Shown one piece after another: positions 1-64,000 of a stretch of DNA of 64,000 bases. The notes under the pieces were generated by a model. The model ran no database searches. It saw only the letters and a list, made by a program, of their open reading frames with translations, and was not told where the DNA came from. Made by a program: the position numbers and the translations under genes. Position 1 is the first letter of the stretch. Each line of letters starts with the position of its first letter. The DNA is from Psychrobacter immobilis (GTDB lineage Bacteria > Pseudomonadota > Gammaproteobacteria > Pseudomonadales > Moraxellaceae). The DNA lies in the NCBI GenBank assembly GCA_904846145.1, contig CAJGZL010000001.1:1240001-1304000 (forward strand). Direction: 5' to 3'.

Positions 1-437
1 TTATCATTAGTAGTGGCCATAAAAAGGCTGTTCCTATTTTTGGATGTTTTAGTTTTGATGTGTTTAAATTGTATTTTTCAAAGAAATTTTTGAGGAATTT
101 ATAGAAAAGTGTTTATCGCTCGAAGTTAAGTAACTTGAAGCTGTATAAATAATAGAAGGGAATGAAGATAATCTTAACATTTTGCTATACTGGTATAGAT
201 AACACCTTACTGACACAGTACGCATTACTTACATAGCTTTACTCGTCGTTCAGAGACAAAAAAATCCCATCATAGCTGCGGGATTTTTATAGTTTAGTCA
301 TAGTGGATCAAAGTGCAACGTAGCCACCTTCCTATTTAGTGGTAACCATTATATCTGGTTCTTTGTAAAATATAATGACCCCAAATAGTAAAAGACCTTT
401 ACGGGTGAGTAATAGTTATCTGTGTATTTTAAGCTCA
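1..437. other. Intergenic left edge with hairpin terminator
   Basis: No gene is supported here. There is a perfect 14-bp palindrome at 185-198 (CTATACTGGTATAG), and a terminator hairpin at 260-288 listed separately. A minus-strand ATG at position 20 could begin a gene running off the left edge, but only six codons are visible. Confidence 0.5.
260..288. terminator. Bidirectional intrinsic terminator
   Basis: AAAAATCCC and GGGATTTTT form a 9-bp stem around an 11-nt loop, with T-runs on both strands. It could end a transcript arriving from the left, or LysR transcription arriving from the right on the minus strand. Confidence 0.6.
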
Positions 438-1307
438 TTATGGAAGCAAGCGCTCTGCTAAAAACTCTACTAACAGCCTAATTTTGGGGGATAAATAACG
501 ATTGTACGGGTAGAGCGCCCATATAGCCTCTTCAGGCTCTCTATAGCTATCTAATATGCTTATCAGCGTTCCTGATTGTAAATACTTTTGCACATAATAA
601 TCAGGCAACTGCACAATACCTAGCCCCTTTAGTGCAGCGTCAGCCAAACTATAACCGCTGTTATAACGCACGCTACCAGTCACCCGAATATTGCGCTCTT
701 TGCCCTGTTCTTTAAAATGCCAGTAATCCAAGGTGCCAAGCAAACAGTTATGCTGGCCAAGCTCAGTCAGCGTGTTTGGTACACCGTATTTTTTGATATA
801 AGCAGGCGCGGCACAAACAAAGTTGGTGCGGCTACTGAGTTTTTTAGCCATCATTGTCGAATCATTTAAATTACCGATACGAATCGCTAAATCATAACCG
901 CCCTCTAATAAGTCAACCGTTTGATTACTCAAAAAAGCGGTCACTTCGATATCGCTATAGCGCATCATAAAGTCATTCACTAGTGGTAGTAACTGTTGCT
1001 CTCCATAGGTGACTGGGGCGGTAAGCTTAATCCTACCTTGCGGTTTTGATTGCAAATTACTGACGGCTTGCTCAGCAGCATCTAAACCGTCTAGCACCGC
1101 GCGGCAGTGCTGGTAAAACACTTGCCCCTCTTCAGTGAGCGATACCCTACGCGTGGTGCGATACAGCAACTTGATATTCAGACGCTTCTCTAAGGCGCTT
1201 ACCTGACGGCTGACTTGCGCGGTTGAGAGACCAATATTTTTGGCGGCTTTAGTAAAGCTTTCGTATTCAGCCACGTAGACAAATTCGCTAATACCTTCCC
1301 ATTTCAT
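438..1307 (-). CDS. LysR-family transcriptional regulator
   Basis: LysR-type DNA-binding regulator of about 289 residues. It has an N-terminal winged helix-turn-helix (roughly residues 1-60, with the typical FTKAAKNIGLS recognition region and RVSLTEEG wing), then a periplasmic-binding-like effector domain to the C-terminus. The frame also opens at a GTG at 1319, four codons upstream; I prefer the ATG at 1307, although neither has a strong ribosome binding site. It is divergent from adhC across about 170 bp, the usual arrangement for a regulator and its target, so control of formaldehyde dehydrogenase is possible but unproven. The domain pattern resembles the LysR subgroup often annotated near oxidoreductases. 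The effector is unknown. Confidence 0.9.
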   Translation of the reverse strand: MKWEGISEFVYVAEYESFTKAAKNIGLSTAQVSRQVSALEKRLNIKLLYRTTRRVSLTEEGQVFYQHCRAVLDGLDAAEQAVSNLQSKPQGRIKLTAPVTYGEQQLLPLVNDFMMRYSDIEVTAFLSNQTVDLLEGGYDLAIRIGNLNDSTMMAKKLSSRTNFVCAAPAYIKKYGVPNTLTELGQHNCLLGTLDYWHFKEQGKERNIRVTGSVRYNSGYSLADAALKGLGIVQLPDYYVQKYLQSGTLISILDSYREPEEAIWALYPYNRYLSPKIRLLVEFLAERLLP

Positions 1308-1432
1308 GATTGTTACCACAGCGTAAAAGATATTTTCGAATATAGCATATTATCATCAGTTCAGAAATAAGTATAATAGTTACTATAAGCTTAAATATGC
1401 TACAGTCTATAACACTCGTTTATTACAGTTAA

Positions 1433-2611
<1,179 letters not shown>

Positions 2612-2640
2612 AAGTCAGCTATCTAATTTAAGTCATAAGT

Positions 2641-2669
2641 ATGCTGTCCCGAGATGGGGCAGCATTTTT
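2641..2669 (+). terminator. Intrinsic terminator after adhC
   Basis: ATGCTGTCCC pairs with GGGGCAGCAT (one G-T wobble) around a 5-nt loop and is followed by TTTTT. It lies 30 bp after the adhC stop. Confidence 0.8.
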
Positions 2670-2700
2670 GATTGAGTTATTATATTTTGAGTTGTCGTAG

Positions 2701-3246
2701 TTACTCGTGTATGACAGGTGTGCCTTCTGTACTAAACGCAAAGGCTTTATTGCTAAAATTGCCAATCATAACAGCCTCTATCACTGGCGTCACTGTCTCA
2801 TCTATGCCTTCAACTTCAACGATAAAATTAGCCCCTGCACCGCCTCTATTCTCTTCCTTTTCAACAATATAATTGAGCGTGCCCATCGCTGGTAGCTCAA
2901 TAGGCTTGTCTAAATAGGCTTTTACAAAATTACCGTGCGTATCATAATAATCAATTTTATTAATATAAAGTGACTTATTTAGGGTAGTATTACGCACGCT
3001 CAACGTCGCTGATAGCAACACCTTTCGATTGTCTCTATCGGTATAAATGTCAGAATAAATCGGCACATAAAAGCTCTGTTTATACTTAAACTGACTCCGA
3101 TCCACCTCAGTGGTCATCTCCAGCTCTTTGATAGGATCTTGATGCTTCTCAGAATACATGACATTTGGATCTTGTGCGGCCTGATCACAGCCCATTAGCA
3201 GCAGTAGCGTCACCATAGATAACATAGATCTACCATAGACTTTCAT
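2701..3246 (-). CDS. DUF3124-family lipoprotein
   Basis: Predicted lipoprotein of 181 residues. The N-terminus has a short charged region, a hydrophobic stretch and a lipobox (LLLMGC, Cys at about 20), so it should be exported and lipidated. The remainder, with SFYVPIYSDIYTD, the LSVRNTT beta strand and IDYYDTHGNFVKAYLD, matches the DUF3124 family as I know it. That family has no established function. It stands alone, convergent with adhC, behind its own untranslated region. A GCTCC-rich stretch just upstream (AGGAGC on the coding strand) serves as its ribosome binding site. Confidence 0.75.
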   Translation of the reverse strand: MKVYGRSMLSMVTLLLLMGCDQAAQDPNVMYSEKHQDPIKELEMTTEVDRSQFKYKQSFYVPIYSDIYTDRDNRKVLLSATLSVRNTTLNKSLYINKIDYYDTHGNFVKAYLDKPIELPAMGTLNYIVEKEENRGGAGANFIVEVEGIDETVTPVIEAVMIGNFSNKAFAFSTEGTPVIHE

Positions 3247-3638
3247 AGCTTGCTCCTTTTATGATGACCTTTGATAATGATGATTAAGTTTGTAATTAAT
3301 CTTGATCAATAGCAATAGCAATGGCAAAGCTGTTACTACCTACTATCGACTAATACTTTGAAGTTTGCAACTCTACTATTTTTGTGTCTTGAACATTCTT
3401 GCTTGACACTGATTTGCTAGCAAGACTTTATCGCAATACCACATAAAAACTGACCCGTATGCGACATGACCTGTTTATAAGCTAGAACTTAAACTCAGTC
3501 TTTGCAATGCCTCATTGTTAAACCGAAGCTTAGCAATAAGGGTCACTACCTTATAAAAACTTACTTTATGGTAGAGTGGTTTATAATCACTCAAAGCTGA
3601 CTCTCTATTAGCACACCTGCCTACTATCGGATATTTTT
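3247..3638. other. Intergenic region between DUF3124 lipoprotein and cls
   Basis: A 392-bp AT-rich divergent spacer with no supported ORF. A TATAAT hexamer at 3582-3587, about 50 bp before the cls ATG, is a plausible -10 element, but no good -35 lies at the expected distance. Confidence 0.4.
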
Positions 3639-5090
3639 ATGGTCACTGACATACTGCTAACGATTCACTTTATTTTGCTGATCGTTATCTCCCTTAGAGT
3701 TTTAGCTCGCCATGATCTATCCTCACCTGCGCGGCTGGCTTGGCTAGTCATTTTATTTATCCTGCCCTATATTGGCGTAGTTGTATATTGGATGTTTGGT
3801 GAGATTCACTTAGGCCGTGGCTTTGAGCGTGAGCATCGACAGATTATCGATAGATTGCATAGCCATAACCCTGAAGTGCTCGGTCATAACGCCTCATTAG
3901 CGGAGGCAATAAAACCCGCCTATCAGGCTGCATTTTCTTATTCGGCTAATGTGACTGGATTTCATACCACACTTGGTAATCGTGCTGAGCTAATGGGTGA
4001 TGCAGCCGATACTCAAGCGCGGATGATTGCGGACTTTGACGCAGCAACCGATCATATTCATGTTTTGTATTATATTTGGCTGATCGATGGGATGGGTATT
4101 GATACGGCAGAGGCCTTAATACGTGCTGCTAAGCGTGGCATGACTTGCCGAGCGATGGTCGATGGCATGGGCTCACGTAAGATGATCGGCTCCAAGATTT
4201 GGCAAGAGATGATCAAGGCTGGTGTACAAGTGAGCGTAGCGCTACCGATTAGCAACCTGATAAAGGTTATCTTATTCAGTCGTTTGGATCTACGCAATCA
4301 CCGCAAAATCACTGTGATAGATGGTAAAATTGGCTATTGTGGCAGTCGTAACTGCGCCGATCCTGAATTTCGCGTTAAGCCAAAATACGCACCATGGGTA
4401 GATATCATGTTACGAGTTGAAGGACCAGTGGTTGCCCAAAATCAGATGTTGTTCGCTAGTGATTGGCTCACTCAAAACCCTGAAACTCCCGTTGAGAGCT
4501 TTAAGTATTATACTGATATCGATAGTGAACAGCAGGCTGATGGTTTTGCAGCTCAGGTATTTGCAGACGGGCCAACTCAGCGTCATGGCACCACCCCGCA
4601 GTTATTGAGCGCACTGATTAGCCAAGCCCAGCATACGCTTATTATCTCCACCCCTTACTTTGTTCCTGATTATTCGCTAGTTAGCATTTTGTGCGCGACA
4701 GCCTATCGCGGTGTCGATGTGACGATGATTTTCCCCCAAAAAAACGACTCTTTTGTGGTTGCAGCGACTTCTCATAGCTACTACTGGCAATTGCTTGAGG
4801 CGGGCGTAAAAATCTATGAGTATAAGCCTGGGCTACTGCACGCTAAGACTTTGACTATTGATGGCGAAATCAGCTTGATCGGCTCAACCAATCTTGATCT
4901 GCGCAGCTTTGATTTGAACTATGAGAATAACGTGGTTATCAGCGATAAAACGCTGACTGCCGATATCGTTGAGCGGCAGTTTCAATACATCGCTGACTCA
5001 GATGAGGTGCTTCGCGAGCATGTTGAGGCGTGGTCAGTCCCTTATAAAATATGGAATAATATCGTTGCGACTATGGGGCCTGTTCTTTAG
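3639..5090 (+). CDS. cls: Cardiolipin synthase
   Basis: Phospholipase D superfamily enzyme of 483 residues that condenses phosphatidylglycerol into cardiolipin at the inner membrane. Two N-terminal membrane segments (about residues 5-25 and 32-55) are followed by two catalytic HKD motifs, HRKITVIDGKIGYCGSRN near residue 220 and HAKTLTIDGEISLIGSTN near residue 405. Length and layout match ClsA-type synthases. Its 3' end overlaps the convergent rlmA by 20 bp. A decayed second copy of part of this gene family lies at 45574-45782. Confidence 0.93.
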   Translation: MVTDILLTIHFILLIVISLRVLARHDLSSPARLAWLVILFILPYIGVVVYWMFGEIHLGRGFEREHRQIIDRLHSHNPEVLGHNASLAEAIKPAYQAAFSYSANVTGFHTTLGNRAELMGDAADTQARMIADFDAATDHIHVLYYIWLIDGMGIDTAEALIRAAKRGMTCRAMVDGMGSRKMIGSKIWQEMIKAGVQVSVALPISNLIKVILFSRLDLRNHRKITVIDGKIGYCGSRNCADPEFRVKPKYAPWVDIMLRVEGPVVAQNQMLFASDWLTQNPETPVESFKYYTDIDSEQQADGFAAQVFADGPTQRHGTTPQLLSALISQAQHTLIISTPYFVPDYSLVSILCATAYRGVDVTMIFPQKNDSFVVAATSHSYYWQLLEAGVKIYEYKPGLLHAKTLTIDGEISLIGSTNLDLRSFDLNYENNVVISDKTLTADIVERQFQYIADSDEVLREHVEAWSVPYKIWNNIVATMGPVL

Positions 5091-6126
5091 AGTGTCTGGT
5101 TTGAGCCTCGCCCTTTGACGTCTTCTGCAATATATAAACAACAAACTTAGCTTCTGTTATAAAAGGCTTAGTATCAACCAAATCTAGTAAAGCTCGACGC
5201 TTATCAATTTGCGCCCGATACGCATACGGCGTCATGGTCAATAAGTCCGCCAGCGCTTCTGCTGACAAGCTCAACTCAGTGCTTACTTGATGGGTCTCAA
5301 GCAAAGTAAAATACGGCGCAAGCTCAGTCAAAAACTTGTCTGAATCATGCTCACGAACCTCATCAAATAGTGCTGCGCGCATACTCGCTAGATGACCACT
5401 ATCAGGTTTGGCAATGATTAGATAGCCATTATCTTGCAAAACCTGAGCGAATGCTGCTGGCAGTATCGGACTGAAAATACTACTAATACCCGTTATGCTC
5501 TGCGCTTGTAGCGGTAGATGAGCGGCGCTGGTAACGATTGGGTAAACAACAGTCTTTTTCGGCGACGGCTGCTGACTATCTTTTTGGCTTTGTTGGCGCG
5601 TCTGCTCATGATTAACTCCTTGATTGGTGTTTGCAACGTCTTGTTGATACCACAAAGTATGCGCCGCTTTACTACCTTTTGCCATTTCTATCAATGCAGG
5701 CTTACTGATATCAGCAGCTATTAGCTCATCGATATCGACTTGCTCTGCTAGCGCTTGAGTATAGTAGCCCTCACCGCAGCCAATATCGAGCCAGCGTCTG
5801 TTAGCATAAGCGACCTGTTCATTATACGCCCGCTCTTTGACTGACATCTCTTTAGCTAACCATAAGGTTATTTGCTCACAGATTAAGTCTCGTAGCGGCT
5901 GATAGTAGCCTGCCTGCAAAAAACGTTGCCGCGCCTTAATTGATAAAGCACTGTCACCGGGCGCTTTGGACTTCTTTTGCTGTACCGGTAACAGATTGAC
6001 GTACCCTTGCCGCGCCACATCAAAGCTGTGCGTCGTTTGTTTAGAATTGAGACTGCCATCACAACACCAATTATAAATAGCAGGTTGCAGTGGTGACTGG
6101 CAAAGCGGGCAAATAAATAAGGACAC
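5071..6126 (-). CDS. rlmA: 23S rRNA (guanine-N1)-methyltransferase, RlmA family
   Basis: SAM-dependent methyltransferase of 351 residues, expected to methylate a guanine in 23S rRNA helix 35 (G745 in E. coli). The N-terminal zinc-binding module (CPLCQSPL and a second Cys pair at NWCC) and the family signature HSFDVARQGYVNLLPVQ are clear. The SAM-binding motif reads LDIGCGEGYYT. It starts at GTG. A Gln/Lys-rich low-complexity insert at about residues 165-195 makes it longer than the roughly 270 residues of E. coli RlmA. The 3' ends of rlmA and cls overlap tail to tail. Confidence 0.9.
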   Translation of the reverse strand: MSLFICPLCQSPLQPAIYNWCCDGSLNSKQTTHSFDVARQGYVNLLPVQQKKSKAPGDSALSIKARQRFLQAGYYQPLRDLICEQITLWLAKEMSVKERAYNEQVAYANRRWLDIGCGEGYYTQALAEQVDIDELIAADISKPALIEMAKGSKAAHTLWYQQDVANTNQGVNHEQTRQQSQKDSQQPSPKKTVVYPIVTSAAHLPLQAQSITGISSIFSPILPAAFAQVLQDNGYLIIAKPDSGHLASMRAALFDEVREHDSDKFLTELAPYFTLLETHQVSTELSLSAEALADLLTMTPYAYRAQIDKRRALLDLVDTKPFITEAKFVVYILQKTSKGEAQTRHSKEQAP

Positions 6127-6194
6127 GACATTCTCAAAGGCAGCAAAAAAGTAGAAAAATTAAAACAACATCTTAGCAAAACTCAGCTTATTTA

Positions 6195-6234
6195 ACCTAC
6201 TAAAAATGCTTTAACAAGCGCCTTTTTAGTAGGT
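6195..6234 (-). terminator. Hairpin after mraY, likely terminator of the dcw cluster
   Basis: A perfect 12-bp inverted repeat (ACCTACTAAAAA and TTTTTAGTAGGT) lies 40 bp after the mraY stop. On the minus strand an inner small stem is followed by ATTTTTAG, so it may end the dcw transcript. Confidence 0.5.
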
Positions 6235-6272
6235 AAATTGATAGCTAATAAGTTAATTGATAACGCTAAGTT

Positions 6273-7391
6273 TTATCTTAGTTTCAAGGTCATAAGACCA
6301 AAGATCACTAGCAAAATCGCGATAATCCAGAATCGAACCACCACTTGGGTCTCTTTCCAACCGATCTCTTCAAAGTGATGATGTAGTGGCGCCATACGAA
6401 AGATACGCTTCTTACGCAATTTGTAAGAGCCTACTTGTAATATAACGGATAAGGCTTCAGCGACAAATAAGCCACCCATAATCGCAAAGGCGATCTCTTG
6501 GCGGGTCATGACTGCAATCGTTCCCAGCATTGCACCTAATGCTAGCGCGCCAACATCACCCATAAACACTTGGGCAGGATGCGCGTTAAACCACAAAAAT
6601 CCTAGACCTGCGCCAACCATAGCGCCACAAACAATGATAACCTCAGAGTTATAGGCGATATAAGGCACATGCAAATACTCGGAGAAACGTACATCACCCG
6701 AAACATAAGCCATCGCCCCTAGACCTGCCGCCACTAATACTACAGGTAGGATGGCCAAACCATCCAAGCCATCGGTTAAGTTGACCGCATTGGAGGCACC
6801 ATTAATCACGAAATAAGTAAAAATAATAAAACCGATACCCAGCGGTAGCGCTGAGAAAGGAATGATCCAATCTTTAAAGACAGGCAATAATAAATCCTGC
6901 ATCGCTCTGGTAGTCGTGATATCTGGCTGGAGGGTGGCAATATAATAAAGCGATGCGCCAACGAATAGCGCACCCATCGATAACCAAAAGTACTTTTTGC
7001 GCGCGATCAAACCTTTGGGATCTTTATATTTGATCTTGAGCCAATCATCAGTCCAACCGACTGCGCCAAAGATAATCATCACCACCAGCAGAATCCACAC
7101 ATAAGGATTGTTTAGTCGCGCCCACAAGAGTGTCGATATCGCAATAGTGGCTAAGATCATCACCCCGCCCATCGTCGGTGTCCCAGTCTTCGCTAGATGC
7201 GACTGTGGCCCGTCATTACGTATAGCCTGCCCGTACTTAAGCGTGCGCAAATGACGAATGACCCGACCACCAAAGGTCATGCTCAAAGCTAGCGCTGTCA
7301 CGACCGCTAATAAAGCTCGCAGGGTTAAAGAGGATACCGCAGAAAACGGCGTATAATACTGGCTAAGCCATTCAAACAACCAAACTAACAC
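6273..7391 (-). CDS. mraY: Phospho-N-acetylmuramoyl-pentapeptide transferase
   Basis: Integral membrane enzyme of 372 residues that transfers phospho-MurNAc-pentapeptide from UDP to undecaprenyl phosphate, forming lipid I. About ten membrane segments are visible. Catalytic signatures are the paired aspartates in [10 protein letters not shown], the [10 protein letters not shown] and [11 protein letters not shown] motifs, and the C-terminal APLHHHFE. It starts at GTG behind an AAGGAG ribosome binding site, and lies 3 bp after murF, so translation is probably coupled. It is the last gene of the cluster here; murD, ftsW and murG do not follow. Confidence 0.97.
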
Positions 7392-7394
7392 CGC

Positions 7395-8873
7395 CTACTC
7401 CTTTACTAGTGCATCAATAAGGGTTTCCATTTCCATAAATCGCGACCCCTTGAACAATACCGTACAAGGGTGCAATTGCTGCACTTGTAAATACTGCTGT
7501 AAATAAGATAAAAGACTGTCTTTATCATCGAAAGCTTGCGCGTTGATACTATCCGCTGTGCCAATCTCTTTGGCACCTGCTACCGTATAACCTGCGTATT
7601 CACCAACACAAAGCAATATATCTATGCCAGCGGTAGCAATCGTTCGACCTAAGCTTTGGTGCTCACTGACCGCCGCCGCGCCAAGCTCGCCGATATCTCC
7701 TAATACTAAAATTTTCGTACCTGTTTGCGCGGCTAATACTTTGGTCGCGGCCCGTACCGAATGCGGGTTAGAGTTATAAGTATCATCGATTAAGCGATGC
7801 AAGCCTAGCATCTGACTATCTAAACGGCCTTTTGCTGGACGGGCATTCTCTAACCCGACAACGATGTCATCTATACTGATGTTAAGGGCATGGGCACAGG
7901 CGGCAGCTGCCAAAGCATTATTGACATTATGCTCGCCCGCCAATGGCAGACAGATATCTTTTACTTGCGTGCCAATATGTAATTTGAACTCGCTACGCTC
8001 AGGCTCAACATCGAGGTGGCTGGCACTAACATCAGTATTACCGAAGCCAATGACGTTTGCAGTGTTATCCTCAGCAATGCGGCGCAACTGGTTAGTAAAA
8101 TCGTCATTATCGGGCACGATAGCGTACTGCTCAGCCTTTAGAGTATGGTAAATCTCAGCCTTAGTTTGGCAAATACCCTCACGACTACCGAATTCTCCCA
8201 AATGTGCTGTGCCAATATTGAGAATACAAGCCACATCAGGGCGGACAATTTCGGTAGTATAAGCAATCTCACCGATATGATTGGCGCCAAGCTCTATAAT
8301 GGCATAGCGATGATGATCGGAGAGCTCAAGCAGCATCATGGGCACGCCCAAGTCATTATTGAGGTTACCGCGAGTGATAAGGGTTGGTGCTAGGCGACCA
8401 AAAATACTGCCTAGCATCTCCTTACAAGTGGTCTTACCACTGGAGCCTGTAATAGCGATAATAGTTACATCTTTATGCTGCTGACGGCGATGTGCAGCCA
8501 AATGTCCCAGAGCCAAGCGCGTATCACTGACCACTAACTGTGGAATACTCGTTGAAATCGGGCGCGAGACAATAGCGGCAAGTGCGCCTTTAGAAGCGGC
8601 TAGATTGATATAATCATGACCATCAAAGTTATCGCCTTGTAAGGCCAAAAAGATATCGCCGCTCTTTATAGTCCGTGTATCGGTAGCAATACGATTGGCT
8701 GTGACAATATGGGCAGCCGTCTTATCATCACTAGCTTGGTTATCAGCGGTTTTTTGAGTTTCAGGAAGCTGCCAACGCCCATCGAGTGTCGTCGTGGCTG
8801 CTAGCAGATTGTCAGCTTGCCAAACATAAAGCCCTTGCGACTGTATCGTATTTTCAGTATCGGCGGTCATCAT
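7395..8873 (-). CDS. murF: UDP-N-acetylmuramoyl-tripeptide--D-alanyl-D-alanine ligase
   Basis: Mur ligase of 492 residues that adds D-Ala-D-Ala to the UDP-MurNAc tripeptide in the cytoplasm. The N-terminal UDP-binding domain (about 1-110) is followed by the ATP-binding loop ITGSSGKTTCKEML and the central RGNLNNDLGVP signature. The C-terminal domain carries DDTYNSNPHSV. GAGG lies five bases before the first ATG. A 110-bp spacer separates it from murE, larger than in many gammaproteobacteria, but the shared direction suggests one transcription unit. Confidence 0.96.
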   Translation of the reverse strand: MMTADTENTIQSQGLYVWQADNLLAATTTLDGRWQLPETQKTADNQASDDKTAAHIVTANRIATDTRTIKSGDIFLALQGDNFDGHDYINLAASKGALAAIVSRPISTSIPQLVVSDTRLALGHLAAHRRQQHKDVTIIAITGSSGKTTCKEMLGSIFGRLAPTLITRGNLNNDLGVPMMLLELSDHHRYAIIELGANHIGEIAYTTEIVRPDVACILNIGTAHLGEFGSREGICQTKAEIYHTLKAEQYAIVPDNDDFTNQLRRIAEDNTANVIGFGNTDVSASHLDVEPERSEFKLHIGTQVKDICLPLAGEHNVNNALAAAACAHALNISIDDIVVGLENARPAKGRLDSQMLGLHRLIDDTYNSNPHSVRAATKVLAAQTGTKILVLGDIGELGAAAVSEHQSLGRTIATAGIDILLCVGEYAGYTVAGAKEIGTADSINAQAFDDKDSLLSYLQQYLQVQQLHPCTVLFKGSRFMEMETLIDALVKE

Positions 8874-8983
8874 TGTTACCTCTAAGTAGCGGCTTATTTT
8901 TATTTATTAATGTAAAAGTAGGTGTGAACTTAAATACAGTTATTAATTTAAACGCAGGGGTTAATCAAAAGTTCAGCAGATAA

Positions 8984-10636
8984 TTATAACCGCCCTGCTT
9001 GCTGCAGCGCTTGCTGCAATACGATACTGTCATCAAAGTCATGACGCACGCCATGGATCTCTTGATAAGTCTCATGGCCTTTGCCTGCGATAACTACGAT
9101 ATCATCTACGCCTGCATGATTAACCGCATATTCAATCGCTTGTCTGCGAGCAGGCTCGATATAGGTACGCTGATATTGCTCAGTGCTCATACCGACTTGC
9201 ATGTCTTGTAATATCTGCTTCGGATCTTCAGTACGCGGATTGTCGGCGGTCAAGATGACGCGGTCAGCACCTGCTAGACCTGCCTGCGCCATCAATGGAC
9301 GCTTGCCGCTATCACGATCACCGCCGCAGCCGAACACTGCCCATAACTGACCTTTACAATGCGTTTTTAGACTAGCGAGCACTTGGCTGAGGGCATCAGG
9401 CGTGTGCGCGTAATCGACTATAAAACAGCCGTCGTTAGATGCCACGCGCTGCATCCGTCCGACAGCACCTTGCAGCTGTGGTACTAGCTTGGCTACCTGC
9501 TCAATATCTATACCAAGTGCGACTACAGCACCGATAGCGGCTAGTAGATTAGCCACATTAAAACGCCCTAATAAGGGGCTAACTACGGTTATATCCGTCG
9601 TTTGAGTATCAGCGATTTGGGTGCGTAAAGTGATCTTTACCCCCTCCAAACTCGGTTCAATATCAGTGGCGACAAAGGTAGCTTGCGCTGAGGGCTGTAA
9701 GCTATACGTCCAGACTGTTAGATTGCTGGCATATGCCGTATCTAGCATCACTTGCGCATAGTTTTCACCATGAGCATCATCGATATTAATAATAGCGTGG
9801 GTCAGATCTGGAAAATAGCGACAATCAAACAGCTTCGCCTTTGCCGCGACATACTCATCCATATCAGTATGATAATCAAGATGATCACGACTAAGGTTGG
9901 TATAAATGGCAACTTTTATAGGCACGCCTTGCAGACGCTGCTGATCAAGGCCGTGCGAGCTGGCCTCAAGCGCTAATAGATCGGCGCTTTCTACACCCAT
10001 CTGATGTAAGAACTGCTGCACTGCCAAGGCATCGCCTGTGGTATGGCTAGCTTGTACCAAAGCGCCCAGTCTGCCATTGCCTGCTGTACCCATAACGGCA
10101 CTGCTGAGTGACGCCAGCTGTGCTAATTGCGCAACCAATTGACTAATAGTGGTCTTACCATTAGTACCTGTCACGGCTACTACGCTCGGTAGGGCGACAG
10201 ACTGATGATACTGCAGCTTTGCTTGCGCTAAATCTCCCAATACATCACGAATATTAGGCACGTATAGCACAGGACAAGGTAGGTTGTCTAAATCCTGCGT
10301 GTTGTTAGCGGATTCATCATCAGTAGCTAGCAAAGCACTGGGCTCAATCTCAGATAAAATAAAGGCGGCTTGCGCGGCGGCTTGTTTAAGATACTCTGAA
10401 CTGGCTTGAGGATTTTGCGTTTGGCTAGTGAGCAAGACAAAAACGTCGCCTTTATTGACTTGCCGACTGTCTAAACAAAGCTGATGAAAAGGGATTTCAT
10501 TAATTGAATCTAGACCATCTGCTGCTCGAGCTATGCCTCTTAATGACTGATTTATCGTACTATCGCTACTACTGTCTATTAGCTGCTGCAAAGTCACACT
10601 ATCAAAAGTCACAGTATTATCAGAAGCTTGAGTCAT
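8984..10636 (-). CDS. murE: UDP-N-acetylmuramoyl-L-alanyl-D-glutamate--2,6-diaminopimelate ligase
   Basis: Mur ligase of 550 residues that adds meso-diaminopimelate to UDP-MurNAc-L-Ala-D-Glu. It shows the ATP loop AVTGTNGKTTISQL, the SHGLDQQRL and VDYAHTPDAL motifs, and DNPRTEDP, the motif that selects meso-DAP over lysine. The C-terminus has AGKGHETYQ. The open frame begins with a TTG at 10642; the ATG at 10636 sits seven bases after AGGA and is preferred. The protein is longer than E. coli MurE (about 495 residues), mainly through an N-terminal insert at roughly 75-120. Confidence 0.96.
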   Translation of the reverse strand: MTQASDNTVTFDSVTLQQLIDSSSDSTINQSLRGIARAADGLDSINEIPFHQLCLDSRQVNKGDVFVLLTSQTQNPQASSEYLKQAAAQAAFILSEIEPSALLATDDESANNTQDLDNLPCPVLYVPNIRDVLGDLAQAKLQYHQSVALPSVVAVTGTNGKTTISQLVAQLAQLASLSSAVMGTAGNGRLGALVQASHTTGDALAVQQFLHQMGVESADLLALEASSHGLDQQRLQGVPIKVAIYTNLSRDHLDYHTDMDEYVAAKAKLFDCRYFPDLTHAIINIDDAHGENYAQVMLDTAYASNLTVWTYSLQPSAQATFVATDIEPSLEGVKITLRTQIADTQTTDITVVSPLLGRFNVANLLAAIGAVVALGIDIEQVAKLVPQLQGAVGRMQRVASNDGCFIVDYAHTPDALSQVLASLKTHCKGQLWAVFGCGGDRDSGKRPLMAQAGLAGADRVILTADNPRTEDPKQILQDMQVGMSTEQYQRTYIEPARRQAIEYAVNHAGVDDIVVIAGKGHETYQEIHGVRHDFDDSIVLQQALQQAGRL

Positions 10637-10735
10637 GGGCAAATCCTAGACAAATAATAAAAATAGCCGTTAGCATAACTCGTTAAAAGGGTCGATGCAA
10701 AAAATAGGGTGAAATTAATTTATAAATTATTTAAC

Positions 10736-10755
10736 GCTTATAATTAATTATAAGC
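10736..10755. repeat. 20-bp perfect palindrome between murE and ftsI
   Basis: GCTTATAATT followed by its reverse complement, in the 231-bp murE-ftsI spacer. It could be an operator or an mRNA hairpin; it lacks a downstream T-run. Confidence 0.5.
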
Positions 10756-10867
10756 ATTAAAGTTAATCCTAAATAAAAACAAGACGCGTAAAGGGGTTAG
10801 CGTATTCAAGCCTGTCGCTAATAACTGCCAACGATAACTGCCAATAATAGATAGCCTAATACACTAG

Positions 10868-12976
10868 CTACTGCGTCTCTAAAGGCTTATCTAAAGGTAC
10901 GTTGTAGAGACGTAGCGCTTCTTTCATCACGTTATGAAAAACTGGCGCTGCAGTTAGACCTGCATAATGCAGACCACGCGGATCCTCTAGCAGTATCACC
11001 CCTACTAGCTTAGGGTTGGATGCAGGTGCCATACCAGCGAACACATTACGGTACTGGTCAGTGTAATAGCCACCGTCTGGATTGATACGTCGTGAGGTAC
11101 CTGTCTTACCCGCAACGCGGTAGCCATCAATAGCCGCCGCTTTTGCCGTACCGCCAGGCTCAGTGACTGCCTCTAACATTTTTACAATATCCATCGCCTG
11201 CTCATGCTCCATGATGCGCTTACTTGGCAGTGGCTTAGCATTTTTGTCCAAGGTCAATGGATGCATCACTCCGCCTGAGGCCAATGCCGCATAAGCTTGT
11301 GCAACTTGCGCCAGTGTGACTTGTAGACCATAACCATAGCTGACGGTTGCCCTGCGCGAATACTCTTTTTCTTTTGGCGTTGTTACTCGTCCTGTGCCTT
11401 CACCTGGGAACTGCAATGGTGTCTTGCTACCAAAGCCAAATTTATGCTGCATGTTAGTGATAGCATCAGGTGGCAATGATAATGCTATTTTGGTTGAGGC
11501 GACGTTACTAGATTTTTGCAAAAGCGTCGCAAAGTTAATCGTACCCAAGTTATTATGATCACGAATCGTATAGCCCTGCACGCGAATAGAGCCTGGATTG
11601 GTATCAATAAGCGAATTAGAGGTGTATTTACCTGAGTCTAATGCTGCGGCAACCGTGAAGGGCTTCATCACAGAGCCAGGCTCAAACACATCAAGCAGCG
11701 CGCGATTGCGCTGGTTTTCGCCCGTCATCTCATTGAGATTATTAGAATTGAACGAAGGCCATGTCGATAGCGCTAATACTTCACCTGTTTGCACATCAAC
11801 GATCATGCCTGTCGACCACCGCGCTTGCTGCAAGCGACCCGCTTTCTCTAGCTCTTTATAGAGCAAATACTGCAAACGCGAATCAATGGTCAATGCCATA
11901 TCTTGCCCTGCGATTTCTGGCTTGAGTTGCTTAAGCTCTCGTAAGCTATTTTGCTTGGCGTCTTTTAAGATCAGTACTTTGCCATCTTCTCCCGATAGCA
12001 TCGACTCAAATTGACGCTCGATACCTGCCCGCCCCTCATAGCCGCCATCAGGATCATTGGCGTTTTGACCCATAAAGCCTAACAGCTGTGAGTTAGGCTG
12101 CGGCTGTGGATAATAACGTTGAAAAAAGTTCTTCTCATAAACGCCTGGGAAGTCAAGAGAGCTGACGCTTTGGGCAATCTCAGGGGTGACTTTATTGAGT
12201 AGCGGCAGATAGTGCGAGCCTGCGCCTGAGGGTAGCGCCGCTTTTACGGCATCGGCATCCGTGACATCGACACTAGTATCAATAGCGGCTGCCTGTTGTA
12301 ACTTTTCTACAGAGATATTAGCCGCTACCGCCAGCGGAGTCAGATCCATATTATCTAAGCGCTTTTGCATCCGTGCTTGCATCTGCGGATGATCAGGGTT
12401 TTCGATGACAATGCGCTTGAGCTCATAGTACTCTTGGGCATAGTCGTGCGGACTAAAGGAGACCGTAGCGAGTGGCGCACTAACCGCAAGCGGCAAATCA
12501 TTGCGATCAGTAATCATACCACGATAGGACTTTTGCGTACGCACGCTGGTAATTAGCTCATTACCTTTATCTTGATAAAACTGTGCATTGGCGACTTGAA
12601 TATAGTAAGCGCGACCTATTAAACCGACTAAAATGATCAGCGCTAGACCCCAAATCGTGCGAAAGCGGTTTTTATCACTCTCAAAGCCGCCACGTGATGA
12701 CGCACCAGAGGCCTTATTAAAGGGGCGCTTGCTGCGGTTTTTGACGCTAGTATAAGCGCCTTTCGAAGTATTGTTTTTTAATCGCTGGGTCAGTCTATTG
12801 GTGCGACTTTTACTGGTATCTTTCGTCTTGTTAGCCGCCTCTTTGCTACCTTTTGTGCTATTACGACGTAGAGGTTTGATGACTTTTCCTGCTGGGCCTG
12901 CTGCCGATTTATCAGTGGCTGATTTTTTATTACCGGTTTTAGCAGTGCCTTTAGCGGTTGGTTTTTTATCGCTCAT
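10868..12976 (-). CDS. ftsI: Peptidoglycan transpeptidase FtsI (PBP3)
   Basis: Septal class B penicillin-binding protein of 702 residues. A long Lys/Arg/Ser-rich cytoplasmic tail (about 1-105) precedes one membrane anchor (about 108-128, IWGLALIILVGLIGRAYYI region), the dimerisation domain, and the transpeptidase domain. Active-site motifs are EPGSVMKPF (nucleophile Ser in SxxK), SSN and KTGTS. E. coli FtsI has a far shorter cytoplasmic tail; the extended basic tail is the odd feature. The start ATG overlaps the ftsL stop (ATGA), indicating coupled translation and joint function at the divisome. Confidence 0.96.
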   Translation of the reverse strand: MSDKKPTAKGTAKTGNKKSATDKSAAGPAGKVIKPLRRNSTKGSKEAANKTKDTSKSRTNRLTQRLKNNTSKGAYTSVKNRSKRPFNKASGASSRGGFESDKNRFRTIWGLALIILVGLIGRAYYIQVANAQFYQDKGNELITSVRTQKSYRGMITDRNDLPLAVSAPLATVSFSPHDYAQEYYELKRIVIENPDHPQMQARMQKRLDNMDLTPLAVAANISVEKLQQAAAIDTSVDVTDADAVKAALPSGAGSHYLPLLNKVTPEIAQSVSSLDFPGVYEKNFFQRYYPQPQPNSQLLGFMGQNANDPDGGYEGRAGIERQFESMLSGEDGKVLILKDAKQNSLRELKQLKPEIAGQDMALTIDSRLQYLLYKELEKAGRLQQARWSTGMIVDVQTGEVLALSTWPSFNSNNLNEMTGENQRNRALLDVFEPGSVMKPFTVAAALDSGKYTSNSLIDTNPGSIRVQGYTIRDHNNLGTINFATLLQKSSNVASTKIALSLPPDAITNMQHKFGFGSKTPLQFPGEGTGRVTTPKEKEYSRRATVSYGYGLQVTLAQVAQAYAALASGGVMHPLTLDKNAKPLPSKRIMEHEQAMDIVKMLEAVTEPGGTAKAAAIDGYRVAGKTGTSRRINPDGGYYTDQYRNVFAGMAPASNPKLVGVILLEDPRGLHYAGLTAAPVFHNVMKEALRLYNVPLDKPLETQ

Positions 12977-13440
12977 TGACCTGCCCCCAACGCGTTAGGT
13001 GTCGCTTCTAACGATTCATCCAATTCATTATTGTCAGCTACAACAGGTTTAGACGTAGCGCTAGCCGCTACTGGCGCACCCAGTTGAATAATAAGCTTGT
13101 CTTTTAGGGTTGGCGAATACATGTTCAACTCAGAGACAGCACGACTGGCAATCTGCGGGGTAGCACTGAAGGTTTGCTGCTCAATCAATAAGCGCTGATG
13201 CTCTACTTGTAATTTGCGCTGCTGCTTTTTCATATCTTGCAAAGTTTTATAATCCTGATGATATTGCTGTACGCCGTCAGCCGTTTTGATACCGCTCCAG
13301 ATGATACCCGCTGCTAGCAACAGTAGTACTAAAACGTAGATACTGACCACATTAAAACGCTGTGCAAATATCTCACTGACGTCAGTGGTAGCCTGTGATG
13401 TCGCTTTGTGTCGGGTAGTCGGTTTGCCTGATAATGCCAT
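12973..13440 (-). CDS. ftsL: Cell division protein FtsL
   Basis: Small bitopic divisome protein of 155 residues. A cytoplasmic N-terminus of about 35 residues is followed by one membrane helix (VVSIYVLVLLLLAAGIIW), then a coiled-coil segment rich in Gln/Lys (about 65-105) and a low-complexity tail. FtsL acts with FtsB and FtsQ to activate FtsW-FtsI. Identification rests on topology plus position between rsmH and ftsI, since FtsL sequences are poorly conserved. A 293-bp gap separates it from rsmH; in many bacteria these genes are nearly adjacent. Confidence 0.88.
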   Translation of the reverse strand: MALSGKPTTRHKATSQATTDVSEIFAQRFNVVSIYVLVLLLLAAGIIWSGIKTADGVQQYHQDYKTLQDMKKQQRKLQVEHQRLLIEQQTFSATPQIASRAVSELNMYSPTLKDKLIIQLGAPVAASATSKPVVADNNELDESLEATPNALGAGQ

Positions 13441-13680
13441 GACGATCTCGGAAAGGTGAGCTTACATATAAAATAATTATCTCAAAATGCTATAAATCTC
13501 AATGTGTCATAAAGAGTTTTTATAGTTCATTGCAATAATAAAAATGTCAGTTATATTTGATAAGAACCTAGCAGTACCTTTACTTAGCTATTGCTTATAA
13601 AGAACTAAAAAGTTATTCAAGCAACGTTAAGACAAGCAACAAAGACTAGCAGCTAATGTTTACAGCTTCTTAACAGCCGC

Positions 13681-13705
13681 GTAGTCATTCAGCATGAACG
13701 ACTAC
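13681..13705. repeat. Imperfect hairpin in the rsmH-ftsL spacer
   Basis: GTAGTC and GACTAC pair across TTC/GAA. It follows the rsmH stop by about 30 bp and has no T-run, so it may be an RNA processing or attenuation structure rather than a terminator. Confidence 0.4.
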
Positions 13706-13733
13706 TTTTAATACTTACTATTTGTAATAATGA

Positions 13734-14732
13734 CTACTTATTGTTTTCGCTATCTAAAATATCAACAACAGTATCTGTACGAGTCGCTGACCGTAACCAC
13801 GCGCTACGCGAGCGCGGATTAGTAGCGATTTCAGCTTTGCTTGGGCCAACACGTTTAGGCTTGCCAAAGTAGCGTGGACGATCGGGACGTATCGGCAGAT
13901 TCTCATCTTCAGGATACTGTCCTTTACTATGGCGCTGCAAAAACTGCTTGATCAGTCGATCCTCTAAAGAGTGAAAGCTAATAACCGCTAATTGTCCGCC
14001 TGCCTTGATAACTGGAATGCTTTGCTGCAAAAAGCTTTCGACATCGCCTAGCTCATTATTAATAAATATACGCATCGCCTGAAAGCTTTGAGTCGCTGGA
14101 TGCTTGCCACGTTGCCAATTGGGATGCGCTACCTTAATGACTTCTGCTAACTCTAAAGTAGAAGTATAACTGTCCATAGCTTTAATCGCCCGTGCAATAC
14201 GGCGACTGTGACGCTCCTCGCCAAACTCATAGAGTACGTTAGCCAAAGTCTCATCATCCACTTGCTCAAGCCATTCTGAAACAGGTTGACCGCGACTGGT
14301 ATCCATACGCATATCGACCGCACCATCACGCATAAAGCTAAAGCCGCGACTGCCATCATCGATCTGCGGCGATGAGATGCCCAAATCTGCCATCAGCCCA
14401 TCAACTTGAGTAATACCCATCGCGGCTAAGCTGGTGGTCAAAGTTGCAAAACTATCATGCACGATTTTCACCCGACTATCTGTGCTAGCCAATTGCTCAG
14501 CCACGCTAATAGCAGTCGGGTCTTTATCAAAGACAATCAGCTGCGCATCGTCAGCTAACTGAGATAGTAACAGTCGACTATGACCGCCACGACCGAAAGT
14601 TGCATCGACATAAATGCCGCTCACTTGTAGGCTTTCATTGTCATTATTAGGCAATGACTTGACGCCCAATACGGCGGCAACGGCTTCGTTCAATAATACC
14701 GCTTCGTGGTTAAAGCTTAATTCATCGGACAT
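13734..14732 (-). CDS. rsmH: 16S rRNA (cytosine1402-N4)-methyltransferase
   Basis: SAM-dependent methyltransferase of 332 residues, formerly MraW, that modifies C1402 of 16S rRNA. It shows the N-terminal HEAVLLNEAV, the SAM motif VDATFGRGGHS, the LGISSPQIDDGSRGFSF signature and the C-terminal VISFHSLEDRLIKQF. It is the first gene of the cluster; no mraZ lies upstream. It is divergent from gltX over about 317 bp. Confidence 0.96.
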   Translation of the reverse strand: MSDELSFNHEAVLLNEAVAAVLGVKSLPNNDNESLQVSGIYVDATFGRGGHSRLLLSQLADDAQLIVFDKDPTAISVAEQLASTDSRVKIVHDSFATLTTSLAAMGITQVDGLMADLGISSPQIDDGSRGFSFMRDGAVDMRMDTSRGQPVSEWLEQVDDETLANVLYEFGEERHSRRIARAIKAMDSYTSTLELAEVIKVAHPNWQRGKHPATQSFQAMRIFINNELGDVESFLQQSIPVIKAGGQLAVISFHSLEDRLIKQFLQRHSKGQYPEDENLPIRPDRPRYFGKPKRVGPSKAEIATNPRSRSAWLRSATRTDTVVDILDSENNK

Positions 14733-15049
14733 AATTATTGTTTTTCTCTTATTTTAGTGCGTGAATGTTAGATGAATTAAACTAAGTTTTAGATAACGAA
14801 ACGAATAACTCAATAAATAACGATCCATTAGACTAACAATAGTAAAAATCAGATGAAAATAAACCACTTATCATTGATCTAGCGTTATTATCGCAAGGAT
14901 ACACGGCTAGTCAAGCATCATCTAGGCTTTTCAATAAAAAATATTGACTATCCCTGTTATAATGACGCTATATTTTACGCTATCTGCTACTGTTAATTTT
15001 ACTTTTTTAACCCTCATTTTTTGATTAACAATAATATTCTGAGACTACT
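14733..15049. other. Divergent promoter region rsmH/gltX
   Basis: A 317-bp spacer with no supported ORF. It should hold the promoter of the dcw cluster (minus) and of gltX (plus). Only the gltX extended -10 element is clear. Confidence 0.5.
14955..14963 (+). promoter_or_regulatory. Extended -10 promoter element of gltX
   Basis: TGTTATAAT is a consensus extended -10 (TGnTATAAT). A TTGACT upstream is only 8 bp away, too close to be its -35, so the extended motif probably carries recognition. Confidence 0.55.
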
Positions 15050-16585
15050 ATGACCCAAATGACGACTTCTCCTAGCAATCGCCCTATCCGCACCCGTATC
15101 GCCCCATCGCCTACTGGCTTTCCGCATGTTGGCACCGCTTATATTGCATTATTTAATTTAGCCTTTGCCAAAGCAAACGGCGGTGAATTCATTCTGCGCA
15201 TCGAAGATACTGACCAAGTGCGCTCAACCGAGCAGTCTGAGCAGATGATCTTAGACGCGCTACGTTGGGTTGGCCTTGATTGGGCAGAAGGCCCTGACGT
15301 TGGCGGCCCACATGCGCCTTATCGTCAGAGCGAACGCGCTGATATCTATAAAGAGCACGCGCAAATGCTCCTCGATAGCGATCACGCCTTTCGCTGCTTT
15401 TGTACTAGTGAAGATTTAGATATCATGCGCGGCGAACAAATGGCAAGAGGTGAAACGCCACGCTACAACGGTCACTGTGCTCACATGAACTCAGAAAAGA
15501 GTTTAGTGGTGGATGCGTTATCAGACAGGCCACACGTAATTCGTATGCGCGTACCATCTGAGGGCATTTGCAAAGTGGAAGATATGCTCCGCGGTACGGT
15601 TGAGATCCCTTGGGCGCAGGTCGATATGCAAGTGCTGCTCAAGACTGACGGACTGCCCACTTATCATTTAGCCAACGTCGTCGATGATCACTTAATGGAG
15701 ATCAGCCATGTGATGCGCGGTGAAGAGTGGCTCAACTCTGCGCCAAAGCATCAGCTGCTGTATGAATACTTTGGTTGGGAGATGCCTGTACTCTGCCATA
15801 TGCCATTACTACGTAACCCTGATAAATCAAAGCTGTCTAAACGTAAAAACCCAACCTCGATCACTTATTATCGTGATGCTGGCGTATTACCAGAAGCGCT
15901 ACTAAATTATCTAGGTCGTATGGGCTACTCAATGCCTGATGAGGCAGAAAAATTCACCTTAGAGGAAATGATAGCGAGCTTTGATATTCAACGGGTCTCA
16001 CTTGGCGGCCCTATTTTTGACGTTGAAAAACTAAATTGGCTCAATGCTGAATGGCTACGCGCGCTCACGCCAGAGGAATTAAAAAACAAAATCCTAGAAT
16101 GGGCAAACGATAGCGATAAACTCACTGCTATGGCAGCCGCTATCCAGCCGCGTATCGAACTACTCTCTGATGCAGTCAACTGGGGTGGCTTTTACTTCCA
16201 AAACTTGCCAGCAATCAAAGCAGAAGACTTTAGCCATAAATCGCTCTCCGATGAGCAAATCATGGAAGTACTGCAACTGGCTATTTGGCAATTAGAGGCG
16301 CTACCGACTTGGTCGGAAGAAAACATCTATGCGACTATCAAGGGCATGTCTGCTGCGCTTGATATTAAGATGCGTGACTTTATCGCCCCGTTCTTTATCG
16401 CTATCGCGGGTAGCTCATCGTCAACGCCTGTGATGAACTCAATGTGGATCATCGGTGCGGATATGACGCTAATACGCTTGCGTCATGCAGTAGATACGCT
16501 TGGTGGTCTAGGTAAGAAAAAGTTGAAAAAGCTAGAGAAAACGGCGGCTGATCTGCCTGATTTTTTGGTTGATGCAGATGAATAA
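15050..16585 (+). CDS. gltX: Glutamate--tRNA ligase
   Basis: Class I aminoacyl-tRNA synthetase of 511 residues that charges tRNA-Glu, whose gene lies nearby at 18386. The HIGH-type motif appears as [14 protein letters not shown] near residue 20, and the KMSKS-type loop as KSKLSKRKN near residue 265. The C-terminal helical anticodon-binding region is complete. A hairpin at 16667-16704 may serve as terminator. Whether it is discriminating for tRNA-Glu or also charges tRNA-Gln cannot be read from the sequence; gatCAB is not in the window. Confidence 0.96.
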
Positions 16586-16603
16586 GGTTAAAAAGTATTT
16601 TGG

Positions 16604-16636
16604 TTTGTAGGCTAGGTTTTTAACCCAGCTACAAAA
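16604..16636. repeat. Dispersed palindrome, GGCTGGGTT type (copy 1)
   Basis: TTTGTAG...CTACAAA outer arms with GGTT/AACC inner arms. The same family recurs at 17625-17650 and 19700-19722. Confidence 0.65.
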
Positions 16637-16666
16637 TTACGAACGAAGAAAACTATCTGCTATAAG

Positions 16667-16704
16667 AAAAGCATGAGTTTTGTGAAAGCAAAGCCCATGC
16701 TTTT
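16667..16704 (+). terminator. Hairpin downstream of gltX
   Basis: AAAAGCATG and CATGCTTTT form a 9-bp stem about 80 bp after the gltX stop. It ends in four T residues, so termination is plausible. Confidence 0.45.
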
Positions 16705-16787
16705 CGCATTAAACGTAACCTACCATCTAATGCTTAACTTATAAACTGGTGGGTTACGCTTGTGATGACCTAATCTACAAGTACTTA

Positions 16788-16967
16788 CTAAAGGTAGGTA
16801 AAATCCATATGAGGATATTGACTTTCCATTATCTCTTGAAGCTTCTGATTTTGTTCGCGAGTTGGTAATTTGCCATACATACCTAAATCCTTTTGAACCT
16901 TTTTTTCAAACTCTTCAATTTCTTTATCTAAATTATCTGAATTGCTTTTCATTTCACTATTTCTCAT
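16788..16967 (-). CDS. Small hypothetical protein, 59 residues
   Basis: Unrecognised short gene. The ATG at 16967 is preceded by AGGAAG at a six-base spacing, a strong ribosome binding site. The product starts MRNSEMKSNS and ends QYPHMDFTYL; it is highly charged, probably helical (DKEIEEFEKKVQKDLG), soluble, and has no membrane segment. It lies inside a cluster of palindromes. Codon use looks ordinary for the genome's AT-rich genes. No function can be assigned. Confidence 0.6.
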   Translation of the reverse strand: MRNSEMKSNSDNLDKEIEEFEKKVQKDLGMYGKLPTREQNQKLQEIMESQYPHMDFTYL

Positions 16968-17088
16968 ACTATCTTCCTAAAAACTTGGATTTCATTCGTA
17001 AATTGGTAGTGTATATACTTTTCAACTACTATTGTAGCTTTTCTAGAGTGCGCCATGCGTATCAGCAACAAGATTATTGCCGTCCATC

Positions 17089-17109
17089 GGTGCGTGGAAC
17101 GCACCCTAC
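17089..17109. repeat. Dispersed palindrome, GGTGCGTGGAACGCACC type (copy 1)
   Basis: Seven-base arms GGTGCGT/ACGCACC around GGA, followed by CTAC. An exact 22-base inverted copy of this site plus flank occurs at 17573-17594; degenerate copies are at 24266 and 29583. Confidence 0.7.
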
Positions 17110-17148
17110 TTACTGATTCTTTATTTAACCTAGAAACTGGAAATAAAT

Positions 17149-17514
17149 ATGGTCGCCAAAACCGTCACTATAGAAAGCAAAGACTATGTCTTTAACACGC
17201 TCAAAGAAGCACAGAAATATTATAATATAATCGTAAAAGAGCTATATGATGCCAAGCTAACTTTAACAACAGGTCAAGACTTTGAAGACTTAAAGTGGAT
17301 ATATACCACCTACTCTAACTATAGTAGTCATAATATAGATCGACTAAAAGAATCTGCTGTCGTTGGCTTTAAAGGCGTAAGTACAGTACAACAAAAAGGT
17401 GGACAATATATCCAAACCAAATGTTGTGCCATTGTTTTTTCAGATGGAACTGAAGAGGAATTTTTTACCGACAAAGCTATTAAAGAGATTGCTATCAAGC
17501 AAAATCCACGCTAA
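17149..17514 (+). CDS. Hypothetical protein, possibly DUF3223-like
   Basis: Protein of 121 residues, no signal peptide or membrane segment. The arrangement (FNTLKEAQKYYNIIV, an HNIDRLKESAVVGFKGV stretch, then CCAIVFSDGTEEEFFTDKAI) recalls the DUF3223 pattern of a helix, a K-G turn and a strand with DG before an F-rich end, but this is my memory of the family and not a match I could run. GGAAA lies upstream of the ATG. The gene is bracketed by inverted palindromes at 17089 and 17573. Confidence 0.65.
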   Translation: MVAKTVTIESKDYVFNTLKEAQKYYNIIVKELYDAKLTLTTGQDFEDLKWIYTTYSNYSSHNIDRLKESAVVGFKGVSTVQQKGGQYIQTKCCAIVFSDGTEEEFFTDKAIKEIAIKQNPR

Positions 17515-17572
17515 TTTGCCATTATTAAACTTTTGTAGTCATCGTATTATGCGCCGTGCACACCAGTTTTTT

Positions 17573-17594
17573 AGGGTGCGTTCCACGCACCGAT
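17573..17594. repeat. Dispersed palindrome, GGTGCGTGGAACGCACC type (copy 2, inverted)
   Basis: Exact inverted copy of the 17089 site including the AT/AG flanks. Lies 58 bp downstream of the 121-residue gene. Confidence 0.7.
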
Positions 17595-17624
17595 AGTATC
17601 AGCTTATAATCGTAAATTGCTTGT

Positions 17625-17650
17625 GCTGGGTTAAAAACCCAGCCTACAAA
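17625..17650. repeat. Dispersed palindrome, GGCTGGGTT type (copy 2)
   Basis: GCTGGGTT AAA AACCCAGC followed by CTACAAA; inverted counterpart of copy 1 at 16604. It overlaps the spurious upstream extension of the next gene. Confidence 0.65.
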
Positions 17651-17668
17651 AAACCAAAGAGACAACTC

Positions 17669-18082
17669 ATGAAATACCCGACCGTGATAAACCCTGAAAA
17701 AGTCGGAGAATACGATGAAGCCGCTTACTCAGGTGGTGGCTATTTCTTTGATGAAGTGCTGGAGTATCGGGTTTGGTGCTATCCTGATACAGGTGCAGAT
17801 ATTACAGATAACAATGGCATCCCCTTAAATGTCGCTATTGAATATTACCGTGCTTTTGCGACTTTCGAGCAAGCTCTAGGATTTGCTAATGATACGCCAG
17901 ACTCAAGAGCGCCAGTCGCTCTAGTAAGACAGCTCGAATGGGTCGATCAACCCTCGCGAGGGGTTTATATTCATAATAAAGGTGAGCGTATTACCGAATG
18001 GCAGGCAAACTGGTTAACTCGTGGCGTCAGACAAGCGGACGATATCAGTGAGTTTTTGCTTAAAAACGCTAAAGCTCAGTAG
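17669..18082 (+). CDS. Conserved hypothetical protein
   Basis: Soluble protein of 137 residues. The frame opens at 17621, but its first 16 codons are the palindrome; the ATG at 17669 follows AAAGAGAC and is the likely start. Notable segments are SGGGYFFDEVLEYRVWCYP, a FATFEQALGFA helix and RITEWQANWLTRG. I recall similar proteins sometimes being labelled GCN5-related acetyltransferases, but no acetyl-CoA-binding motif is evident, so I leave the function open. Confidence 0.75.
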   Translation: MKYPTVINPEKVGEYDEAAYSGGGYFFDEVLEYRVWCYPDTGADITDNNGIPLNVAIEYYRAFATFEQALGFANDTPDSRAPVALVRQLEWVDQPSRGVYIHNKGERITEWQANWLTRGVRQADDISEFLLKNAKAQ

Positions 18083-18119
18083 TATTTTTCTTTATTATCA
18101 TTTAATTTAAAATTAGCTA

Positions 18120-18148
18120 TTGACAACATCGCTCTACTTGCCTAAAAT
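18120..18148 (+). promoter_or_regulatory. Sigma-70 promoter for the tRNA pair
   Basis: TTGACA at 18120-18125 and TAAAAT at 18143-18148, with 17 bp between. The tRNA-Ala starts 17 bp after the -10. Confidence 0.75.
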
Positions 18149-18165
18149 ACGCACACTCTTAGCGA

Positions 18166-18241
18166 GGGGCTATAGCTCAGTTGGTAGAGCACTTGCATGG
18201 CATGCAAGGGGTCAACGGTTCGACTCCGTTTAGCTCCACCA
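18166..18241 (+). tRNA. tRNA-Ala (anticodon GGC)
   Basis: Full cloverleaf: acceptor GGGGCTA/TAGCTCC, anticodon stem CTTGC/GCAAG around the loop ATGGCAT (anticodon GGC), T-arm with GGTTCGACTCC, discriminator A, and encoded CCA. It is first of a tandem pair. Confidence 0.96.
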
Positions 18242-18385
18242 TCTATTTATTATTAGCTTTACGATAATAAATATCGCTAGTAGGACAGTATCAGCACCTA
18301 GGCAAGGCTTATTATTAATAGATAAGCACTCTGATATTGTGAAGTACCGTTGTAGCCTTATTTATTAAGCTATAACACTCTATGC

Positions 18386-18461
18386 GTCCCCATCGTCTAG
18401 AGGCCTAGGACACCGCCCTTTCACGGCGGTAACGGGGGTTCGAATCCCCCTGGGGACGCCA
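18386..18461 (+). tRNA. tRNA-Glu (anticodon TTC)
   Basis: Acceptor GTCCCCA/TGGGGAC, anticodon stem CCGCC/GGCGG around the loop CTTTCAC (anticodon TTC), T-arm GGTTCGAATCC, and encoded CCA. It lies 144 bp after tRNA-Ala without its own clear promoter, so a shared precursor is likely. Confidence 0.96.
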
Positions 18462-18525
18462 CTATTCGGCGTCACTTATTAGCTCTTTTAGTATTATAAA
18501 AGATCAGACTAATAAGGTACACTCT

Positions 18526-18561
18526 AAAAAGCCCGATCATTTATTTGATTGGGCTTTTTTT
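18526..18561 (+). terminator. Intrinsic terminator of the tRNA transcript
   Basis: GCCCGATCA and TGATTGGGC form a stem followed by seven T residues; an A-run on the other side also lets it serve the convergent EamA gene. Confidence 0.8.
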
Positions 18562-18606
18562 ATGCTACATGATCACAATTTATTGGATTCTTTTCGATAC
18601 CTTTTG

Positions 18607-19506
18607 TTATGACTTACCTAAACTTTTAAAAGATAGATTTAGTGATAAATAAGTACCGACTAATATCACCATTGAGCCGATAATAGCGCCAATATCTAGA
18701 GCCTCGCCAAGTAATAAATACCCTAAGATAATCGCAAAAATAGGTATTACCAAAGTAATGCTGGTCGCACGCATTGGGCCAATGCTTTTGATCAGCTGAT
18801 TCATAAACACTAGCGCAATTGCGGTAGAGAAAACACCAATACAAATAACGGATACCCATGCCTTTACGCTAATGCTAGCGCCATAGGGGAAATTATAAAC
18901 AGCAATAGGGAGCATGACTAAGCTGGCTATAATCAGCGAGCCTGCGGTAATCGCTACAGGTGAGATATCTTCTAAGTAATTCCTAGTGATATTAGCACCG
19001 ACCGCATAGCCCACTGCACCTAATAGCGCATAGCCCATCGGTAGCAAATTTGAGCTCAAATCTTGGGCTCCTGACTCAGAAAATAAGCTCTCGCTCATCA
19101 AGATGACTACCCCAATTACGCCAATAATTAAGCCTACTATTTGCTTTTTAGCCAGTTTTTCATTAAAAAAGGTACTGGCAATAAAACCGCTCATCATCGG
19201 CACCGCAGCGTTGAGTACCGCTAATACACCTGCATTGACAGTCTGCGCTGAAAAGGAAAATAAGATAAATGGAATCGCGGCAGAGAATAAGCCTACGATA
19301 GTGAGTATCTTCCATCGCTCTTTGATACCTGCGCGATCTTTTGAGCTGACTATTAAGAAGATAACCATAGTCAGACCTGCAAAGATCACTCGCAAACTGG
19401 CAAAGGCTAATGAGCCAAACTCAGGAACGCCTACGCGATAAAATACAAAAGATATCGACCACATAAAGGACAGGGTAATAAATATAATCAGGTCGCGTCT
19501 GCTCAT
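18607..19506 (-). CDS. EamA/DMT-family transporter
   Basis: Inner membrane protein of 299 residues with about ten hydrophobic helices in two EamA repeats (roughly 5-140 and 155-290), the drug/metabolite transporter fold. The repeat signatures (FASLRVIFAG, and the second-half TSITLVIPIFAIILGYLLLGE) are clear. Such proteins export amino acids, metabolites or drugs; the substrate cannot be deduced. Single gene, convergent with the tRNA pair. Confidence 0.9.
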   Translation of the reverse strand: MSRRDLIIFITLSFMWSISFVFYRVGVPEFGSLAFASLRVIFAGLTMVIFLIVSSKDRAGIKERWKILTIVGLFSAAIPFILFSFSAQTVNAGVLAVLNAAVPMMSGFIASTFFNEKLAKKQIVGLIIGVIGVVILMSESLFSESGAQDLSSNLLPMGYALLGAVGYAVGANITRNYLEDISPVAITAGSLIIASLVMLPIAVYNFPYGASISVKAWVSVICIGVFSTAIALVFMNQLIKSIGPMRATSITLVIPIFAIILGYLLLGEALDIGAIIGSMVILVGTYLSLNLSFKSLGKS

Positions 19507-19699
19507 CGTTTACTCAATAGTGATAGTTATCTTTTTGCCTGACATGGCTTGAAACTGCTACTCTCATAAAGCCATGATGATAGCGTTTTAAACGCACAAA
19601 AGGTGGTGTATTTGTGTACTGATAGTCAATGTAGGTGAAGTGGATTTTAAGAATTAAGGTTTATTGAGATATAGGTTTTATTAAAATAGCTATTTTGGG

Positions 19700-19722
19700 G
19701 TAGGCTAGATTTTTAACCCAGC
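19700..19722. repeat. Dispersed palindrome, GGCTGGGTT type (copy 3)
   Basis: GTAGGCTAGATTTTTAACCCAGC is a degenerate copy of the sites at 16604 and 17625. Confidence 0.55.
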
Positions 19723-19775
19723 AAATTTACCTAAACTATTTAAAGCGAAGTAAAGTAGATACGCTAATAATTAAC

Positions 19776-19851
19776 GTGCAATTGGTATCAATTTTCCTTG
19801 CGTGCTGTGTCTACGCTGACAGAGGCTGCGCAAAATTAATCTTAATTGCAC
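19776..19851. repeat. Long imperfect hairpin, about 76 bp
   Basis: Outer arms GTGCAATT/AATTGCAC, inner arms ATTTTCCTTGCG/CGCAAAAT, with a GC-richer centre (TGTGTCTACGCTGACAGAGG). The nested symmetry looks like a non-autonomous repeat or a structured RNA. Confidence 0.5.
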
Positions 19852-19881
19852 TGTATCAGCGCTAAAGTGAGTCAGCTATAT

Positions 19882-20268
19882 CTAGAGTAAATTATCTATA
19901 AAACCTTCAAACAGCAAAATAATCAGACAGCCTACGGCATAACAAACCAAATCCTCTACGCTAAAAGTATTACCTAAGACAATATAAGGCACATTACCCT
20001 GCTCAAACCCTAACCTATCCGCCAATTTAAAATACTGGCTAAATTCGATAGCAAAAGCGAATATCAGCGTAAATAAGATCACTGCCTTTCTATTAAAATT
20101 AACGATAGTCATCAAGGCGCTATATATCAATATAACGACCAATACATCACCTAGGTAATGCCTTATCCAGCCACCCGTATATTTGGCAATCGCTATCTCA
20201 ACTAAGAAAAGCACAATAGCTAAGAAGAAATAGCCGAAGTGAAAGCGAAATTTAGTTATTTTTGACAA
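19882..20268 (-). CDS. DUF2809 family membrane protein
   Basis: Small integral membrane protein of 128 residues with four predicted helices. The signatures YTGGWIRHYLGDVLVV, FAIEFSQYFKLADRLG and the GNTFSVEDLVCYAVGC stretch fit DUF2809 as I know it. Function is not established. It starts with ATG; it stands alone between two repeat-bearing spacers. Confidence 0.8.
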   Translation of the reverse strand: MSKITKFRFHFGYFFLAIVLFLVEIAIAKYTGGWIRHYLGDVLVVILIYSALMTIVNFNRKAVILFTLIFAFAIEFSQYFKLADRLGFEQGNVPYIVLGNTFSVEDLVCYAVGCLIILLFEGFIDNLL

Positions 20269-20457
20269 GGCTTATCCTACGCTTATGACAATTAACAGAA
20301 CATCAGCGTAGCAAACAAACAGTCTATTTATCATGAAGTAATAAAGGATTATTTTAGCGCTGAGTTGATACAGAGTAGGTTAAGTACAAGCTTTTAAGTT
20401 ATGCTTGGATCAACGCCATGAAATCCTTCGCAACATCACTAAAAAAGAGTCTCATCC

Positions 20458-21111
20458 ATGTTCGGTATCGAAAACTACTTAGGATTTATTGCTGCCAGCG
20501 TTTTGCTAAATGTCACTCCTGGCACCGATAGCATGTATATCATTACGCGCAGTATCTCTCAGGGTAGCAGAGCGGGATTTTATTCTGTATTGGGCATCAC
20601 TTCAGGGATTTTGGTACATACGGTTCTAGCAGCGCTAGGGTTATCCATCCTGCTGGCTAACTCTCCTTTTGCCTTTATGATCGTCAAATATATTGGCGCT
20701 ATCTACTTATGTTATTTGGGCTATAAGATGATAATAAATAAAAGTGAATCGCTATTAGCCAATAGTTTACCAAAAGGTGAACAGCCTACTCGCTCAAAAC
20801 CGTTAGATCGTTGGAAGATATACCAGCAAGGCGTATTAACCAACGTCTTTAATCCAAAAGTCGCGCTATTTTTTATCGCCTTTTTCCCGCATTTTATCGA
20901 CGCAAGCTATGCGTATGTCACGGTATCATTTTTGATGTTAGGCATTAGCTTTGCGATCACTGGCTTTTTATGGTGCTCGTGCTTGGCTTTTTTGGCATCG
21001 ATATTTAGTAAAAATTTACGTGAGAATCCAGCTATTGAGTCAATATTAAATAAGATCGGCGGTGTGGTATTTATTGGGATGGGGATTAAGCTGTTGACGG
21101 AGAGGGGTTAA
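20458..21111 (+). CDS. LysE/RhtB-family amino acid exporter
   Basis: Inner membrane translocator of 217 residues with about six hydrophobic helices. The family signature LNVTPGTDSMYIITRS and GxxxG-rich second helix are clear, as is the middle RWKIYQQGVLTNVFNPKVA segment. Members export threonine, homoserine, lysine or similar compounds; which one cannot be told. No LysR regulator is adjacent. Confidence 0.9.
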   Translation: MFGIENYLGFIAASVLLNVTPGTDSMYIITRSISQGSRAGFYSVLGITSGILVHTVLAALGLSILLANSPFAFMIVKYIGAIYLCYLGYKMIINKSESLLANSLPKGEQPTRSKPLDRWKIYQQGVLTNVFNPKVALFFIAFFPHFIDASYAYVTVSFLMLGISFAITGFLWCSCLAFLASIFSKNLRENPAIESILNKIGGVVFIGMGIKLLTERG

Positions 21112-21353
21112 GTAAATGCGGATCAGCGTTTCTAAGGATAGATTTATAAGGCTACACTCACTTAATCACGTGTTAGTTATATACAAAGCAATTATTAAAT
21201 TTAGGAGAAATAATGAGCATTATTCAAAACGCAATAGATTCAATCCAAATTGGAGTTGAGGATTTTGAAAGTGATGATGAGGTAATCCCCCCAATAAATA
21301 AGAACACTTACAAATAGAGATTAACTGCTAAAATACACCAGCAGGAGAATCCT

Positions 21354-21620
21354 ATGAAAAAGACACGCTTTAGCGACAACCAAATCGTCAACATCCTAAA
21401 ACAAGCCGAACAAGGCGTCCCTATTACCGAGCTCTGCCGTGAGCATAACATCAGCCAAAGCACCTTCTACAACTGGCGATCTAAATATGGTGGTATGGAC
21501 GCCACACTTATCAGCCGTCTTAAAGAGCTTGAAGTTGAAAATGCCCGCTTAAAGAAGATGTACGCTGATGAATGTCTTAAATCCGACATCCTACAGGATG
21601 CTATGTCAAAAAAGTGGTAG
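21354..21620 (+). CDS. IS3 transposase OrfA
   Basis: 88-residue DNA-binding protein with a helix-turn-helix ([16 protein letters not shown], then [17 protein letters not shown]) and a leucine-zipper tail. Its last codons contain the slippery heptamer A AAA AAG at 21608-21614, where a -1 shift joins it to OrfB to make the full transposase. Confidence 0.93.
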
Positions 21621-22441
21621 CGCCCCAAAGGCGCAAAGCGTTGGTTTGTCACTACATTGAAGATCGTGGTATTGGTATCCGCAGGGCTTGTAGCATCTTT
21701 AACATCAGCGTCACCTGTTATTATCACAAGTCGGTGGTAACAGATGAGAACCAGCAAATAGCGGACTTACTTATCAAACTGACTGATGAGAACAAGAACT
21801 GGGGCTTTGGCTTGTGCTTTTTAACCTTGCGTAATGTGCTAGGACTGCCGTACAACCATAAGCGGGTATATCGCATCTACTGCGAGCTTGAACTCAACCT
21901 TAGAATCAAGCCTAAGCGTCGCATTAAACGTGCTAAACCAATACCATTAGCAGTACCTGATAGGATTAACCAAAGCTGGAGCATGGACTTTATGCACGAC
22001 AGCTTAACTGATGGCCGCGGCTTTAGACTGTTCAATGTCATTGATGATTACAACCGTGAGGCACTCACCGTTGAAGTCGACTTCTCGCTACCGGCCGGGA
22101 GGGTCATACGCAGTCTTAATCAGCTTATTGAGTACCGAGGCAAACCTGTGCAGATAAGATGCGATAACGGCCCTGAATACATCAGCAATGCGCTCAAAGA
22201 CTGGGCTGAACAGCAAGGTATCATCTTAAGCTATATTGAACCTGGCAATCCACAGCAAAATGCGTATGTAGAGCGCTTTAACAGAACCATGAGATATGAT
22301 TGGTTAAATCAGGAGCTGTTTGATAATCTAGAGCAGGTACGCGCACAAGCAGAAAACTGGTTATACCATTATAATCATAAGCGCCCAAACATGGGCAATG
22401 GCGGTTTTACACCGATACAGAAACTCAATCAGGCAGCTTAG
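21614..22441 (+). CDS. IS3 transposase OrfB (DDE integrase domain)
   Basis: 275-residue rve-type catalytic domain. The DDE triad is visible as WSMDFMHD, the RCDNGPEY segment and [10 protein letters not shown]. It begins at a GTG in the -1 frame relative to OrfA, overlapping it by seven bases. Normally produced as an OrfAB fusion. Confidence 0.93.
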
Positions 22442-23412
22442 TTCTATTTATTAGGTGTCTTAAGTTTGGGAGGGTTACCATGATAGGCGTAGTGTTTCTG
22501 CTGTGAGAAATATTGCGGCTGGAATTTTATTATTGTACAAAGAGAAGCTTTGCCAACTGTCTCCAAGTAATAACAAAGAGTTGCTAATAAAACAGAATAT
22601 TAGACCTATACAAAATGCAAAAGGCGATATAACTTTTGAAGGCAAAGGTCATAAGACGGTTGATGTCCAGTCGATAAAAGAAAGATTTGCCAGCTTAAAC
22701 GTCAAAGTAGAATGGAAACGTTTCGATGAGATTAATAAACTAAGAAACGATTTAGAACACTACTATACATCTGAATCTCCTGATGCTGTCCGAGAAATTG
22801 TAGCCAAGTCATTTTTACTGATTAGAGACTTTCTATCAGAACACTTGCAAGAAGATCCTCAAGAAATCCTTGGCAACGATTGCTGGACAACTTTGCTTGA
22901 TGTGAGCGATGTTTATTCAGCAGAAGAACAAGCTTGTAGAGAGAGTATTAACACAGTCGACTGGAAGTATAATTCAGTTAAAGTAACTCTTAAAAATCTT
23001 CGTTGTCATCAGTGTCACTCTCCATTGATACAAGCACCGCATTCTGATGATATTTATCCGATGATTGATTTGCATTGCAAGTCATGTGGAGATGATTTCT
23101 GCTTCTATGATGTACTTGAACAATGTATTGATGACTCTCTAGCTGGAGACGCACATATAAACATAAAAGATGGGGGCAATTCTCCTTATGATTTATGCCA
23201 CGAGTGTGGGAAAAGCACATTCATTCATGAAGAGGAATGTTGTGTAGCATGTGATTACGAAATGGAATACACCGAATGTGAAACGTGTGGAGATCCTCTA
23301 AGCTTAGAAGATCAATATAATGAAGGCAAGTGTAGCTACTGCCAGTATAAGTGGGAAAAGTTCATGGCAGAGTGATCTAACAAATTATATTTTCTTGTCC
23401 ATTTCAATTTTT

Positions 23413-24214
23413 GGTGGTGTTCTAAAAAGTATGCTGGCATCAGACGTAGCCATAATTGACATAGAATAACACCAGATCGAATACCTTAAAGTGATTATCA
23501 AGCTTTTTCGAGAAGCAGCAGGTTTTTCTAACGGCTCGACGTAACCGGTGTCTCAAGCGACAGTTATTGCCTTCTATACCTACCGTATGCTGTTTGCCAA
23601 CTCGCTTATGATCTGATTTAAAAGCCGTCAAAAAGCTATCCCAGTTGTCCATACTAATAGAGTCATAGCTGACTTTGAGCTGATTTAGACGTGCTCTTAG
23701 CTTCTTAGCCGTTCTCAAATCACGTTTGCCCCAGACATAAGCGACAATCTCATTGGTAGCACGGTCATAAGCATAAATCAGCCAGACTTTACGTTTCTTA
23801 CGGTACACGTAAGTCCAGAACTCATCAACTTCTAAGCGTTCATAGTAGCTCTGCTTAGGCGCAATCTTATATACGGATGAGCCTATGGTACTTAGCACTT
23901 TACCAATGCTAACTGAGGCTATAATAGCAATGTCTCTAATGCCACAGCCTCTCACTGTCATTAGCCGTATTTTATCTTCTATTCTAGAGTGACAGCCGTT
24001 ATAAGTTAAGGCATGATCGCCAATGAACTGACGCTTGCAGGCTTTGCATTGGTAGTTTTGCTTACCATAGCTTTTTTTGCCATTTTTCTTTAAACTGGGA
24101 CTGTGACAGTCGGGGCAGCTGATATCTATTTGTGTCTTCATAACCTCAAATATATCATCTTGCTTTGGCTGTCACCCTCCTTTATTACCTCAGCATACTT
24201 TCTGATACACCACC
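23413..24214 (-). mobile_element. IS1-family insertion sequence
   Basis: 802 bp with inverted repeats GGTGGTGTTCTAAAAAGTAT (left) and GGTGGTGTATCAGAAAGTAT (right), both followed by GCTG. It is flanked by an 8-bp duplication CAATTTTT (23405-23412 and 24215-24222), the expected size for IS1. It landed 37 bp after the stop of the split HEPN gene. Confidence 0.93.
23440..24141 (-). CDS. IS1-family transposase, single ORF
   Basis: 233-residue transposase. The N-terminal zinc finger (CPDCHSPSLKKNG and CKACKRQF) and the helix-turn-helix resemble InsA, and the C-terminal DDE part (LEVDEFWTYV, SMDNWDSF, then RLRHRLRRAVRKT) resembles InsB. In classical IS1 these are two frames joined by frameshifting; here they form one continuous frame, as in some IS1 subgroups. 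The frame is intact. Confidence 0.93.
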   Translation of the reverse strand: MKTQIDISCPDCHSPSLKKNGKKSYGKQNYQCKACKRQFIGDHALTYNGCHSRIEDKIRLMTVRGCGIRDIAIIASVSIGKVLSTIGSSVYKIAPKQSYYERLEVDEFWTYVYRKKRKVWLIYAYDRATNEIVAYVWGKRDLRTAKKLRARLNQLKVSYDSISMDNWDSFLTAFKSDHKRVGKQHTVGIEGNNCRLRHRLRRAVRKTCCFSKKLDNHFKVFDLVLFYVNYGYV

Positions 24215-24222
24215 CAATTTTT

Positions 24223-24512
24223 TAGTTAAGTATAACGTTGTATCAATTACAAGCGGACAGTGCGCGTAGGGTGCGCCCCGCGCACCATGATATATAGACC
24301 CATTCAGACCACGCTTAATATCAGCAAGTAAGTGATGCAAGAATTAGCCCTGATAGCAGCGGTTATCCTGACGGGCTAGGCGAATTGCAGGCGGTTGGTT
24401 TTGAGACGTTATCGAGTCAACAGGAACTGCTCAAGCCGTAGCGCCTGCCTCGCCTCGACTGGCAGATAGTAGCGAATAGCAGGATTAGCTTCCTCCATAA
24501 AAACATAGCTAA
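24223..24512. other. Intergenic region with palindrome and short ORF remnant
   Basis: Holds the palindrome at 24266. An open stretch at 24319-24441 on the plus strand (ISPDSSGYPDGLGELQAVGF core, ending LLKP) has protein-like composition but no start codon. It may be the tail of a lost gene. Confidence 0.35.
24266..24290. repeat. Dispersed palindrome, GGTGCG type (copy 3, degenerate)
   Basis: GTAGGGTGCGCCCCGCGCACCATGA keeps the CTACCC/GGTGCG arms seen at 17089 and 17573. Confidence 0.55.
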
Positions 24513-24513
24513 T

Positions 24514-24551
24514 AAAAAACCCCAACATAAGGTTGAGGTTTTATTTTTTAA
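24514..24551 (-). terminator. Intrinsic terminator of acnA
   Basis: AAAACCTCAAC and GTTGGGGTTTTTT (minus-strand sense) form a stem with one mismatch followed by T6, 15 bp past the acnA stop. Confidence 0.75.
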
Positions 24552-24565
24552 GAACTATTTAAAAG

Positions 24566-27352
24566 TTAACCAGCTTCCATACTCTCAGCAGCGAGTTGAC
24601 GCAGTACATAGTGCAATACCCCACCATGACGCACATATTCACGCTCTTTTGGTGTCTGTAGCATGACGTTCACATCAAAGCTCTCAGTTGAGCCATCAGC
24701 ACGAGTAGCTGTGACTTTTGCTGTTTTGCTCTCACCGTTATCAAGACCTGTAATACTCATGACTTCTGAACCATCAAGCTTATAGGTCTCTGCGTTTTCA
24801 CCGTCTTTAAAGGTTAATGGCAACACACCCATACCGACTAAGTTTGAACGGTGAATACGCTCAAATGAGCTGGTCAATACCGCTTTTACTCCGAGCAAAA
24901 TAGTACCTTTGGCTGCCCAGTCACGACTTGAGCCAGAGCCATACTCGCTACCGCCTAGTACTACGAGCGGACGCTTGTCTTCTTTATACTTCATCGCCGC
25001 ATCATAGATAGCCATTTCTTGACCATCTTGTAACGTGGCGCTATCACCGTTGAAGTAATACGTATAACCGCCCTCTTTGCCACCCATCATTGAGTTTTTG
25101 ATACGGATATTAGCAAAGGTGCCGCGTGTCATCACCGCATCGTTGCCACGGCGTGAGCCATAACTATTAAAATCCGCTTCCATTACGCCGCGCTCTTGCA
25201 AGTACTTGCCCGCAGGAGAGTCAGCATCGATATTACCAGCAGGCGAGATATGATCTGTGGTGATCGAATCACCGAATAGACCTAAAATACGCGCGCCTTC
25301 GATATCAGGAATACCTTCTGGCTGCATCGTCATACCATCGAAGAAAGGTGGGTTTTTGATATAAGTAGACGTCTCCTCCCATGGGTACAGTTGGCTATCG
25401 GCTGAGCTAATAGCATTCCATGCGGCACTACCGTCAAACACTTCACCGTAGTTTTTACGGAACATATCAGCGTCAATATTATTAGCGATTAGCTCGTTAA
25501 TCTCTTCTGACGTTGGCCAGATATCTTTTAAGAACACATCATTGCCGTCTTGGTCTTGTCCTAGTGGCTGCGTCGTCAAGTCGATATCGACCGTACCTGC
25601 CAGCGCATAAGCGACTACCAACGGAGGTGATGCTAAGTAGCTGGCCTTTACGTGTGAGTGAATACGACCTTCAAAATTACGATTACCTGAGAGTACAGCC
25701 GCTGCGACCAAATCTTTTTCTTCGATACCTTTTTCGATCGACTCTAAGAGCGGTCCTGAGTTACCGATACAAGTCGTACAGCCATAGCCGACTAAGTAAA
25801 AGCCTGTTTTTTCTAGCTCGTCCATTAGCTTGGTTTTTTCAAGGTAATCAGTGACTACTTTTGAACCAGGTGCGAGTGAAGTCTTCACCCAAGGCTTGGC
25901 TTTCAGACCTTTTGCCGCGGCTTTTTTCGCAACCAGTCCCGCTCCAATCATAACCGCAGGGTTTGAGGTATTCGTACACGAGGTGATAGCGGCGATAACG
26001 ACCGAACCATCACGCAGCTTATGGCTTTTATCATCGATATTGACATCAGAGTAGACGTTAGGTTTAGCATAGAGTTTATCGGCTTGCTCTTGCTCGCCGC
26101 CTTCTTCGTCAAAACGCTCCTTACCTTTGATTTCCGATTTGCGATCTTTGGTCATTTTTTCTAGCGTTTCGCCAAATTTTTCGTGCATATCAGATAGATT
26201 GATACGCTGCTGTGGTAAGTTAGGACCTGCAAGTGCAGGCTGTACCGATGATAAATCCAGCTCAAGCTTACTTGAATAAGTTGCTGCTGGCGTATCAGCA
26301 TCGTGCCATAAGCCTTGCGCCTTGGCGTACTGCTCAACGAGCTTAATTTGGCTCTCATCCCGTCCTGATAGACGCAGATAATCAATCGCCATTTGGTCAA
26401 TCGGGAAGATACCACAAGTCGCACCATACTCTGGCGACATATTGGCAATGGTGGCGCGATCAGCCAGTGGCATACTATGCAGACCTTCGCCGAAGAACTC
26501 AACGAATTTACCGACCACGCCATGAGCTCGTAGCATTTCAACCACGCGCAATACTAAATCCGTTGCGGTAACGCCTTCATTAAGTTTGCCAGTCAGCTCA
26601 AAACCGACCACTTGTGGGATCAGCATTGAGGACGGTTGACCAAGCATTGCCGCTTCAGCTTCAATACCACCGACACCCCAACCAAGCACGCCGATACCAT
26701 TAATCATCGTGGTATGACTATCCGTACCAAACACCGTATCCGGATAAGCGGTCAGCTCGCCATCTACATCTGCTGCCATTACCACGCGTGCCAGATACTC
26801 AAGGTTAACCTGATGCACAATACCTGTCGCTGGTGGTACAACTACGAAATTTTCAAAGGCGTTACGACCCCAATGCAAAAACTCATAGCGCTCATTGTTG
26901 CGTTTAAACTCAATCTTTTCATTCAAATCTAGCGCATCTTCGCGGCCGTAAGCGTCAACTTGTACAGAGTGATCAACGACCAACTCACTTGGGATAAAGG
27001 GATTAATTTGCTCAGCACGACCACCAAGCTCGACCACGGCATCACGCATCGCCGCTAAATCGACAACCGATGGTACACCAGTGAAATCTTGCAACACAAC
27101 ACGGGCTGGCATAAAGGCGATTTCTTTTGACGCTTCTGCACCTGCGTCCCAATTGGCGACCGCTTCGATATGGTCTTTACCAACAGACTGACCGTCATCC
27201 TCATTGCGCAATAAGTTTTCTAAAACAACTTTCATGCAAAAGGGTAACTTACTAATATTTTTGTAAGTTTCAGTTAATTTTGGCAAGCTGTAATAGGCAT
27301 GATCCTTGCCGTCAACACTCAAAGTGTTTTTTACATTGAAGATATCACTCAT
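24566..27352 (-). CDS. acnA: Aconitate hydratase A
   Basis: TCA cycle enzyme of 928 residues that interconverts citrate and isocitrate through a 4Fe-4S cluster. The iron-sulfur ligands are in SCTNTSNPAVMIGAGL and the YGCTTCIGNSGPL segment. Substrate-binding signatures include FGTDSHTTMINGIGVLGWG and GSEYGSGSSRDWAAKG in the swivel domain. Length fits the AcnA/IRP class. Single transcription unit; an AAGGAAG ribosome binding site precedes the ATG. Confidence 0.97.
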   Translation of the reverse strand: MSDIFNVKNTLSVDGKDHAYYSLPKLTETYKNISKLPFCMKVVLENLLRNEDDGQSVGKDHIEAVANWDAGAEASKEIAFMPARVVLQDFTGVPSVVDLAAMRDAVVELGGRAEQINPFIPSELVVDHSVQVDAYGREDALDLNEKIEFKRNNERYEFLHWGRNAFENFVVVPPATGIVHQVNLEYLARVVMAADVDGELTAYPDTVFGTDSHTTMINGIGVLGWGVGGIEAEAAMLGQPSSMLIPQVVGFELTGKLNEGVTATDLVLRVVEMLRAHGVVGKFVEFFGEGLHSMPLADRATIANMSPEYGATCGIFPIDQMAIDYLRLSGRDESQIKLVEQYAKAQGLWHDADTPAATYSSKLELDLSSVQPALAGPNLPQQRINLSDMHEKFGETLEKMTKDRKSEIKGKERFDEEGGEQEQADKLYAKPNVYSDVNIDDKSHKLRDGSVVIAAITSCTNTSNPAVMIGAGLVAKKAAAKGLKAKPWVKTSLAPGSKVVTDYLEKTKLMDELEKTGFYLVGYGCTTCIGNSGPLLESIEKGIEEKDLVAAAVLSGNRNFEGRIHSHVKASYLASPPLVVAYALAGTVDIDLTTQPLGQDQDGNDVFLKDIWPTSEEINELIANNIDADMFRKNYGEVFDGSAAWNAISSADSQLYPWEETSTYIKNPPFFDGMTMQPEGIPDIEGARILGLFGDSITTDHISPAGNIDADSPAGKYLQERGVMEADFNSYGSRRGNDAVMTRGTFANIRIKNSMMGGKEGGYTYYFNGDSATLQDGQEMAIYDAAMKYKEDKRPLVVLGGSEYGSGSSRDWAAKGTILLGVKAVLTSSFERIHRSNLVGMGVLPLTFKDGENAETYKLDGSEVMSITGLDNGESKTAKVTATRADGSTESFDVNVMLQTPKEREYVRHGGVLHYVLRQLAAESMEAG

Positions 27353-27724
27353 GGTAGCTTCCTTATCGTTGTTATATATACTCGAACATAAATCATTATA
27401 AATTTATGCTGATAATTGGTGGCTAAATAATGGTACTTAACGTTTTAGTGAATGAGTTTATTTAGAGGTAATGAGATCTATTCGATAACGAGTAAGAGTA
27501 GTTAACAAGATAACCCCTTGTGTTCTCAGGCTACTAAAATTTCTTATATCAATAAAAGCTGTATTAACAAAAGATATAAGTATATCTCTACTGTTTAACA
27601 GTAACGTTCTTTTACCATAACAAATATACCGTGGTTTGTTAACGTCTAGATGTAGGCAAATCGTGGCTCAATCGTAACCGTAAAAGTAGCTTAGCGGTTT
27701 ATCAGCAAGGTATCGCACCCTATT
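27353..27724. other. Intergenic region between acnA and the DUF3025 gene
   Basis: 372 bp, AT-rich, no supported gene. It should contain the acnA promoter on the minus strand; I see no clear operator. Confidence 0.4.
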
Positions 27725-28735
27725 CTACTTTTGACGACGACCGCTGCGAAACACGTAGCTATCATCGTAAAAGCTGGCATCAGTATTCTCTGACCAAAAA
27801 TGCGGCACGCCCAGAATAGGTAGGGGCGCAAGCTGACGCGGAGTAACGTTGTCTTGTGATAATAACTCATTTATATATATGGCAAGCTGGTCATCCAAAT
27901 AAGCGATGCGCTCAGGCAAAGATAATGCAAAAAAATCAGCCGCTACATTAATAACCACGCTATGCGCACACAAAGCTTTGCGTGGTTGTATTAACTGTTC
28001 GAGCAAGGCATGACCAAAAATATAAACGGCAGCTTGAGAATGTGTATCACGTTTTTTGGGATTATCCCACTTATCACGCGGTACAACCAAACTTGCCTGC
28101 CAGTCAAAATTAATCAATGCCTCACCTATGCTAGGGTCAGCGGTCACGAGTATCGCGCCATTTTCATCAAATACAGTGATAGTGTCGCGCACTCGCCCGC
28201 GTCTTGCACCTCTACCATCCTCATGACACGCTGCAATCTCTAGCATATGATAATAATTTAGCATAGCTTTGGTCTTTGGAAAACTCAGCCAAATACTGCC
28301 GTTAAAAAGATCATGCAAATTATCGCGCGTCGGAATATTACCCGTACTGCCGATAAATTGCTCATAACCCATTCCCTCAGGCAATACGTCTTGTGAGACA
28401 AACCTCAAACGATAAGCTTGATTGTCTTCTATAGGTTGAGTGGTCGGCAATGGAGTTTGGCAGTCTTCACTTTGCTGCTGTAAAGCTGTATTTAATACTT
28501 TGGCAATGACATCTATTTGAGTATCTAAGCTAGCAGTATTAGCTAGTTGCTTATCGGCTTTATTAACATTAGCATTAGCATCACTCAGCTGCTTTATAGT
28601 GGCACTTAGATAGCTTAATTGATTTATGTGAGCCAACCAAGGCGCTTGCCAGTCGATAGGGGCAAAGCTTGCATCAAGTTGGTTATAAGAATAAGAGCTT
28701 GAGAAATCGTTATTAATTGAGTTAGCAATAGTCAT
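27725..28735 (-). CDS. DUF3025 domain-containing protein
   Basis: Soluble protein of 336 residues with no signal peptide. The N-terminal FAPIDWQAPWL and the central TRDNLHDLFNGSIWLSFP followed by KTKAMLN are the recognisable DUF3025 signatures. The family is uncharacterised. A Gln/Asp/Ala-rich variable stretch lies at about 55-105. It is divergent from the YdjM-like gene. Confidence 0.85.
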   Translation of the reverse strand: MTIANSINNDFSSSYSYNQLDASFAPIDWQAPWLAHINQLSYLSATIKQLSDANANVNKADKQLANTASLDTQIDVIAKVLNTALQQQSEDCQTPLPTTQPIEDNQAYRLRFVSQDVLPEGMGYEQFIGSTGNIPTRDNLHDLFNGSIWLSFPKTKAMLNYYHMLEIAACHEDGRGARRGRVRDTITVFDENGAILVTADPSIGEALINFDWQASLVVPRDKWDNPKKRDTHSQAAVYIFGHALLEQLIQPRKALCAHSVVINVAADFFALSLPERIAYLDDQLAIYINELLSQDNVTPRQLAPLPILGVPHFWSENTDASFYDDSYVFRSGRRQK

Positions 28736-28852
28736 AATTAGAGTCTCAAAATAAGTATCTTAGAGTCTGTAGTGGATTGGCCTATGGTATCATAGAGCGC
28801 TTTTTTAATAGCAGCAGACCCCTTATTTAGAGCACTACTTGAGACCCTTTTT

Positions 28853-29569
28853 ATGGCCAATTTCAACACCCATCTTAACGGCGCATTTGCCGTGAGTGGT
28901 ATCGCCGCTTTAACCATTTATAAAACTGGGTTGATTGACGATTCAGCCTTTTTGATGTGCGTAGCGCTTGGTACTATAGGTGGACTACTACCTGATTTGG
29001 ATTCGGACAACTCTACACCGATCAAACTTGGCTTTAATTTAGCCTCCTTTATGTTTGCTTTTGGGCTAGTGATGCACTGGCGTGATGAGTTAAGTTTGCT
29101 TGCTTTGATGGCGTTATGGCTGGCGGGCTATGGCTTTATGCGCTACGTGGTGTTTTATATCTTTACCACGATGACGGTGCATCGCGGGGTCATTCATTCG
29201 GTGCCTTATATGGCAATCCTAGGTCTGGGATTGACTTGCTTAAGCTATTTTGTCATGGATAATGCTTTGATTACCAGCTGGTTTTATGGGCTATTTCTGT
29301 TTGGTGGCGCACTGGTACATCTAAGCCTTGATGAACTATATAGCGTTAATTTATCAGGCATGAAAATGAAGCGCTCATCAGGCACAGCGATGAAGTTTTA
29401 TCAGCATCGAGATAAATGGTGGTATTTGCTACTTTATGTATTGATAGCGGTGCTTTTATACGTTGCTCCACCTTTTGAGCCGTTTTGGCAGCAAGTGCGT
29501 GACCCTGCGCCTTGGGCACAGCTTAGAGTGGGCATGTTGCCGAATATTCTAGAAGACTATTTTCGTTAG
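28853..29569 (+). CDS. YdjM-like inner membrane metal-dependent hydrolase
   Basis: Membrane protein of 238 residues with about five to six helices. The signatures FNTHLNGAFAVSG, GGLLPDLDSDNSTP and HRGVIHSVPYM, with conserved His and Asp, fit the LexA-regulated YdjM/metal-dependent hydrolase family (formerly DUF457). The biochemical activity is inferred from metal-binding residues and has not been fixed for the family. No clear LexA box is seen upstream. Confidence 0.85.
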   Translation: MANFNTHLNGAFAVSGIAALTIYKTGLIDDSAFLMCVALGTIGGLLPDLDSDNSTPIKLGFNLASFMFAFGLVMHWRDELSLLALMALWLAGYGFMRYVVFYIFTTMTVHRGVIHSVPYMAILGLGLTCLSYFVMDNALITSWFYGLFLFGGALVHLSLDELYSVNLSGMKMKRSSGTAMKFYQHRDKWWYLLLYVLIAVLLYVAPPFEPFWQQVRDPAPWAQLRVGMLPNILEDYFR

Positions 29570-29582
29570 AATAGCTTTAAAT

Positions 29583-29606
29583 GATGCATGGAATGCACCC
29601 CCTACG
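29583..29606. repeat. Dispersed palindrome, GGTGCG type (copy 4, degenerate)
   Basis: GATGCATGGAATGCACCCCCTAC is a weakened version of the 17089 site, in the spacer before ychJ. Confidence 0.5.
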
Positions 29607-29633
29607 ATAAACCATATTCAGTCAGAGTAAATT

Positions 29634-30182
29634 ATGCAACTATGCCCTTGCCAAGTCTCGCCAAAGTTAGATTTCTTAATACAGCCCATAGCTTATAGCG
29701 ACTGCTGTCAGCCGTATCACGATAGTTTACTTGATAACAGTAGTGATAAAGCTGATGGTATCAAAGCCGAAAGTGCTGAGCGTCTCATGCGTACGCGTTA
29801 TAGTGCTTTTGTGTTGGTGAAGCCAGAATATATCGTCAAGACTACTTTACCTGCGCAGCAAGCATTACTTGATACTAAGTCTATAGAATCATGGGCACGT
29901 GAGACCAATTGGGCAGGATTAGAGATTGTCAGTCATACTGCAAAGCTAGGTAAGCGTCATGCACAAGTTGAGTTTAAAGCGTTTTATACCCAGTCAAAAG
30001 GGCAGCCTGATGGTCAGCAAGCTGCGCATCATGAATTATCTAGTTTCGTAAAGGTAAAAGATAAAACAAGTGAGCGCTGGTACTTTTTAGATCCGACTGT
30101 TGATATGAGTGTTAGTCAAAAACAGCCGTGTATTTGTGGGTCTGGGGAGAAGTTTAAGCGGTGTTGTGGTGACTTCATCTAA
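29634..30182 (+). CDS. ychJ: YchJ family protein (UPF0225)
   Basis: 182-residue protein with SEC-C-type zinc-binding ends: an N-terminal CPCQ followed by the DCCQPYHD motif, the family's AERLMRTRYSAFVL stretch, and the C-terminal PCICGSGEKFKRCCGD. Similar SEC-C motifs bind zinc in SecA. The central domain has an NTF2-like fold in the family. Function unknown. Its last four bases overlap the convergent amidotransferase gene. Confidence 0.9.
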   Translation: MQLCPCQVSPKLDFLIQPIAYSDCCQPYHDSLLDNSSDKADGIKAESAERLMRTRYSAFVLVKPEYIVKTTLPAQQALLDTKSIESWARETNWAGLEIVSHTAKLGKRHAQVEFKAFYTQSKGQPDGQQAAHHELSSFVKVKDKTSERWYFLDPTVDMSVSQKQPCICGSGEKFKRCCGDFI

Positions 30183-31078
30183 ACACTCGCCCCAACCGCT
30201 CGTGCAATGGCTATCCCTTCGTCAATCGTTAAAAACTTACGCTGGCTTGGACTGTCTTTAAATAGAATATCGCCATCTCGAAAGATGATGCATTCGTTGA
30301 CGGCCAGCTGTTGCCATTTTTCATTTTTGGTCAAGGGTACGGTGACTAAGATAGTGACTTTATCAGTATCAGTGGTCACATCACCAAAGTTAATCGCCAG
30401 CTCATCATCAGCCAACTCCGCCTTGCCAAATGGCGCTTGACGGGTGAGATAAAACAATAAGCTACCCGCATAAGCCAGTTGCCAATTGCCATTAGATATC
30501 AGGCAATTAAACAGCCCATTGGCCGATAGATAACGGCATTGAGTGGTCAGAAAGTTGAATAGAGTCCGATCATCAGGACGCGATTTAAAGCTGCTCTTAA
30601 GGCGATTAATTAAGTAGCAAAATGCCATTTCAGAATCAGTAGTACCGACAGGCTGGCAGTATTCAGCATTGCCATTGTCTTGCAAACGCTGACAGCGCTG
30701 AATAAAAGACTTATTCATCTGTCCATTATGCGCAAATACCCACTGCTCGCCCCATACTTCACGGACAAAGGGATGGGTGTTAGCCAAGCAGTTTTGACCT
30801 TGAGTGGCCTTACGGATATGAGCGATGACATTTATCGCCTTGATCGGATAGTTATTGACCAAATCTGCGACAGGCGACTCATGGCTAGGGCGATTATCAT
30901 GGAACAGACGCAGCCCCGTTGAAGCGTTATTATTGTCAGCGCAGTCACTACGCTCAAAAAACGCAATACCAAAACCATCTTCGTGGCTGTCCGTCATGCC
31001 GCCGCGCCGACGAAACCCTGCAAAGCTAAAGCCTATATCGGTTGGGACATTACAGTTCATACCTAAGAGTTGACACAT
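30179..31078 (-). CDS. Class II glutamine amidotransferase, YafJ type
   Basis: 299-residue single-domain Ntn-type glutaminase. The nucleophile Cys follows the initiator Met (MCQLLGMNCN). RRGGMTDSHEDGFGIAF and the HNGQ segment (WVFAHNGQMNK) match the amidotransferase active site, and TRQAPFGKAEL is the YafJ-family signature. The partner receiving ammonia is unknown. It directly follows the DUF2007 gene (TAA then ATG), implying an operon. A frameshifted paralogue sits at 33180-34029, on the other side of thrB. Confidence 0.9.
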   Translation of the reverse strand: MCQLLGMNCNVPTDIGFSFAGFRRRGGMTDSHEDGFGIAFFERSDCADNNNASTGLRLFHDNRPSHESPVADLVNNYPIKAINVIAHIRKATQGQNCLANTHPFVREVWGEQWVFAHNGQMNKSFIQRCQRLQDNGNAEYCQPVGTTDSEMAFCYLINRLKSSFKSRPDDRTLFNFLTTQCRYLSANGLFNCLISNGNWQLAYAGSLLFYLTRQAPFGKAELADDELAINFGDVTTDTDKVTILVTVPLTKNEKWQQLAVNECIIFRDGDILFKDSPSQRKFLTIDEGIAIARAVGASV

Positions 31079-31414
31079 TTACAGAGTACCGCCTTTATTC
31101 ATTGTACTGCCATCGCTTATCGCTTGGTTTGATGAAGTGTCGTTACTGATACCTAATTCAGCATCACTCATCTGGGCCAGCAAACTTGCACCATCAGCAC
31201 CATCGTTATTGACGCTTTGTAGAATCTGCTGAGCTTGTGCTAGATCGGTTTTTTCGACCCATAATACGATGCCAGAGTTCATGCCTGGTATAGCGCTCAG
31301 CGGCTGGAGAGAAACTGTAACGCCATTATTACGTAATAGGTTGGCATGTAGCTCGCCTTGTATATTAGTGTCGTAGCGTGCCAGCTGGTGCCAGTTATCA
31401 GATTCATTAGTCAT
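31079..31414 (-). CDS. DUF2007-type putative signal transducing protein
   Basis: 111-residue protein. The frame opens at 31516, but the ATG at 31414 is preceded by AAAGGA at seven bases and removes an unlikely leader. The core (WHQLARYDTNIQGELHANLL, then VTVSLQPL and VWVEKTDLAQAQQIL) is the short alpha/beta fold of DUF2007, a family sometimes called putative signal transducing proteins. Its tail is Asn/Asp/Ser-rich. The stop abuts the start of the amidotransferase. Confidence 0.8.
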   Translation of the reverse strand: MTNESDNWHQLARYDTNIQGELHANLLRNNGVTVSLQPLSAIPGMNSGIVLWVEKTDLAQAQQILQSVNNDGADGASLLAQMSDAELGISNDTSSNQAISDGSTMNKGGTL

Positions 31415-31654
31415 AGTATTATCCTTTAATTGGGCAATGTTAGGTTCTACAGATTTAGCCATAAAAAGGCTTGGCAGCCTATAAGTGGCTAAGACTTTGA
31501 GAATAGATAAGGTCAATTCAGAATAAGCCTATACAAAAGGATGAGAATAAAATTAAACCAATTGATTCATTGTATATTCTTTAACCAGCGCTAGGGTAGC
31601 TATATCATTACTAATCCCAGCTTTCTATCACTTGATATAAATCAGCTAAAAGCT

Positions 31655-32944
31655 TTATTGATAACTAACAAACCCTTGTGACCAATTGATTTGACCTAGC
31701 GGATACTCATCAATATGAAAACCGTTTGGATAATCTATAAAACCAGGCTGTGACTTTAATTGATCTATAGCTGCTTGAGCCTGTTTGCTAGTAGCAAATA
31801 CTCCGATAAGTTTAAAATCTTCTACGTCATTATCTTTGTTGTCATCTTTATAGCGAGCATGTTCAAGCACATATACAGTATTTTGCGATTTTTCGACATG
31901 CGAGAAGTGATAAGCGGCAAGGCGTTTCATTAAGTCAGGGTTTTTGACCATGATATTATCGCCCGTACGTCCCTCGGTGCGATTATAATGAATGACATTA
32001 AGGCGCAGTAGCCAGAATATCACTGCCGCTTTGGCAAGCATCACCGGTAGCGCCTGTTTTTCATCAAAATTAAGCACGCGCTTAGACTCATACCCCTTTA
32101 AAAAAGCGCTCATTTTACTACGGTCAAAATTTACCGTCTCGCCTTGCTCAGCATCGCCCCAAGTCGTACAAAAGTCATTGATAGTGATGGCAATATCCAT
32201 CACATAATGATCGACACTGACCTCAGTAAAATCAAGTAAGCCCGTCAGTTTTGCATTGGCTTGTTGACCATTGTTAGAGGGCAAATTCTGTGCTGGCAGG
32301 TTTTGTGATGGTAAGTCCCACAAGGTATTATCAGCAAACATATCAAGATGACACAGACCTTTTGGCAAGGTATCAAGTGGCAAATCCGTATAAGACTGCC
32401 AAATATCACGCATCAGTTTGGCTTCATCACCAGGCATAAATTGAATTTCGCGATCACGAACCTCACTCCACGGATAAAGCGCTACGCCATAATCCTCGCT
32501 TGGTTGCAGCGCCTGCAAGGTTTCATGCAGTAGTGCTAACGCTGCGCCAATCTCGTGACACATCGCTTGGGTAGTTTGCTTAGGATGCGCGCCAGCTAGG
32601 CAAGGTACTAAGGTAATGGCTTTATTATCGTAATGGATAACGTAGCTTTTTTGCTTTGTATTATCATCTTCTTCATCATTGACTAGAGCCAATGGCGCAG
32701 CAACGGGCAGTTTACCTTGCAATTGATTAAGAATAACCGCCATTTTTTCGATATCACTTGGTGGACGCTCTTCGAATAAAGTGAAGACATAAGAGTGCTC
32801 GCCATCGCTATCATCAGTGGTTTGAATAAACCAGTTTGAGTTTTTGATACCTTGGGTAATCGGAATAGCACGGGCAAAAGATACGCCAAAGTTTTGACAA
32901 AATGCAGCAAATTGCTCATTAGTAAGTTGAGTATAGACGGACAT
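31655..32944 (-). CDS. thrB: Homoserine kinase (APH-fold) with C-terminal DUF7336-like domain
   Basis: 429 residues. The first ~320 match the ThrB2/aminoglycoside phosphotransferase-like homoserine kinase: MSVYTQLTNEQFAAFC, QGIKNSNWFI, the catalytic GLCHLDMFADNTLW and LLDFTEVSVDHYVMDIA. It would phosphorylate homoserine for threonine synthesis. The last ~75 residues (VYVLEHARYK, FKLIGVFATSKQAQAAID, QPGFIDYP, then the WSQGF end) look like a separate small domain, resembling DUF7336. This extension is absent from usual ThrB proteins of about 315 residues. Confidence 0.85.
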   Translation of the reverse strand: MSVYTQLTNEQFAAFCQNFGVSFARAIPITQGIKNSNWFIQTTDDSDGEHSYVFTLFEERPPSDIEKMAVILNQLQGKLPVAAPLALVNDEEDDNTKQKSYVIHYDNKAITLVPCLAGAHPKQTTQAMCHEIGAALALLHETLQALQPSEDYGVALYPWSEVRDREIQFMPGDEAKLMRDIWQSYTDLPLDTLPKGLCHLDMFADNTLWDLPSQNLPAQNLPSNNGQQANAKLTGLLDFTEVSVDHYVMDIAITINDFCTTWGDAEQGETVNFDRSKMSAFLKGYESKRVLNFDEKQALPVMLAKAAVIFWLLRLNVIHYNRTEGRTGDNIMVKNPDLMKRLAAYHFSHVEKSQNTVYVLEHARYKDDNKDNDVEDFKLIGVFATSKQAQAAIDQLKSQPGFIDYPNGFHIDEYPLGQINWSQGFVSYQ

Positions 32945-33179
32945 GGGCGCTCTCGTAAGAATTGATGAATAAATGGAGATATTGAATCATTTAGAATAAG
33001 GCTATTATACCTAAAATTGTTAAGCTTACACCTTGATGCGGCAACTACCTTTATTATTCAAAGTTATTTGGCTTTTAAGGTTGATATCGTCACCATTACT
33101 CCATCACAGTTTAGAATAAGCCTTAACAACATTTCCATTATGGTTTTTACTTTTTATTATAAAAACGACTGCGTACAAA

Positions 33180-34029
33180 CTACTTATTCTTAGCAATCTC
33201 TAAACCTTTTTCAATCGATAAATACTCAGGCCACTCTGGAATATCTTGATAAATAATCTCGCCCTCAGCAAATATCACGCACTCGTTGATAGCTAACTGT
33301 TGCCAGTTTTCGTCACTAGTCAATGGTGTCGTCGCGAGTACGGTGATAACATCGTCAGACTTGTTAACTTGAGCGAAATCGATAGTGACATCAGCATCTA
33401 TAAGCGTTGCTGAGCCAAACGGCGCTTGGCGGGTAACATAAAATAGTAAAGTGGTGGCGTAACTCAGTAGCCAATCACCATTAGATAATAAGCAATTAAA
33501 AAAGACCATTCTCAGCCAAAAATCGACACTGCTTTGTCAAAAAGTCAAACATCGTCTTATCATCAGGCTTATGCTCAAAACGCTCTTTTAACTGGTTAAG
33601 CAAATAGCAAAAGGCAAACTCGGAATCCGTATCGCCTACTGGGCAATAATAGCGCGACACTCCTTGCTTGATAGCATCGTTATCACTCGCCTGCTTAATA
33701 GTCATTTTACCATTATGAGAAAACACCCAAGACTCACCCCATATCTCACGAATAAAGGGATGAGCATTACGCAACAGACTATCATCTGACTTACGCAGAT
33801 GCACGATAGTGGTTAAAGCTTTAACTTTAGTGAGGCTCACCAGTTCAGCAATTGGCGAGTCCATAGCCGCGCGATCATCACAATACAGTCGTAGCCCTGT
33901 CGGCTCAAAATAAGCCACGCCAAAGCCCTCAGTATGATCATCAGTCAAGCCGCCACGACAACGAAAGCCTGTAAAGGAAAAGCTAATATCGGCAGGGTTT
34001 TTGCTGTTCATAGCGAACAATTGACACAT
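33180..34029 (-). pseudogene. Second YafJ-type glutamine amidotransferase, frameshifted
   Basis: Two frames (33496-34029 and 33180-33509) together equal one paralogue of the 30179 gene. It keeps MCQLFAMNS, RCRGGLTDDHTEGFGVA and TRQAPFGSATL. The break is at an A6 run at 33498-33503 (T6 on the coding strand): with one base fewer the reading would be GLFNCLLSNGDW, matching GLFNCLISNGNW in the intact copy. The gene is thus broken by a single-base insertion in a homopolymer, a recent mutation, a phase-variable site or a sequencing error. Confidence 0.88.
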
Positions 34030-34181
34030 AAGGAGCCTTAATATTTTTTTAAAATTTCAATTATCAAATTTTTGAACTTTGAGAGGTTAAACAATAACTT
34101 TATTATATATAAATTCAAATAAATGATAGTTAAAAGTTTTGTTAGCTTTGTAGTTTTAAGAAAATTAAAGTAGTTATAAAA

Positions 34182-35093
34182 GACCTCTTGCAAAAGTAGT
34201 TGTAAGACACAACATATATTATTGAACTCTACTTACTTAATAGATATGCCAAACATAGATAAGCTACTCAAACAAAGTGACGCTGGTTTTAAACGCTACA
34301 CTGGCATTCATAAAGCCACCTTTTATGACATGCTTGATGCCATGCAAGAGCATGAAGCATCTAAGACCAAATCAGGCAGACCAAGTGTGCTCAGTCTTAA
34401 GGAGCAGATACTACTCGCCCTGACTTATTGGCGTGAATACCGCACGCTTTATCATATCAGTATGGACTTTGGTATTCATGAGTCTTCTGCTAGCCGTATC
34501 ATTCGTAAAGTAGAAGACATCCTGATTGACTCTGGCAAGTTTGAATTGCCTAAAAAGTTGCCTAGTCGTGTCGATGAGGATACCAATTGGTCAGTCGTCA
34601 TTGTCGATGCCACCGAAACCCCAATTGAGCGTCCAAAAAAAACCAAAGAGACTACTATAGCGGTAAGAAAAAACAACACACCTTAAAAGCGCAGGTTATC
34701 GTCCATTGGCAAACAGGGTTGATACTTGATGTGCAAACCTGTAAAGGGTCAATCCACGATTTTAAGCTGTATAAAGATACTTGTCCTGATTGGTTACCTG
34801 AGAATACTAACTATCTAGCAGACAGTGGTTATCAGGGTATAGCAAATCTACATAACCAAACTTTCACACCATTTAAGAAACCTCGTGGTGGTCAGTTATT
34901 GGAGATATGCAAACAGGCCAATCACTATCTGGCAAAGTTCCGTATTGTGGTTGAGCACAAAATAGGCTTAATCAAGTTGTTTAAAATCGTGGCTCATAAA
35001 TATCGCAACCGTCGTCAGCGCTATGATCTTAGAATGAAGCTGTTTGCTGGTATCATTAATTCCGAGCTTAGACTATGACTTTTGCAAGAGGTC
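34182..35093 (+). mobile_element. IS5-superfamily insertion sequence
   Basis: About 912 bp with perfect terminal inverted repeats GACCTCTTGCAAAAGT / ACTTTTGCAAGAGGTC. Flanks on both sides read TAAAA, so the target duplication is TA to TAAAA; its exact length and the outermost base are ambiguous. It lies between the broken amidotransferase and hisF. Confidence 0.88.
34246..35078 (+). CDS. IS5-type transposase made by -1 frameshifting
   Basis: The first frame (from the ATG at 34246; a TTG at 34222 is also open) encodes a helix-turn-helix region (SGRPSVLSLKEQILLALTYW) and the first catalytic Asp (VIVDATETPIERP). The second encodes the rest of the DDE domain (GSIHDFKLYKD, ADSGYQG, VVEHKIGLIKLFKI). 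The frames are offset by -1 and meet at an A8 run (34635-34642), giving RPKKNQRDYYSGKKK after slippage. Programmed frameshifting is common in such elements, so this is probably functional rather than broken. Confidence 0.82.
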
Positions 35094-35198
35094 TAAAATA
35101 GATAGCTTAAATGTCGATTACCATGATATCAGCTTGCTAATTTTGGTAAAATGCATCGATAAATACCTTTATGGTTTTAAATGAATAAGTGAGACCCT

Positions 35199-35981
35199 AT
35201 GCTAGCAAAACGTATTATTCCATGTTTGGATGTAGATAATGGTCGCGTGGTCAAAGGTGTGCAGTTCGTCGATATTATCGATGCAGGCGATCCTGTCGAA
35301 GTCGCTAGACGCTATAACGAACAAGGCGCTGATGAGATTACTTTTTTAGATATTACGGCGACCAGCGACGCGCGTGATACTACCTATCATACGGTTGAGC
35401 GTATGGCAGAAAGCGTCTTTGTACCGCTAACTGTCGGTGGCGGTGTACGTAAGGTCGCTGATATCCGTAACCTGCTTAATGCAGGCGCAGATAAAGTGGC
35501 GATCAACTCAGCAGCTGTTTTTACTCCTGAATTCGTAGGGGAAGCGGCACAAAAATTTGGCAACCAATGTATCGTCGTGGCTATCGATGCTAAGCAAGTC
35601 GCTGATATTATGATCGATGGTATCCTGCAACCACGTTGGGAAATCTTTACCCATGGCGGTCGTAAGCCGACAGGCATAGATGCGGTTGCTTGGGCGTCTA
35701 AAATGGCAGAGCTGGGCGCTGGTGAATTATTAGTCACTTCAATGGATGGGGATGGTACCAAAAAGGGCTACGATTTAGCTTTAATGAAGCAGATTACTAG
35801 CCATGTCAACGTACCAGTAATCGCTTCAGGTGGTGTCGGTAATTTGCAGCATTTAGCCGATGGTGTATTGCAAGGTGGCGTCGATGCGGTACTTGCCGCT
35901 AGTATCTTCCACTTCGGTGAGCACACTGTTTTGGAGGCAAAACGCTACATGGCAGCACAAGGTATACCGATGCGCCTATAA
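35199..35981 (+). CDS. hisF: Imidazole glycerol phosphate synthase subunit HisF
   Basis: 260-residue TIM-barrel cyclase subunit that uses ammonia from HisH to close the imidazole ring in histidine synthesis. [17 protein letters not shown] carries the catalytic first Asp, VVAIDAKQV the second. VGGGVRK and ASGGVG are the phosphate-binding loops. No other his genes are adjacent, so the pathway is dispersed, as in relatives. Confidence 0.96.
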
Positions 35982-36107
35982 GGCAGTAATGGCTGTGTAA
36001 AACACAATTTTATTTAGAAAAATGCTATCATAGCGCTACCTATTTATTGATGATAACTCATCTCAGCACATTTACGATAAAAACGATTCATAATAAAGGA
36101 TAACTCT

Positions 36108-36632
36108 ATGTCAAATTTACAACAACAGCGCGATGCCGTCACTCATATCGATGGTAACTTGCACCAAAATGCTGACGTTCGTGTCGGTATAGTGGTCGCC
36201 CGTTTCAACGGCTTTGTCGTTGAGTCACTAGTAGATGGCGCTATCGATGCGCTATTACGTCATGGCGTATTGGGTAGCAATATCACTGTCGTCCGAGTAC
36301 CTGGCGCTTTTGAGTTACCGCTAGTCGCCCAGCGTGCTGCTGAATCAGATCGTTTTGACGCTATTGTCGCTTTGGGCGCTATTATCCGTGGTAGCACCCC
36401 ACATTTCGACTTTGTGGCCAGCGAATCCGCTAAAGGCTTAAGTAGTGTTGCTACCGATTATAATATCCCTGTCGCTAATGGCGTATTAACCACCGATAGC
36501 ATCGAGCAAGCGATTGAACGTGCGGGCACTAAAGCCGGTAACAAAGGCTCAGAGGCGGCGATGGTGGTGCTTGAGATGATCGCGGTACTATCACAGCTAG
36601 ATATCGATGACAGCGATGAAGACGACGCTTAA
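36108..36632 (+). CDS. ribH: 6,7-dimethyl-8-ribityllumazine synthase
   Basis: 174-residue subunit that condenses ArP with dihydroxybutanone phosphate in riboflavin synthesis and assembles into a large shell. Visible are [26 protein letters not shown] and [20 protein letters not shown], which holds the catalytic His. The acidic tail ([10 protein letters not shown]) is an extension. It is followed by nusB, a common ribH-nusB-thiL-pgpA order. Confidence 0.96.
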
Positions 36633-36669
36633 TTTGAAGCGCTCGTAGGTTAATCATTTTAAAAAATTA

Positions 36670-36700
36670 ATGAGCGCTATGCCACTATCATAGCGCTCAT
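36670..36700 (+). repeat. Perfect 12-bp hairpin between ribH and nusB
   Basis: ATGAGCGCTATG and CATAGCGCTCAT around a 7-nt loop, about 40 bp after the ribH stop. There is no T-run, so it may stabilise the ribH mRNA or weaken read-through. Confidence 0.6.
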
Positions 36701-36830
36701 GCTCTAAAACGGACTGGCAAAATTTACCAGTCGACTACTATTTAACAGCATTGTTTCTTATTAATAATACGCTCCAAAACCATTTATTAACGACCCTATT
36801 TAACATATTAACACCTAGGTACTGACCCTT

Positions 36831-37934
36831 ATGACTGACCAACTCAAGCAAGCTATTAACGCTGCAAAAACCGCTCAAAACCATACCGACATGGATTTGA
36901 AGTCCGAACAAGCCGAAGCGATTCGTCTGGCAAGCAGTAGTGCTGGTGAGCAGAGCTTCGATATGAGTGAGTCGACTTATAAGACTAGTCACACGGCGGT
37001 ACGAAAGGCGCGTCGATTTGCTATGCAAGGCTTGTATGAGTGGCTAGTTACCGATCGTCGCTTTGATACCTCAGGTAAGATGGGCTGGAAAGACAATGCC
37101 CCACATGATATCGCAGCGCGTACGCGTGCCACTAATGCGATGCATACAGTACATATTGGCTATTATCATGAGATGATGCATGATATCCCAGAGCAAATTG
37201 ATGCTTTAGATGCGCTTATTAGCCAGCATCTAGACCGTGAAGTGGATCAGCTCGATACCGTTGAACACGCGATTTTGCTGATTGGTGCTTATGAGCTACA
37301 AAACCGCTTAGAGATTCCTTATAAAGTCGTGATGGACGAAGCGATGAAGCTGAATAATCACTTTGGAGCGACCGACGCGCATAAATTAATCAATGCGGTA
37401 CTGGATAGAATAGCCATTGAATTGCGTAGTCTTGAAGTAGAAGCTGACACCAAAGCCAATAAGCGCAACTCACAAAGGCCTGCGGTTACACAAATATCAG
37501 TACCAACGCTAGTCAACGAAACAGCGCTAGCTGCCGAAACTGAGACAGCTGATGCCTCTACTAAGCCCCGAATTAGCGCTAATAAAGCAGGCGTTAAGCG
37601 TAAGCGCCCTAATAAAGCTACCGCTGGCACTAGTACCAAAGCTGCGATTGCTAATGCAAAGGCTCAATCCATCAATACAAAAACAGACACCATTAAAACA
37701 GAGGATGCAGTACCAGCTGCTATCGTTGAAGAAACCAGCACGGTTACTATCAACGAAACCGTTGATAGTCAAAATGTAGAGACTACTACAGAGACGGGTA
37801 CAGAAAATTTAGATACGGCTAGTATCGTTGGTGTCAGTGTAAGTGAGTCAACAGCAGAGGCACATGATAGTAGTATCGATGATGATACTGCTCATCCAGA
37901 AAACACTGTTAATAAAGACAACGACTCGTTATGA
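36831..37934 (+). CDS. nusB: Transcription antitermination protein NusB with long C-terminal extension
   Basis: 367 residues. The helical NusB domain occupies about 55-205 ([44 protein letters not shown]). It binds boxA RNA with NusE for rRNA antitermination. After about residue 205 a roughly 160-residue low-complexity tail rich in Thr, Ala, Glu and Lys follows, absent from E. coli NusB (139 residues). The middle of the tail is basic ([16 protein letters not shown]) and the end acidic. The stop overlaps the thiL start (ATGA). Confidence 0.92.
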
Positions 37935-38977
37935 CTGAATTTGAGCTAATTGAGCGCATATTTCTTAAGCTGCAAGCTGATTTATCTTTGCCTACTGATA
38001 TCAGTCAAGGCATCAATAAAGGCATCGGTGATGACGCTGCCGTAATGAGCTTGCCAGCTGACGCGCGGCTGGTGAGTTGCATCGATACGCTCGTGCAAGG
38101 CCGACACTTTAGCGCAGATTGGGACGAGGTTAACGCGTTAGCATTCTCTATTGGCTATAAAGCAGTTGCCGTCAATATCTCAGATTTAGCCGCTATGGGC
38201 GCCGCGCCGCACAGCATCTTACTAGCATTAGCTTTGCCTGAGCGCTTAGCTAATGAGCTATGGCTAACTGAATTTGCTAAGGGCTTATTTCATGCCTGCA
38301 AGCTATTCAATGTGGCGCTGATCGGTGGTGATACGACTCGTAGTGATAGCTTAATATTGAGTGTTAGCGCTCAAGGGCTATTAGAGAAAAACACCCCAGC
38401 AGTCTATCGCTCAGGTGCGCAAGTGGGTGACAAGGTCTATGTATCGGGTACGCTTGGTGATGCCGCTTATGCTTTGAGAAACCTAGATAATGCCCATAAT
38501 ACTAGTGCTCAAGAGCTTGTCCATCGCTTACATATGCCAACGCCGCGTATCACATTAGGTGCTGCGTTAGCAAAAATTGGCGCGACCGCCATGATAGATA
38601 TCTCTGACGGGCTGTATCAGGACTTAGGTCATATCTGTCAGCAGAGTGGCGTTGCGATGCGCGTCAATCTTGAGCAGCTACCGGTTAGTGAGCCGTTAGC
38701 AAAAGTCGATTTGGCCCAGCGTCTATTGTGTCAATTGACCGGGGGCGATGATTACGAGCTAGCTTTTACTTTGCCTGCTAATGTCGAGCTACCTATCAGT
38801 AATACTCAAGTCACTTGCATTGGTGAAGTTATCGCTACTGCTGATAATGCTGATAGAAACTCTACCACCCCATTACATCCACAGTTATTTTATCAAAATC
38901 AAGCCGTCACTCAGGCAAACCCAGCACCTTTTACCATGCTTCCCACTTTGACGGGTTATCAACACTTTGCAGGTTAA
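37931..38977 (+). CDS. thiL: Thiamine-monophosphate kinase
   Basis: 348-residue kinase that phosphorylates thiamine monophosphate to the diphosphate cofactor. The AIRS/PurM-like fold is marked by [22 protein letters not shown]-type ([14 protein letters not shown]) and [11 protein letters not shown] motifs, plus [14 protein letters not shown] and [10 protein letters not shown]. It overlaps nusB by four bases, and pgpA begins three bases after it. Confidence 0.95.
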
Positions 38978-38980
38978 GCT

Positions 38981-39589
38981 ATGACTAATGACGCCTCTAA
39001 CAACGAGCATAAGCCTGATAATAGCCATAAGCCTGATATCAGTAAGGCCAATAACTGCCCGCCCCTGCCTGCTAATGCCAGTACACTTGACGCCATAGTT
39101 TATTGGTTAGGTATTGGTTTGGGTAGCGGGCTGCCACGTCGCGCGCCTGGTACTTGGGGAACCGTTGGTGGACTCATTATCGCTATTCCGCTGATGAGCT
39201 TAGGCTTTGTGCCTTTTTTGATTATCACGATACTATCTTGTGTGATTGGCGTTTGGATATGTGGTCGTAGCTCTGAGCTAATGAACGTCCATGATGATCC
39301 GCATATCGTTTGGGATGAATGGTCGGGTATTTGGATTACCCTACTACCTTTCTCATATTTGAACGTAAGTATCGCTAACTTTTGGCAAGACATTACTCAA
39401 GCGCTATCTATTCTCTCGTTAGCAGTCGCTTTTATCCTATTTCGCTTTTTTGATATTATAAAACCGCCCCCTATCGGCTGGGCGGACGAAAAAGTCGCAG
39501 GCGGTCTCGGTATTATGCTTGATGATATTATCGCAGGGGTCATGGCCGCAATCGTTTGGATTATTTTTATCGTAGGTATAATGCTATAG
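38981..39589 (+). CDS. pgpA: Phosphatidylglycerophosphatase A
   Basis: 202-residue inner membrane phosphatase that makes phosphatidylglycerol. Signatures are GSGLPRRAPGTWGTVGG, DDPHIVWDEWSGIW and the WADEKVAGGLGIMLDDIIAG ending, with several hydrophobic helices. The first ~35 residues are a polar, His/Asn/Asp-rich extension before the conserved region. Its product is the substrate of the cardiolipin synthase at 3639. Confidence 0.95.
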   Translation: MTNDASNNEHKPDNSHKPDISKANNCPPLPANASTLDAIVYWLGIGLGSGLPRRAPGTWGTVGGLIIAIPLMSLGFVPFLIITILSCVIGVWICGRSSELMNVHDDPHIVWDEWSGIWITLLPFSYLNVSIANFWQDITQALSILSLAVAFILFRFFDIIKPPPIGWADEKVAGGLGIMLDDIIAGVMAAIVWIIFIVGIML

Positions 39590-39748
39590 CCAGCAGCATT
39601 GGTAATAGAGAATAACGCTCTATTATCACCTGTTAACTATTCCAATATAAATTAATGCCAACATAAATCGATATTTTCTACCTATATGTATTATCGGATA
39701 TTTAGGTTATAATTTTAAACTATATCTTGTTACACTTTTGGAAATACT

Positions 39749-41137
39749 ATGTCCTTATCTGCGTCTTCATCTTTATCTGTCGTTATTCTCGCTGCTGGCA
39801 AAGGCACGCGCATGCAGTCCGCTAAGCCAAAAGTACTGCAGACTCTAGCGGGGAAAACCTTGCTAGGTCACGTATTAGATACTTGCTATCAGCTTGATGT
39901 GGATGACACTATCATCGTTTATGGTTTTGGCGGTGATCAAGTTAAGACGACTATCGACAATCAATATGCGCATCTGCCTATTACTTGGGTCGCGCAAACG
40001 GAACAATTAGGCACAGGACACGCGGTAAAAGTCGCTCTCGATAAGTTGCCAAAAGAGGGACAAAGTCTAATACTTTATGGTGACGTGCCACTGGTTAGCA
40101 ATCAGACTTTAACCAGTCTAAAGAGCGCTAATACTGACGGTATGTCGATGCTAACACTGACCGTAGCCAATCCCTTTGGTCTTGGTCGTATCAAGCGTAA
40201 TAGCAATGGGCATATCGAGGCTATCGTTGAGCAAAAAGACGCTAATGATGACGAGCGACTCATTGCTGAGATTAATAGCGGTATTTATTGTGTAGATAAT
40301 GCCTTGCTACATAAATATTTGCCAAAGCTTTCTAATGATAATGCGCAGCAAGAGTATTATTTGACCGATATTGTAAAAATGGCAGTAGCAGATGGCGTTA
40401 CTATCGCCGCGATTGAGCCTGAGCATGCATTTGAGATTGAAGGGGTTAATAACCGTCAACAGCTTGCCAGCTTAGAGCGCGCTTGGCAGAATAAAATAGT
40501 TGCTGATTTGCAAGTGGCTGGTGTGCAATTTGCTGATCCAACTCGCGTTGATATTCGTGGTAGCTTGAGCGCTGGACAAGATGTGTTCGTCGATGTCAAT
40601 GTCGTGTTTGAAGGGGATTGTGTGCTTGGTGATAATGTTTATATTGAAGCTGGCTGTATTATTAAGAATGCAAAAATCGGTAATGCTTGTCATCTAAAAC
40701 CCTATTGTGTCATTGATCGTACTCAAGTTGGTGCAGGCGTCGATATTGGACCTTTTGCCAATCTACGTCCTGATACGGTGTTGGCGGATAACAGCAAAGT
40801 TGGTAATTTTGTTGAGATTAAAAAATCAACAATTGGTCATGGCAGCAAGGTTAATCACTTAAGCTATATTGGCGATGCCACAGTCGGCACTGGTGCCAAT
40901 ATCGGTGCGGGAACCATTACCTGTAATTATGATGGGGTCAATAAATCACAAACGATCATCGAAGATAATGCCTTTATTGGTTCAAACTCAAGCTTAGTGG
41001 CGCCAGTGACTATCGGTGAGAATGCTACGGTTGGTGCAGGTTCTGTCATTACCAGCGATGTCGATGCCAATGCCTTAGCTTTAGGTCGCGCTAAGCAAGT
41101 GCAAAAAACTAGCTTTATACGGCCAACTAAAAAATAA
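39749..41137 (+). CDS. glmU: Bifunctional GlmU: GlcN-1-P acetyltransferase / GlcNAc-1-P uridyltransferase
   Basis: 462 residues making UDP-GlcNAc. The N-terminal uridyltransferase domain (about 1-235) has [18 protein letters not shown] and the ILYGDVPL metal site. The C-terminal left-handed beta-helix of hexapeptide repeats (about 255-455) has the [11 protein letters not shown] acetyltransferase region. It lies near glmS, the preceding step of the pathway. Confidence 0.97.
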
Positions 41138-41190
41138 ATAGCACAGCAACGTAAACGTTTTTTATCTAAAAATAACAGCGTAAGGAATGT

Positions 41191-41562
41191 ATGATGAGAA
41201 AATTTTTATCGGTTATTTTTATTTTTTCAACTACCGTTCTGTCATTTTCAATAGCCTCAGCGAGCACTACTTTAGAATATGATGGAGAGTGCAACTACTC
41301 TGATGCTAAAAAAGTATCAAAGTACTCAGGTAACTGTCATTTTAACTGGGGTGTGGGTATGCTGCCTGATCCTGATAACGCTTCTTACGAGCGTTATATA
41401 ATGACCTACCCTAATGGTAATGAAGTTTGGATATATATCAACGCGAACGGTTCTGCTAGTGTCAATGACATCACAGCGGTGTCATTAGAAGCGAAAAAAG
41501 GGTATAGAAAAGTGATGACTACTGAAGGTGAAGTATTTGAATTTACTCAAGGGTCAGAATAA
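41191..41562 (+). CDS. Small secreted hypothetical protein
   Basis: About 123 residues with an N-terminal signal peptide (RKFLSVIFIFSTTVLSFSIA, probable cleavage after SIASA). The mature part has two cysteines (GECNYSDAK and SGNCHFNW) that could pair in the periplasm. There are tandem ATG codons; the second (41194) is better spaced from AAGGA. The gene sits between glmU and glmS. I do not recognise a family. Confidence 0.75.
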   Translation: MMRKFLSVIFIFSTTVLSFSIASASTTLEYDGECNYSDAKKVSKYSGNCHFNWGVGMLPDPDNASYERYIMTYPNGNEVWIYINANGSASVNDITAVSLEAKKGYRKVMTTEGEVFEFTQGSE

Positions 41563-41715
41563 CGCTTGAATGTTTAAGTTTGGCCATTTACAAGTATCAC
41601 TTTATTAATTATGAGCAGCGCGGCAATATTTGTGGTGCTGCTTATTAGTATTTATCTAGACCTTAGGGTCTGTTGATCTATAAATAACAAAATAAATTTA
41701 ATTTAAGGACTCATT

Positions 41716-43560
41716 ATGTGTGGAATCGTAGGCGCAGTTGCTGAGCGTAATATCGCTAATATCTTGCTTGAAGGTCTTAAGCGCTTAGAGTATCGAGGGT
41801 ACGATTCTGCGGGTCTCACCGTGATTCGTGATGGCGAGCTACATCGCGAACGCCAAGTCGGTAAAGTACAAGCGCTAGTCGATGCGGTCGCTGTCAATCC
41901 TGAGTTTTTTGATGGTCATATTGGTATTGCTCATACGCGCTGGGCGACTCATGGCGAGCCTGCACAGCGTAATGCTCATCCGCATGTATCAGGAAAAATC
42001 GCCGTCGTCCATAATGGTATCGTTGAGAACTACGCTGAGCTCAAAGAAGAGCTAATCGCCAAAGGCTATGAGTTCACCTCACAAACCGATACCGAAGTGG
42101 TCGCCCATTTAATCAATGATCTATACAGCCAAAGCCCTGATTTATTAGAGGCGGTACGTGCAGTCATTCCGTTATTGCACGGTGCGTTTGCCTTAGGAAT
42201 CGTCCATGTCGATAGTCCTGATGAGCTGATAACCGTACGTTTAGGCTCACCGCTAGTGATTGGTGTGGGTATTGGTGAGAACTTTATCGCCTCAGATCAA
42301 CTGGCACTATTACCTGTGACCAACCGCTTTATTTACTTAGAAGAAGGTGATATCGCCAAGTTAACTCGTAATAGCATTCAGATCTTTGCTGATGGCATTG
42401 AGGTGAGTCGCAAAATCAATGAGATTGATGCGCAGCAACATAATGCAGATAAAGGCGAGTTCAAGCACTATATGCTTAAAGAGATTTACGAGCAGCCTGA
42501 TGCAGTCGCCCGTACTATTGAGATGGCAGTAGATAATGCCGATACTCCTACCTTACGTAGCGACTTCTTACAGCGCCATGAGGCACAGCTTGCTGGTATT
42601 CGTAACATACAAGTGATTGCTTGTGGCACTAGCTATCATGCGGGTATGGTCGCCAAGTACTGGTTTGAGAACTTGACTCGCCTACCCTGCTCAGTCGAAG
42701 TTGCTAGTGAATTTCGCTATCGTAACCCAGTCGTCGTCGACAACTCGCTGGTTATCTGTATCTCCCAATCAGGTGAAACTGCTGATACTTTATCCGCGCT
42801 ACGCGATACACAAAAGCAAAATCCAACGGGTTTAGTCAGTTTAGCCTTATGTAACGTGCCAACCTCGTCGCTAGTGCGCGAAACCGATATCTATCTACCA
42901 ACGCTAGCAGGCCCTGAGATTGGTGTTGCCTCTACCAAGGCCTTTACCACCCAGCTTGCCGCTTTAATGCTGTTAGTATTGAAGATTGGCGCTACTCAAT
43001 CACGTATTGATAATGAACGCCTAACGGATTTACTCAGTGAGCTACACAAGCTCCCTGGTCAGCTGTTTGCTAGCCTCAAGCTAGACGGCGATATTCAAAT
43101 CATGAGCGAAAACTTTGAAGATAAGAAAAGCTGCCTATTTTTAGGGCGCGGTCTTCAGTTCCCAATCGCCTTAGAAGGTGCACTTAAGCTAAAAGAAATC
43201 TCATACATTCACGCTGAAGGCTATGCGGCAGGCGAGCTAAAACATGGGCCGCTGGCACTCGTTGATAAAGACATGCCTATCGTCGTACTCGCGCCAAAAG
43301 ACAGTATGTTCGATAAGCTCAAAGCCAATATGCAAGAGGTGCACGCGCGCCACGGTGAGCTGTTTGTATTCGCTAGTGAAGCCAGAAAAATGGTCGCTGA
43401 GGATCGATTACATGTGGTCTATGTGCCTGATGTCTGTGAGACTCTAGCGCCTATCGTTTATAGTGTGCCAATACAGTTATTGTCTTATCATGTGGCAGTC
43501 ATGCGTGGTACCGATGTTGACCAGCCACGCAATCTAGCTAAGAGTGTTACGGTTGAGTAG
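41716..43560 (+). CDS. glmS: Glutamine--fructose-6-phosphate aminotransferase
   Basis: 614 residues; the first enzyme of amino sugar synthesis. The N-terminal glutaminase has Cys2 (MCGIVGAV), RWATHGEP and VVHNGIVENY. Two SIS domains follow (CGTSYHAG, ISQSGETADT, EISYIHAEGYAAGELKHG). The C-terminus is the conserved LAKSVTVE. No glmS ribozyme is expected in gammaproteobacteria and none is apparent; a plain AAGGA site precedes the ATG. Confidence 0.97.
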   Translation: MCGIVGAVAERNIANILLEGLKRLEYRGYDSAGLTVIRDGELHRERQVGKVQALVDAVAVNPEFFDGHIGIAHTRWATHGEPAQRNAHPHVSGKIAVVHNGIVENYAELKEELIAKGYEFTSQTDTEVVAHLINDLYSQSPDLLEAVRAVIPLLHGAFALGIVHVDSPDELITVRLGSPLVIGVGIGENFIASDQLALLPVTNRFIYLEEGDIAKLTRNSIQIFADGIEVSRKINEIDAQQHNADKGEFKHYMLKEIYEQPDAVARTIEMAVDNADTPTLRSDFLQRHEAQLAGIRNIQVIACGTSYHAGMVAKYWFENLTRLPCSVEVASEFRYRNPVVVDNSLVICISQSGETADTLSALRDTQKQNPTGLVSLALCNVPTSSLVRETDIYLPTLAGPEIGVASTKAFTTQLAALMLLVLKIGATQSRIDNERLTDLLSELHKLPGQLFASLKLDGDIQIMSENFEDKKSCLFLGRGLQFPIALEGALKLKEISYIHAEGYAAGELKHGPLALVDKDMPIVVLAPKDSMFDKLKANMQEVHARHGELFVFASEARKMVAEDRLHVVYVPDVCETLAPIVYSVPIQLLSYHVAVMRGTDVDQPRNLAKSVTVE

Positions 43561-43584
43561 GTTTGAAGCGTAAAAACTGAGTGT

Positions 43585-43626
43585 AAAAAATCCCCGCTAC
43601 TGTCTTGATAGTAGTGGGGATTTTTT
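43585..43626. terminator. Bidirectional terminator between glmS and the TspO-like gene
   Basis: AAAAAATCCCC.CTACT and AGTAG.GGGGATTTTTT form a long stem with T6 on both strands, serving convergent genes. Confidence 0.85.
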
Positions 43627-43663
43627 ATTGGGAAACATAGACTGTGTAACTAACAAAAAGTTA

Positions 43664-44473
43664 TCATACTTCAGAAGGCGGGAAGATAGCATAGCGATTT
43701 TTATAAAAAGTATAACCCGTTAACGTTATAAATACAGCGATGCCAAGCAGTAAGACTAGCTGAATTATCGAGGCTAATGAGGGAGCAACTAAACCATTAG
43801 TGTAGGCGCTATAGATACCGAAGTATGCCCATGCGACTGCGATAGGAAAGACCGCATTTCGATAGCGCAGCACATAGCCTACTACTAGAGCCACTATCAC
43901 TAACAATACGATAATCGTCCAAACTGAGCCTGAAATACCAAACCCTTGCCATCTTTGTTGAACAGATAAGATAGCTGTATTCAAGATAGTGGCAACAAAC
44001 ACCCAAGACGCGTAAAGGCTAAAAGCTATGCCTGCTAAAGTAGACGGGAACTCGTCTCGTCCGTTGTAGATTCTATGCACAATAGCCACTAACGAGGCTA
44101 ATATACCGATTATAAAGAGCGTTGACAGCCCTACTCTTTCGTAAGAAAAAGCCACGATCCATGCCATGTTAAATAAGCTACTGACCACGAATGGTACAGA
44201 TATAAGTCCGATGAGTTTGGCTACTGCTGGATCTTCTCTTTTTAAAAAACAGTAACCAAGTGTCGCAAATACAAGCATATAAATGACGCCCCAAATCGAA
44301 AACGTAAACCCATTCGGGGTGAGAGGCGTTTGATATTTCCCTGAGACAGCAGCCTGTCCCATACCATTAAAAAATCCAGATGCGCCTAGATAGTTGACAC
44401 CTAAAGTGGCGAAAAAAACCAGTAAATTTATAACCGTCCACACAGTCGACCGTTTGGAATTTAACTCATTCAT
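43664..44473 (-). CDS. TspO/MBR-like tryptophan-rich sensory protein
   Basis: Integral membrane protein of 269 residues with about eight helices. The TspO-like core shows TPNGFTFSIWGVIYMLV (resembling the P-P-x-x-F-x-x-x-W pattern), an FNMAWIVAFSYER segment and repeated Trp residues. It is longer than bacterial TspO (about 160), so it belongs to the extended variant found in many bacteria and eukaryotes. The ligand is unknown. No regulator is adjacent. Confidence 0.75.
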   Translation of the reverse strand: MNELNSKRSTVWTVINLLVFFATLGVNYLGASGFFNGMGQAAVSGKYQTPLTPNGFTFSIWGVIYMLVFATLGYCFLKREDPAVAKLIGLISVPFVVSSLFNMAWIVAFSYERVGLSTLFIIGILASLVAIVHRIYNGRDEFPSTLAGIAFSLYASWVFVATILNTAILSVQQRWQGFGISGSVWTIIVLLVIVALVVGYVLRYRNAVFPIAVAWAYFGIYSAYTNGLVAPSLASIIQLVLLLGIAVFITLTGYTFYKNRYAIFPPSEV

Positions 44474-44670
44474 TATTTACGATTCCCTTTATAACTTAGT
44501 TCTTACAACCTTATCTAGAAAAGCTGAAATATGACAACTCTTTCTAAAGTTATAATAACCTTTATCAAAAAAAAATCACAAATATGATCAAAACGAATAT
44601 CTATAAAAAATAGCAGCTATATACTTATAGTATTTAAAATAACAGTATCTAACGTAAAGGCATTAACAGC

Positions 44671-45438
44671 ATGGATATCGAAAGCGACATCGCAAGCCCA
44701 ATAGACATTATCTATGAAGATGAATTTTTGGTAGCGATTAATAAAGAAGCTGGTCTATTGGTGCATCGCAGTTGGCTGGATACAGGCGAGACGCGCTTTG
44801 CCATGCAGCTTACCCGTGATGCGGTAGGTTGCCATGTCTTTCCAGTACATAGGTTAGATAAGCCGACATCAGGCGTGTTGCTCTTTGCTAAGAGCTCAGC
44901 CGTGGCGCGTAGCCTTAACGAGGCCTTTACTGAGCACAAAGTGACTAAGCAATATTTAGCTGTGGTGCGCGGCTATATGCCAGAGCAAGGAGTCGTCGAC
45001 TATGCGTTGAGCTTTAAGCCTGATGCTATCGCCGATAAGTTTGCCGACTTGGATAAACCCGCTCAAGAGGCGGTAACCCATTGGCAGAGTCTAGCCCAAA
45101 TTGAGTTGCCCTTTGCGGTGTCAAAAAAGCATGAGACGAGCCGCTATAGTCTAGTGCGCTTAACACCCGAGACAGGACGTAAGCATCAACTGCGTCGGCA
45201 CATGAGACATTTATTTCATCATATAGTGGGTGATACTAGCCATGGTGACGGACGGCACAATCGGTTTTTTCGTAGTCAATATGATTGCTCACGCATGTTG
45301 CTACATGCCCAGACTTTAGCACTTAGTCATCCCGTCACTGGCGAGCCATTGTTGCTAAAAGCAGGATTGGACGATCAATGGATGCGTGTTTTAGAGGAGT
45401 TTGATTGGGCAGAGAGTGTTGAAGTTTCAAGTCTCTAG
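44671..45438 (+). CDS. truC: tRNA pseudouridine synthase C
   Basis: RluA-family synthase of 255 residues expected to make pseudouridine 65 in tRNAs. IIYEDEFLVAINKEAGLLVH leads to the catalytic HRLDKPTSGVLLFAK, followed by RLTPETGRKHQLRRHMRH. Its C-terminus HPVTGEPLLLKAGLDDQW is repeated, with many silent differences, at 49884-49985, far downstream. Confidence 0.9.
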   Translation: MDIESDIASPIDIIYEDEFLVAINKEAGLLVHRSWLDTGETRFAMQLTRDAVGCHVFPVHRLDKPTSGVLLFAKSSAVARSLNEAFTEHKVTKQYLAVVRGYMPEQGVVDYALSFKPDAIADKFADLDKPAQEAVTHWQSLAQIELPFAVSKKHETSRYSLVRLTPETGRKHQLRRHMRHLFHHIVGDTSHGDGRHNRFFRSQYDCSRMLLHAQTLALSHPVTGEPLLLKAGLDDQWMRVLEEFDWAESVEVSSL

Positions 45439-45573
45439 TGAGGACTCGAATATTAGGCTGTAGGTTAATGGTATCAGTGTTTTAATTTATTGGAATGATC
45501 ACAGTGTACTTCATAGTGTGCTTACCCTATATATTCTATTCGTGATAAGTACGCTTGAGACAGGTGTCCACTT

Positions 45574-45782
45574 AATTGTCTATGAGCGCAGTCGCAACTG
45601 TATGTATCCTGAGTTTCGGTTTAAGTTAAAATATGCTCATTGGGTATATATGATGCTGCGGGTTGAGCGACCGTAGTCGCACAAAATGAAAGGCTATTTG
45701 CTAGCGACTAATTAACTTAAAAACCTAATAATTCAGTCGAGCGCTTTAGGTATCATACTGAGCCGCAGCCTGATGTTTTGAC
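45574..45782 (+). pseudogene. Decayed cardiolipin synthase fragment
   Basis: Aligns with the region of cls around its first HKD motif (near 4325-4550). Translated pieces read SRNC..PEFR.K.KYA.WV..MLRVE.P, then after stops and a small shift VAQNE.LFASD, LT.KP, SVERFRYHTE, paralleling SRNCADPEFRVKPKYAPWV, MLRVEGP, VAQNQMLFASD and VESFKYYTD in the intact enzyme. Both ends are lost and stops interrupt it. It is the remnant of a second cls-type gene, not a recent copy of the one at 3639. Confidence 0.85.
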
Positions 45783-45788
45783 TATTGA

Positions 45789-45858
45789 AACTAATAATAC
45801 ACATATCGGAAAGGTGTATTATTAGTTGATGATAGACCACAATAATTTAATGATCGGC
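45789..45858. ncRNA. Conserved-loop hairpin element, copy 1
   Basis: AACTAATAATACAC and GTGTATTATTAGTT form a perfect 14-bp stem around ATATCGGAAAG. Downstream GAT...CAC...TTTAATGATCGGC is shared with copy 2 at 49027-49095, aligned without gaps. Which strand is transcribed is unknown. It may be a structured RNA or a REP-like DNA repeat. Confidence 0.5.
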
Positions 45859-45871
45859 TTTAAGCCAATTA

Positions 45872-47263
45872 CTAAGCCACGTTGATCTCTGGATTCTCTC
45901 CTGATAGCTCTTCTTGCTCAACGTCATTATTCTTTTCCTTAGGCATAATCAAGCTCATCAAAATAGCAGAAATACCGGCAACAGTAACAGATGAGCTAAA
46001 AATACTTTTCATTAATGGTGGAAATGAATTAGTTATTTCAGGCACTGCAACCACACCAAGCCCTAAACCAAAAGAGACAGCCATAATGAGTAAGTCACGA
46101 CGGTCTAACTCAGCAGTCGCTAAAATACGAATACCTGCGGCAGCAACCGTACCAAATATCACTAAGGTTGCTCCTCCTAAAACTGGTTTTGGTATGGTTT
46201 GTAATACGGCACCAATAATCGGAAATAACCCAAGCAAAACAAGTAAACCCGCAACATAAAAGGCAACATAGCGACTTGCCACACCCGTTAACTGAATAAC
46301 CCCATTATTTTGACTAAAAGTCGACATTGGAAAACTGCCGAAGATAGCGGCTATACAAGAATTAACCCCATCACTTAATACACCACTTCTAATGCGATCA
46401 ACGTATACAGGCCCTTGTGTAGGCTCATTCGAAACGACAGAGTTTGCCGTTAAATCACCTGTGGTCTCAATAGCAGTTACTACTGAGATAATAGCTATGG
46501 GAATAAATGCCGCTAAGTCAAAGTTAAAACCATATTTAAAGGGCATAGGAACAGATATTAGTGCTGTATCAGGAATTGCAAAGGTAACCATTCCCATAAA
46601 GTAGGCAGTAATATAGCCAATTACCATACCGATCATAATACCAGAAAGGCGTAATATTGGATTATTAAAGCGATTCATGAAAATAACGGCAACTAATGTC
46701 ACCGCGCCGACAATCACAAACTTTGCGGCACCAAATTCTTCATTACCAAAACCACCAGCGATATCTGTCATTCCTACTTCAAGTAACGATAAACCAATGG
46801 TAGTAATAACTATGCCAGTGGTCACAGGTGTTATTACATTTTTTAGTTTATGGATAAAACGACTTAAAATTATTTCAACGAAAGAAGCAAAGAAAGCAAC
46901 GCCAAAAATCATCGCTAAAATATCTTCTGGAGTACCACCACGGTTTTTCACAATAAAACCCGCAGCTAAAATAGCACTTAAAAAGGCGAAGCTTGTTCCT
47001 TGTACACAGAGTAGACCAGAGCCTATAGGACCAATGCGTTTAGCTTGTATGAAAGTACCAACACCGGAGACTACTAATGCCATTGAGATTAAATAAGGTA
47101 ACTCACTTCCTAATCCTAATGTACCGCCAATAACTAAAGCAGGGGTAATAATGCCAATAAAGCTGGCCAATATATGTTGCAAAGCAGCAAAAAAAGCTTT
47201 TTGTGGAGAAGGACGATCATGAAGACCGTATAACAATTCAGATTTTCTTCGTGGTGCGTTCAT
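45872..47263 (-). CDS. NCS2-family nucleobase permease, probably xanthine/uracil type
   Basis: Inner membrane symporter of 463 residues with about 12-14 helices. The NCS2 signature is QNNGVIQLTGVASRYV with the preceding FGSFPMSTFS; the ETTGD motif (AIETTGDLTANS) is the substrate-binding region. The early VQGTSFAFL segment with a His in helix 1 (LQHILASFIG) favours purine (xanthine/urate) over uracil transport. Pairing with 8-oxoguanine deaminase upstream supports a purine substrate. The C-terminal tail is acidic. Confidence 0.88.
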   Translation of the reverse strand: MNAPRRKSELLYGLHDRPSPQKAFFAALQHILASFIGIITPALVIGGTLGLGSELPYLISMALVVSGVGTFIQAKRIGPIGSGLLCVQGTSFAFLSAILAAGFIVKNRGGTPEDILAMIFGVAFFASFVEIILSRFIHKLKNVITPVTTGIVITTIGLSLLEVGMTDIAGGFGNEEFGAAKFVIVGAVTLVAVIFMNRFNNPILRLSGIMIGMVIGYITAYFMGMVTFAIPDTALISVPMPFKYGFNFDLAAFIPIAIISVVTAIETTGDLTANSVVSNEPTQGPVYVDRIRSGVLSDGVNSCIAAIFGSFPMSTFSQNNGVIQLTGVASRYVAFYVAGLLVLLGLFPIIGAVLQTIPKPVLGGATLVIFGTVAAAGIRILATAELDRRDLLIMAVSFGLGLGVVAVPEITNSFPPLMKSIFSSSVTVAGISAILMSLIMPKEKNNDVEQEELSGENPEINVA

Positions 47264-47605
47264 AGAAACCTCTATTAAATATATTTAACAAGGCATATTG
47301 AACATTCAATCATGGCACTGATAGCGACTATTTTTGTCAATGAAGCAGCAAAAAATCCTGTCTTGAGAACAGGTAAAGTAATCCTTTACTTATTTCGTCC
47401 TCGAAGCTGATGCTAAAACTGGCCCCAGCTATTTATAAGCAGTGTGCTGCAAATCTAGCCAAGGCATTAGAATTATCATTAGCATTAGAATCAATTTTTG
47501 CCTAGTCTGAACCCAGCTTTTACAGAGTAGCAGCTATCAACAGTGTCTATTGGTGAATGTCTAACACGTCCTAATTGTGTTTATATAATTTACATTCACA
47601 TATTT
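47264..47605. other. Spacer between deaminase and permease
   Basis: 342 bp with no supported ORF. It contains the terminator-like hairpin at 47350-47373; the rest should include the permease promoter. Confidence 0.5.
47350..47373 (-). terminator. Terminator-like hairpin upstream of the permease
   Basis: CCTGT and ACAGG around a 7-nt loop, followed on the minus strand by ATTTTTT. It could end deaminase transcription or act as an attenuator in the permease leader. Confidence 0.5.
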
Positions 47606-48958
47606 CTAAGCATGTGCCAAATTCGCCGCTAGCGTAATTTGTTTTGCCATTAATTGATTAATGTCGACATCAACTACTTGACCTTCTAATACACGCCATT
47701 TACCGGCAACCATTACCTTATCTGCTTTAGTTGCGCCACAAAGTAATAGTGCTGCAACAGGAGATCCTGCACCTGCAAAGCGTATTTCATCAAGTTTAAA
47801 TAGCGCTATATCGGCTTGTTTACCTACCGCTATCTCCCCAATATCATCACGTCCTAAACATCCTGCTGAGCCTTTAGTGGCCCAATCAAACGCCTTTTGA
47901 TGAGTAATCTCTTTAGCGCCATAACGCAGACGTTGTAACAGTAAAGCTTGACGAACTTCACCAATCATATTCGAACCGTCATTTGATGCTGAGCCATCAA
48001 CACCAAGACCGACAGGGCAACCTGCCTCTTGTAGTGCAATGGTAGGACACTGCCCTGACGCTAATATCATGTTTGATGAAGGGCAATGAGCAATCCCTAC
48101 GTTAGCTGCCCCTAACCGTACTATTTCTTCATCATTAAAATGAATACCGTGTGCAAGCCACGTACGATTATTTAGCCAACCAACGCGCTCAAGATAGTCC
48201 ACAGGGCGCACACCAAACATCTTTATACAAAAGTCTGTTTCATCATGGGTTTCGGCCAAATGGGTGTGCAAGCGAACATCAAGATCTTGAGCTAAATCAG
48301 CCGTTGCTCGCATTAGCTCTTCACTAACCGAAAATGGTGAGCATGGGGCTAGTGCTATGCGGGTCATCGCGCCATCTTCATATTGATGATAGGCTTTAAT
48401 CAATCGTTGGCTATCCTCTAAGATTTCGTGATCTGTTTGAATGGTGGTTCTGGGAGGTAAGCCGCCCTGATCTTCACCTAAGCTCATTGAGCCACGGGTA
48501 AGGTGAACACGAATACCTAGTTTGGTTGCCTGTTCTACTTGAATATCAATAGCATGCTCTAAACCATTAGGAAATAAATAATGATGATCACTGGCTGTAG
48601 TACAACCAGAGAGTAGTAGTTCGCAAAGCGCTATTTGGGTAGATGTTGCTATCATTTCAGGGGTTAGTCTAGCCCAAACGGGATAGAGGCTTTGTAACCA
48701 AGGAAAGAGATTTTTGTTCAACGCGGCAGGAAAAGCACGGGTTAAGGTCTGATAAAAGTGATGGTGGCTATTGATTAAGCCGGGTATAAGAACGTGTTCA
48801 TGGGCATCGACTACTTCGTCAACCACTTGCAAAGGTTGTTCGCCAGCACTGATTAATTCAACAATAACATCATCTTGAATAACAATGCCACCCGCATAAG
48901 CTGGGTCTAAACAGTCGAGGGGATTTTTTATCCAAATTTTTTGAGATTTAACCTGCAT
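47606..48958 (-). CDS. 8-oxoguanine deaminase (amidohydrolase)
   Basis: 450-residue metal-dependent amidohydrolase that should deaminate 8-oxoguanine to urate. Metal and catalytic residues lie in GLINSHHHFYQTLTRAFP, the HTHLAETHDE segment, WLAHGIHF and GLGVDGSASND. The family signature with an early FPWLQSLYPVWARL fits this group within the AtzB/TrzN subfamily; other purine or triazine deaminases are alternatives. AGGAG precedes the ATG. A long structured leader lies upstream (49027-49095 and a hairpin at 48975-49015). Confidence 0.88.
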   Translation of the reverse strand: MQVKSQKIWIKNPLDCLDPAYAGGIVIQDDVIVELISAGEQPLQVVDEVVDAHEHVLIPGLINSHHHFYQTLTRAFPAALNKNLFPWLQSLYPVWARLTPEMIATSTQIALCELLLSGCTTASDHHYLFPNGLEHAIDIQVEQATKLGIRVHLTRGSMSLGEDQGGLPPRTTIQTDHEILEDSQRLIKAYHQYEDGAMTRIALAPCSPFSVSEELMRATADLAQDLDVRLHTHLAETHDETDFCIKMFGVRPVDYLERVGWLNNRTWLAHGIHFNDEEIVRLGAANVGIAHCPSSNMILASGQCPTIALQEAGCPVGLGVDGSASNDGSNMIGEVRQALLLQRLRYGAKEITHQKAFDWATKGSAGCLGRDDIGEIAVGKQADIALFKLDEIRFAGAGSPVAALLLCGATKADKVMVAGKWRVLEGQVVDVDINQLMAKQITLAANLAHA

Positions 48959-49352
48959 AGTAACTCCTAGTCATCAGGTTTAGGAAAGATTAAAAAAGTC
49001 TTAATCGCTTAAACCCGGATGTAGGAGCTACTGGCACACAAACCGGAAAGGTGTGAAGAGTAGTTGATTTAAAATCACGGCTATTTAATGATCGCCTCCA
49101 AATCATTGTTCATAAATATATTGGCAAAAAATAACTGCGTTGTCAATTATTAAATAAGTTTTGCTGTACTTTGCTATATTTAGTTCGATATAAAATCGAT
49201 ATACCTCATATCATAAAGTGGTTTAGGTAGATTATTCTCTATCCACAGCCTTGGCATAAAAATTTAGCTTACGCTCCCTTTTTTCAACAGGATATATCTA
49301 TCTTTAATTTTACTCTCGCCATTAGTATTTTTTTGAAATTTGTTAACAATGT
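48959..49352. other. Leader of the deaminase gene and LysR-side spacer
   Basis: On the minus strand, the first 150 bases before the deaminase ATG hold hairpin element copy 2 and a nested hairpin (GGTTTA..GATTAA / TTAATC..TAAACC, 48975-49015) just before the ribosome binding site. The remaining ~250 bp show nothing clear. Confidence 0.5.
49027..49095. ncRNA. Conserved-loop hairpin element, copy 2
   Basis: CTACT.GG.CACAC and GTGTG.AAG.AGTAG enclose AAACCGGAAAG, an 11-nt loop like copy 1 (ATATCGGAAAG). The trailing TTGAT, ATCAC and TTTAATGATCGCC also match copy 1. On the minus strand it lies in the 5' leader of the 8-oxoguanine deaminase gene. Confidence 0.55.
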
Positions 49353-49886
49353 TCAGATGGTCATGCTGCTTTGAATATCATTTTTGGCGCTAAAAGCAAT
49401 ATCTACGAATGCGCTTACTGTTGCGCTAACCTCATTTTTTTTAAATTGAATTTGTACTGGGATTTGCTTATTTACATTGTTTAAAGCTATAAAGTGACAG
49501 CCTTCGCTATATAGCTTTCGAACACAATACGGAGCTATCGCTACGCCTAATCCTGCTGCCACTTCGGTCACTAATGTTTGCACGTGTTTGGGTTGGCTGA
49601 CGATATTGGGCGAAAAACCTGCCTGTCTACATATCATGATGGTTTCATCAAATAGACCAAGAGCTTCATCACGATTAAAAATAATAAACTTTTCTTCTTT
49701 CAGCTGCGTCAAATCAATAGTTTTCTGACTCGCCAGCGTATGGCTCTGGTTCACAATAGCAACAAGCTGATCGATATAAACATTATGGCTGACAAAGTCA
49801 TCAGCAATAGCACTCAACAATGGCCTTGAAAAACCAATGTTGATACGGTCATTGTTGAACGCTTCTATTTGTTCGGTCACCTTCAT
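49353..49886 (-). pseudogene. LysR-type regulator lacking its DNA-binding domain
   Basis: 177-residue frame covering most of the LysR effector-binding domain (INIGFSRPLLSAI, VTEVAAGLGVAIAPY). The whole N-terminal helix-turn-helix and linker are gone: the sequence upstream is the 3' tail of a truC gene on the other strand, and the apparent ATG comes from that junction. It would not bind DNA. It was probably the regulator of the purine cassette or of a lost gene. Confidence 0.85.
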
Positions 49887-49985
49887 CCCGTTACTGGCGA
49901 GCCCTTGTTGCTAAAAGTAGGATTAGATGATCAATGGATAAACCTCTTGGAAGCGTTTATTTGGGTAGAGAGTGCTGAAATTTAG
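49884..49985 (+). pseudogene. 3' end of a second, diverged truC
   Basis: 34 codons reading HPVTGEPLLLKVGLDDQW and on to a TAG stop, aligned with the last codons of truC at 45328-45438. Most differences are in third codon positions, so it came from a related lineage rather than by recent local duplication. It abuts the truncated LysR gene. Confidence 0.85.
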
Positions 49986-50112
49986 GGTTCATCTTAAAAA
50001 ATATTATTAATAGAGTCGAAATACTGGCCTTAAAGTGGTCAGCAGACTTTAAAAGAAAAAGTAACCAATCCTAATATTATCGTGGGCGAATACAGCATCT
50101 AATTGAGAGTTT

Positions 50113-50889
50113 TTAAAACAACACGTCTATGTTTCTTAATATCATTATCAGACCACTAACCACCATAAGTATGAGCAGCATGACTCTAAACTGACTGATG
50201 CTTATACCCGCCAAAAAGCGTTTGCCAATGATATTGCCTACGACAGCACCTAGTCCTAATACTAGGCCATATAGCCAAATTTTAGCAGTGAGTACGCCAA
50301 AAAAGGTATAACTACCAATTTGTACAATACCTACAAAAAATGAATTAGCTGTTTTGGTGGCAATAAGGCTTTCTTTTTCTAGTCCAGCATTCATATAAAA
50401 AGGATTGAGTATCGGACCAAGACCACCGACTAAGGTGCTCATAAAAGCAATGACAAAGCCTAAAGGAATAAATCCTACTTTCGGCATATCAAACGTTTTA
50501 GCGACTTTACCGAACTTATATTGGAAAATAGTGGACACTAAAAACGCGCCAACCAATAGTTGAATCCAGCCAGCATCTAAACGACTAAAAACCAATGCCG
50601 CTAACCATGCTCCGATAATAGCACTTGGTACATAGTACTTAGTTAATGACCAATCAATATCACTCCAAAATAGGTACATTCTTGAAGTGTTGCTGATAAA
50701 AGTAGCTACGTTGATGACAGGTGGCGCAATCGCGGCTCCTACCATCCAAGAAGTGAATGGTATTAGTAAAATAGCACCACCACCACCTGAGATAGTTGAG
50801 ATAATAAAAGCTATCATCCCAGCGATAAAAAAACCTGCTAAATGCCACATTGGGATGGATTGTAATAAATCTAAAATAGGCATCATCAT
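50113..50889 (-). CDS. TauE/SafE family membrane protein
   Basis: Membrane protein of 258 residues with about eight helices in two repeats. The signatures GFFIAGMIAFIISTISGGGG and the second-half FMSTLVGGLGPILNPFY match the sulfite exporter TauE/SafE family, which moves small (often sulfur-containing) anions. It follows the tctA terminator, so it is probably a separate transcript. The substrate is unknown. Confidence 0.85.
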   Translation of the reverse strand: MMMPILDLLQSIPMWHLAGFFIAGMIAFIISTISGGGGAILLIPFTSWMVGAAIAPPVINVATFISNTSRMYLFWSDIDWSLTKYYVPSAIIGAWLAALVFSRLDAGWIQLLVGAFLVSTIFQYKFGKVAKTFDMPKVGFIPLGFVIAFMSTLVGGLGPILNPFYMNAGLEKESLIATKTANSFFVGIVQIGSYTFFGVLTAKIWLYGLVLGLGAVVGNIIGKRFLAGISISQFRVMLLILMVVSGLIMILRNIDVLF

Positions 50890-51027
50890 AAAATCCTATT
50901 CCATAAATGATATTAATTGATAATGATTAACTCATTTTTCGTAATGAATTAGATATCTCATCCTAGTAGCCTTTATTCTTGTCAGAGCGTCAAAGTATTG
51001 TCAGAAATATAAGTCTTAACGAGCTGC

Positions 51028-51065
51028 TAAAAAAACGGCGGTCATACCCAGAGTACAACCGCCGT
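51028..51065 (-). terminator. Terminator of the tctCBA operon
   Basis: ACGGCGGT and ACCGCCGT stem, followed on the minus strand by T7, 35 bp after the tctA stop. Confidence 0.85.
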
Positions 51066-51099
51066 AAGAAATCTTTTTTAAGAATAAAGTAGTTAGGAT

Positions 51100-52605
51100 T
51101 TATCTAATAGCTTTCTTAAAGCGCTTACGATACATTTTGCGAATAATTGGCATGAATATCATGACAACTACCAAACCCCATAGTGACACGGTGATTGGGC
51201 TACTCCATAGAATAGACATCTCACCTTGGGAAATAGACAAGGCACGTCTGAGGTTAGATTCCATTAGCTCTCCTAGTACATAACCTAGAATAAGGGCTGA
51301 TAGAGGGAAATGTAACTTACGTAAGAAATAACCAAATATCCCAAGTGCTACCATGAATACCATATCAAAGGTCGTGCTGTTGATAGAGTAAACACCAACG
51401 AAACTGATAGCAGCAATTGATGGTATCAAGATATAGTTTGGTACATTAAGTAGCTTAGAAAATACACCGACCAAAGGAATATTCATAACTAACAAGATAA
51501 CGTTACAAATAAATAGCGAGGCAATAAGACCCCAAACGATATCTGGCTGCTCAGTAAATAGCTGTGGACCTGGTGTAATATTATACAGAGTCAACGCACC
51601 CATCATGACTGCTGTCGTACCAGAACCAGGAACACCCAAGGTCAACATTGGTACGAATGAACCACAGGCTGATGCGTTGTTAGCTGCCTCTGGAGAGGCT
51701 AAACCACGAAGATCACCTTCACCAAATTTGCCAGTGTCTCCAGCAATTTTGCGCTCACTAGCGTAGGTCATAGCACTCGCGATAGTCGCGCCTGCACCCG
51801 GCAAAATACCAACGAAGAAGCCCATTATGCCACTACGAACCATAGCGCCAATGGTAAAGAGAAACTCTTTTAGGTTGAACAAGCTACGCTTACCTTGCGC
51901 GATTACTTTCCCACCAGTACTGGTTCTTTCGAGCAAAATCAAGATTTCACTGACACTGAAAAAGCCAATAACGATCGTTGTGAACTGAATACCATCAGAC
52001 AAATTGACTGAATCAAAGGTATAGCGATAAATACCTGTGACTGCATCGACACCAACAGTAGCCAGACCCAAACCGATCAATGCTGACACTGCTGTCTTGA
52101 TAGGTTGATCACCAACCAAACCACTCAAGCAGCAAATCGCGAATACCATCAATACGAAGTATTCAGCAGGTCCAAAAGACACCGCCCATTTGGCCAATAG
52201 AGGCGCGAATAAGACCACACCAATAGTCGCAATCGTAGAACCAACAAACGAGGCGACCGCAGAGATGGATAAGGCGATGCCTGCTTTGCCCTGAATCGCT
52301 AGCGGGTTACCATCTAATGAGGTCATAACCGCCGCGGCAGATCCCGGCACGTTAAGTAGAATGGCAGAAATACGACCGCCATATTCGCAACCAAGATAAA
52401 CAGCTGCTAGTAAGATAAGCGCACTCTCTGGTGGCAGACCAAGGGCAAAGGCAAAAGGTAATAGAATTGCCACACCATTAATAGGGCCAAGGCCAGGCAA
52501 CATACCCACAACAGTACCAATAAAAGCACCGATAAGCGCAATAAGTAAGTTTTTGGGCAACATCGCTACGCCAAAACCTTGCATTAAAAAGTCAAAAGTT
52601 TCCAT
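51100..52605 (-). CDS. tctA: Tripartite tricarboxylate transporter, large permease TctA
   Basis: Inner membrane protein of 501 residues with about 11-12 helices. Signatures GMLPGLGPINGVAILLPF, YGGRISAILLNVPGSAAA and FVGILPGAGATIASA are typical TctA. It pairs with TctB and receives substrate from TctC for organic acid uptake. It begins five bases after the tctB stop, so the three genes form an operon in the order C-B-A. Confidence 0.93.
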   Translation of the reverse strand: METFDFLMQGFGVAMLPKNLLIALIGAFIGTVVGMLPGLGPINGVAILLPFAFALGLPPESALILLAAVYLGCEYGGRISAILLNVPGSAAAVMTSLDGNPLAIQGKAGIALSISAVASFVGSTIATIGVVLFAPLLAKWAVSFGPAEYFVLMVFAICCLSGLVGDQPIKTAVSALIGLGLATVGVDAVTGIYRYTFDSVNLSDGIQFTTIVIGFFSVSEILILLERTSTGGKVIAQGKRSLFNLKEFLFTIGAMVRSGIMGFFVGILPGAGATIASAMTYASERKIAGDTGKFGEGDLRGLASPEAANNASACGSFVPMLTLGVPGSGTTAVMMGALTLYNITPGPQLFTEQPDIVWGLIASLFICNVILLVMNIPLVGVFSKLLNVPNYILIPSIAAISFVGVYSINSTTFDMVFMVALGIFGYFLRKLHFPLSALILGYVLGELMESNLRRALSISQGEMSILWSSPITVSLWGLVVVMIFMPIIRKMYRKRFKKAIR

Positions 52606-52610
52606 AATAG

Positions 52611-53066
52611 CTATCCCATAATTCCTGATAATATTCCAAGTGGCAGAATCACATCCAAAGCTATGTCAAATAAGACATACAGGGCGATACTGATCACAAC
52701 TGAAAAGATAAGGCTTTTAATAGGATTGCCGGCAAACAATAAACCAACCGCAAAACACATCAGTGTCGTAGCAACAACAAAACCTAAAGGCTCAAAAATT
52801 AAGCTATAAATCAATAATGTGCTGACACACAGCACAAGATTTCTAAGCACGACGTTGTTATAGCCTAAATCGATGGCTTTTGTAAATCGCGCCGGACGAA
52901 AAGCAATAATCAAGGTCAAAAGCGCCATAAGTGAGAAAATCAAAATAGGATAGGGTCTAGGGCCGATAGGATCATAGGCAATAGGAGCAACGTAACCAAT
53001 AGCTAAATAGACCAAAAATAAGCTAAATAGTCCCATTAATCCAGAAAATGCACGTTCCATTGTCAT
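52611..53066 (-). CDS. tctB: Tripartite tricarboxylate transporter, small permease TctB
   Basis: 151-residue membrane protein with four helices, typical of the poorly conserved TctB subunit (pattern GPRPYPILI and a paired hydrophobic hairpin near the end). The frame opens at 53114, but the ATG at 53066 is preceded by AAGGA at seven bases. Assignment is supported mostly by its place between tctC and tctA. Confidence 0.88.
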   Translation of the reverse strand: MTMERAFSGLMGLFSLFLVYLAIGYVAPIAYDPIGPRPYPILIFSLMALLTLIIAFRPARFTKAIDLGYNNVVLRNLVLCVSTLLIYSLIFEPLGFVVATTLMCFAVGLLFAGNPIKSLIFSVVISIALYVLFDIALDVILPLGILSGIMG

Positions 53067-53182
53067 AGAAGTATTCCTTAAATTCCAAAATAAGAAGGTT
53101 GAGAGATGTCTCATCTTTCAACCTTCGATAAATACTATAAAACTCAGTATTCAATCATTAAGGGGATGTGATCTGAGTAATA

Positions 53183-54202
53183 CTACTTAGTTGCAGCATC
53201 AACAAGACCGTACTCAGCAGACAACTCACGTAGCTCACCAGTACGTTTATAAACGTATGCTTCTAGCTCATCACCAGTCATAGAGAATGGCAGTAGCTCT
53301 TGCTGCTCGCGTAACTCAGCGAATTTTGGATCAGCAAGCATAGTATCAAAGCTCGCTTTCCACCAGTCATAAGCAGCAGGGCTGACATCTGGACCCATGT
53401 AATAACCACGTACCACTGGCCAAGTAACGTCATAACCTTGCTCTACAGCAGTGGGAATATCGGCCATAGTGCCACCCAATCTTTCATCTGAAAATACAGC
53501 TAACACACGTAACTTGCCAGCAGTGGCTTGTGGCATGATCTCAGCAATACCAGCGCTCACGACAGTAACATGGTTACCCATTACCGCTGTTATTGCCTCT
53601 CCGCCACCTTCCATCGCGACATAAGTCATATCACTAGGGTTGACGCCAGCCGCTTTGGCTAAAATCGCCGTTTGCATCCAGTCTTGACCGCCAACACTAC
53701 CACCAGCTGCAAAGCTAATTGCTTTTGGATTTGATTTGAGCCCAGCGACTAATCCTGCTAAATCTTTAATAGGTGATTCTGCATTGACAGCGATAGCACC
53801 ATAATCGGTACCTACGCCTGCTAGCCACTTCACATCTTTTTCAGTGAATTTACCGAACTTACCTTGCGATAAGTTGAGGATAGAGCCAGTAGAGAAAGCA
53901 ATGATTGCATCGTTATTAGCGCGATCATTGGCAACGATCTTGTTATAAGCAACAGCGCCTACGCCACCTGGCATATAAGTGACGCGCATTGGGTCTTCTA
54001 AGATACCGGTATCTCTTAAGCCCGCCTGCGCAAGCTTACAAGTCAAGTCAAAGCCACCACCTGGTTTTGCTGGAGCAATACATTCTGGACGTGAAGGACC
54101 TGCAAACTCATCTGCGCCTACGCTAGCAGTTTTATTAGCATTGTCACAGGCTGTCAGAGATAGGATGGATAGACCAAGAGCCAAATAGGAAAGTTTTTTC
54201 AC
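53183..54202 (-). CDS. tctC: Tripartite tricarboxylate transporter substrate-binding protein TctC
   Basis: 339-residue Bug/TctC-type binding protein. The N-terminus is a lipoprotein signal (YLALGLSILSLTAC, Cys at about 19), so it is probably anchored. The core has CIAPAKPGGGFDLTCKLAQ, TYMPGGVGAVAYNK, AAGGSVGGQDWMQ and the YYMGPDVSP region. It presents a carboxylate to TctAB. Operon position is first; a palindrome at 54287 may be its operator. Confidence 0.92.
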   Translation of the reverse strand: MKKLSYLALGLSILSLTACDNANKTASVGADEFAGPSRPECIAPAKPGGGFDLTCKLAQAGLRDTGILEDPMRVTYMPGGVGAVAYNKIVANDRANNDAIIAFSTGSILNLSQGKFGKFTEKDVKWLAGVGTDYGAIAVNAESPIKDLAGLVAGLKSNPKAISFAAGGSVGGQDWMQTAILAKAAGVNPSDMTYVAMEGGGEAITAVMGNHVTVVSAGIAEIMPQATAGKLRVLAVFSDERLGGTMADIPTAVEQGYDVTWPVVRGYYMGPDVSPAAYDWWKASFDTMLADPKFAELREQQELLPFSMTGDELEAYVYKRTGELRELSAEYGLVDAATK

Positions 54203-54713
54203 ACGACACTCCTTGTGTGTATTTTTACAGTAAAAATTTAATAGGATTCTAATCAGAATAACAAATTGTCAAAATTACGATCAGATTAATGAAGTTACTA
54301 CACTTCATTAGAATATGTTTTTTTGTCACTGTGCAAAAGTAACAGACTATTTAAAAAATAACAAGAAACATATGTATGTATATATGAATTTTATAGTAGT
54401 ATACTTGCTCAAAGACTAATTCATTACCTCTTACTGCTCTAATAAAAAAGATAAAGATATTAAATTAGTATTTCTGAATGAATATTTTTATCAATTAAAA
54501 CAACAGGATACTTCGTTTTTGATAGAAGAGATTATTGAGTCGTACTAAGCATCAAATTGATATTAGCATCACTAAGAGACTACAATAACATTATGAGAAG
54601 TTATGCATTTATTATGAGGAACCGATCTATTGTGGTCAAAATATTGTGGTTAAAATAAGATAAGCAGATATAAATAATTCAAAGAGACTAAGACATACTT
54701 TACTTATAAGCAG
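54203..54713. other. Spacer between tctC and the MatC-like gene
   Basis: 511 bp, AT-rich. It holds a palindrome (54287-54310) near tctC, and an open stretch at 54423-54548 on the plus strand (KDIKLVFLNEYFYQL, FLIEEIIESY) that lacks a start codon and may be the end of a lost gene. Confidence 0.4.
54287..54310. promoter_or_regulatory. Inverted repeat upstream of tctC
   Basis: TAATGAAG, 8-bp spacer, CTTCATTA, about 85-108 bp before the tctC ATG. It is a candidate operator, possibly for the GntR regulator at 56347. Confidence 0.45.
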
Positions 54714-56003
54714 TTAGAATATTAACTGAATAACTAAAATTGCTAGTATTCCAACGCCAATATCTAAAGGCACCGCCTTGAATAATAGCGCATTGAAAAG
54801 CTTGTCTTTGCTTATAACAACTTGAGAAGCGCCTAGCATTAAACTACCTCCTGATGAGAAAGGGGAAAGTGATGAGCTTTGCGCTCCCACCACAATACAG
54901 GTAAATAGCAATAAAGGGTTTAGTCCGGAGGCAACGGCGAGAGGCAGTACCATAGGAAATAAAGTAGGGGCAACTACGCCGAGTGTACTAGCAAATACCG
55001 ACATAATAGCGCTGATAACGAAGACTAGAAACGGTATCATCCAAATAGGAACGTTAGTACTTAGCCATTCTGTTAGCTCGTAAATAACCCCTATTTCTAC
55101 TCCTAAACTAATTAACATACCAACGCCACAAATCATAATAAGCGTATTCCAAGGTATTAGTGCAATCACTGCTTTTTCGTCACCTAGCTTTAGAAACAAA
55201 CTAATTAAAGCAAAAATAATAGCAATAAAACCAATATCAATTCGATCATTCAAAAACTGAATCTCTGCTACCTGCGGCATAAGTAGGTTTGCAATAGGTA
55301 CAACAAGCACAATGGCCATCATGATAAAAATCAGCATAATAGATTGTTTTTGTTTAGGATCAAAAGGTTCTGGAACTATCGTTTGAATCGCGATTTTGCT
55401 ATTTTTGGCAGTGATAAAGCTATAAATACCTAACAGAATTATAGGCATAATAAAAGTAGCAGCGAAGATGCTTAAGACATAAGTAAAAGTATTATCATTT
55501 GCTACGCCTGCGCCGCGCATTAGTTCCCTAAAAATAACACCGCTCTGTGAGGTGATAAAGTTAGCACCAGCTAAGGCACCGTAATTCACTGACAAGGTTG
55601 CAATAACAAGATTCAAGTTAGTGCGTTTAGACAACAGTAGGATCATAGGTGCCATAGTGGCTAGAACGGTATAATAACCAGCTCCTAAGCCTGCAATAAT
55701 CGTAGCAACAAAGAAAATAACCAAAGGTAATAATTCGGGGAAGTGACGACACTTATAGATTAAATGATTAGATAGCTTCTCTAAAGCGCCGTTAGCTAAA
55801 GGAAAGTTATAGAAAAGAGTAACCGCAAAAATAACAAAGAAAATTTTGAGGGGCCATAGCTCAATAATCTCATACGCTTTCAGTCCCATACCAAAACAAC
55901 CGATAAGGTATGAAAATGCGATCGCAAATAGACCAATATTGATTTTGGTGGTATAGCCCAAAATGATACATATTACTATAGCGGCTATAATATAAAGCGT
56001 CAC
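54714..56003 (-). CDS. MatC/SLC13-like dicarboxylate carrier
   Basis: Membrane protein of 429 residues with about 11-12 helices. The N-terminal region (KINIGLFAIAFSYLIGC, then MGLKAYEIIELWPLKIFF) resembles the dicarboxylate carrier MatC N-terminal family, and FSSGGSLMLG and the MSVFASTLGVVAPTLFP stretch fit anion carriers. The substrate (malonate, malate or other) is not determinable. It is divergent from the GntR regulator. Confidence 0.8.
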   Translation of the reverse strand: MTLYIIAAIVICIILGYTTKINIGLFAIAFSYLIGCFGMGLKAYEIIELWPLKIFFVIFAVTLFYNFPLANGALEKLSNHLIYKCRHFPELLPLVIFFVATIIAGLGAGYYTVLATMAPMILLLSKRTNLNLVIATLSVNYGALAGANFITSQSGVIFRELMRGAGVANDNTFTYVLSIFAATFIMPIILLGIYSFITAKNSKIAIQTIVPEPFDPKQKQSIMLIFIMMAIVLVVPIANLLMPQVAEIQFLNDRIDIGFIAIIFALISLFLKLGDEKAVIALIPWNTLIMICGVGMLISLGVEIGVIYELTEWLSTNVPIWMIPFLVFVISAIMSVFASTLGVVAPTLFPMVLPLAVASGLNPLLLFTCIVVGAQSSSLSPFSSGGSLMLGASQVVISKDKLFNALLFKAVPLDIGVGILAILVIQLIF

Positions 56004-56346
56004 GACTGCCCCTTGACTTTAACTATATGAAGTCTGTAACAAACTATATCAGTTTTTACAGAGTAAAGAGCATTACGATGATATCAACCAATAGCTTTCC
56101 AGATTAGAAAATCTATACGAGCTTCAAAAGTGTATTTAGTTGAGTAGAATGATAGCAAAAAAGGTCACATTATTTAGATAAAATTGACCGCTAATATATC
56201 ACTCAGTTTTAACAGTGAAGTGACACCTATAAAATTTACTCCAGGCTTAAGCTAGCCTGATTAGACATACACCTCCTTTTAGAACAATAACAGCGCTTGA
56301 CGAGACTAAAAAATTAATAAGAAACTTTTTATTACGGTGGAAAAAA
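56004..56346. other. Divergent promoter region MatC/GntR
   Basis: 343 bp without an ORF. It likely carries both promoters; I see no clear GntR-type operator. Confidence 0.4.
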
Positions 56347-57072
56347 ATGTTAAATAATTTCAAAGAGTTTAAAATGCCACGCTATGAGCAAGTGCGATGG
56401 CACATACAGTCTTTATTGACAGAGAGTAAATGGGATGAAAACACACCTTTGCCTACGGAACAGGAGTTTGCAGATAAGTATGAGGTATCTGTGGGAACCG
56501 TACGTAAAGCTGTTGAGAAATTAGTAGAAGATGGGGTCTTAATAAAGCAACAAGGCAAAGGCACTTTTCTAAAGCGCCCAAACTTTGAAAGTTCATTATT
56601 AAGATTTTTTAAGTTCCGTGATAAAGACGCTTGCTATGTCACGCCGAAAGGCATAGTCAAAAAAACTATGGTAATAGCCGGTATTGATGATATTAATAAA
56701 AAGCTGAATATAAGTAAAAACCAAGCTCTAATCTACATGGAACGTGTGCGTATGGTTGAAGATAGAGTCTTATTGAGTGAAAGAATCTGGCTGCCTAAGA
56801 ATCGCTATCAAGCCTTTGTAACTTTAGATTCCGAGGATTTTGAAAATCTTCTTTATCCATTTTATTATACAAAGTGCGGTCAGTTTGTGTCGTCTGCTGT
56901 AGAGACACTGTTTTTTATAACCGATCACAGCGATTCTTATTTAGGCAATAGCAAGCAAGAAAACTTAGTCAAAGTGTGCCGCATTGCCAAAAATTTAGAA
57001 GGTGACCCTATCGAGTATAGAGAGTCATATGGACTAGCAGAGAAGTTCAGTTATGAGATTAATATTATTTAG
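56347..57072 (+). CDS. GntR-family regulator with UTRA domain
   Basis: 241-residue HutC-subfamily repressor. The winged helix-turn-helix is at about 10-80 (PLPTEQEFADKYEVSVGTVR, then KAVEKLV and GTFLKRP), followed by a UTRA ligand-binding domain (ALIYMERVRMVEDR, YRESYGLAEKFSYEI). GGTGGA lies six bases before the ATG at 56347; a second ATG at 56374 is possible. Its position suggests it controls the MatC carrier and perhaps tctCBA. Confidence 0.9.
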   Translation: MLNNFKEFKMPRYEQVRWHIQSLLTESKWDENTPLPTEQEFADKYEVSVGTVRKAVEKLVEDGVLIKQQGKGTFLKRPNFESSLLRFFKFRDKDACYVTPKGIVKKTMVIAGIDDINKKLNISKNQALIYMERVRMVEDRVLLSERIWLPKNRYQAFVTLDSEDFENLLYPFYYTKCGQFVSSAVETLFFITDHSDSYLGNSKQENLVKVCRIAKNLEGDPIEYRESYGLAEKFSYEINII

Positions 57073-57127
57073 TGACATCGATGGTCATAGTCAAAGAATA
57101 TCTATCTTGGATTGTTATAATCTAATC

Positions 57128-57964
57128 TCAAACCAAGCCTTTATAAAGAAAATACAGCCCCACCACGAATAACAATACCGAAAAACATTTCTTTAATAGC
57201 TCTGGCGATAAGATATGAGCCACTTTTGCACCAACCTTGGCAGTGAAAAAGCTCATACTAGCGATGCCTAAAAAGGCATAAATATGCACAAAGCCAATGG
57301 TATTAGGTACATTGATGTCCTGTTGCATGCCAAAAAGCATAAAACCCAATGCACCAGCAATGGCAATAGGCAAACCACACGCTGCTGAGGTGCCAACCGC
57401 TTTTTGCATGACTACACCATAACGAGTGAGATACGGCACCGTTAAGCTACCGCCGCCAATACCAAAGATAGCAGAAGCGATACCAATGACGCCGCCTGCC
57501 GCGAGTTGCTTAGGCTTTGACGGTAGTTCTGAGTTAGCAGCATTGGCAGCATTAATGTTATTGCCCGCAGTGCTAGCTACTTTCTTTTTGCCACCCATAA
57601 ACATTTTATAAGCAACCCAAAGCAAAAATACCCCAACGATAAGCTGAAGATATAGCCCTGATATATGCCCTGCAACCCCTGCCCCAAAAAAGCAGCCGAG
57701 CGCTAAACCTGGTGCTAGGTTTTTAAAGACAGGCCACATGACAGCGCCTTTTTTATTGTGCGCCATGAGCGAGCTGATAGAGGTGATAATAATGGTCGCA
57801 AGCGATGTCCCTAGAGCCAGATGCATGACATTATCAGCAGGATAGTCCATTTGCGTAAAGACGATAAATAACAAGGGTACGATGATAGTGCCACCGCCCA
57901 CACCAAAAAGCCCTGCAGCAAAACCTGCTAGAGCACCTATGATTAAAAAAATGAGTATTTCCAC
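57128..57964 (-). CDS. TauE/SafE family membrane protein
   Basis: 278 residues, about eight helices, with the duplicated signature GFAAGLFGVGGGTIIVPLLF and GIASAIFGIGGGSLTVPYL. A Lys/Asn/Ala-rich loop (about 130-150) separates the halves. It is the better conserved of the two TauE proteins in the window. It probably exports or imports a small sulfur or organic anion. Confidence 0.9.
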   Translation of the reverse strand: MEILIFLIIGALAGFAAGLFGVGGGTIIVPLLFIVFTQMDYPADNVMHLALGTSLATIIITSISSLMAHNKKGAVMWPVFKNLAPGLALGCFFGAGVAGHISGLYLQLIVGVFLLWVAYKMFMGGKKKVASTAGNNINAANAANSELPSKPKQLAAGGVIGIASAIFGIGGGSLTVPYLTRYGVVMQKAVGTSAACGLPIAIAGALGFMLFGMQQDINVPNTIGFVHIYAFLGIASMSFFTAKVGAKVAHILSPELLKKCFSVLLFVVGLYFLYKGLV

Positions 57965-58058
57965 GGGATGACTGCTTTTAAGTTGGATTAATTTTAGGAA
58001 TAAAGAGTTAAAATTGGCTAAAGTGCTATTTTAGCTAAATAAAAGCTAGATGGCGAAT

Positions 58059-58550
58059 CTAAGCAATCTCTACTTGAGCCACTTGATGGTAAGCGCGATT
58101 AAAATAAACCAAACTTTCTTCTTGCTGACTTTGTTTGATAGCCACTACTCGGCACATAAAAATACTGTGGCTACCCACTTGCTGAATATCCTCAATCTCA
58201 CAGTCAAAGCTCACCAAAGCATCTTCCAAGACAGGCGAACCTGTTACTAGCTCCGTCCAAGAACCTTGCTCAAAGCGCTCTTTTGAACTCAATCTAGAGG
58301 CAAAGGCGTTAGATAGGTATTCATGCTGCGCGCCTAATACATTGACACTTAACGTCTCATTATCCACAAAATGAGCGTGTGAGCGGGCAGCTTGATTCAT
58401 ACAGACCAACAAAGTTGGCGGCGTATCGGTGACGCTACACACCGCTGATGCGGTAAAGCCATGAGCACCAGAGTAGCCTTTTGTGGTGATTACATTGACC
58501 GCTGTCGTTAACAAAGCCATGGCATTTTTAAAGTCGGTTGCTTCAATCAT
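58059..58550 (-). CDS. Flavin reductase family protein
   Basis: 163-residue FMN-binding split-barrel protein of the HpaC/flavin reductase type (NAMALLTTAVNVITTKG, GFTASAVCSVTDTPPTLLVC, LSVNVLGAQHEYLS). It should reduce FMN or FAD with NAD(P)H. It is the third gene after mesX and mesD, only 44 bp behind mesD. It may supply reduced flavin to this oxygen-dependent methionine module; that role is inferred from context. Confidence 0.85.
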   Translation of the reverse strand: MIEATDFKNAMALLTTAVNVITTKGYSGAHGFTASAVCSVTDTPPTLLVCMNQAARSHAHFVDNETLSVNVLGAQHEYLSNAFASRLSSKERFEQGSWTELVTGSPVLEDALVSFDCEIEDIQQVGSHSIFMCRVVAIKQSQQEESLVYFNRAYHQVAQVEIA

Positions 58551-58594
58551 CTCTTAAATCCTAAATGTGATTATAACTTATCGACAGCTAGCTT

Positions 58595-59644
58595 TTAAGC
58601 TGTCAGTTCTTGACGCACAATCGCAGCACCCACACTCAATGCTTCTAGCTTGCCTCGAGCCACTTGGCGAGATAGAGGCGCCATACCGCAGTTGGTCGAA
58701 GGATAGAGCTTGTCTGCATCGACGAATTGCAGGGCTTTACGTAGCGTATTGGCGACTTCTTCAGGAGTTTCGATAGTATTAGTCGCTACATCGATAGCAC
58801 CAATCATCACTTTTTTGCCGCGAATCAGTTCGATTAGATCCATCGGCACGTGCGAGTTTTGACACTCAAGCGAGATAATATCGATGCTTGACTGTTGCAG
58901 CTTCGGAAACGCTTTTTCATATTGACGCCATTCTGAGCCTAGCGTTTTCTTCCAATTATTATTGGCTTCGATACCATAGCCGTAACAGATGTGCACTGCC
59001 GTCTCGCACTTTAGACCTTCGATAGCGCGCTCTAAAGTAGCCACACCCCAGTCGTTAACATCATCGAAGAACACGTTAAAGGCGGGCTCATCAAATTGGA
59101 TAATATCCACACCAGCCGCCTCTAATTCGCGTGCCTCGTCATTAAGGATTTTAGCAAATTCCCACGCCAATTTTTCACGGCTTTTATAATGACTGTCATA
59201 TAGCGTATCAATCATGGTCATTGGGCCAGGCAATGCCCATTTAATCGGCTGATCGGTTTGTGCGCGTAAAAACTTGGCATCGTCAACGAAGACAGGCTTG
59301 GTACGGCTTACCGCACCCACCACGGTTGGCACACTAGCATCATAACGATCACGGATTTTGACCGTCTCACGCTGCTCAAAATCGACGCCATCCAGATGTT
59401 CAATAAAGGTAGTGACAAAATGCTGACGGGTCTGCTCGCCATCACTGACAATATCGATCCCTGCATGAATTTGCTCTTGCAAGGATACCCGTAGCGCATC
59501 TTGCTTGGCATCAATTAACTGCTCACCTTCTAATGCCCAAGGAGACCAAATTTTCTCAGGTTCTGCCAGCCAAGATGGTTTGGGTAAGCTGCCAGCGGTT
59601 GAGGTCGGTAATAATATTTGTTTTGGTGATGATGTTGTGGTCAT
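58595..59644 (-). CDS. mesD: Folate-independent methionine synthase MesD (core MetE)
   Basis: 349 residues, corresponding only to the C-terminal catalytic half of MetE, without the folate-binding N-terminal domain. Zinc ligands are visible as VHICYG, ISLECQN and STNCGM. The substrate barrel signatures DGEQTRQHFVTTFIEHLDGV and LPGPMTMID are present. The adjacent DUF1852 gene identifies it with the MesD class described in Acinetobacter (Price and colleagues), which makes methionine with MesX and oxygen. The methyl donor is not known with certainty. Confidence 0.88.
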   Translation of the reverse strand: MTTTSSPKQILLPTSTAGSLPKPSWLAEPEKIWSPWALEGEQLIDAKQDALRVSLQEQIHAGIDIVSDGEQTRQHFVTTFIEHLDGVDFEQRETVKIRDRYDASVPTVVGAVSRTKPVFVDDAKFLRAQTDQPIKWALPGPMTMIDTLYDSHYKSREKLAWEFAKILNDEARELEAAGVDIIQFDEPAFNVFFDDVNDWGVATLERAIEGLKCETAVHICYGYGIEANNNWKKTLGSEWRQYEKAFPKLQQSSIDIISLECQNSHVPMDLIELIRGKKVMIGAIDVATNTIETPEEVANTLRKALQFVDADKLYPSTNCGMAPLSRQVARGKLEALSVGAAIVRQELTA

Positions 59645-59698
59645 ATTGATTTATCTTTTATATTTTAATGGTTTATATTTAAGCGGAGTTTTGGTTCA

Positions 59699-60718
59699 TT
59701 AAGCAGCGCGTTTTTTAGGAGCAGGCTTTTGAGCTTCATAGTTTGCTGCCCATTGTTCAAGAATACCTTGATACGGCTTGATAAACTCTTCTTCGGTGAA
59801 CTTACCTTGCGTTACCGCCATTTGGCTGCGCTCTTCGCGGTCATAGACTATTTGCGTCAGCGAGTAGTCTTGATATTTTAAGCTCGGTTGATATATCTGC
59901 GCTGCGGTTGAGTTGGCATTATAAATCTCAGGGCGATAGATTTTTTGGAACGTCTCCATCGTCGCAATGGCGCTGATTAGCTCAAGATCGGTATAGTCAC
60001 TTAACAAGTCACCAGCGAAATAAAACGCTAAAGGCGCAGCACTACCAGCAGGCATAAAGTAACGAACGGTTAAACCCATTTTATGAAAATAATCATCGGT
60101 CAGTGAATACTCATCCTGTCTGTACTCTACTCCTAATACTGGATGCTGATTGGCTGTACGCTGATAGATTTTGCTGGTTGATACACTCAGACAAATTACA
60201 GGATCTTTGGTAAAGTTGGATTGGTAGGCCTCTGACTGCAAAAGGTATTGAAACAATTTGCCATGCAAATCACCAAAACTCTCCGGTGGTGGAGATCCTG
60301 GGTTCTTATCGAAATGATCTAAAAGTACTACGCTAAAATCATAGTCACGTACATAAGAAGAGAAACTATTGCCAATCATACCCTTGATACGAGTGTTATC
60401 TTTGTGATCGATAATCGTAGTTTGTAGCATCTCAATAATAGGAAATGCATCACCCTTGCCTTCGATATCCATATTGGCTGAAATAATATCAACCTCGACA
60501 GAATAGCGGTCGGCGCTTGGATTATCCGAATGCGCCAAGGCATTAAAACGATTGTTGATCATTCTTAGAGTTTTGCTTAAGTTTTCTTGACGATGCTCGC
60601 CACGTGCTAGATTGGCAAAGTTCGTAGTCAGACGTGTACTGTCTGCAGGACTATATCCCTCATCAAATCGGATACGCTTAATGGAACAGCTAAACTTATT
60701 ACTCAATTGGTTACTCAT
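59699..60718 (-). CDS. mesX: MesX (DUF1852), partner of MesD
   Basis: 339-residue DUF1852 protein (NKFSCSIKRIRFDEGYSPADS start, RGEHRQENLSKTLRMINNRFN). In Acinetobacter this family, named MesX, is needed for MesD methionine synthesis. A TTG at 60730 also opens the frame; the ATG at 60718 is preferred. The order mesX-mesD-flavin reductase with short gaps (54 and 44 bp) indicates an operon. A MetR-box-like palindrome lies about 105 bp upstream. Confidence 0.88.
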   Translation of the reverse strand: MSNQLSNKFSCSIKRIRFDEGYSPADSTRLTTNFANLARGEHRQENLSKTLRMINNRFNALAHSDNPSADRYSVEVDIISANMDIEGKGDAFPIIEMLQTTIIDHKDNTRIKGMIGNSFSSYVRDYDFSVVLLDHFDKNPGSPPPESFGDLHGKLFQYLLQSEAYQSNFTKDPVICLSVSTSKIYQRTANQHPVLGVEYRQDEYSLTDDYFHKMGLTVRYFMPAGSAAPLAFYFAGDLLSDYTDLELISAIATMETFQKIYRPEIYNANSTAAQIYQPSLKYQDYSLTQIVYDREERSQMAVTQGKFTEEEFIKPYQGILEQWAANYEAQKPAPKKRAA

Positions 60719-60821
60719 GGTGACTCTCAACTTTAATTATTTTGGATAGACCAAATTTCTTTATGAGAGAATCATACCCGAACTATGACATGAATAAAAA
60801 CGACTTAAATTTAATTTATGA

Positions 60822-60834
60822 TGAATAATATTCA
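60822..60834 (-). promoter_or_regulatory. MetR-box-like site upstream of mesX
   Basis: TGAATAATATTCA is a perfect palindrome matching the known MetR consensus TGAAnnT/AnnTTCA. It lies about 105 bp before the mesX ATG. Confidence 0.6.
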
Positions 60835-60923
60835 TGTATATACTTAGCTCATTAAGAGAGTTAGACCCTACGCCAGCATGAAAAATATCCATTATACCGA
60901 GCACAGTTTTTATCATGAGCAAT

Positions 60924-60957
60924 AAAAAAAGCTGCCAATCAATGATTGGCAGCTTTT
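60924..60957 (-). terminator. Terminator of the OmpA-like lipoprotein gene
   Basis: GCTGCCAATCA and TGATTGGCAGC stem with flanking A/T-runs, 24 bp after the stop, ending in T7 on the minus strand. Confidence 0.85.
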
Positions 60958-60980
60958 GGTAAAAATAGGTTAGTAGTGTT

Positions 60981-61865
60981 TTATTGAATAACTGTCACAT
61001 CAAGCGTGACACGGCGGTTTGGCTGCAAGCAGTCAATCTCTTGTTGGCGAGGTAGTGTGGTTGAACATTGCTGGACAGGCTGAGTCTCACCTGCCCCTGT
61101 TGCAATAATGGTATTGGCATTCACGCCTTGATTGATCAGATAGCTGCGTACCGTTTGAGCGCGTTTGATGGATAAGTTCATGTTATAGGCGTCATCCCCT
61201 TTGCGATCGGTATGACCTGTGACGATGATTCTGCTATCACCCATATCTTGATACTGTCTAAGCTTGGAGGCCAGCTCATCAAGCTCTAGTCTTCCTTGCG
61301 TCAGCATGTCTTGGGTATCGGATTTGTCAAATCTAAACAGAGCATCAGCGCCTAAGTTGATCCGCTCTTTGATAGGCGCAGGCGGAACTGGCACTGCAAC
61401 GGGAGCAGGCATCTGCTGGATGATCGTTTGTGTCACTACTTGCGGCTCTTCCACTGGTGGTGGACAATCAGCAGGACTCCAATAGAACTCTTGACCCTTG
61501 AACTGCTTATCAAAGATGATTTTGTATTGGCAGATTTTGACGGAGTTATCTGGCATATAAAATTTCATAATGTAGTCCCATTCGCGGGCATACTGCCCTT
61601 CGCTAAAATGGGGACGACCAAGCAGCTGGTAGACATCATCTTTACCAACGCCAGGACGCATCTTTGATAAGTTCTCTCTATTAGGGAACTGGCCTTGATC
61701 CTGCCAAGCTTTGTCCAAATCTGGAAAGACGATGTCTTGCATCTGCACTTGTCCTTGATCGGTGATGCCATCGCTTAGATGGGTGGTACCTAGACAGCCG
61801 CTCATGCCAAGTACTGCTAAACTCAGTGCGCTAATGCCCGCAACTTTACTTATGTGATTGTTCAT
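60981..61865 (-). CDS. OmpA-family lipoprotein with BamE-like N-terminal domain
   Basis: 294-residue outer membrane lipoprotein. The signal ends in a lipobox (AVLGMSGC, Cys at about 24). Residues ~40-135 resemble a SmpA/OmlA (BamE) fold (MRPGVGKDDVYQLLGRPHFS). A Pro/Val-rich linker leads to an OmpA C-terminal peptidoglycan-binding domain (about 170-294: FRFDKSDTQDM, VTGHTDRKGDDAYNMNLSIK, LQPNRRVTLDV). It lies 89 bp downstream of the adhesin gene in the same direction; OmpA lipoproteins next to trimeric adhesins often assist their surface display. Confidence 0.88.
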   Translation of the reverse strand: MNNHISKVAGISALSLAVLGMSGCLGTTHLSDGITDQGQVQMQDIVFPDLDKAWQDQGQFPNRENLSKMRPGVGKDDVYQLLGRPHFSEGQYAREWDYIMKFYMPDNSVKICQYKIIFDKQFKGQEFYWSPADCPPPVEEPQVVTQTIIQQMPAPVAVPVPPAPIKERINLGADALFRFDKSDTQDMLTQGRLELDELASKLRQYQDMGDSRIIVTGHTDRKGDDAYNMNLSIKRAQTVRSYLINQGVNANTIIATGAGETQPVQQCSTTLPRQQEIDCLQPNRRVTLDVTVIQ

Positions 61866-61904
61866 GTGACTTCCTTTTAAAATTGATCAAATGGTTAGGA
61901 GGGA

Positions 61905-61932
61905 CTTGCACCTTGTTTAACGAAGGTGCAAG
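61905..61932 (-). repeat. Hairpin between the adhesin and the OmpA lipoprotein genes
   Basis: CTTGCACCTT and AAGGTGCAAG, a perfect 10-bp stem with an 8-nt loop and no T-run. It may modulate read-through from the adhesin to the lipoprotein gene. Confidence 0.5.
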
Positions 61933-61954
61933 ACACTACAGGTTTTTACTGTTT

Positions 61955-64000
61955 TTAGAAATGGAACCCTGCTCCAATCGCAGCGCCAGCATTACCTTGG
62001 GTATCTGCTGTACCATTCAATTTCATCACCCAACGACCATTGTCAGAGACTCTCGATAGACCGACAGCAACTGCGCTCTCGCCGTTGTAGGTTGCAATAC
62101 CACCACCAATCAATGAGCGACCTGGTAGGAATGACTGAGGTATCGACGACATTGCCATAGCTGCTGAGATACCAGCATTAGCGTCATCTTCTACTTCACC
62201 TATTTTATAGCCAAGCTCGTTGATGCTGTTATTGATCACATTACCAAAGTTATTCAACTGACCGCCGTTAATAGCATCTGTACTGCCATCAGCGATGACA
62301 CCATCAGCGACACCAGTCACTACTTTACCGCCTGCGTTAATGCCAGTCGCTGTGATGCTTGGACCGTCTTTGATAGTCACACCGTCATTGTTAACGACGG
62401 TATTGCCAGTAGTAACGCTGCCATCATTGCCTAGGTCTATGTCTTTGTTAAGGTTGAAGATGACCTCATTATCATTAGCAGGTTTAGTGACTTTGATGTT
62501 GCCATCAGTGTTGTTAAAGTCAACCGTGCCGCCATTAGCTACATTTGATGAGTTACCACCTTGAGCGGTGACATTGAAGCCTTTATTAGCGCCTGCAACG
62601 ACATTATTTAGCTGACCGACGTTAACGGCATCGGTGTCATTTTTACCAGCACCGACACCTGTGATGACATTGCCGCCATTATTAAGACCTGCATTGCCTA
62701 GAGTCACATCACCTTTGTCACCGCCGGTGATGGTTAGACCGTCATTCTTAACTGTGGTATCACCTACGGTTAGGCCATCACCATTTAGCACGTTATCACC
62801 AGCCGTCACGCTATCAACGTTAAGGTCTTTTGATGTTGCAACCTTATAGTCAGTAGAGCCATCCGCATTGGTAGACTTAGTAACAAGAATGTTATCACCT
62901 TCGGTCACGGTTGATTTGGCTTGAGCGGCTTTGGTGTTAACAGCTTTGATAGCGTCATCAATGGTGTCTTTACCTGTACCGCCAATGTCAGTTGTGGTTA
63001 CGATACCGCCTACATTGGTTGCGTTGCCTCCAATGACGTTGGTAATAGAGCCTGCGGTAGCATTGAGCTGACCACCGTTCACCGCATCTTTGCTGTCAGG
63101 TGCGATAGTGCCGTCAGCAACGTTAATGATTTTGTTGCCACCGTTGTCAAGACCTGTCTGTGAGATTTTGACATCACCAAAGGTTGCACTGTTAAGACCA
63201 GTGAGGTCTTTGGCAAGCTTTACGGTTAATCCATTGTTACCATTAGCAGTGATACCAATATTATTACCAGTAAGCTTAGTAGTATCTGTTACGCCACCTG
63301 TGATATTGAGCGTATCGCCAAGCTTGCTATTGACAGTCGTACCGCTATCACCTGCAAAGTTTAGACCTTTATTCATACTATTATTAGTAGCATTTAACTG
63401 ATTAACGTTAACTGCATCAGTACCAAGAATCCCTGGAGCAACATTACTAATAACTTTGTTGCCTACATCAATACCTGTTTTGGTGATACTCGGACCACCG
63501 GTGATGGTAAGACCTTCTGTGTTCAGTACGCTGTTACCAACGGTCACGCTGTCAAGCTCGGTGAGATCACGAGCCATGACGAGGTTGAGTTTGCCATCTT
63601 TGCTGTCAACGCGTAGGTTGGCGCCTGAGGCGGTTGCACTGTCTGCAAGCTCGCCTTCGATGCTCAAGGTTTCGTTGAGTTTCTTGGCGATGGTGTCGCC
63701 GGTGTTACCAGCAAATTTGAGGCCGTCCGCTAAGGTGGCAACCTCTGTGTCGTCGATGACGATGCGGGTGATGCCGTCTTTGCCATCAACGCCTGGGGTG
63801 CCATCTTTGACGGTGATGGTGCCGTTGGTGCCGTCAGCGCCCGTGAGGCCGATTGAGCCATCTTTACCATTGAGGACAACGCCTGAGATGCCATCTGCGC
63901 CATTAACGCCAATGGTGCCATCTTTGCCAGGTTGTCCGTTAGCGCCTGGGCCACCAACGGTGAGGTCGCTGCCTAAGGCGAAGTCGACGTTGTTGTCGGT
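61955..64000 (-). CDS. Trimeric autotransporter adhesin (YadA/Hia type), 5' part missing
   Basis: The frame is open from the window edge to the stop: 681 residues of the C-terminal part. It begins with a collagen-like segment of G-x-y repeats (GGPGANGQPGKDGTIG and more), then stalk repeats with Hep/Ylhead and neck motifs (DAVNVNQLN, DAVNGGQLN, DAVNVGQLN, DAINGGQLN), and ends in a YadA membrane anchor (about the last 75 residues, AMSSIPQSFLPGRSLIGGG and the GAAIGAGFHF end). It forms trimeric surface fibres for adhesion. The repeated Asn/Gly/Asp-rich units are prone to recombination. Confidence 0.93.
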   Translation of the reverse strand, partial: TDNNVDFALGSDLTVGGPGANGQPGKDGTIGVNGADGISGVVLNGKDGSIGLTGADGTNGTITVKDGTPGVDGKDGITRIVIDDTEVATLADGLKFAGNTGDTIAKKLNETLSIEGELADSATASGANLRVDSKDGKLNLVMARDLTELDSVTVGNSVLNTEGLTITGGPSITKTGIDVGNKVISNVAPGILGTDAVNVNQLNATNNSMNKGLNFAGDSGTTVNSKLGDTLNITGGVTDTTKLTGNNIGITANGNNGLTVKLAKDLTGLNSATFGDVKISQTGLDNGGNKIINVADGTIAPDSKDAVNGGQLNATAGSITNVIGGNATNVGGIVTTTDIGGTGKDTIDDAIKAVNTKAAQAKSTVTEGDNILVTKSTNADGSTDYKVATSKDLNVDSVTAGDNVLNGDGLTVGDTTVKNDGLTITGGDKGDVTLGNAGLNNGGNVITGVGAGKNDTDAVNVGQLNNVVAGANKGFNVTAQGGNSSNVANGGTVDFNNTDGNIKVTKPANDNEVIFNLNKDIDLGNDGSVTTGNTVVNNDGVTIKDGPSITATGINAGGKVVTGVADGVIADGSTDAINGGQLNNFGNVINNSINELGYKIGEVEDDANAGISAAMAMSSIPQSFLPGRSLIGGGIATYNGESAVAVGLSRVSDNGRWVMKLNGTADTQGNAGAAIGAGFHF

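Follow-up and report, generated by a model that had tools for sequence, protein, structure and literature searches.

The window analysed here, a 64,000-nucleotide stretch of Psychrobacter immobilis DNA, holds two hairpins (copy 1 and copy 2) that are related in sequence, lie on the minus strand and flank a purine cassette as direct copies, which raises the question of whether they belong to a cis-regulatory RNA or represent a repeat at the DNA level. The initial annotation had reported both elements as aligning without gaps; both exist, but the alignment contains one 1-nt gap. The loops that it had described (ATATCGGAAAG and AAACCGGAAAG on the plus strand) and the common ATTTAATGATCG were found again, as was the placement of copy 2 in the 5′ leader of the 8-oxoguanine deaminase gene. 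The evidence set out below indicates that copy 2 is likely the sensor part of a structured leader controlling deaminase translation, best explained as an uncatalogued riboswitch class. The features of the locus are collected in Table 1.

Table 1. Positions of the leader, its parts and the neighbouring features in the window.
Feature	Position	Strand	Basis or remark
Whole conserved deaminase leader (copy 2), GGAGG region to Shine-Dalgarno	48964..49104	-	Homologous leaders in 21 other genomes
Possible promoter TTGACA-N17-CAATAT	49118..49146	-	Inferred by eye; kept in G057 (CAAGAT) and G028
GGAGG, which may act as a decoy for the anti-Shine-Dalgarno CUCC	49095..49099	-	11/11 group-1 leaders; GGAG/CUCC pairing putative
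Hairpin P(-1), GGC...GCC	49079..49096	-	In 9/11 group-1 leaders
Hairpin P0, UGAU...AUCA	49065..49077	-	Weak in the window leader (-0.9 kcal/mol)
P1, 12-bp helix bearing the conserved loop, with an internal loop in copy 2	49028..49063	-	Comparison and covariation
Conserved 11-nt loop CUUUCCGGUUU, consensus CUUYCCGGNUU	49040..49050	-	Comparison of leaders
7-nt linker CUCCUAC, anti-Shine-Dalgarno	49021..49027	-	Folding and comparison
Conserved tail AUCCGGG, which may form a pseudoknot with the loop	49014..49020	-	Mostly invariant, no covariation
Shine-Dalgarno AGGAG, hidden in the predicted default fold	48964..48968	-	Folding
8-oxoguanine deaminase gene	47606..48958	-	NF006055, above cut-off
Xanthine permease-like NCS2 transporter gene	45872..47263	-	TIGR03173, above cut-off
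Copy 1, probably the remnant of a second leader	45786..45859	-	12 nt past the permease stop codon
Copy 1 hairpin with a perfect stem and loop CUUUCCGAUAU, tail absent	45791..45825	-	Folding and comparison

Folding of the minus-strand hairpin regions against shuffled sequences gave z = -4.7 for copy 1, which forms a perfect long hairpin, and z = +1.1 for copy 2, whose hairpin carries an internal loop and on its own is no more stable than shuffled sequences. When the copy 2 leader was folded at greater length, with the ribosome-binding-site hairpin, it did beat its shuffles (z = -4.0), and the relevant unit on this strand spans about 49104 down to 48964, where the ribosome binding site lies. The S. 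benthica leader folded weakly better than shuffles (z = -1.5).

Inverted repeats in the DNA, and two direct copies around the cassette, could also be read as a DNA element, either a transcription factor operator or a mobile or REP-like repeat. The window genome, however, holds only two copies: the pattern search returned none in forward and two in reverse orientation, the covariance model also found two, and blastn with 141 nt around copy 1 as query retrieved copy 2 (E = 0.0025 for the genome). This is two copies on one strand, not many scattered in both orientations, and the REP-like repeat that had been offered as an alternative is thereby refuted. In relatives, moreover, the orientation is uniform and the element stands just before one gene. 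Together with the replacement of both P1 arms described below, these results make a DNA element very improbable.

Searches of the genome sets with sequence patterns and covariance models located the leader in 22 genomes, four of the window's genus, four of Shewanella and 14 from Shewanella's order, with strong matches in 4/105, 4/129 and 16/394 genomes in three of the searches. The 8-oxoguanine deaminase gene lies directly downstream in 22 of the 22 genomes with a strong match, and the sole strong match not ahead of this gene is copy 1, which occurs in the window genome and in the other genome of its species. Outside the window's genus, the order permease-leader-deaminase was seen in 14 of the 15 loci examined, and in a tree of 27 proteins the leader-bearing deaminases occupy one side of a branch with 100/100 support. 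Among 35 loci of more distant deaminases (about 33-66% identical; some overlap and a few have incomplete upstream DNA) no leader was found, the one match having E = 0.42, nor was one found in Pantoea and two Vibrio records.

Several weaker candidates were rejected. Five weak model matches in the genus (L095-L099, E 0.008-0.39) were judged to be chance, from the genes for L095 and from the sequence for the others, and two weak matches among the 394 genomes (L158 and L159) are not leaders. Ten genome matches came from the pattern search; two, in Shewanella benthica, precede the deaminase, and the other eight were judged chance from their flanking DNA. The plasmid nucleotide search gave two short matches to the copy 2 leader (E = 0.4), taken as chance, and none to copy 1. 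The viral contigs yielded one pattern match unlike the leader, no match to the second pattern and no deaminase relative. A leader peptide was also considered; an upstream frame is open in G874, but a TAG interrupts the corresponding stretch of copy 2, and such a peptide is therefore not conserved.

Covariation in the P1 helix was evaluated on 14 distinct leaders, in which 91.1% of the cells were paired. Both-sided changes affected eight of the 12 pairs, with 24 such cells compared with 9.2 +/- 2.2 in shuffles that ignore relatedness, and the covariation score was 0.528 compared with 0.267 in these shuffles, none of 500 shuffles scoring as high and slid controls reaching at most 0.194. RNAalifold predicted the helix unaided. 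Further pair types did not stand out (16 vs 15.3 in shuffles), and in a seven-row alignment the count of pairs with both-sided change was matched by 106/500 shuffles. The compensated stem change noticed between the two copies is real, and becomes strong covariation once more sequences are added. Since both arms of P1 are replaced and still complementary, binding of a sequence-specific protein to double-stranded DNA is hard to reconcile with the data. Two features expected of a riboswitch are found here, a 5′ leader whose conserved RNA structure covaries and a recurrent association with genes of one pathway; the proposal of a purine-related cis-regulatory RNA gains support from the recurrent placement at one purine gene (22/22 genomes) and the strong covariation.

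The 11-nt loop is almost invariant and the tail AUCCGG invariant, and the distance between them is 19 nt in all 21 leaders compared, despite the rewritten P1. A conserved loop on a variable stem is the usual look of a protein-bound RNA, and the leader could be a structured target whose loop is recognised by a protein or small RNA. Against this, the tail shares the invariance of the loop and keeps a constant 19-nt distance from it, which points to a compact fold; we regard such a target as a much less probable explanation than a riboswitch, though the foremost of its rivals. For the putative loop-tail pseudoknot covariation is lacking: five of its seven pairs never vary, none changes on both sides, and one is broken in 7 of the 14 distinct leaders.

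Ahead of P1, most leaders carry the small hairpin P0, which copy 1 lacks. P0 was taken from single folds because MAFFT shifts one P0 base in G874. In these folds it is weak (-0.9 kcal/mol) in six rows and different or weak in G874, G1226, G1334 and G1074, and elsewhere it appears as UGGG/CCCA (G957) and UUGAGC/GCUCAA (G1057). In relatives, the P(-1) arms read GGCUAG/CUAGCC and GGCUAU/AUAGCC.

Around the ribosome binding site the leaders fall into two groups. Group 1 comprises the window genus, Shewanella and five further genomes (11 leaders), all with CUCC in the linker and GGAGG upstream; the predicted unpaired probability of the Shine-Dalgarno is 0.00-0.03 in 10 of the 11 and 0.21 in G957. 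According to these folds, the group-1 linker CUCC can hide the ribosome binding site by pairing with the Shine-Dalgarno. In the nine group-2 leaders CUCC is absent (9/9), GGAGG is absent from eight and lies about 100 nt upstream in the ninth, and the ribosome binding site is partly paired (unpaired 0.06-0.74). A GGAG/CUCC closing helix was therefore rejected as an essential part, and is at most a group-1 feature. The stable Shine-Dalgarno hairpin of group 1 would also suit an RNA thermometer, in which warming would melt this hairpin and the upstream hairpins would only aid folding, and some carriers are cold-water organisms. Neither an invariant loop and tail nor a fixed spacing is required of a thermometer, however, and group 2 keeps all three without the CUCC linker, so that we consider this reading improbable.

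The tail was held unpaired in the 18 of 20 leaders with a detectable ribosome binding site. A clear rise in Shine-Dalgarno exposure was confined to G057 (to 0.58) and G957 (to 0.74), G1112 showed a slight one (to 0.18), and exposure fell in G1057 and G1199; the switch to ON was thus not reproduced by folding in these 18 leaders.

The preQ1 and SAM-II riboswitches are compact pseudoknot riboswitches, and the leader resembles them in a possible pairing of hairpin loop and 3′ tail that would control Shine-Dalgarno access; it differs from them in sequence, gene context and helix length, its pseudoknot is putative, and no Rfam match links it to them. Guanine-class riboswitches form a three-way junction with kissing loops, in which the leader differs from them. 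The purine (guanine) riboswitch family of Rfam gave no match in the window and nine other loci, and no family reached the cut-off in these leaders, weak microRNA and sRNA matches below it being taken as chance. Purine-related gene control is the likeness to the guanine class and its xanthine and guanine variants, as far as the consulted portion of PMC9295807 describes them.

The xanthine class NMT1 (RF03054), the first identity suggested for the motif, was not supported: its model had no match in the window and nine other loci, and the same library found it twice in a Pantoea plasmid stretch (L160) as positive control. According to the consulted portion of PMC7373994, NMT1 lies ahead of purine catabolism genes in Proteobacteria, some of them resembling those for guanine and 8-hydroxyguanine deaminases, and frequently acts by sequestering the ribosome binding site, a likeness that would fit a divergent member of the class. 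The same portion describes NMT1 as an OFF switch made of a two-stem hairpin with conserved residues in the joining regions between the stems, whereas the leader is conserved in its apical loop and 3′ tail and has a predicted OFF default. With the loci missed by a model that recovers its own family, a divergent NMT1 is the least credible of the readings weighed here.

Copy 1 is the leader of no present gene. It is probably a leftover leader copy: its site after the permease gene is the leader position in 14 relatives, no deaminase follows, the loop departs from the 21 leaders at a base that they all share, and there is no tail. The permease-leader-deaminase order of relatives would then survive in the window as a permease that keeps a leader remnant without the following deaminase. 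The search 3′ of copy 1 for a deaminase remnant gave none, only one meaningless 12-residue match. A 3′ element of the permease transcript, a stabilising or terminator-like hairpin, is a possible but doubtful alternative; the perfect stem, an energy far below shuffles and retention in both genomes of the species speak for it, and the sequence has no T-run downstream, in addition to the changed loop base, missing tail and leader position already given.

Returning to the deaminase leader, the candidate riboswitch is probably translational and, as we infer for both ligand and direction, ON with a purine. In the predicted default of group 1, the OFF fold, the linker CUCC would pair with the Shine-Dalgarno. 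A purine ligand, 8-oxoguanine or guanine in the first place and xanthine or urate next, may stabilise docking of the loop with the tail, which would stretch the linker along P1 or let CUCC pair with the upstream GGAGG. The ribosome binding site would thus be freed, and deaminase made when its substrate is present. More specifically, and only tentatively, the leader may represent a new class of riboswitch that has 8-oxoguanine (or guanine) itself as its ligand and switches on the enzyme destroying it; the loop of the 12-bp helix would then dock with the tail across a distance of one helical turn.

With one enzyme in one clade, the association is specific enough to leave few ligands to test, and the two leader groups, sharing a core and differing around the ribosome binding site, form a set useful for studying the mechanism. 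Purine-sensing riboswitches would gain one class. If the ligand is 8-oxoguanine, cells would monitor an oxidised nucleobase by RNA, and the leader would be a naturally occurring sensor for a base damaged by oxidation.

Gene annotation by profile match placed copy 2 of the hairpin element in the leader of the 8-oxoguanine deaminase gene, as the initial annotation had claimed, with the permease gene following the deaminase gene on the minus strand and copy 1 starting 12 nt past the permease stop codon. The two copies match each other, although their alignment, described as gap-free, contains one 1-nt gap, and a pattern scan and the covariance model found no others in the window genome. A second contig of this genome matches 63 plasmid records, of which 27 are from Psychrobacter, the top five included, in agreement with the genus assignment. 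A LysR-type regulator gene in the window is probably broken: its profile match is confined to the C-terminal part, and a DNA-binding half was not evident in the three frames directly upstream.

Features of the window and of the other loci discussed (window positions unless a locus is named)
Feature	Position	Strand	Evidence
Flavo-1 match (probably false)	24342-24490		Rfam, 42.5 bits vs cut-off 42
Copy 1 hairpin	45791-45825	minus	
Xanthine permease-like gene	45872-47263	minus	TIGR03173, 423 bits vs cut-off 414
8-oxoguanine deaminase gene	47606-48958	minus	NF006055, 690 bits vs cut-off 532
Copy 2 hairpin	49028-49063	minus	
LysR-type regulator gene	49353-49886		C-terminal profile match
Insertion in G028 leader	L067, about 9790-10640		
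Second copy of its transposase frame	L067, 1633-2091		
NMT1 xanthine riboswitches (two), Pantoea sp. At-9b plasmid pPAT9B01	L160, 7894-7950 and 8214-8269	opposite	RF03054
Apparent xanthine dehydrogenase subunits and XdhC, G957	L140, 1164-5990		named by eye

The distribution of the leader was charted with a pattern scan and three covariance models. A close deaminase was present in three of the 72 genus genomes within a 116-genome set, namely the window genome, G057 and G028 (100%, 95% and 88% identity, respectively), all with the motif in the deaminase leader. Model R1, built on three copies, matched strongly in four of 105 genus genomes (the same three and G148, of the window species) and weakly in five others (E 0.008-0.39), which were judged to be chance matches; among 390 genomes of the window's order, the window genome alone was matched. 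Pattern scanning of 84,980 species genomes yielded 10 matches, two of which, in Shewanella benthica KT99 and DSM 8812, precede a deaminase gene. R2 found the leader in four of 129 genomes of Shewanella (the genus of G848), and R3 gave matches in 18 of the 394 genomes from G848's order; in 16 (14 new) the match precedes a deaminase gene. The weak R3 matches L158 and L159 (E 0.0024 and 0.0075) were rejected as leaders, not being upstream of a deaminase gene. Recurrent placement upstream of purine genes, initially named as the result that would support an RNA element, was confirmed for one such gene, the leader lying upstream of the deaminase gene in 22 of 22 leader-bearing genomes, 14 of which are placed only to the order of Shewanella. 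One strong match per genome was found throughout, with copy 1 in addition in the two window-species genomes. Because orders and classes were covered by evenly drawn genome samples under strict filters, the distribution given here is a minimum. The G028 leader is naturally disrupted: an insertion encoding a transposase, which we take to be of IS630 type, interrupts its stem in the 3′ half, and the transposase reading frame is repeated in the same locus.

To compare structures, 21 leaders were used (the split G028 one being left out), and 20 were aligned after removal of the identical G148 copy. Group 1 (n = 11) comprises the window, G057, the two S. benthica leaders, G874, G957, G1112, G1059, G1100, G1124 and G1074, and group 2 (n = 9) comprises G1294, G1302, G1226, G1072, G1057, G1334, G1286, G999 and G1199. 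The helix P1 differs in sequence between the groups, e.g. CUAAUAAUGUAC/GUGCAUUAUUGG and CCCCUGACGUAC/GUGCGUCAGGGG; despite this rewriting, the loop CUUYCCGGNUU, 12-nt 3′ arm, 7-nt linker and tail AUCCGG keep constant spacing, with a loop-to-tail distance of 19 nt in 21/21 leaders. Among the 14 distinct sequences, 8 of the 12 P1 pairs are altered on both sides yet still paired, which upholds the earlier claim of stem covariation; both-sided changes numbered 24 cells vs 9.2 ± 2.2 in shuffles. The P1 covariation score was 0.528 vs 0.267 in shuffles and at most 0.194 in slid controls, while further pair types (16) did not exceed shuffles (15.3). RNAalifold, unaided, predicted 11 of the 12 P1 pairs. 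A small hairpin 5′ of P1, P0, occurs in variants such as UGAU/AUCA, UGGG/CCCA and UUGAGC/GCUCAA. Several leaders have only a weak version of P0, and in G874, G1226, G1334 and G1074 it is ill-defined. Nine of 11 group-1 leaders carry an additional hairpin 5′ of P0, e.g. GGCUAG/CUAGCC or GGCUAU/AUAGCC.

Rfam matched neither element in the window at gathering score, recognised neither element region with thresholds relaxed to E = 10, and did not recognise the leader in nine loci from other genomes. The NMT1 class, suggested as the first identity to test, was not borne out, the scan giving no NMT1 match to either element with a library in which the positive control RF03054 was returned twice (45.6 and 39 bits) on a Pantoea plasmid stretch. 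Close to that NMT1 pair lies an 8-oxoguanine deaminase gene; the new leader was looked for there and not found. Elsewhere in the window, since Flavo-1 is a family known from Bacteroidetes, its borderline match in a Psychrobacter-type genome is probably false. The motif was not found in a literature collection with a minority of subscription papers and no bioRxiv preprints, searched on riboswitches with purines, deaminases, Shewanella and Psychrobacter. In this collection, guanine deaminase with orphan riboswitch surfaced only the NMT1 paper PMC7373994, an sRNA paper surfacing for Psychrobacter/Shewanella riboswitches lacks the word 'deaminase', and papers surfacing for 8-oxoguanine with riboswitch and deaminase were judged unrelated; searches for 8-oxoguanine deaminase with riboswitch, and for a Shewanella riboswitch candidate with purine deaminase, returned nothing. 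The motif is new relative to Rfam 15 and the literature searched.

In a 27-protein tree, the leader-bearing deaminases formed one side of a branch with 100/100 support, and the leader was not found for the nine deaminases outside it. Identity to the window deaminase is 85-88% among the group-1 deaminases from other genera and 72-74% among the group-2 deaminases. The order permease, leader, deaminase was found in 14 of 15 loci examined outside the window's genus (L139, L140 and L163-L174; in L169 the permease matched in two pieces), and in the fifteenth, S. benthica L141, an intact permease match was not found. The permease seems to have decayed in S. benthica. By eye, the DNA 5′ of the leader at S. 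benthica L105 and L111 resembles the permease C-terminal end. For G057 and G028, a permease match was not found within 18-19.5 kb around the deaminase gene. The window has leader and deaminase ahead of the permease, and copy 1 sits where the next leader would be; its tail is missing, its loop has CCGAU where leaders have CCGGN, and a deaminase remnant 3′ of it was looked for and not found. Copy 1 is probably what remains of a permease-leader-deaminase unit that was rearranged or duplicated. Across the 105 genus genomes, permease kin above 61% identity occur in the two window-species genomes only, and two Shewanella permeases are ~81% identical to that of the window. In G957, the divergently oriented xanthine dehydrogenase-like genes adjoin the unit, tying it to purine oxidation.

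The linker CUCCUAC, complementary to the Shine-Dalgarno, is present in 11/11 group-1 leaders, and in the predicted folds the Shine-Dalgarno unpaired probability is 0.00-0.03 in 10 of them and 0.21 in G957; the group-1 default state is predicted to be OFF, with the Shine-Dalgarno hidden. Loop and tail may also pair, through CCGG in all leaders and over seven pairs in the majority of group 2. This pairing hardly varies between leaders, no covariation was found in it, and 7 of the 14 distinct leaders have one pair broken. Its formation would require the 7-nt linker to stretch over one turn of P1, from where the Shine-Dalgarno would be hard to reach. A ribosome binding site was recognised in 18 of the 20 leaders; with the tail forced unpaired in these, Shine-Dalgarno exposure rose clearly only in G057 (0.58) and G957 (0.74) and slightly in G1112 (0.18), and fell in G1057 and G1199. 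Alternatively, CUCC in group 1 would pair with an upstream GGAGG instead of the Shine-Dalgarno; GGAGG is present in 11/11 group-1 leaders, and this pairing costs 2.8 to 11.7 kcal/mol over the default fold in the six tried. The CUCC linker is absent from all nine group-2 leaders, which keep the core, and their platform therefore differs. A conserved core joined to variable platforms is what would be expected of a riboswitch, with a putative sensing role.
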